A stretch of 20,918 nucleotides of DNA from a virus: the IMG/VR virus record IMGVR_UViG_3300030109_000391, positions 1-20,918 of that record. One strand, given 5' to 3'. Below, piece by piece: positions 1-20,918 of this stretch (position 1 is the stretch's first letter; each line of letters starts with the position of its first letter). The position numbers and the translations under genes are program-made. The notes under the pieces are model-generated. The model did no database searches and was not told where the DNA came from. It saw only the letters and a program-made list of their open reading frames with translations.

Positions 1-1
1 C

Positions 2-91
2 TATCACACACCAAGCAGAAGTAGATATATGTATTACAAAGGCAAGAGAATTAAGTATGACGATAACGATATAGGTGGAGAACATGAGTAA
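2..91 (+). CDS. possible 3' end of an unidentified gene cut by the window edge
   Basis: Two overlapping frames are open from the left edge. One runs to a TAA at 89-91 and overlaps the next gene by 8 bases; it has an internal ATG at 29 and would encode a basic/acidic tail ending in GGEHE. The other runs from base 3 to a TAG at 72-74 and ends in ELSMTITI, leaving 9 bases before the next start, which is the usual spacing here. I cannot decide which is real, and neither fragment is long enough to recognise. Confidence 0.25.
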   Translation, partial: YHTPSRSRYMYYKGKRIKYDDNDIGGEHE

Positions 92-245
92 ATATTATTT
101 AGATAAAAAATGGGTAGCCATACAAAATGGTATTAGAGATGCTTATTTACATGGTAAGATGGACTATGAACAGAAACATCCTTACTATATTTTAGCCTAC
201 GAACACATGATAAGATTAACAAACATAAAGGAGAAGATACAATGA
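84..245 (+). CDS. small hypothetical phage protein (53 aa)
   Basis: A 53-residue ORF with ATG at 84 preceded by a clear ribosome-binding site (GGTGGAG, 74-80). Its TGA overlaps the ATG of the next gene at 242 as ATGA, the standard coupling in this operon. The protein is rich in tyrosine and charged residues (MSKYYLDKKW at the start, then HGKMDYEQKHPYY) with no membrane segment or motif I recognise. The good ribosome-binding site, the coupling and the absence of other coding frames support it as real. Function unknown; early-region phage proteins of this size often modify the host. Confidence 0.65.
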   Translation: MSKYYLDKKWVAIQNGIRDAYLHGKMDYEQKHPYYILAYEHMIRLTNIKEKIQ

Positions 246-892
246 AAATACATAGAGTAGTACAAATGCTAGGAGCAACAACTAGCACAGGTAAATTAGC
301 AAGTGATATGTATGACTTGGGTCACAAGGATTACTATTCAGAAGCAGAAGGTAGATACATACCTATATCACATATGGACTTTCAGCACATGGTTAGGTCA
401 TTTGTTAAGTTATGTGAGCAAGAAGAGATGCTAGATAGGTCAGAGAACATGGGTAGAGTAAAAGATATGGTATCTAAGAAAGCCTATCAAGTCATGTGGG
501 ATAACTGTGAAAAGTTAAAAGAAGATGTAAAGAAGACTGATGACATAGTTGAACACAACGATAAAATATATAAGAAGAAATTAGAAGAACTTCAAGAAAA
601 GTATGAACAAGAAATTAAATATAAAGAGGTTTGGAAAAAAGCATACTATGATGAAACAAACAAACTAGGCAAAGGCTACATCTTTAGTGAAATACCTAAT
701 GATACAGATGGTCAAGAGTTTCTTGACAAGCTGAAGAAACACTTTAACAGAACATCTTATAAAATGCGAGTACGTGGACAACACATCAAGCCTGAATTAA
801 AAGGTACAGGTGCTACGTATTGGGGTCAGAACTTAGATGAATCTACACACATGAGAATATATATTGAAGCAAAGAAAGGAGAAGTAAAATGA
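242..892 (+). CDS. hypothetical early protein with central coiled coil (216 aa)
   Basis: I do not recognise this protein. It is hydrophilic. Residues about 75-135 are a highly charged Lys/Glu helix likely to form a coiled coil. The region after about 150 looks globular (KGYIFSEIPND, then a basic stretch KMRVRGQHIKPELKG and RIYIEAKK at the end). There is no signal peptide or membrane helix. An AAGGAGAAG ribosome-binding site lies just upstream of the ATG at 242, and the stop overlaps the next start as ATGA, so it is translated with its neighbours at the start of the early operon. A role in host takeover or DNA binding is possible but not shown. Confidence 0.75.
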   Translation: MKIHRVVQMLGATTSTGKLASDMYDLGHKDYYSEAEGRYIPISHMDFQHMVRSFVKLCEQEEMLDRSENMGRVKDMVSKKAYQVMWDNCEKLKEDVKKTDDIVEHNDKIYKKKLEELQEKYEQEIKYKEVWKKAYYDETNKLGKGYIFSEIPNDTDGQEFLDKLKKHFNRTSYKMRVRGQHIKPELKGTGATYWGQNLDESTHMRIYIEAKKGEVK

Positions 893-1137
893 CAACGATT
901 AAACTTACAGAAGCACAGGAAGAAAGACTATTGAAGCAAGTTAATAATTTAAAAGAGGTAGTTAATAATATTAATGAGTGTATACCTTTAGAGTATCATA
1001 CACTAACTGAATTGCCTAGTTTAGAATATTTATTAGCAGATATATTTAATTTAGAATTACCTAAGTGTGAGCATAGTTATGCAGATAGGTGGAGAGATTA
1101 CAAAGTTATAAAGAAAGGAAAGAAAAATGTGGCATAG
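889..1137 (+). CDS. small hypothetical protein (82 aa)
   Basis: An 82-residue ORF starting inside the stop codon of the previous gene (ATGA) with an AAAGGAGAAG ribosome-binding site. The first half is a predicted amphipathic helix (EAQEERLLKQVNNLKEVV). The C-terminal part contains a Cys-His pair (PKCEHSY) and a basic tail. It overlaps the start of the following tiny ORF by 11 bases. No family recognised; the coupling and ribosome-binding site support expression. Confidence 0.65.
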   Translation: MTTIKLTEAQEERLLKQVNNLKEVVNNINECIPLEYHTLTELPSLEYLLADIFNLELPKCEHSYADRWRDYKVIKKGKKNVA

Positions 1138-1258
1138 AATAACAGACTTTTTTAATGTGGATTTCCACAAAAAATATGGCGAAGGTACAAAATACGATTT
1201 AGATTATGGAAAACTATTAATTATTGGTTTATGTATTTACATAGCGGTAAATGTTTAA
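1127..1258 (+). CDS. small membrane protein (43 aa)
   Basis: A 43-residue ORF that starts within the end of the upstream gene, with ribosome-binding sequence AAAGGAAAG just before the ATG at 1127. The N-terminal 28 residues are polar and aromatic (MWHRITDFFNVDFHKKYG). Residues about 29-43 are hydrophobic (KLLIIGLCIYIAVNV), consistent with one short membrane helix at the C-terminus. The stop TAA shares its last base with the ATG of another tiny hydrophobic ORF. Function unknown. It lies between two hypothetical early genes and the integrase. Confidence 0.5.
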   Translation: MWHRITDFFNVDFHKKYGEGTKYDLDYGKLLIIGLCIYIAVNV

Positions 1259-1323
1259 TGGATGTAATATTTGGTTTAATTGTATTCTTTATAATGTATG
1301 GGTTAGTCTGTCTGTTCCAATGA
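1258..1323 (+). CDS. tiny hydrophobic peptide ORF (21 aa)
   Basis: A 21-codon ORF whose ATG overlaps the upstream stop as TAATG, the same coupling used elsewhere in this genome. Nearly the whole peptide is a hydrophobic helix (MDVIFGLIVFFIMYGLVC). It has no ribosome-binding site of its own and would depend on re-initiation. It is short enough to be chance, so confidence is low; the exact overlap and the hydrophobic pattern are the only support. Confidence 0.35.
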   Translation: MDVIFGLIVFFIMYGLVCLFQ

Positions 1324-1380
1324 TAGACTTTCCTGTACGGTCATGGGTGGGGGAGTGCAACAATTTTGGAAGGAGAAAAC
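1324..1380 (+). promoter_or_regulatory. integrase leader with G-rich patch and strong ribosome-binding site
   Basis: This 57-base stretch has no convincing gene. It holds an unusual G-rich patch (GGGTGGGGGAG, about 1344-1354) in otherwise AT-rich DNA, followed by an AAGGAGAA ribosome-binding site (1370-1377) that sets the integrase start at ATG 1381. Phage attachment sites often lie beside the integrase gene, so this is the natural place to look for attP, but I could not match it to a tRNA end. Confidence 0.35.
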
Positions 1381-2277
1381 ATGAGTAAAATATCAGTACA
1401 AGATACTGTGGATAGTTATTATAAGTCTAGTGATTTCAATATGTTAGGTGAAAAATCTAAAGTAGATTATCAATATTGTATTGGGGTCATGCTAGACACA
1501 AAAATTGATTCTAAGAAACTTGGAGATATGGCTATAAATAAATTGACAGGTCACAAAGCAAGACGAGCATATGAAGAGTGGTTAGGCAGAGGAGTATACT
1601 TAGCCAATTATGTATGCTCTATATCTAGGAAAGTTTATTCATATGGTATGGAGATGGGATATACTGAAACAAACCCATTCTCTACATTTAAACGTAAGGC
1701 AGTCAAGCCTAGAAAAGTAGTATGGCAAAGAGAACAGGTAAAACAATTTTTAGATTATTGTTATTCTAATTTTCAATACAGAAGCATAGGTTTGATTGTT
1801 CAGATGTCATACGAATGGTGTCAAAGGGTAGGAGATATGAGATTACTTACATTTGATAGCATAGATTTTAGTAAAGGCATACTAAACCTAGAACAATCTA
1901 AAAGGGGAGCAACAGTTCATCTACCCATCAGTGATAATTTACTTGCAATGCTGAATCAACAGAAAGAAGATTATGGGTTTCAAGAATATGTTGCACCCTG
2001 CCCAAAAGCGATTAGAGGGTCATACAAGCCTTATACAGTCCATAGGCTATCAAAGGTAGCAAGAGATGCTATAACTCTATCAGACCTACCTAAAGAGCTA
2101 AGAATAGCAGATTTACGTAGAACAGGAACTACAGAGATGGTGGAAGCAGGTGTATCTATGGGTCAGATTATGTCTGTCACAGGTCACGCAAACCCACAGT
2201 CAGTAAAGCCTTACATGAAGAACACTTACGATAGTGCAAAAAATGCATTGACACTTCGTGAGAAGTATGATATTTAA
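1381..2277 (+). CDS. int: tyrosine-family site-specific integrase
   Basis: A 298-residue tyrosine recombinase expected to join phage and host DNA at attP/attB. The start is ATG 1381, because AAGGAGAA lies at 1370-1377; an in-frame TTG upstream at 1366 falls within this site. The N-terminal ~110 residues form the arm/core-binding part (a SAM-like helical domain, about 5-95). The catalytic domain follows: box I arginine R149 (EWCQRVGDMRLL), lysine K174 in the beta hairpin (SKRGATVHLP), R246 in ADLRRTGTTEMV, H269 in TGHANPQSV and nucleophile Y278 (PYMK), nine residues after the histidine as in lambda Int. The position that is usually histidine in the HxxR box is alanine (A243). Length is a little below the usual 320-400. 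It is followed by the primase, so it sits inside the early replication region. Family assignment is firm; activity is an inference. Confidence 0.93.
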   Translation: MSKISVQDTVDSYYKSSDFNMLGEKSKVDYQYCIGVMLDTKIDSKKLGDMAINKLTGHKARRAYEEWLGRGVYLANYVCSISRKVYSYGMEMGYTETNPFSTFKRKAVKPRKVVWQREQVKQFLDYCYSNFQYRSIGLIVQMSYEWCQRVGDMRLLTFDSIDFSKGILNLEQSKRGATVHLPISDNLLAMLNQQKEDYGFQEYVAPCPKAIRGSYKPYTVHRLSKVARDAITLSDLPKELRIADLRRTGTTEMVEAGVSMGQIMSVTGHANPQSVKPYMKNTYDSAKNALTLREKYDI

Positions 2278-2305
2278 CATTTTAACTGCCGACAGGGAAA
2301 CTACT

Positions 2306-3076
2306 ATGAACATAAATGATTATTTAGATGACATGCAATTAGGGATAGGAGAATCTAAAAGATTAAACTGTCCTTTGTGTAACAGTTATAAAACATTTAC
2401 CATTACAAATAACATGGGGAAGATTTTATGGAACTGTTACAAGTCATCTTGTAAAATTTCAGGTGCAAAAAAGATTAGAGTATCAGCAAATGATATAAAA
2501 AATAAGCTGATGTCACAAAAAGAACAAGAAAACGACACATTTAAACTACCTGAATACATTATTTTTGACAATGATAGGTGGGAAGTTTTAACTTTTGCAC
2601 TAAATTATAGCATAGATAATGTTTCATTGTGTTTACACTACGATGTCAAGGAAAAAAGAGTAGTATTTCCTATACACAAAGGTGGTTTGATGGTAGATGC
2701 GGTAGGTAGGTCTATTACAAATAGATTGCCTAAATGGAAGCGGTATGGAAAAAGTGACTTGCCTTTTACGTATGGATATGGTAAGGTCGCAGTCGTTGTT
2801 GAGGATTGTGTTAGTGCTTCAGTTGTAGGTAATGAAGTATATGTTGGGGTAGCAGTGTTGGGTACGTCATTATCAGAATCACATAAGAGGTATCTTTCAC
2901 AATTCTCGACAGCTATAATAGCACTAGACCCTGATGCATTGCCCAAGACATTGCTATTTGCTAAAGAGATAAGAGATGTAGTACCTAACGTTAAGGTATT
3001 AAAACTAACAGATGATTTGAAGTATCGTAAGGAAGAAGATTTTAAGAATTTATATAATTTAACCCCAAAGGAGTAA
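2306..3076 (+). CDS. DNA primase (zinc-binding and Toprim domains)
   Basis: Makes RNA primers for phage DNA synthesis. It corresponds to the primase half of T7 gp4 but is a separate gene here. From ATG 2306 (256 aa) the N-terminus carries a zinc-binding site (C22, C25, C44, C49: NCPLCNSY ... WNCYKSSCK). Residues about 115-235 match a Toprim-type fold, with E167 in VVVEDCVSA and D208/D210 in ALDPDA as probable metal ligands. The reading frame also opens upstream at GTG 2258 and ATG 2267 inside the integrase gene. I prefer 2306 because it gives an N-terminus close to the zinc domain and has an AGGGA sequence 7 bases upstream. The helicase gene starts 5 bases after the stop. Confidence 0.88.
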   Translation: MNINDYLDDMQLGIGESKRLNCPLCNSYKTFTITNNMGKILWNCYKSSCKISGAKKIRVSANDIKNKLMSQKEQENDTFKLPEYIIFDNDRWEVLTFALNYSIDNVSLCLHYDVKEKRVVFPIHKGGLMVDAVGRSITNRLPKWKRYGKSDLPFTYGYGKVAVVVEDCVSASVVGNEVYVGVAVLGTSLSESHKRYLSQFSTAIIALDPDALPKTLLFAKEIRDVVPNVKVLKLTDDLKYRKEEDFKNLYNLTPKE

Positions 3077-3081
3077 CCAAC

Positions 3082-4317
3082 ATGGAATTAGCACTAGTAA
3101 GAAGCCTGATGGATAAATCATTTTATGATGACCATCGTGGTTATAAATGCCCTGACAGATTGTTTAGTAAAGATGTTAGGAAGATTAAGAAGGTGATAGA
3201 TGATGCTATGACAAAGTATAGCAGAGATGTAACACCTGATGAAGTAGAAGCACTATTTATGTCTAGTAATTTTGGCTTAACGACAGCACAGAAACAGGCA
3301 TTTGGTGATTTGTTTGTGAAGATAAAGAAGGAGAAACCTCTTGGTGCAGACATTGCAAGTGATGTTTTGTCTAAGTTATTTCGTCAGATTATTGGGGAAG
3401 ACATTGCTAATATTGGCTTTGAGTATGTTAATGGCAGTCTTTCCTCACTTGAACCCATTAGAAATATTATTAGCAAACACAATGACGATTTTCTTCCCAT
3501 ACTAAATGTCGATTGGGAAGATTTAAGTATAGAAAGTATAATGGCTAAAAACTCTCTTGAAACACAGTGGGGTTTTAACATACCATCTTTAACACGTAAA
3601 GTAGAAGGTATAAATGCAGGTCATTTAATAATGGTAGGTGCTAGGTCTAACACAGGTAAGACATCTTTTCATGCTTCGTTGTTAGCAGGACCAAATGGCT
3701 TTGCAAGGCAGGGTGCTAAGTGTGTAGTGTTATGTAACGAAGAAGCTGCCCACAGAGTATCAATGCGATACCTTTCATCTGCGAGTGGGTTTAAGAAGGA
3801 AGATGTACCTGCAAATAAAGATGCAGTATGGAATGGTTGGAAAGATATACGTAAGAATATTAAGATTGTAGATTCTATTGGACAAGACATGTCGTGGGTA
3901 GAAGCTGTATGTCGTACATATACTCCTGACATTGTTGTTATAGATATTGGTGACAAATTTGCAACACAGGCAGGCTTTGCTAGACCTGACGAAGCATTGA
4001 AAGCTAATGCTATACATGCAAGAGAGATAGCTAAAAGACATAACTGTGCTGTATTTTATATGTCACAGTTAAGTGCAGAAGCAGAAGGTAGAATACAACT
4101 TAATCAAAGTATGATGGAAGGTTCTAAAACAGGTAAGGCATCAGAAGCTGACCTTATGTTATTACTAGCAAAGAACCCATCAGAAGGTGTAACAGAAGGT
4201 GAGCAGGAAGGAGAGGATGGTATTAGGCATATTATATTAGCAAAAAACAAACTATCAGGTTGGCATGGGAGAGTTACATGCGAGTTTGATTATGAAACAG
4301 GGAGATTTGGAGCATGA
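3082..4317 (+). CDS. DnaB-like replicative helicase
   Basis: Unwinds DNA ahead of the phage polymerase and should work with the primase encoded just upstream. It is a 411-aa protein with a RecA-like core: Walker A GARSNTGKTS (186-195, K193), probable catalytic glutamate in LCNEEAAHR (E220/E221), Walker B strand DIVVIDIGD (283-291), motif H3 MSQLSAEAEGR (327-337, Q329), and a C-terminal KNKLSGWHGR segment (388-397) typical of the DnaB/T7 gp4 group. The N-terminal ~150 residues resemble a small helical N-domain. The ribosome-binding site is AAAGGAG at 3067-3073. The stop overlaps the next gene's ATG (ATGA at 4314). Confidence 0.92.
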   Translation: MELALVRSLMDKSFYDDHRGYKCPDRLFSKDVRKIKKVIDDAMTKYSRDVTPDEVEALFMSSNFGLTTAQKQAFGDLFVKIKKEKPLGADIASDVLSKLFRQIIGEDIANIGFEYVNGSLSSLEPIRNIISKHNDDFLPILNVDWEDLSIESIMAKNSLETQWGFNIPSLTRKVEGINAGHLIMVGARSNTGKTSFHASLLAGPNGFARQGAKCVVLCNEEAAHRVSMRYLSSASGFKKEDVPANKDAVWNGWKDIRKNIKIVDSIGQDMSWVEAVCRTYTPDIVVIDIGDKFATQAGFARPDEALKANAIHAREIAKRHNCAVFYMSQLSAEAEGRIQLNQSMMEGSKTGKASEADLMLLLAKNPSEGVTEGEQEGEDGIRHIILAKNKLSGWHGRVTCEFDYETGRFGA

Positions 4318-4835
4318 GTATAACAGGTAAAAACATGGAGTTTGATGGTAACGAATGGTGGTACAGGTCTCCAAGCGGTGCTAGACGTAGACTGTGGTCA
4401 AATATTAAAAAGAATAAAGAACGTATGTTTGTCAATGGTAAGTACATAAAAAAATCACATCCCTTGTGGAAAGAAGGTCATTATAAAACATTTGAAGATG
4501 CAGCTTTTGCTTCTTTAAAAAATTATGCTAGAAGCAAAGTTGGAGAAGTTTATATTATAACTAATCCTGTATGGGAAGGTTGGTATAAGATAGGTATGGC
4601 AGTTGATGCTGAAGATAGGCTTATGGCATATCAGACAAGTTCTCCACACAGAGATTATAAGATAATACATAAAGTTAAAGTTGATAACAGAAGGGAAGCA
4701 GAGAAGAAAGCACACAGAGAAGCAGAGAAAGTTGCTAAAGAATATAATTCAGAATGGTTTTTTCTTGACATAGATGAAGCAATAACTATACTAGGAAAAG
4801 TAGAAGAGGAGTATGCACATGAAACTAACACTTGA
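4314..4835 (+). CDS. T5orf172 / GIY-YIG-like nuclease-domain protein
   Basis: A 173-aa protein. Its C-terminal half (about 77-150) matches the T5orf172/MUG113 branch of the GIY-YIG superfamily: GEVYIITNP (77-85), WYKIGMA (90-96), R102, the YQTSSPHRDY segment (106-115), a helix with E128 and E130 (NRREAEKKAH), and EWFFLD near the end. The N-terminal 75 residues are basic and aromatic (NEWWYRSPSGARRRLW, then NGKYIKKSHPLW) and may bind DNA. It lies between helicase and polymerase, overlapping the helicase stop by 4 bases and the polymerase start by 17. It could be a nuclease in replication/recombination or a domesticated homing endonuclease. Domain call fairly sure, role open. Confidence 0.75.
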   Translation: MSITGKNMEFDGNEWWYRSPSGARRRLWSNIKKNKERMFVNGKYIKKSHPLWKEGHYKTFEDAAFASLKNYARSKVGEVYIITNPVWEGWYKIGMAVDAEDRLMAYQTSSPHRDYKIIHKVKVDNRREAEKKAHREAEKVAKEYNSEWFFLDIDEAITILGKVEEEYAHETNT

Positions 4836-6831
4836 TGTAGAAAATACAGTAACGAACAGAGATGGTAAGCTACACCTTGACCCATTCGAGCCTGACAATA
4901 AACTAGTTATGGTAGGTTGCTTGACAGATACAGGTAAAGAATATCTTTTTAGAGATAACTACGAAGGCTTACAAGAGTTACTTGACAGTGCAACAATCTT
5001 AATAGGTCACAATATTGTACATGATTTGATGTGGATATGGGAGTGTGGTTTTAAATATGAAGGTTCTGTGTTTGATACAATGCTAGGTGAATACATACTA
5101 CAGTGTGGTCAGAAGCAACCATTATCATTAGAAGCTTGTGCAGAAAGGTATAACTTAGATACTAAGAAGCAAGATACATTGAAAGAATATTTTAAACAGG
5201 GTAAAGGTGTTGATGAAATACCACAAGAAGAACTAGCATCTTACCTGTCAGCAGACTTACATGCTACACAGCAATTAAGTGATGTGATATACAAAAAGTT
5301 AAATACTGTAGAGTATGGCGGTTTGATGGAGACAGTTGTATTAACTAATAGTGTAGCTGTAACTCTTGCTCATATATATAGAACAGGCTTTGCAGTCGAT
5401 TTAGAAATGCTAGATAAAGTTAAGACAGAGTTTGAGTTAGAGAAAAGTAATATAGAGAAGAGATTAAACTTACAAGTTAAGCAGTTGATGGGTGATACAC
5501 CTATTAATCTTAACAGTCCTGAACAGATGTCTTGGGTAATATTTAGTCGTAAGCCTAAAGATAAGGCTATGTGGGCAAATATGTTTACACCTTATCAAAA
5601 TAAATTGACATTTAAAAATACAGTAGATAAACATTCTAGTGTTATATACAAAACTAAAGCCATGCAGTGTTTACATTGTTATGGTACAGGTAGAATCAAG
5701 AAGGTGAAGAAAGATGGTACACCATATATTAATTTACCTAGATGTGTAAATTGTGGTGGTGAAGGTTATACTTTCACACCTACTAAAAAGATAGCAGGCT
5801 TTAAGTTTAATGCTCCTAACGTCAAGTGGGTTAGTAACAATGGTTTTAGTGTAAATAAAACTATGCTTGATATACTGCGTAATGCATCTATAAAAAATGA
5901 GAATACAGAAGCTAGTCAGTTTTTAGGTGACTTACAAAGACTGTCTGCTCTTGATACATATCTAGCATCTTTTGTAGATGGTATAAAAACATATGTAAAG
6001 CCTGATGGTAAGCTACACGTTAGGTTGTTACAACACAGAACTGCCACAGGCAGATTTAGTGGAGCAGACCCAAACATGCAGAACATGCCTAGAGGTGGTA
6101 CGTTTCCTGTTAAGAAGGTGTTTGTTTCACGTTGGAATAAAGGTCAGATACTTGAAGCTGACTTTGCACAGCTTGAGTTTAGAGCTGCGGCATTTTTATC
6201 ACAAGATGAGGTTGCAATTAATGAAGTTTCTACAGGGTTTGACGTTCACTCGTATACGTCTAAAGTTATTACAGATGCAGGTCAACCGACTTCTAGGCAA
6301 GATGCGAAAGCACATACGTTTGCTCCCCTCTACGGAGCAACAGGCTTTGGAAGAAGTCTTGCGGAAGCGAAATACTACGAACACTTTACAGAAAAATACA
6401 AAGGAATCAAGTCATGGCACTCCAGATTGGCTAAAGAAGCTGTAGAGACAGGTAAGATAACTACACCGTCAGGTAGACAGTTTTCTTTTCCTAATGTAGA
6501 ACGTTATCCTAGTGGTAAGGTATCACACTTTACACAGATAAAGAACTATCCTGTACAGTCTTTTGCGACAGCAGATATAGTGCCACTCGTATTGATGGAC
6601 ATACATGCTAAACTACAATCATTTAAGTCTTGTATAGTAAACACTGTACATGATTCTATAGTGATTGATGTTCATCCTGATGAAGTAAATGATATTATAA
6701 ATGTAGTAAAGAATGTGAATACATATATTACACAGTTGATACAAAAACAATTTAAGATAGAAATTAATGTGCCATTATTATTAGAAGCAAAAATAGGTAA
6801 TAATTGGCTTGACACTAAAGATGTCATGTGA
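4819..6831 (+). CDS. family-A DNA polymerase with DnaJ-type zinc-finger insertion
   Basis: The phage replicative polymerase with proofreading, 670 aa from ATG 4819. This start is preferred over ATG 4813 because GAGGAG at 4806-4811 is 7 bases upstream of it. The 3'-5' exonuclease motifs are LTLDVENT (D6, E8), IGHNIVHDL (N65, D69) and YLSADLHAT (Y142, D146). Polymerase motif A is LEADFAQLEFR (D448). Motif B is R493-x3-K497-x3-F501-x3-Y505-G506. Motif C is NTVHDSIVID (H611, D612). Between the two domains, after the NLNSPEQMSWVIF helix, lies an insertion (about 246-328) with two CxxCxGxG-type knuckles (C284, C287; C309, C312), the zinc-binding pattern of DnaJ. HMO-2011-type phages are known for this arrangement. 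F501 aligns with position 762 of E. coli Pol I. Confidence 0.96.
   Translation: MKLTLDVENTVTNRDGKLHLDPFEPDNKLVMVGCLTDTGKEYLFRDNYEGLQELLDSATILIGHNIVHDLMWIWECGFKYEGSVFDTMLGEYILQCGQKQPLSLEACAERYNLDTKKQDTLKEYFKQGKGVDEIPQEELASYLSADLHATQQLSDVIYKKLNTVEYGGLMETVVLTNSVAVTLAHIYRTGFAVDLEMLDKVKTEFELEKSNIEKRLNLQVKQLMGDTPINLNSPEQMSWVIFSRKPKDKAMWANMFTPYQNKLTFKNTVDKHSSVIYKTKAMQCLHCYGTGRIKKVKKDGTPYINLPRCVNCGGEGYTFTPTKKIAGFKFNAPNVKWVSNNGFSVNKTMLDILRNASIKNENTEASQFLGDLQRLSALDTYLASFVDGIKTYVKPDGKLHVRLLQHRTATGRFSGADPNMQNMPRGGTFPVKKVFVSRWNKGQILEADFAQLEFRAAAFLSQDEVAINEVSTGFDVHSYTSKVITDAGQPTSRQDAKAHTFAPLYGATGFGRSLAEAKYYEHFTEKYKGIKSWHSRLAKEAVETGKITTPSGRQFSFPNVERYPSGKVSHFTQIKNYPVQSFATADIVPLVLMDIHAKLQSFKSCIVNTVHDSIVIDVHPDEVNDIINVVKNVNTYITQLIQKQFKIEINVPLLLEAKIGNNWLDTKDVM
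5668..5766 (+). other. DnaJ-like zinc-binding module inside the polymerase gene
   Basis: This segment encodes polymerase residues 284-316. Two CxxC knuckles are visible: CLHCYGTG and CVNCGGEG, separated by a basic loop (GRIKKVKKDGTPYINLPR). Both have the glycine spacing of the DnaJ cysteine-rich domain (CxxCxGxG), which uses pairs of such repeats to bind zinc. Only two repeats are present, enough for one zinc site, compared with four in DnaJ. Confidence 0.85.
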
Positions 6832-6867
6832 TATAACTTGGCATCTTAACTGAAAGGAGAAGTACAA

Positions 6868-7767
6868 ATGAGTGCAATTACAGACGTAACGACAATAGAT
6901 ACAAATAATTATGCAGGCATGGCTAAAGCTATGGGTGTGGCTGTAGAAGCAACTTCAGACCAAAAGACTAATACTCTTGCACGTTTGAAGATACAACACT
7001 CACCTATCATGGGTGAGATGGAGATAGATGGTAAAGCAGTTAAAGTAGAAACTATTAATGGTGGTGTCTACAAACTAGAAGTACCTGACGATAATACATA
7101 TTACTGTGATAGTATAGTTATAAGACCATACTTACAGAGATTTATGTACAAGAGATTTATCACTAATGTTAATCCTAAAGAGGGTGAGAAACGTGGTTCA
7201 TATCAAAAGACTATTATGGCAGACAATCTTAATATAGATTTGAAAGATAACTTTGGTAACTTTAATTGTGGTAAGCCTGCAGGGTATATAAAAGACTTTG
7301 ATGCTCTACCGCAAGAGACTAAAGACTTAATTAAACAAATCAAAAGAGTGCGTGTGTTGTTTGGTACAGTTGATATGATAGATGCCATGACAAGTGATAA
7401 GCAAGAGCATAAGATTATTAGTAAACCTTTTATATGGGAGATAGATAATAGAGATGCATTTAAGATTTTAGGTGAACCTTTTGCTAAACTAGCTAAGTTA
7501 AAAAAGTTACCTATACAGCATAACTTTAATCTAACTACAGAAGAAAAGGCTTTACCTAATGGTAATCCATATGCTCTGCCTATAGCCAACCTAGATACAA
7601 AAAAGTCTGTGGCAATAGAAGAGAAAGACCAAGACTTGTTTGCTGACTTTATGGCATGGGTGCAAAACTACAATGAATACATTGTCGCTGAGTGGCAGAA
7701 GAAAGCTACAGATAAAATGACTGATGATGAAATGGAAGTTGTAGAAACCTTTGTGGACATTGAATAA
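6868..7767 (+). CDS. probable single-stranded DNA-binding protein
   Basis: A 299-aa protein with no catalytic motif. I infer an ssDNA-binding role from position (between polymerase and recombination exonuclease, where T7-like phages carry gp2.5), size, and layout: a beta-rich central region (GGVYKLEVPDDNTYYCDSI, then RPYLQRFMYKRF with several aromatic and basic residues that could stack on DNA) and an acidic C-terminus (TDDEMEVVETFVDIE), a tail typical of SSBs that recruits partners. A strong AAAGGAGAAG ribosome-binding site precedes ATG 6868, which suggests high expression as expected for such a protein. The stop overlaps the next ATG as TAATG. The function is an inference. Confidence 0.55.
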   Translation: MSAITDVTTIDTNNYAGMAKAMGVAVEATSDQKTNTLARLKIQHSPIMGEMEIDGKAVKVETINGGVYKLEVPDDNTYYCDSIVIRPYLQRFMYKRFITNVNPKEGEKRGSYQKTIMADNLNIDLKDNFGNFNCGKPAGYIKDFDALPQETKDLIKQIKRVRVLFGTVDMIDAMTSDKQEHKIISKPFIWEIDNRDAFKILGEPFAKLAKLKKLPIQHNFNLTTEEKALPNGNPYALPIANLDTKKSVAIEEKDQDLFADFMAWVQNYNEYIVAEWQKKATDKMTDDEMEVVETFVDIE

Positions 7768-8618
7768 TGAATCATAGAGGTGAGTTGGCAGTCCATAAGT
7801 ATCTGCAAGAAGTAGTAGACGGTAAATCTAAAATGGATGAATCTGTTATAGAAACTGTTGCTAATGATATTAAAGATGCTTTGAATCGCCAATTCAATGG
7901 TGGCAGAAGAGGTGGGTTTACTTACAGAATGTCTAATGTAGGTAGACCTTCCTGCCAACTATGGTGGGAAAAGAACCACCCTAAAGAAGCTATGCCTAAA
8001 CCTACAACATTTATTATGAACATGATGATAGGTGATATAGTTGAAGCTGTATTTAAAGCATTACTAACACAAGCAGGAGTAAAGTTTGACAATAGTGAGC
8101 AAGTAACATTAAAATTAAAAAACAAAAGAAAGGTTACAGGAACGTATGACCTTATAGTTGATGGTGCAGTTGACGATATAAAATCTGCATCTGATTGGTC
8201 ATACAAATATAAATTTGAATCTATTGATACTTTAAAGAATGGAGATAGCTTTGGTTATGTAGGTCAATTAGCAGGCTATGCAGTCGCTTCTGATAAAAAG
8301 ATAGGCGGTTGGTGGGTTGTTAATAAAGCCAATGGTCAGTTTAAATATGTCAAGGCAGACGGTATAAATTTAAAAGAAGAAATAACTAAAATAGAAAGGA
8401 CAATCAAAGAAGCAAATAGTAAAAAATTAATACGGTGCTTTGAACCTGAACCTGAAACGTTTAGAAGCAAGCCTACAGGTAACATGGTCTTAAATAAGAA
8501 CTGTACTTTTTGTGACTATAGAAGTAGTTGTTGGGAAACTTTACAAGAGTTACCTGCACAGAAGTCACTAGCAAAAGAACCTAAGATGGTTCAATATGTT
8601 AAACTAGGAAAGGAGTAA
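7767..8618 (+). CDS. PD-(D/E)XK exonuclease, Cas4/RecB-like with predicted 4Fe-4S cluster
   Basis: A 283-aa nuclease that probably degrades DNA ends in recombination or host DNA turnover. The core motifs are G125TYD128 and D137-I138-K139 (the D-x-K signature), then Q167 in GYVGQLAGYA, matching motifs of the RecB/Cas4 group. Four cysteines have the spacing of the AddB/Cas4 iron-sulfur cluster: C63 (RPSCQLWW) at the N-terminus, and C246, C249, C255 (NCTFCDYRSSC) near the C-terminus. The start codon overlaps the upstream stop (TAATG) and has no ribosome-binding site of its own, so translation should be coupled to the SSB-like gene. Confidence 0.85.
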   Translation: MNHRGELAVHKYLQEVVDGKSKMDESVIETVANDIKDALNRQFNGGRRGGFTYRMSNVGRPSCQLWWEKNHPKEAMPKPTTFIMNMMIGDIVEAVFKALLTQAGVKFDNSEQVTLKLKNKRKVTGTYDLIVDGAVDDIKSASDWSYKYKFESIDTLKNGDSFGYVGQLAGYAVASDKKIGGWWVVNKANGQFKYVKADGINLKEEITKIERTIKEANSKKLIRCFEPEPETFRSKPTGNMVLNKNCTFCDYRSSCWETLQELPAQKSLAKEPKMVQYVKLGKE

Positions 8619-8622
8619 TAGC

Positions 8623-8841
8623 ATGACTAAATCATTAGATGAATTAAAATCTGATATAGAAGAAATGGAGAAGCAATTAGCGGAAGCAAAGAAGCAGTAT
8701 CGTGAGATGCGTACAGCAGGTTTGCGTGATGCTATGGAAGCTAGGAAGGTAGCTGATGAAGCCGTAAAAGAAGAATTGAAAAACTTAGGTTATCAAACTT
8801 CTTATAGTCCTTTTACAGGTTTTACGTGGCGAAACTTTTAA
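8623..8841 (+). CDS. small coiled-coil protein (72 aa)
   Basis: A 72-residue protein with a good ribosome-binding site (AAAGGAG, 8609-8615). Residues about 3-55 are a nearly continuous charged helix with heptad character (LDELKSDIEEMEKQLAEAKK). The C-terminal 20 residues are aromatic (NLGYQTSYSPFTGFTWRNF). It sits between the exonuclease and endonuclease I. Such proteins may act as a small oligomer or a partner of the neighbouring nucleases. No family is recognised. Its stop is directly followed by the GTG of the next gene. Confidence 0.65.
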   Translation: MTKSLDELKSDIEEMEKQLAEAKKQYREMRTAGLRDAMEARKVADEAVKEELKNLGYQTSYSPFTGFTWRNF

Positions 8842-9300
8842 GTGTCTCCTCATAAAATAAGAAGAGAAGCTATAAAGCATGGGTATAGGAGTGGGTTAGA
8901 ACATACTATCTCACTCTACCTAACTAAGTTGAAACATATATATAATTATGAATCAATTAAAATAGAGTGGGAAGATTTAGCCTATCGCACCTATACCCCT
9001 GACTTCATATTAAATAATGGTATAATAATAGAAACGAAAGGTAGATTTTTAGCAGTAGATAGACGTAAACATTTAGCTATACAAAAACAACATCCACAAT
9101 TAGATATTAGATTTGTATTTACTAACAGTAAAAATAAATTACGAAAGGGTGCTAAGTCCTCTTATGGGCAATGGTGTGATAAGTATGGCTTTAGATATTA
9201 CGATAGGATAATACCTGAAGATTGGCTAAAAGAAAAAGGTAAAAACAAACACCCTAAATTTATAAAGTTTAGTGGTACAAAAATAAAAAGGAGAGCATGA
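8842..9300 (+). CDS. T7-like endonuclease I (Holliday junction resolvase)
   Basis: Resolves branched DNA during phage replication and packaging and helps break down host DNA. The 152-aa protein carries the T7 gp3 signature: YRSGLEHTISLYL (about 15-27, catalytic E20), the strand YTPDFILNNG (about 50-59, D53), IIIETKGRF (about 60-68, E64 and K66), then DRRKHLAIQKQHP (about 72-84), RFVFTNSKNKL and YGFRYYDRIIPEDWL at the end. The start is a GTG directly after the previous TAA, with no clear ribosome-binding site and no internal ATG before the conserved core. This implies weak, coupled translation, sensible for a nuclease. Confidence 0.9.
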   Translation: MSPHKIRREAIKHGYRSGLEHTISLYLTKLKHIYNYESIKIEWEDLAYRTYTPDFILNNGIIIETKGRFLAVDRRKHLAIQKQHPQLDIRFVFTNSKNKLRKGAKSSYGQWCDKYGFRYYDRIIPEDWLKEKGKNKHPKFIKFSGTKIKRRA

Positions 9301-9635
9301 TGAAAATAAAATATAATCCTGAAGACTTTATACTTGTCTTAAAGCCACACGTAGATAAAAACTATGTATGGACAGGTGAAGTATCTGTTAATATTGTAAC
9401 ATCTGATGCTAATCAATTAGATGACGAAGACTATTATGGTATGATGCACTTTGCTAGATTAGTCTGTGGTTCTATACCTGCAATGGATAAAAATAATAAT
9501 TTTAAAATAGAATGTGAAAAAGAAGCTAATTTATACTTGCCAACCGAAACTAAATGTGCTAATGATAAAGTTAGTAGTGTTGATGGTAACGTCATAACAT
9601 TAAACTTTAAATCAGATACAGAAGGAAACGCATAA
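9297..9635 (+). CDS. hypothetical protein (112 aa)
   Basis: A 112-aa acidic protein overlapping the end of endonuclease I by 4 bases (ATGA), with AAAAGGAGAGC just upstream of ATG 9297. ATG 9300 is an alternative start. It alternates beta-like segments (DFILVLKPHVD, WTGEVSVNIV, GNVITLNFKS) with a short helix around FARLVCGSIP. No catalytic motif is visible. Proteins like this are common and uncharacterised in marine phage genomes. Its stop overlaps the next start as TAATG. Confidence 0.65.
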   Translation: MMKIKYNPEDFILVLKPHVDKNYVWTGEVSVNIVTSDANQLDDEDYYGMMHFARLVCGSIPAMDKNNNFKIECEKEANLYLPTETKCANDKVSSVDGNVITLNFKSDTEGNA

Positions 9636-9931
9636 TGGAAAGGCATGGTGAATATATGGCAAGACGAATGAAAGAAGAGCAAGCAAAGATACAGTCTGAC
9701 AATATTGAGATGGAAGATATGGTTAATCATCCTATTCATTATAACAAGGCAGGTATTGAAACTATTGATGCTATTGAAGCTGCCACTACAAAAGGCTTCA
9801 AGTATTATTTACAGGGTAATATATTAAAGTATATATGGAGATATGAATACAAAAACGGTGTAGAAGATTTAAAGAAAGCACGTTGGTATTTAGATAAGTT
9901 AATAGAGGTCTATGATGACGATACGAGTTAA
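9635..9931 (+). CDS. DUF3310 family protein
   Basis: A 98-aa protein with the DUF3310 pattern: DMVNHPIHYNKAGIETIDAIEA (about 28-49), then LQGNILKYIWRYEYKNG (about 59-75) and DLKKARWYLDKLI. The family, widespread in phages, is sometimes called nucleotide kinase-like, but its biochemical role is not established. It lies just before the ribonucleotide reductase among nucleotide-metabolism genes, which fits a nucleotide-related role. The first ~27 residues form a charged leader helix. The start overlaps the previous stop (TAATG), and the end overlaps the next small ORF by 17 bases. Confidence 0.85.
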   Translation: MERHGEYMARRMKEEQAKIQSDNIEMEDMVNHPIHYNKAGIETIDAIEAATTKGFKYYLQGNILKYIWRYEYKNGVEDLKKARWYLDKLIEVYDDDTS

Positions 9932-10085
9932 AATGATGATAACATTTGAGATAGACCCTGAAGAATATCCTATGCCTGCAGATGGCAGGGTTGACGAAGA
10001 GTTTAAAGAACACATGCAGGAATACGTACACGATATAGATGGTGTAAAGATTAAAAATATAAAAGCATTAGCGGAAGGAAATTAA
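9915..10085 (+). CDS. small hypothetical protein (56 aa)
   Basis: A 56-residue ORF overlapping the end of the DUF3310 gene and ending one base before the ribonucleotide reductase ATG. ATG 9915 is 6 bases after GAGG (9905-9908), so it is the likely start; ATG 9912 and ATG 9933 are alternatives. The protein is acidic (FEIDPEEYPMPADGRVDEEF) and ends in a short basic part (GVKIKNIKALAEGN). It fills the whole space between two recognised genes. No family recognised. Confidence 0.6.
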   Translation: MTIRVKMMITFEIDPEEYPMPADGRVDEEFKEHMQEYVHDIDGVKIKNIKALAEGN

Positions 10086-10086
10086 T

Positions 10087-12018
10087 ATGTTACAAAACTA
10101 TTTACCAACAGACTATCAGAACTTCATAGCACTCTCTCGCTATGCAAGGTGGAAAGATGATGAACAAAGAAGAGAGAATTGGGGTGAGACAGTTGATAGA
10201 TACTTTGATTATATGTCTAAGCATCTTAAAACTAATTATTCATATACTATCACTAAAGCATTAAAAGAAAAAATGACAGAGAAGATAATGTCATTAGGTG
10301 TCATGCCAAGTATGAGAGCATTGATGACATCAGGACCTGCTTTGGATAGATGTCACGTAGGTGGTTATAACTGTAGCTATATACCTGTTGATAGTCCTCG
10401 TTCATTTGACGAGTGCATGTATATACTTATGTGTGGTACAGGTGTTGGCTTCTCTGTAGAAAGAGAGAATGTAGACAAGTTACCTGTAGTTAATGAGCAT
10501 TTTGAAGATAGCACTACGGTCATAAAAGTAGGTGATAGCAGACCCGGATGGTCTAAAGCACTACGTGAACTAATCGCTATGCTTTATGTAGGACAGATAC
10601 CTACATGGGATGTATCAGAGGTAAGACCTGCAGGTGCTAGACTAAAAACCTTTGGTGGTAGAGCATCAGGACCTGCACCATTAGTAGAATTGTTTCAGTT
10701 TTGTATACAAAAGTTTAAGGGTGCTAAAGGCAGAAGATTATTTCCTATTGAGTGTCACGACATCATGTGTAAGATTGGTGAAGTTGTAGTTGTAGGTGGT
10801 GTACGTAGGTCTGCACTTATATCTCTGTCTAACTTAGGTGATGACCAAATGAGACATGCTAAGTCAGGTCAATGGTGGGAGAATGAAGGGCAAAGAGCAT
10901 TAGCTAATAACTCTGTAGCATTTAAAGGTAAGCCTGAGATGGGTACATTTATGCGTGAATGGACATCATTATACGAATCTAAGTCAGGAGAACGTGGCAT
11001 CTTTAACAGACAGGCAGCCAAAGTGAAAGCACTTGAGAATGGTAGACGAGATGCCAATTATTATTTTGGTTGCAATCCTTGTTCAGAGATTATACTTAGA
11101 CCTTATCAATTTTGTAATCTTACAGAAGTTGTAGCACGTTCTACAGACACAGTAGATACATTGAAAGAAAAGGTACGTATAGCTACTATACTTGGTACAT
11201 TTCAATCTACTCTTACTGATTTTAAATATCTACGTAAAGTATGGAAAGATAATACAGAGGAAGAAAGATTATTAGGTGTATCACTTACAGGTATTCTTGA
11301 TTGTCCTGTATTAAATAATACATACTATGAACTAGGAGATGTATTAGAGCAATTAAGATATGTAGCAGTAGAAACTAATAAGAAGATGGCTAAAGATTTA
11401 GGCATACCACAGTCAACTGCTATAACTTGTATCAAACCTAGTGGTACAGTTAGTCAGTTGGTTGATAGTGCATCAGGTATTCATGCTAGACATAATGACT
11501 ATTACATCAGGACTGTACGTGGTGATAACAAAGACCCACTCACACAGTTTATGAAAGATAGTGGCATACCTAGTGAACCTGACGTTATGAAGCCTGACAG
11601 CACAACTGTGTTTAGTTTTCCTGTAAAATCACCGTTAGGTGCAATGACTAGAACTGAAATGACAGCTATACAGCAATTAGAGTTTTGGGTATTATATCAA
11701 AGACATTGGTGTGAGCATAAACCTTCTGTGACAATATCTGTTAAAGAAGAAGAGTGGATGGAAGTAGGAGCATGGGTGTATAAAAACTTTGATGAAGTGT
11801 CAGGTATATCCTTCTTGCCTTTTAGTGACCATACATATGCACAAGCACCCTATCAAGATATAACAGGCGAAGAGTATGAGCAAGCCTATAAAAAAATGCC
11901 TAAATCTATTGATTGGTCTAAATTAGCAGACTATGAAAAGGAAGATACAACTAGTGGTGGAAGGGAACTAGCTTGCACAGCAGATGCGTGTGAGATGGTT
12001 GACATTCAGGCTAGTTAA
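10087..12018 (+). CDS. class II (B12-dependent) ribonucleoside-triphosphate reductase, monomeric type
   Basis: Converts ribonucleotides to deoxyribonucleotides for phage DNA synthesis, using adenosylcobalamin to create a cysteine radical. The 643-aa protein has the active-site loop N330-P-C332-S-E334, with C332 the expected radical cysteine. C96 (NCSYIP) and C343 (FCNLTEV) are the expected redox pair. C630 and C635 form the C-terminal reducing pair (LACTADAC). The CIKPSGTVSQL motif (448-458) is the phosphate-binding segment of this group. The layout fits the single-chain type known from Lactobacillus leichmannii (about 740 aa there), with shorter connecting parts. No NrdB-like subunit is nearby, in keeping with class II. 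The ribosome-binding site is GGAAGG (about 10073-10078). HMO-2011-type phages commonly carry a ribonucleotide reductase. Confidence 0.93.
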   Translation: MLQNYLPTDYQNFIALSRYARWKDDEQRRENWGETVDRYFDYMSKHLKTNYSYTITKALKEKMTEKIMSLGVMPSMRALMTSGPALDRCHVGGYNCSYIPVDSPRSFDECMYILMCGTGVGFSVERENVDKLPVVNEHFEDSTTVIKVGDSRPGWSKALRELIAMLYVGQIPTWDVSEVRPAGARLKTFGGRASGPAPLVELFQFCIQKFKGAKGRRLFPIECHDIMCKIGEVVVVGGVRRSALISLSNLGDDQMRHAKSGQWWENEGQRALANNSVAFKGKPEMGTFMREWTSLYESKSGERGIFNRQAAKVKALENGRRDANYYFGCNPCSEIILRPYQFCNLTEVVARSTDTVDTLKEKVRIATILGTFQSTLTDFKYLRKVWKDNTEEERLLGVSLTGILDCPVLNNTYYELGDVLEQLRYVAVETNKKMAKDLGIPQSTAITCIKPSGTVSQLVDSASGIHARHNDYYIRTVRGDNKDPLTQFMKDSGIPSEPDVMKPDSTTVFSFPVKSPLGAMTRTEMTAIQQLEFWVLYQRHWCEHKPSVTISVKEEEWMEVGAWVYKNFDEVSGISFLPFSDHTYAQAPYQDITGEEYEQAYKKMPKSIDWSKLADYEKEDTTSGGRELACTADACEMVDIQAS

Positions 12019-12179
12019 TGCTAGAAGGTAGTGAAGAAGTATTGTGGTGGCAATGGTGGTTATTAATTGCTATCACAATCAATACAACAATAAACTTAAT
12101 AGTTTTCTTTCGTGGTAGAAAGTTACACATACGAGAGTTTTTACATCTGAAACCAAAAGCGAAAAGGAGTACAAAATGA
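12018..12179 (+). CDS. small membrane protein (53 aa)
   Basis: A 53-residue ORF coupled on both sides: its ATG overlaps the reductase stop (TAATG at 12016-12020), and its TGA overlaps the next ATG (ATGA at 12176). The N-terminus is acidic (LEGSEEV). Residues about 9-31 are hydrophobic and Trp-rich (LWWQWWLLIAI then INLIVFF), giving one membrane helix, and the tail is basic (FRGRKLHIR ... KPKAKRSTK). By the positive-inside rule the C-terminus would be cytoplasmic. It may affect the host membrane or lysis, but there is no direct evidence. Confidence 0.6.
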   Translation: MLEGSEEVLWWQWWLLIAITINTTINLIVFFRGRKLHIREFLHLKPKAKRSTK

Positions 12180-12430
12180 GAGAGATGTTATTAAATGCAG
12201 CCAAATCTTATTATATAGGTTTGATAAATAAACATATATCTAATGTAGAAATATTATTAACTAGGTCTGTAGGTATAGGAGAGCATCAAGATATACAACA
12301 GTCTATAGATGCAGAACTAGATAAGATAGCTATGAATGATGATAAACTTAATGTAATAGTAAAATATTTTGAGAGGAGACAAGAAGATGCAACACAGACA
12401 GAAGAAGAAAAGAAACCCCAATCTAAGTAA
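12176..12430 (+). CDS. conserved phage hypothetical protein (84 aa)
   Basis: An 84-aa, mostly helical protein (MREMLLNAAKSYYIGLINKH, then GIGEHQDIQQSIDAELDKI) with a charged tail. From memory, short proteins with this opening and a V-G-x-G-E-H motif are common in marine cyanophages and other marine phages, with unknown function. The start overlaps the previous stop (ATGA) and follows AAAAGGAG. The 3' end overlaps the next gene by 44 bases in another frame. Confidence 0.7.
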   Translation: MREMLLNAAKSYYIGLINKHISNVEILLTRSVGIGEHQDIQQSIDAELDKIAMNDDKLNVIVKYFERRQEDATQTEEEKKPQSK

Positions 12431-12671
12431 GTATGATGCTCCCTTGAGAATACAATTCGATAGGGGGTTCAATGCTTTTAGAGGTAAACAGTATGTAAAA
12501 ACAGTTAAAGGTAATAGGGTTATTATGACAGAGAACCCCTATAACTCTAATACCATGCAGGCACGAGAGTGGCAACGTGGTTATAACTCTGCATATGCAC
12601 AGCAATTAAAGAAGGTTAAAGATGTCGAAGCTAGAAGAAGAAGCCAAGAGGTTCATGCAGTTGCACAATAA
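12387..12671 (+). CDS. small basic protein with RMF-like NPY...W-x-x-G pattern (94 aa)
   Basis: A 94-aa basic protein starting at ATG 12387, preceded by GAGGAG (12373-12378); a longer reading of the frame upstream has no support. The C-terminal part carries ENPYNS (about 51-56), then REWQRGYNSAYAQQ (about 62-75). This NPY, W-x-x-G, A pattern is like that of ribosome modulation factor and related short phage proteins. If true it might bind ribosomes or RNA, but the similarity is short and the assignment is an inference. It overlaps the MazG gene by 50 bases. Confidence 0.6.
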   Translation: MQHRQKKKRNPNLSKYDAPLRIQFDRGFNAFRGKQYVKTVKGNRVIMTENPYNSNTMQAREWQRGYNSAYAQQLKKVKDVEARRRSQEVHAVAQ

Positions 12672-12984
12672 AAGCATGATAACTGCAAATGAATATCAAG
12701 AGAAGTGTAAGACTACAGCTATCTATCCTAAGAAAGATGCTATAGCTTACCTATCTCTTGGTCTTGTAAGTGAAGCAGGAGAGGTAGCAGGGAAGGTAAA
12801 AAAACATATACGTGATGGCACAGAATCAAACATAGCTTCTGAAATAGGGGATGTGCTTTGGTACTGTGCCATGTTAGCAAATGAATTAGATGCTAACTTA
12901 GGCAAAATTATGGAAAGTAATCTACACAAACTTACTGATAGAAAGACACGAGGAACATTGCAAGGTTCAGGGGATAATAGATAA
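12622..12984 (+). CDS. MazG-like nucleotide pyrophosphohydrolase
   Basis: Hydrolyses nucleoside triphosphates to monophosphates. In marine phages MazG proteins may adjust nucleotide pools or the host stringent response. The 120-aa protein has the family's metal-binding pattern E51-AG-E54 ... E74-IG-D77 (SEAGEVAGKVKKHIRDG, then SEIGDVLWYCAM), and the typical end NLHKLTDRKTRGTLQGSG. The start is ATG 12622, with a weak AAGG-type site upstream, inside the previous gene. It is the last gene of the + strand module, and its stop codon touches the stop codon of the converging virion gene. Confidence 0.92.
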   Translation: MSKLEEEAKRFMQLHNKSMITANEYQEKCKTTAIYPKKDAIAYLSLGLVSEAGEVAGKVKKHIRDGTESNIASEIGDVLWYCAMLANELDANLGKIMESNLHKLTDRKTRGTLQGSGDNR

Positions 12985-15900
12985 CTATTTTATTTCTAAG
13001 TTTAGTGGATAGTTTTCATTAAGTCGCTTACCTAGGTTTAGTAGCTTGTAATAATCGTAATCGTTTTTACTTGCTACTGCACCGTAGGTTTTTGCATATG
13101 CCTGTTTAGCCAAAGTTTGTATAGCTTGTGGTAATCTATTAAAATCTAATATATCTTTAGGATAATTTTTATATTTTTCAGCCATGTTAATTCGAGTTTG
13201 TTGATTTTTTAAACCCAAGCTGATTTCTTCCTTAACCTCTTTTATAATAGCATTTAGTTTATCTCTCTGTCTTTCGTTTTTACTAAGACTAACTTTATTA
13301 CCCTCAACAATTAAATCTATAGGCTCTAAATCTTGATAAGCTTTTGAGTTTATAAATGGTACAATAACTTCTCCTATATAACTGTCCATTATGTTACCAT
13401 ACATTTCATCATATTCAGGATTTTGTGTTTTTGGAAACTTAGCATAACTACGTATTTTTAATCTATCCATTTCCGCTTGAAATTTATTTTTCTTTTCATT
13501 TAATAATAAACCTGCTGTCTGTCTTGTTATGGGTGCAACTCTTCTCATTAAGCCTTCTTTCGTGGCAGACCTTTTAAGTTTGGGTGCTTTATATCCTGTG
13601 CTTTTACCTATAAGATTTTCTAATTGTTTCTCTATTGCATAATTAGCAGGAACACGTTGCAAACTTCTATTGACAAGAAGACTAAATGCATCTTTTTTGT
13701 CCATGTCTTTTACTATTCTTTCGTCATCAGGAGCTAAAAAAGTGTTGTATAAATCTTGAGCAGCTGTTATAGGTATAGTAAATGTGCTAAAAAGATTACC
13801 AAAATATTCTGACCCCATAGAATAAATTTTATCTCTCACATCCAAATCTTTGCTAGTTAAATCGTCTAATGCTCTTTCTAAAGCATATGCACCCAAACCT
13901 GCTTTAAACTGTGCTCCTGTTAATGCCTGTATTGCAGACGTAAAAGTATCTCTGTTTTTAAATACAGGTTCATCTTTCATAAGCCTAGCAGCTATATCAC
14001 CAAAGAATAAAAAAGGTGCGGCAGGAAAGAAAGGTCGTAAATCATATGTCTTACCTGATGGTGTTCTTCCCTCATACCAATTTTCGCCTGCGTGTTCTGA
14101 CATTCTAAATGCAGTTGCTCCTGCAAACATACCTGTTCCTACTAAACCTTTTGCGGCATTATTGTAAGAAGTTATCAATTCATCCTTCTGCATACCTAAT
14201 ATAGATTTACCCACATTAAGTAATTCTCCTCTAGCTTCTCTATTAGTCATTAGAAATACAGGAGAATACTCATATGTATATCTCATTGCGTTCATCATAA
14301 AACGTGGGAAGGGAGCTAATGCTGTTCCAACAAAAGGTGCAGAGTGTATGCCTGATATTATACTTCTAGCTAATGCACTATCAGGAGTTTTTTGATAAGT
14401 AAAATATAAAGTATCTTCTACGATTTTATCTAATGCTTCTCTACCTTGTTTAGTACCAAAAACATCATTAAATCTACCCTTTTTAATTATTTCAATTAAA
14501 TTAAAATCAGCTTCATTTATATCTTTACCACTAATTTTTTTATATGCAGAGGGGTCTTTCATAGCTTGTGTATACATACTATTTAATTCACGTTTAAGAT
14601 TGCCCACAAAAGCTGCTCTTTTAAACATGTTATCAGATATAGTGTTTAGTGCATTTAATTGTCTTGATGCTTTTTCAAATCTACCTACTTTATGATTTCC
14701 TGACCTACCCCCTGTAACATCTGCAATATCAGCTAGTTGTTTAAACATACGACCTGCTTTATCTTGAAAGCCTTTTTCAAATATTTGTTCTACTAAGTTA
14801 GCTTCTTTTTTATTTGTTAGTCCATAAGCTATTGACCACACATCCGAATTAGGTTTTAATTTTGCAGTTCCTGTTACTCTAGCTAGTCCATTATCTAAAC
14901 TTTGTGTAAGTATGTCCATACCAACACGTGAATATCCTGATACTACGTTTCTAAAAGTTGTAGCAGTTTGTGATGTCATAAATGCTAATCTTGCAGCATC
15001 TGCTTTTCTTAAGCCACTTATATCTTCCCCTGAAACTTCTAAATATTTTCTTACGTCACCTTTATCCACAGCATCGGAAAGTTTTATTGATGCATCTTTA
15101 AACTCTTTACTAAATCCAAATATGTCAAAACTAGCCACGTCATCTAATGATTTGTTAAAACCACGCATACTAGCTAAAAAGTTTTTCTTCGATTGTCCTG
15201 CTGCTTGTAACGTTCTAGCTGCATCAGATAAATCTGCCATAAAAATATTACCTAAATCATCATAAGTAATATCATACTTCTTCATTATATCACCAAACTG
15301 TTTTTCTATTTCATCAATAGCTTTGGTTGAACCTTTTATATCTCCTTTAGCTAACTCTCGTGTAACTCTTGCTAATGTTTCAGTTATTCTTTCCCCGGGT
15401 TTCATACCACCGACTTCACCAATTAGTTCCGTCAATGCACCTGCAACCTGTTTAAATTTTTCAGGATTAACAGCTAAACGCACAGAAGCATCTAACTCTT
15501 CCTTTGTTGCCATTTCTCCTAGTTTTGCTTTACCTGCTTCAACTAAATCTTTGTTTAAAGAGTTTAACGCATCTGTAACTTCCTGCCCTAATACTTTATT
15601 TGCATCTAAAATATTATCTGCATTTAAACTACCTTGCAAAGTTCTTTTAGCTATTGCATCTTCACTCTCTTTAACTATATCTCCTGTATTTTGTTCAATC
15701 CTTTTTACAATTTCTTTTCTTCCTAGAACCAAAGGAACACCAACACTAGCACCTGCTGTTACTGCAGTAGCTAAAGCAGTTTGACCAAAACTATAATCAT
15801 CTTGAAAACCTGCTTCCATCATAGTTCCTTGAGCAGCAATATCTTGCAGTGCTCCACCTGTACCTTCAATTACAGCAGCAGATTTAAGAGGATTAGCAGC

Positions 15901-16506
15901 CATATATGAAAGTGCTTGACCTATTTTTAATTTTGATGCGGCAACAACCGCTTGACCAGATAATTTACCACCTGCAGGTATTAATAAAGATAGATAAGTA
16001 GATGGTGCAGTAGCTATACCGCCTAGATAATCTAACATCGCTGTACTAGCATCACTACCACCCTCTTCAAAGAAAGAAGGCATTTGTTCATAAGCTGAAT
16101 ATAAATTACGGTAATCATCTAACTCTTGTTGTTTCTTAGCATTACCTGCTTTAGCATCAGTAACTAAGCCACTTACATAGTTATAATCCATACCTGCGTA
16201 TACTTCATTGACATTAAATTGTCTAAAATGTTCTATAAATTCATCAATAGCTTCATCTTCATCTATATTATCGTGACCTAGATGATTCTTAGCAAAACGC
16301 ACTGCTCTAGCTCTCATGTTTGCATCAGACTTGATGCCCTCATAAGTATTTTTTTTAGGGGGTATAATAGGGGATGTAGTAGTTTCAGGTATATATTCTG
16401 AATAATCAATCAGACCTGTTTCTACTTTGTTAATAGGTGTAGTAGTTACATCTTTTTCTTCTTCAGTAGATGCACCATACTGAGAATAGTCAATTAACTC
16501 TGCCAT
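12985..16506 (-). CDS. large internal virion / ejection-type protein (1173 aa)
   Basis: By size and position this is probably the phage's large internal virion protein, comparable in role to T7 gp16, which passes into the host envelope at infection. No transglycosylase or other enzyme motif was found. The N-terminus has two copies of LIDYSxY (4-10, 32-38) in a low-complexity Thr/Pro-rich leader. Hydrophobic, Gly/Ala-rich stretches occur at about 163-215, 240-262 and 785-840, and may insert in membranes. The rest is mostly helical (about 270-480 strongly charged). The ribosome-binding sequence AAAGG lies upstream of ATG 16506, and the start abuts the previous stop. The function is inferred from layout and composition. 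Confidence 0.7.
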   Translation of the reverse strand: MAELIDYSQYGASTEEEKDVTTTPINKVETGLIDYSEYIPETTTSPIIPPKKNTYEGIKSDANMRARAVRFAKNHLGHDNIDEDEAIDEFIEHFRQFNVNEVYAGMDYNYVSGLVTDAKAGNAKKQQELDDYRNLYSAYEQMPSFFEEGGSDASTAMLDYLGGIATAPSTYLSLLIPAGGKLSGQAVVAASKLKIGQALSYMAANPLKSAAVIEGTGGALQDIAAQGTMMEAGFQDDYSFGQTALATAVTAGASVGVPLVLGRKEIVKRIEQNTGDIVKESEDAIAKRTLQGSLNADNILDANKVLGQEVTDALNSLNKDLVEAGKAKLGEMATKEELDASVRLAVNPEKFKQVAGALTELIGEVGGMKPGERITETLARVTRELAKGDIKGSTKAIDEIEKQFGDIMKKYDITYDDLGNIFMADLSDAARTLQAAGQSKKNFLASMRGFNKSLDDVASFDIFGFSKEFKDASIKLSDAVDKGDVRKYLEVSGEDISGLRKADAARLAFMTSQTATTFRNVVSGYSRVGMDILTQSLDNGLARVTGTAKLKPNSDVWSIAYGLTNKKEANLVEQIFEKGFQDKAGRMFKQLADIADVTGGRSGNHKVGRFEKASRQLNALNTISDNMFKRAAFVGNLKRELNSMYTQAMKDPSAYKKISGKDINEADFNLIEIIKKGRFNDVFGTKQGREALDKIVEDTLYFTYQKTPDSALARSIISGIHSAPFVGTALAPFPRFMMNAMRYTYEYSPVFLMTNREARGELLNVGKSILGMQKDELITSYNNAAKGLVGTGMFAGATAFRMSEHAGENWYEGRTPSGKTYDLRPFFPAAPFLFFGDIAARLMKDEPVFKNRDTFTSAIQALTGAQFKAGLGAYALERALDDLTSKDLDVRDKIYSMGSEYFGNLFSTFTIPITAAQDLYNTFLAPDDERIVKDMDKKDAFSLLVNRSLQRVPANYAIEKQLENLIGKSTGYKAPKLKRSATKEGLMRRVAPITRQTAGLLLNEKKNKFQAEMDRLKIRSYAKFPKTQNPEYDEMYGNIMDSYIGEVIVPFINSKAYQDLEPIDLIVEGNKVSLSKNERQRDKLNAIIKEVKEEISLGLKNQQTRINMAEKYKNYPKDILDFNRLPQAIQTLAKQAYAKTYGAVASKNDYDYYKLLNLGKRLNENYPLNLEIK
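16393..16497 (-). repeat. duplicated LIDYSxY motif at the N-terminus of the 1173-aa protein
   Basis: Residues 4-10 (LIDYSQY) and 32-38 (LIDYSEY) are near-identical copies spaced 28 residues apart, within an otherwise Thr/Glu/Pro-rich leader. This looks like a short binding motif used twice, for instance to dock to another virion protein. Confidence 0.7.
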
Positions 16507-17742
16507 TTAATTACCTTTAGGTTTTATTCCGTAAGTTCCATAGCCTAGTTTACCAATTAAACTTTCTACCTTTGCTTCTGCTTCTTCTTTTGTGTAATTG
16601 GCAGAATTTATTAGACTATCAATAACAACCTGTTTGCCACTATTTTGTATGTCTTTTACAATTCTATCATCAGGTACAGGTAATTTTATTTTAGTTGCTT
16701 CAGGAACTTCTACTTTAGGGTCTAAATTATTTTTAGTTTTGTCAGTATCTTCTAAAGCTATTTTAACAGCATCTCCACCAATAACTAAATTATATGCTTC
16801 ATTAAAGTTAGATAACTTAGTACCTTTTAATCTAGTTACGTAAGTTTGTTTGTAGTTATTTAATTGTTTTATTCTAAAAGCTTTATATTCTTTTGGTTTT
16901 AATATTTTACTAACATTTCCTGCAGTGTCAAAAGTTACGATACTATTACCTTCTAATTCTTGTTTATTTGTAGATATTTGTTTTGCTAAAAAGGTTTGCA
17001 TATCTGTTCTATAACTTTTGATTCTAGTTAATTCTGCATCACCGCCTTCGCCTATCTCTTTAATATTGTTTAGTGCTTGAAGACCCTCGGTTGCTTTTTT
17101 AAATGCTTCATCATCACCTGCTTGTTCTGCTTTTAATGCATTTTGAGTTAATATATTTCTTGTAGCTTCTATATTTTTAGGCATAGTTAATGCATTTATA
17201 TTAGCATCAGTTAAATTAGCAAAAGTTACTTTAGTTGGGTCTAAGGTACTAGGTATACCTAATCCTGCCATTTGCTCTGCCCTAATCTTTAATCCCTCTG
17301 ACACACCATCTTGAGCACCTACACCTAAGTCTGTTTCAAACTTAATAGGCTTCATATACGATTTAGCATAATCTTCTACAGTAAAATTAGAACCTTCAAA
17401 AGTATCAGGCATTGCACCAATATAACTAGATAAATCTTGACCTAACCCCTTTAACTGCAAACCATTATTTGCAAACATAGTTGCATCGTCTACATTACCA
17501 ATCTTATTATACAAAGCTGCAGCATGGTCAACATTACCATCCGTTAATTGTGCAAGCTTTTTAATAGCACCTTCTACTAATTCAGCTTTGTTCTCTTCTT
17601 TATCTCTCTTCTTCCAATACCTTTGGGTATGCGTATCCCATGCTTTATCAACAAGAAGATTTACACGTTTTTCGTTATCTTCTATGCCTTCAGCAACACT
17701 CTCTGATAAGCCACCTACAAATGCACCAAAATTAAAAGCCAT
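16507..17742 (-). CDS. putative virion protein, possible internal protein (411 aa)
   Basis: A 411-aa hydrophilic protein. It begins with a short Gly/Phe-rich segment (MAFNFGAFVGGLSESVAEG). A charged helix follows (about 22-70), and the remainder is rich in Asn, Thr and Lys with no catalytic motif. Its place directly before the large internal virion protein, with abutting stop and start codons (TAA then ATG), suggests a second internal core protein, like T7 gp15 next to gp16. The ribosome-binding site GGAGGAGA-type (GAGGAGA) precedes ATG 17742, which overlaps the previous stop (TAATG). Role inferred from context only. Confidence 0.6.
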   Translation of the reverse strand: MAFNFGAFVGGLSESVAEGIEDNEKRVNLLVDKAWDTHTQRYWKKRDKEENKAELVEGAIKKLAQLTDGNVDHAAALYNKIGNVDDATMFANNGLQLKGLGQDLSSYIGAMPDTFEGSNFTVEDYAKSYMKPIKFETDLGVGAQDGVSEGLKIRAEQMAGLGIPSTLDPTKVTFANLTDANINALTMPKNIEATRNILTQNALKAEQAGDDEAFKKATEGLQALNNIKEIGEGGDAELTRIKSYRTDMQTFLAKQISTNKQELEGNSIVTFDTAGNVSKILKPKEYKAFRIKQLNNYKQTYVTRLKGTKLSNFNEAYNLVIGGDAVKIALEDTDKTKNNLDPKVEVPEATKIKLPVPDDRIVKDIQNSGKQVVIDSLINSANYTKEEAEAKVESLIGKLGYGTYGIKPKGN

Positions 17743-18269
17743 TATTTTCTCCTCGCCATTAAGCCTGCAGGCATTTCATCTTCCATCTTTTCTTCCTGCG
17801 GTTCTTCTGAATCTTTTACAGGCATTTCCATATCTTCATCGTCTTTTGCTTTCATACGATTGACAATCTTACTCATCTTAACTTCGGATATTTCACCTGT
17901 ATCTTTTAGCTCTGTACCCTTATTATAATCTACTTTTGCATTAGTGGCAATCAATTCTAACAACTCAATTATGACAGGCATAATTAATATACCTACATCA
18001 ATACTGTGCTTACCTTCCATAACAGAAGCAAGTTGTAATGAGTTAGCTATTGTTGTTAAAGGTATACCCATTTCTATTACATCTAGCAGTTGGTCAGTAA
18101 AATCTGATTCCATAATACGTGGTATATAATATTCTAAGGCTTCCTCTGCACTGCCATACTGTGCTGGATTTTGCCAAGGTCTATCACCAAGCGGAGCAGT
18201 TAAACTTTGCCCGGGAATAGGACCATCAATAGGTAATTCAGGTATATCAGCTTGTGGTAGTAGTGCCAT
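17742..18269 (-). CDS. hypothetical structural-module protein (175 aa)
   Basis: A 175-aa protein in three parts: a Pro-rich start (PQADIPELPIDGPIPGQ), a helical middle with a hydrophobic stretch (about 84-112: SVMEGKHSIDVGILIMPVI then IELLELIA), and an acidic, Met/Glu-rich tail (about 138-165) ending in ARRK. AAGGAAT lies at a good distance before ATG 18269. The start lies 23 bases inside the previous gene. It may be a minor virion or assembly protein. No family recognised. Confidence 0.65.
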   Translation of the reverse strand: MALLPQADIPELPIDGPIPGQSLTAPLGDRPWQNPAQYGSAEEALEYYIPRIMESDFTDQLLDVIEMGIPLTTIANSLQLASVMEGKHSIDVGILIMPVIIELLELIATNAKVDYNKGTELKDTGEISEVKMSKIVNRMKAKDDEDMEMPVKDSEEPQEEKMEDEMPAGLMARRK

Positions 18270-18468
18270 TAGTTATTCCTTCTCTCATGCCTTTTATTTT
18301 GTTGACTAACTTAGCCATACGATAGGAAGCATCCATGTTTGTGGGTTGATTAGTCTTAGACATATTACGTTGTAATAAGCCTGTTGTCTTTGGTCTGCCT
18401 TTAGTTTTGGGTGTAACTTTAGGTAAATTATTATATGCAATATATGCTGGATTAACTCTATTTATCAT
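18247..18468 (-). CDS. small basic protein (73 aa)
   Basis: A 73-aa basic protein (NLPKVTPKTKGRPKTTG, then MAKLVNKIKGMREG) with a Thr-rich end. The ATG at 18468 overlaps the stop of the 674-aa gene (TAATG). The end overlaps the next gene by 23 bases in another frame. Its coupling on both sides supports it as a real gene of the late operon. It could bind nucleic acid or a virion partner, but nothing specific is seen. Confidence 0.6.
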   Translation of the reverse strand: MINRVNPAYIAYNNLPKVTPKTKGRPKTTGLLQRNMSKTNQPTNMDASYRMAKLVNKIKGMREGITNGTTTTS

Positions 18469-20492
18469 TAAAATAATCCTCCTAGTAATGAACCTGCTAC
18501 TGAACTTTTACCTGCAGTTAAGAATGTACCAATCAACTTACCAAATCCTGTAGATGAATTATAATCATTCTTTAAGTTTTGTATATCAAAAGCACTGTCA
18601 GCAGCTAATTGTGATTTAGCTAATTCAATTACACGACTTCTTTCATTCTCTGCAGAAGTCCATGCCCACTCCATAGTGTCACCATAATATTGCCATAGAT
18701 TATTGTAAGCTTGATTACTTAATCCTAGTAATGCCTGTGCATTTAATTCGTTAGCACGATTAGTAGCAGTTGTATCTGCAGTCGCTATCTGTCTTCTCCA
18801 ATTAGCATTACTCTGTGCTATTACAGTTTGATTCTGTGCATTGAATTGGTCACGTTGATTGTTTAACTCTGCATTAAATCTTTCAATAGTATTTGTTTGT
18901 CCTGCATTAAACTGTTCTTGTGCATTAACTTGTGTAGCATTAAACTGATTAGCCTGTTGACCTAGTTGTGAAAAGAATTGGTCTACTTGATTCTGTGATG
19001 TAGCATTAAATTGTCTAGCGGCATTTTCAGAAGCTTGGTCTGTAAATAAAGATTGTATTCTTTGCTGTGCATTAAACATATTAGCTTGTTGTGTATTAGA
19101 TAAATTAGCCATATCCATTTGCATAAAAGATTGTGCGTTTTGTACAGCAGACTGTTGTCTATTATTTAAATTAGACATGTCCATATTAGACAAAGCAGAT
19201 GCTTCTGCCAATACCATTGCTTGTTTATTAGATAAATTATTTAAATCCATAGTGTTTACAGCACGAGAGTTCTCTAAAGCAATGTTTTGCTCTGCTGTAA
19301 AGTTCATATTAGCTATGTCACCTATCTTAGCAGCATTTTGTACTCTTGCTTGAAATGCTTGGTCAAACTCTAATCCAATAAAATTAGCACGTTGTTGTGC
19401 CGCAAGCATAGCTCTTTGTTGTCTGTTAGATAAGTTAGCTGATTCAAATGAAGCTTGTACTTGAGCATCCGCCTGTGCTATAGGTAAGGCTGATTCTAAT
19501 GCAGCTTGAACCATTGCTTGTCCTGCCATACTAGATGCACCTAAACCCCTGTTAGCCATTTGTGCTTGTACAGCACGTAATGAACCTGCTGCCCATGCAG
19601 GCGGATTACTAGCATCGAAGTTAGCAGTTAAACTTGCAAGCTGTCCTTGTACTGTAGCTTTTTCTGTTGGAGTAGCAGTAGCGGCTTCTACTTGTTCTGT
19701 AAATACTTTTGCTTTTTCTGCATTAGCAGTTATATCTATTAATTCACCTGCCTGTATTTGTCTTTGTACAGGATTAGTCATCTGTGTAGCCACACCTTGT
19801 GCGGCATTTAATTCTGATACAGAGCTTGCTACTTGTTGCTGTGCAGTAACTTGAGCATTAGTACCTAATGTGCCTTGAGCTGCTTGTGTTTGTTGTAAAG
19901 CTGTATTAACAACATTTGATGCTTTGTCTGCAGTCATAATATTTGCATCTTGCACTGTGGGTTGTACTGCGGTTGCTGTTGCAGCTTGTGCAGAAGGTAA
20001 TGCAACTTGCCCTGATACTTGACCTACACCTGCTCCTATGTCTTGTGGAGCAGTTGGTATAATACCTACAGGTTGTACTTTTGCACCTACAGGTAATCCG
20101 GGAGTAGACATCATTTGAGCAGACACATCACCTATAGTAGAATTATCTTGAAATGTTTGAGTAGGCACAGGTTGTGTAGGTAGTGTTTGCATAGCAGTAC
20201 CACCTTCAGCAAAAGACTGTTTAGGTGGTGGTGTATATCCGCCAACCATTTCTTGTTGTTGATTCTGTGCAAACCTATCCATCATGTAACCACCTTCAGC
20301 CATTTGTGGTTTTTTATTCATCTGTGTAAATTCTTGATGCTTCCTAAAGGCATTTTCCATTGCTGTATATTCTTGTGCAACAGAAGGATTAGACATAAGA
20401 TATGCAGGAAAACCATCTGTCTTTCCCATATACCCTAAACTTTTAGCAATAGCTTTTTGTCCTTCTTCAGGTAATTGACTTAGTGTTTGCAT
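18468..20492 (-). CDS. rod-like virion protein with 11-residue repeats (674 aa)
   Basis: A 674-aa Gln/Asn/Ala-rich protein, probably structural. The N-terminal part (1-60) is helical. Residues 60-100 include two AEGG motifs (MAEGGY, FAEGGT), a feature I recall from other marine phage virion proteins. Residues 100-190 are low-complexity Pro/Thr/Gln. About 349-585 show a strict 11-residue periodicity: FNA-type units with F at 495, 506, 517, 528, 539 and 550, and MDxxNLxNxQ units spaced 22 apart. The end (about 640-674) is Gly/Ser-rich and hydrophobic. An elongated coiled coil is the likely shape, such as a tail, fibre or internal rod component. Function unproven. Confidence 0.65.
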   Translation of the reverse strand: MQTLSQLPEEGQKAIAKSLGYMGKTDGFPAYLMSNPSVAQEYTAMENAFRKHQEFTQMNKKPQMAEGGYMMDRFAQNQQQEMVGGYTPPPKQSFAEGGTAMQTLPTQPVPTQTFQDNSTIGDVSAQMMSTPGLPVGAKVQPVGIIPTAPQDIGAGVGQVSGQVALPSAQAATATAVQPTVQDANIMTADKASNVVNTALQQTQAAQGTLGTNAQVTAQQQVASSVSELNAAQGVATQMTNPVQRQIQAGELIDITANAEKAKVFTEQVEAATATPTEKATVQGQLASLTANFDASNPPAWAAGSLRAVQAQMANRGLGASSMAGQAMVQAALESALPIAQADAQVQASFESANLSNRQQRAMLAAQQRANFIGLEFDQAFQARVQNAAKIGDIANMNFTAEQNIALENSRAVNTMDLNNLSNKQAMVLAEASALSNMDMSNLNNRQQSAVQNAQSFMQMDMANLSNTQQANMFNAQQRIQSLFTDQASENAARQFNATSQNQVDQFFSQLGQQANQFNATQVNAQEQFNAGQTNTIERFNAELNNQRDQFNAQNQTVIAQSNANWRRQIATADTTATNRANELNAQALLGLSNQAYNNLWQYYGDTMEWAWTSAENERSRVIELAKSQLAADSAFDIQNLKNDYNSSTGFGKLIGTFLTAGKSSVAGSLLGGLF
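18738..19448 (-). repeat. 11/22-residue periodic repeat region
   Basis: Encodes residues about 349-585 of the 674-aa protein. Phenylalanines recur every 11 residues at 495-550. Three near-identical 22-residue units begin at M415, M437 and M459 (MDLNNLSNK, MDMSNLNNR, MDMANLSNT). A related NLSNRQQ at 353-359 is in the same 11-residue phase, as are A563 and A585. The frame is kept for about 21 units, so this is a designed periodicity and not merely biased composition. Confidence 0.85.
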
Positions 20493-20728
20493 TATCTATT
20501 TCCAATCAATATCTTATCTAACTTATCTTCTAATCTTTTGATTGCATCCATAAGTGTGTGCATATCTTCTTTTACATCATCCTTACGTGCATAATCTTCA
20601 CGTGTCTTGTTCAAGAGTATCTGTATCCTCTTTACCTCTTGGAACATCTTATTAAATGCCCAACCGAATGGTACAACAACCATAGTCAGGATTATGTTCC
20701 AAAATAACATTGGGTCAATGCTTTCCAT
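20492..20728 (-). CDS. small membrane/coiled-coil protein, holin candidate (78 aa)
   Basis: A 78-aa protein with one hydrophobic segment (about 8-26: LFWNIILTMVVVPFGWAF). A long charged coiled-coil tail follows (about 28-74: EVKRIQILLNKTREDYARK, then DMHTLMDAIKRLEDKLDKI). This layout resembles small single-pass phage proteins annotated as holins, and also membrane-anchored tail or lysis accessory proteins. No endolysin gene is beside it in this window, so the lysis role stays tentative. Its stop overlaps the next ATG (TAATG). AAGAGAG-type sequence precedes its start. Confidence 0.55.
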   Translation of the reverse strand: MESIDPMLFWNIILTMVVVPFGWAFNKMFQEVKRIQILLNKTREDYARKDDVKEDMHTLMDAIKRLEDKLDKILIGNR

Positions 20729-20729
20729 A

Positions 20730-20918
20730 CTAGCTCTCTTCAGGGAAGTTGTTCATCACAGGTGTAGCACCATCATTGCCTTCAAACAATGCCTTGAAAG
20801 CATCTAAGTCTGAAGCATTGTCTATTGCTGTTTCCATTGTAACTACAGCAGTCTTAACTGATGCACGATACTTGCTTACAGAATCAGGTATTGCTGTGCC
20901 TAGTTCTGACTTACGTGT
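20730..20918 (-). CDS. 3' end of an unidentified late gene (partial)
   Basis: An open frame on the - strand enters from the right edge and ends with TAG at 20732-20730, leaving 1 base before the next gene's ATG. The 62 visible residues are helical and Ala/Val/Asp-rich (ELGTAIPDSVSKYRASVKTA, later DLDAFKALFEG), ending in PVMNNFPEES. The tight spacing to the next gene fits this operon. No family can be named from the fragment. Confidence 0.55.
   Translation of the reverse strand, partial: TRKSELGTAIPDSVSKYRASVKTAVVTMETAIDNASDLDAFKALFEGNDGATPVMNNFPEES

Follow-up and report, generated by a model that had tools for sequence, protein, structure and literature searches.

Two CxxCxGxG motifs lie between the exonuclease and polymerase domains of the family A DNA polymerase encoded by this virus fragment, and the question is where in the fold the segment that bears them sits, where it came from and what it could do for a replicase. 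The window, a virus record of 20,918 bases, comes from an HMO-2011-type phage and covers part of its genome; this type is counted among the dominant marine phage groups in the available text of PMC9038755. Its genes follow the HMO-2011-type order, with an integrase-like ORF, primase, DnaB-like helicase, polymerase, a conserved unannotated gene, a PD-(D/E)XK/Cas4-like nuclease, endonuclease I and a B12-type ribonucleotide reductase. A GIY-YIG/T5orf172-type ORF occupies positions 4314–4835 between helicase and polymerase; among the fetched contigs, just five others (L001, L015, L017, L238 and L244) have a relative of it in the polymerase locus, which suggests a mobile addition. In HMO-2011, the helicase and polymerase genes overlap directly. 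A search of bacterial genomes for HMO-2011-type relatives returned MAG contigs only, and two pairs of identical HMO-2011-type phage contigs (L297/L298 and L300/L301) were filed under two MAGs (Flavobacteriales TMED123 and Neomarinimicrobiota MED589) as binning artefacts, so these contigs give no host information.

The polymerase matched the Pfam families DNA_pol_A (E 9.5e-52) and DNA_pol_A_exo1 (E 1.8e-9), and it has the make-up of HMO-2011-type polymerases, that is, 3'-5' exonuclease and family A polymerase domains with a partial DnaJ domain of two CxxCxGxG motifs between them. It is 63% identical over its full length to the polymerase of Puniceispirillum phage HMO-2011, and with the polymerases of HMO-2011, CRP-345 and CRP-1 (60–63% identity) it forms a single clade in the tree. 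The two motifs are not a product of chance, as two such motifs never occurred together in 20,000 shuffles of the polymerase that kept its composition. They had been reported in the initial annotation as C284/C287 and C309/C312; these positions were counted from an in-frame ATG at 4819 and are hence two lower than the numbers used here, which start from the ATG at 4813. Its statement that the insertion marks a lineage and is not unique to this phage agrees with the available text of PMC6918029 and PMC9038755, where HMO-2011-type polymerases are described with a partial DnaJ central domain carrying two CxxCxGxG motifs between the exonuclease and polymerase domains. PMC9038755, in the same portion, treats this domain as a hallmark, found in 207 metagenomic viral genomes besides the isolates, and counts more than 2000 HMO-2011-type polymerase sequences. 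Searching 50,697 phage records with the insert region gave matches solely in polymerases of HMO-2011-type phages. The feature is mostly a published one of the lineage, and what is new is the anatomical detail. The available text of both papers locates the domain only between the exonuclease and polymerase domains, and contains no placement in the thumb and no discussion of the T7 domain.

Table 1. Coordinates of the polymerase, its thumb elements and the neighbouring gene in the window.
Feature	Position	Strand	Basis
Family A DNA polymerase gene (672 aa) with 3'-5' exonuclease domain, zinc-insert thumb, palm and fingers	4813..6831	+	Pfam, AF2 and PDB matches
Thumb helix H, residues 197–226	5401..5490	+	AF2 secondary structure
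Thumb helix H1, residues 236–244, NLNSPEQMSWVIF region	5518..5544	+	AF2; aligned to E. coli Pol I NLSSTKQLQTILF
H1–H2 thumb insertion, residues ~246–343: a pair of short helices ahead of a two-stranded ribbon bearing the zinc module (predicted)	5548..5841	+	AF2; missing in StenR_269-type sister clade
Zinc knuckle 1 (putative), CLHCYGTG, residues 286–293, C286/C289	5668..5691	+	Motif search, 247-sequence alignment
Conserved basic turn KKVKKDG, residues 296–302	5698..5718	+	247-sequence alignment
Zinc knuckle 2 (putative), CVNCGGEG, residues 311–318, C311/C314	5743..5766	+	Motif search, 247-sequence alignment; His for C311 in L026
Thumb helix H2, residues 349–361	5857..5895	+	AF2
Predicted gp32-like single-stranded DNA-binding protein (SSB), acidic C-terminal tail; proposed functional partner	6868..7767	+	AF2 model match, tail charge, locus survey

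The AlphaFold2 (AF2) model of the polymerase was built from 68 sequences and reached a mean pLDDT of 93 and a pTM of 0.86, with pLDDT values of 85–97 for the blocks of the insert. Among solved structures it is closest to Bst Pol I and Taq Pol I (Z about 33–34), and the viral structure library gave no named match that adds to the question of the insert. The thumb helices are labelled here H, H1, H2 and I as is usual for the family, in which T7's domain lies between H and H1. In the model, the insert consists of helices at residues 251–257 and 264–274 and of strands at 279–285 and 319–327 that flank the zinc motifs, and helix I comprises residues 365–394. Aligned with E. coli Pol I and the insert-free StenR_269 type, the polymerase shows the insert after the NLNSPEQ helix (H1) and before FSVNKTMLDIL (H2), with an insertion point equivalent to Pol I residues about 595–606. 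The extra segment of T7 (about 261–333) precedes the FNPSSRDH helix, the equivalent of H1; MAFFT set T7's domain opposite the insert, and T7 FNPSSRDHIQ was matched by eye to Pol I FNLSSTKQLQ instead.

The initial annotation had placed the insertion after the conserved helix, at a site different from T7's, and had proposed structure prediction against T7 gp5 and Pol I as a check. Both the confident model and the alignments to Pol I and T7 bear this placement out, and the insert is predicted to occupy the H1–H2 loop at the tip of the thumb, whereas the thioredoxin-binding domain of T7 lies before H1. Identity of the two was ruled out by this position, since an insertion of T7 type would stand between H and H1. 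The length of about 80 residues proposed at first (residues 249–330 in the present numbering) corresponds to the net gain of about 80 over insert-free relatives, and the alignment delimits the inserted segment at about 246–343.

Regarding the zinc module, Pfam DnaJ_CXXCXGXG was its commonest Pfam match (37 of 37 members, best E 1.7e-7), and its profile matched repeats 2 and 3 of the cysteine-rich domain of E. coli DnaJ (1exk) with an E value of 8.3e-5. Phage Q antitermination proteins were matched as well, with an E value of 0.005 for 7ubj, and the Q-like phrog_6060 was hit by 36 of the 37 members. The 21 residues between C289 and C311 fit, at the level of sequence, the spacing of a DnaJ-like single zinc ribbon (about 18–22), and there are two repeats, not the four with two zinc sites of DnaJ. 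The module is best described as a DnaJ-like ribbon predicted to hold one zinc ion, similar to half of one DnaJ domain, with zinc binding deduced from the ligands. The DnaJ-type zinc insertion of the initial annotation is upheld to this extent, by the conserved ligands and the profile matches, with zinc binding as a prediction.

Conservation was examined in polymerases collected from IMG/VR with four queries, one of them an alignment led by an insert-free relative, and cysteines were not required. C286, C289 and C314 are invariant across the 247 sequences of the zinc clade. Residue 311 varies in a single sequence, L026, where His, also a zinc ligand, takes the place of the Cys of the other 246. 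A tree computed from the columns outside the insert unites the zinc polymerases, L026 included, in a single clade; the module thus arose in one event and was not lost in the 247-sequence sample. This tree is a quick one, in which the long-branch T7 and Pol I are placed uncertainly.

The use of this loop is not peculiar to the lineage. Inserts without CxxC pairs (Cys-free) were found in the same H1–H2 loop of the non-T7 Autographiviridae XAJ24, phiKDA1, Petty, NMeng1, RHph_I38 and KiKu, of Zobellviridae (ICP2 and MEP401) and of phage QDWS535, with a Y(K/A)SGKxKGxxK hairpin in common; only the zinc version is lineage-specific. The sister clade of the StenR_269 type (Stenotrophomonas phage StenR_269) has no insert. 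In StenR_269, a thioredoxin-domain protein is encoded two genes before the insert-free polymerase (L092 26-292). In the ICP2, MEP401 and QDWS535 phages (L095, L094 and L093), the family A polymerase is split into two adjacent ORFs, one for exonuclease and thumb and the other for palm and fingers, and ORFs of about 390 aa (e.g., L345, L351 and L363) suggest that the same split probably occurs in many related marine contigs.

The sharing of the loop raises the possibility that the zinc insert descends from the Cys-free podoviral insert instead of having been acquired separately. The two share, besides the loop, a similar lysine-rich hairpin (KSGKxKGxxK and KKVKKDGTP) and a similar downstream segment, and the likeness seen by eye extended to the KSGKxKG hairpin and to xPGYTxPxPxW compared with AGFKxxxPxxKW. 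In addition, one insert of the Cys-free type (L321, frame residues 344–362) bears a CxxC...CxxC knuckle of its own, gained independently and present in none of the relatives examined. In insert-only profile–profile comparison, however, the zinc and Cys-free inserts scored 13.7, inside a column-shuffled null whose best score was 22.8, a result with which distant homology is still compatible, while the autographivirid and zobellvirid Cys-free inserts matched each other clearly (E 1.5e-7, score 39, best null 15.5) and are related. The insert-free clade, moreover, falls between or beside the zinc and Cys-free groups in the tree. Homology by eye was rejected for now on the profile score, and we regard the derived origin as rather unlikely.

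The net charge of the insert has a median of +11 (range +6 to +18), compared with −13 for the rest of the same polymerases and +3 for the whole insert-free sister polymerases. Between the knuckles, the turn follows the pattern K-x-(K/R)K-(D/N)-G with hardly any variation: among the 247 sequences, K/R at 297 and 299 and K300 are nearly invariant and G302 is invariant, and K/R at 280, 297, 299 and 300 is conserved in at least 95%. As precedents, the thioredoxin-binding domain of T7 is a clamp whose basic residues contact the DNA backbone (PMC5984650), and plant organellar PolA has in its thumb a lysine-rich segment, insertion 1, that was modelled next to dsDNA (PMC7699545). Truncation of the Pol I thumb lowered processivity (Minnick 1996, as cited in the available text of PMC10061031). 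Thioredoxin- or glutaredoxin-like ORFs, sought by motif in the flanks of the loci, were found in 0 of 236 zinc and 0 of 21 insert-free loci.

The gene directly downstream offers a possible partner. Its product gave no significant sequence match in Pfam and none in a PDB profile search, and it was identified by structural comparison only. Its model aligned with the RB69/T4 gp32 cores (2a1k and 1gpc) with a Z of 8.3 over 162–167 residues; three gp32 or other entries followed at Z 7.0–7.5 and the rest were at 4.2 or below, while Foldseek alone gave no significant match. The predicted core fold and the acidic tail are those of a T4 gp32-like SSB. The ORF at this place has a median net charge of about −8 over its last 20 residues, and the gp32-like SSB is directly downstream in 199 of 199 zinc loci with at least 900 bases downstream and in 0 of 20 insert-free sister loci, an association that amounts to one contrast between two clades and not to many independent events. 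The equivalent gene of HMO-2011 is annotated as a hypothetical protein.

Taking together the sequence, position, single origin, conservation and charge of the insert computed here and its SSB-like neighbour, the following mechanism is proposed. The H1–H2 insert of about 98 residues would comprise a pair of short helices followed by a beta ribbon that folds about a single Cys4 zinc site and presents the basic turn K-x-K-K-D-G. Most likely, zinc would stiffen the ribbon and let its lysines hold the duplex as it leaves the active site; the acidic tail of the neighbouring gene's gp32-like SSB may be a further binding target. The insert would thereby act as a built-in processivity clamp that works without thioredoxin, taking the role of T7's thioredoxin-binding domain from a different loop of the thumb. 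We infer zinc binding, DNA contact and an effect on processivity, and consider the chances of this clamp, the simplest reading, evenly balanced; in its broadest form it is a zinc-stiffened basic ribbon that grips duplex DNA, docks the SSB tail or does both. The processivity or partner-binding role suggested initially is plausible and finds circumstantial support in the basic turn, the positive charge and the adjoining gene for an acidic-tailed SSB. Against a clamp, basic residues would suit protein docking equally well, and the zinc module is less conserved (mean 2.6 bits) than palm and fingers (3.3 bits).

The main alternative is that the insert is a docking platform for replisome partners, above all for the acidic tail of the downstream SSB, with any effect on processivity being indirect. 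The locus survey, the charge of the tail and the predicted gp32 fold all favour it, as does a PolA thumb tip for which binding to an SSB is predicted (PMC10061031). On the other hand, the association is a single phylogenetic contrast, and the small proteins encoded downstream of insert-free polymerases often end in acidic residues too, so that an acidic tail does not set the zinc loci apart; docking as the main role is rather less likely than the clamp. Since the SSB tail of T7 interacts with the thioredoxin-binding domain (PMC7699545), clamp and docking roles may both hold for the insert. A bolder form, in which the ribbon is at once DNA clamp and receptor for the tail of the co-inherited SSB, making the polymerase processive without a host factor, and in which phage thumb-tip modules evolved several times to do the job of the T7 clamp, is put forward as a speculation that is somewhat less probable still.

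Two further roles appear weaker. The insert could serve mainly in strand displacement, lesion bypass or partition between exonuclease and polymerase, a job done by insertions in thumb and fingers of plant organellar polymerases or Pol theta. Lesion bypass and end joining by plant organellar PolA depend on its insertion 1, also lysine-rich and in the thumb (PMC7699545), but there is no sequence tie between it and the phage insert, and the phage has helicase and SSB genes of its own, which leaves this role improbable. A true DnaJ-type co-chaperone module bringing host Hsp70 to the polymerase would account for DnaJ_CXXCXGXG as the commonest match and recalls the need of lambda replication for DnaJ (cited in the available text of PMC9038755). 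However, the module has only repeats 2 and 3 of four and one zinc site, it matches the Q antiterminators too, and the whole polymerase scores under the Pfam gathering cut-off for DnaJ_CXXCXGXG. Pfam found no J domain in the polymerase, and the sole HPD in any ORF of the window (VIDVHPDE) belongs to the C-terminal portion of this same protein. With the J domain missing and only half the repeats, such a role is very improbable.

For the preferred ribbon gripping DNA or the SSB tail, the interest lies in what it may say about replicases. A segment hitherto noted only as a 'partial DnaJ domain' combines a thumb-tip site, a basic charge, no loss in the sample and a coupling to a gp32-like SSB, which gives a testable idea of how such enzymes stay on DNA. 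The thumb inserts of phages have at least three states besides none, namely the H–H1 thioredoxin domain, the H1–H2 Cys-free hairpin and the H1–H2 zinc ribbon.

Among known systems, the closest are the HMO-2011-type polymerases (HMO-2011, CRP-1/2/3, HTVC033P and others), which share both CxxCxGxG motifs at 36–63% full-length identity; HMO-2011 has the same order of polymerase and SSB-like genes, and the window polymerase is a new member. The DnaJ cysteine-rich domain (1exk) has the CxxCxGxG ... CxxCxGxG pattern in common with the insert, which has half the repeats and no J or substrate-binding domains, and the zinc finger of phage Q proteins (7ubj, 4mo1; phrog_6060) is likewise a single-zinc CxxCxGxG ribbon, but in a different host protein and with a different function. 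The Cys-free inserts of XAJ24, phiKDA1, Petty, KiKu, ICP2, MEP401 and QDWS535 resemble the zinc insert in the H1–H2 loop and the lysine-rich hairpin, and differ in having no cysteine pairs and no detectable profile similarity to it. The plant organellar insertion 1 is another basic thumb insertion of a family A polymerase modelled by dsDNA, for which no zinc is described (PMC7699545). Finally, the thioredoxin-binding domain of T7 gp5 is, like the insert, basic, of similar size and in the thumb of a phage family A polymerase, but unlike it lies between H and H1, has no zinc and binds thioredoxin.
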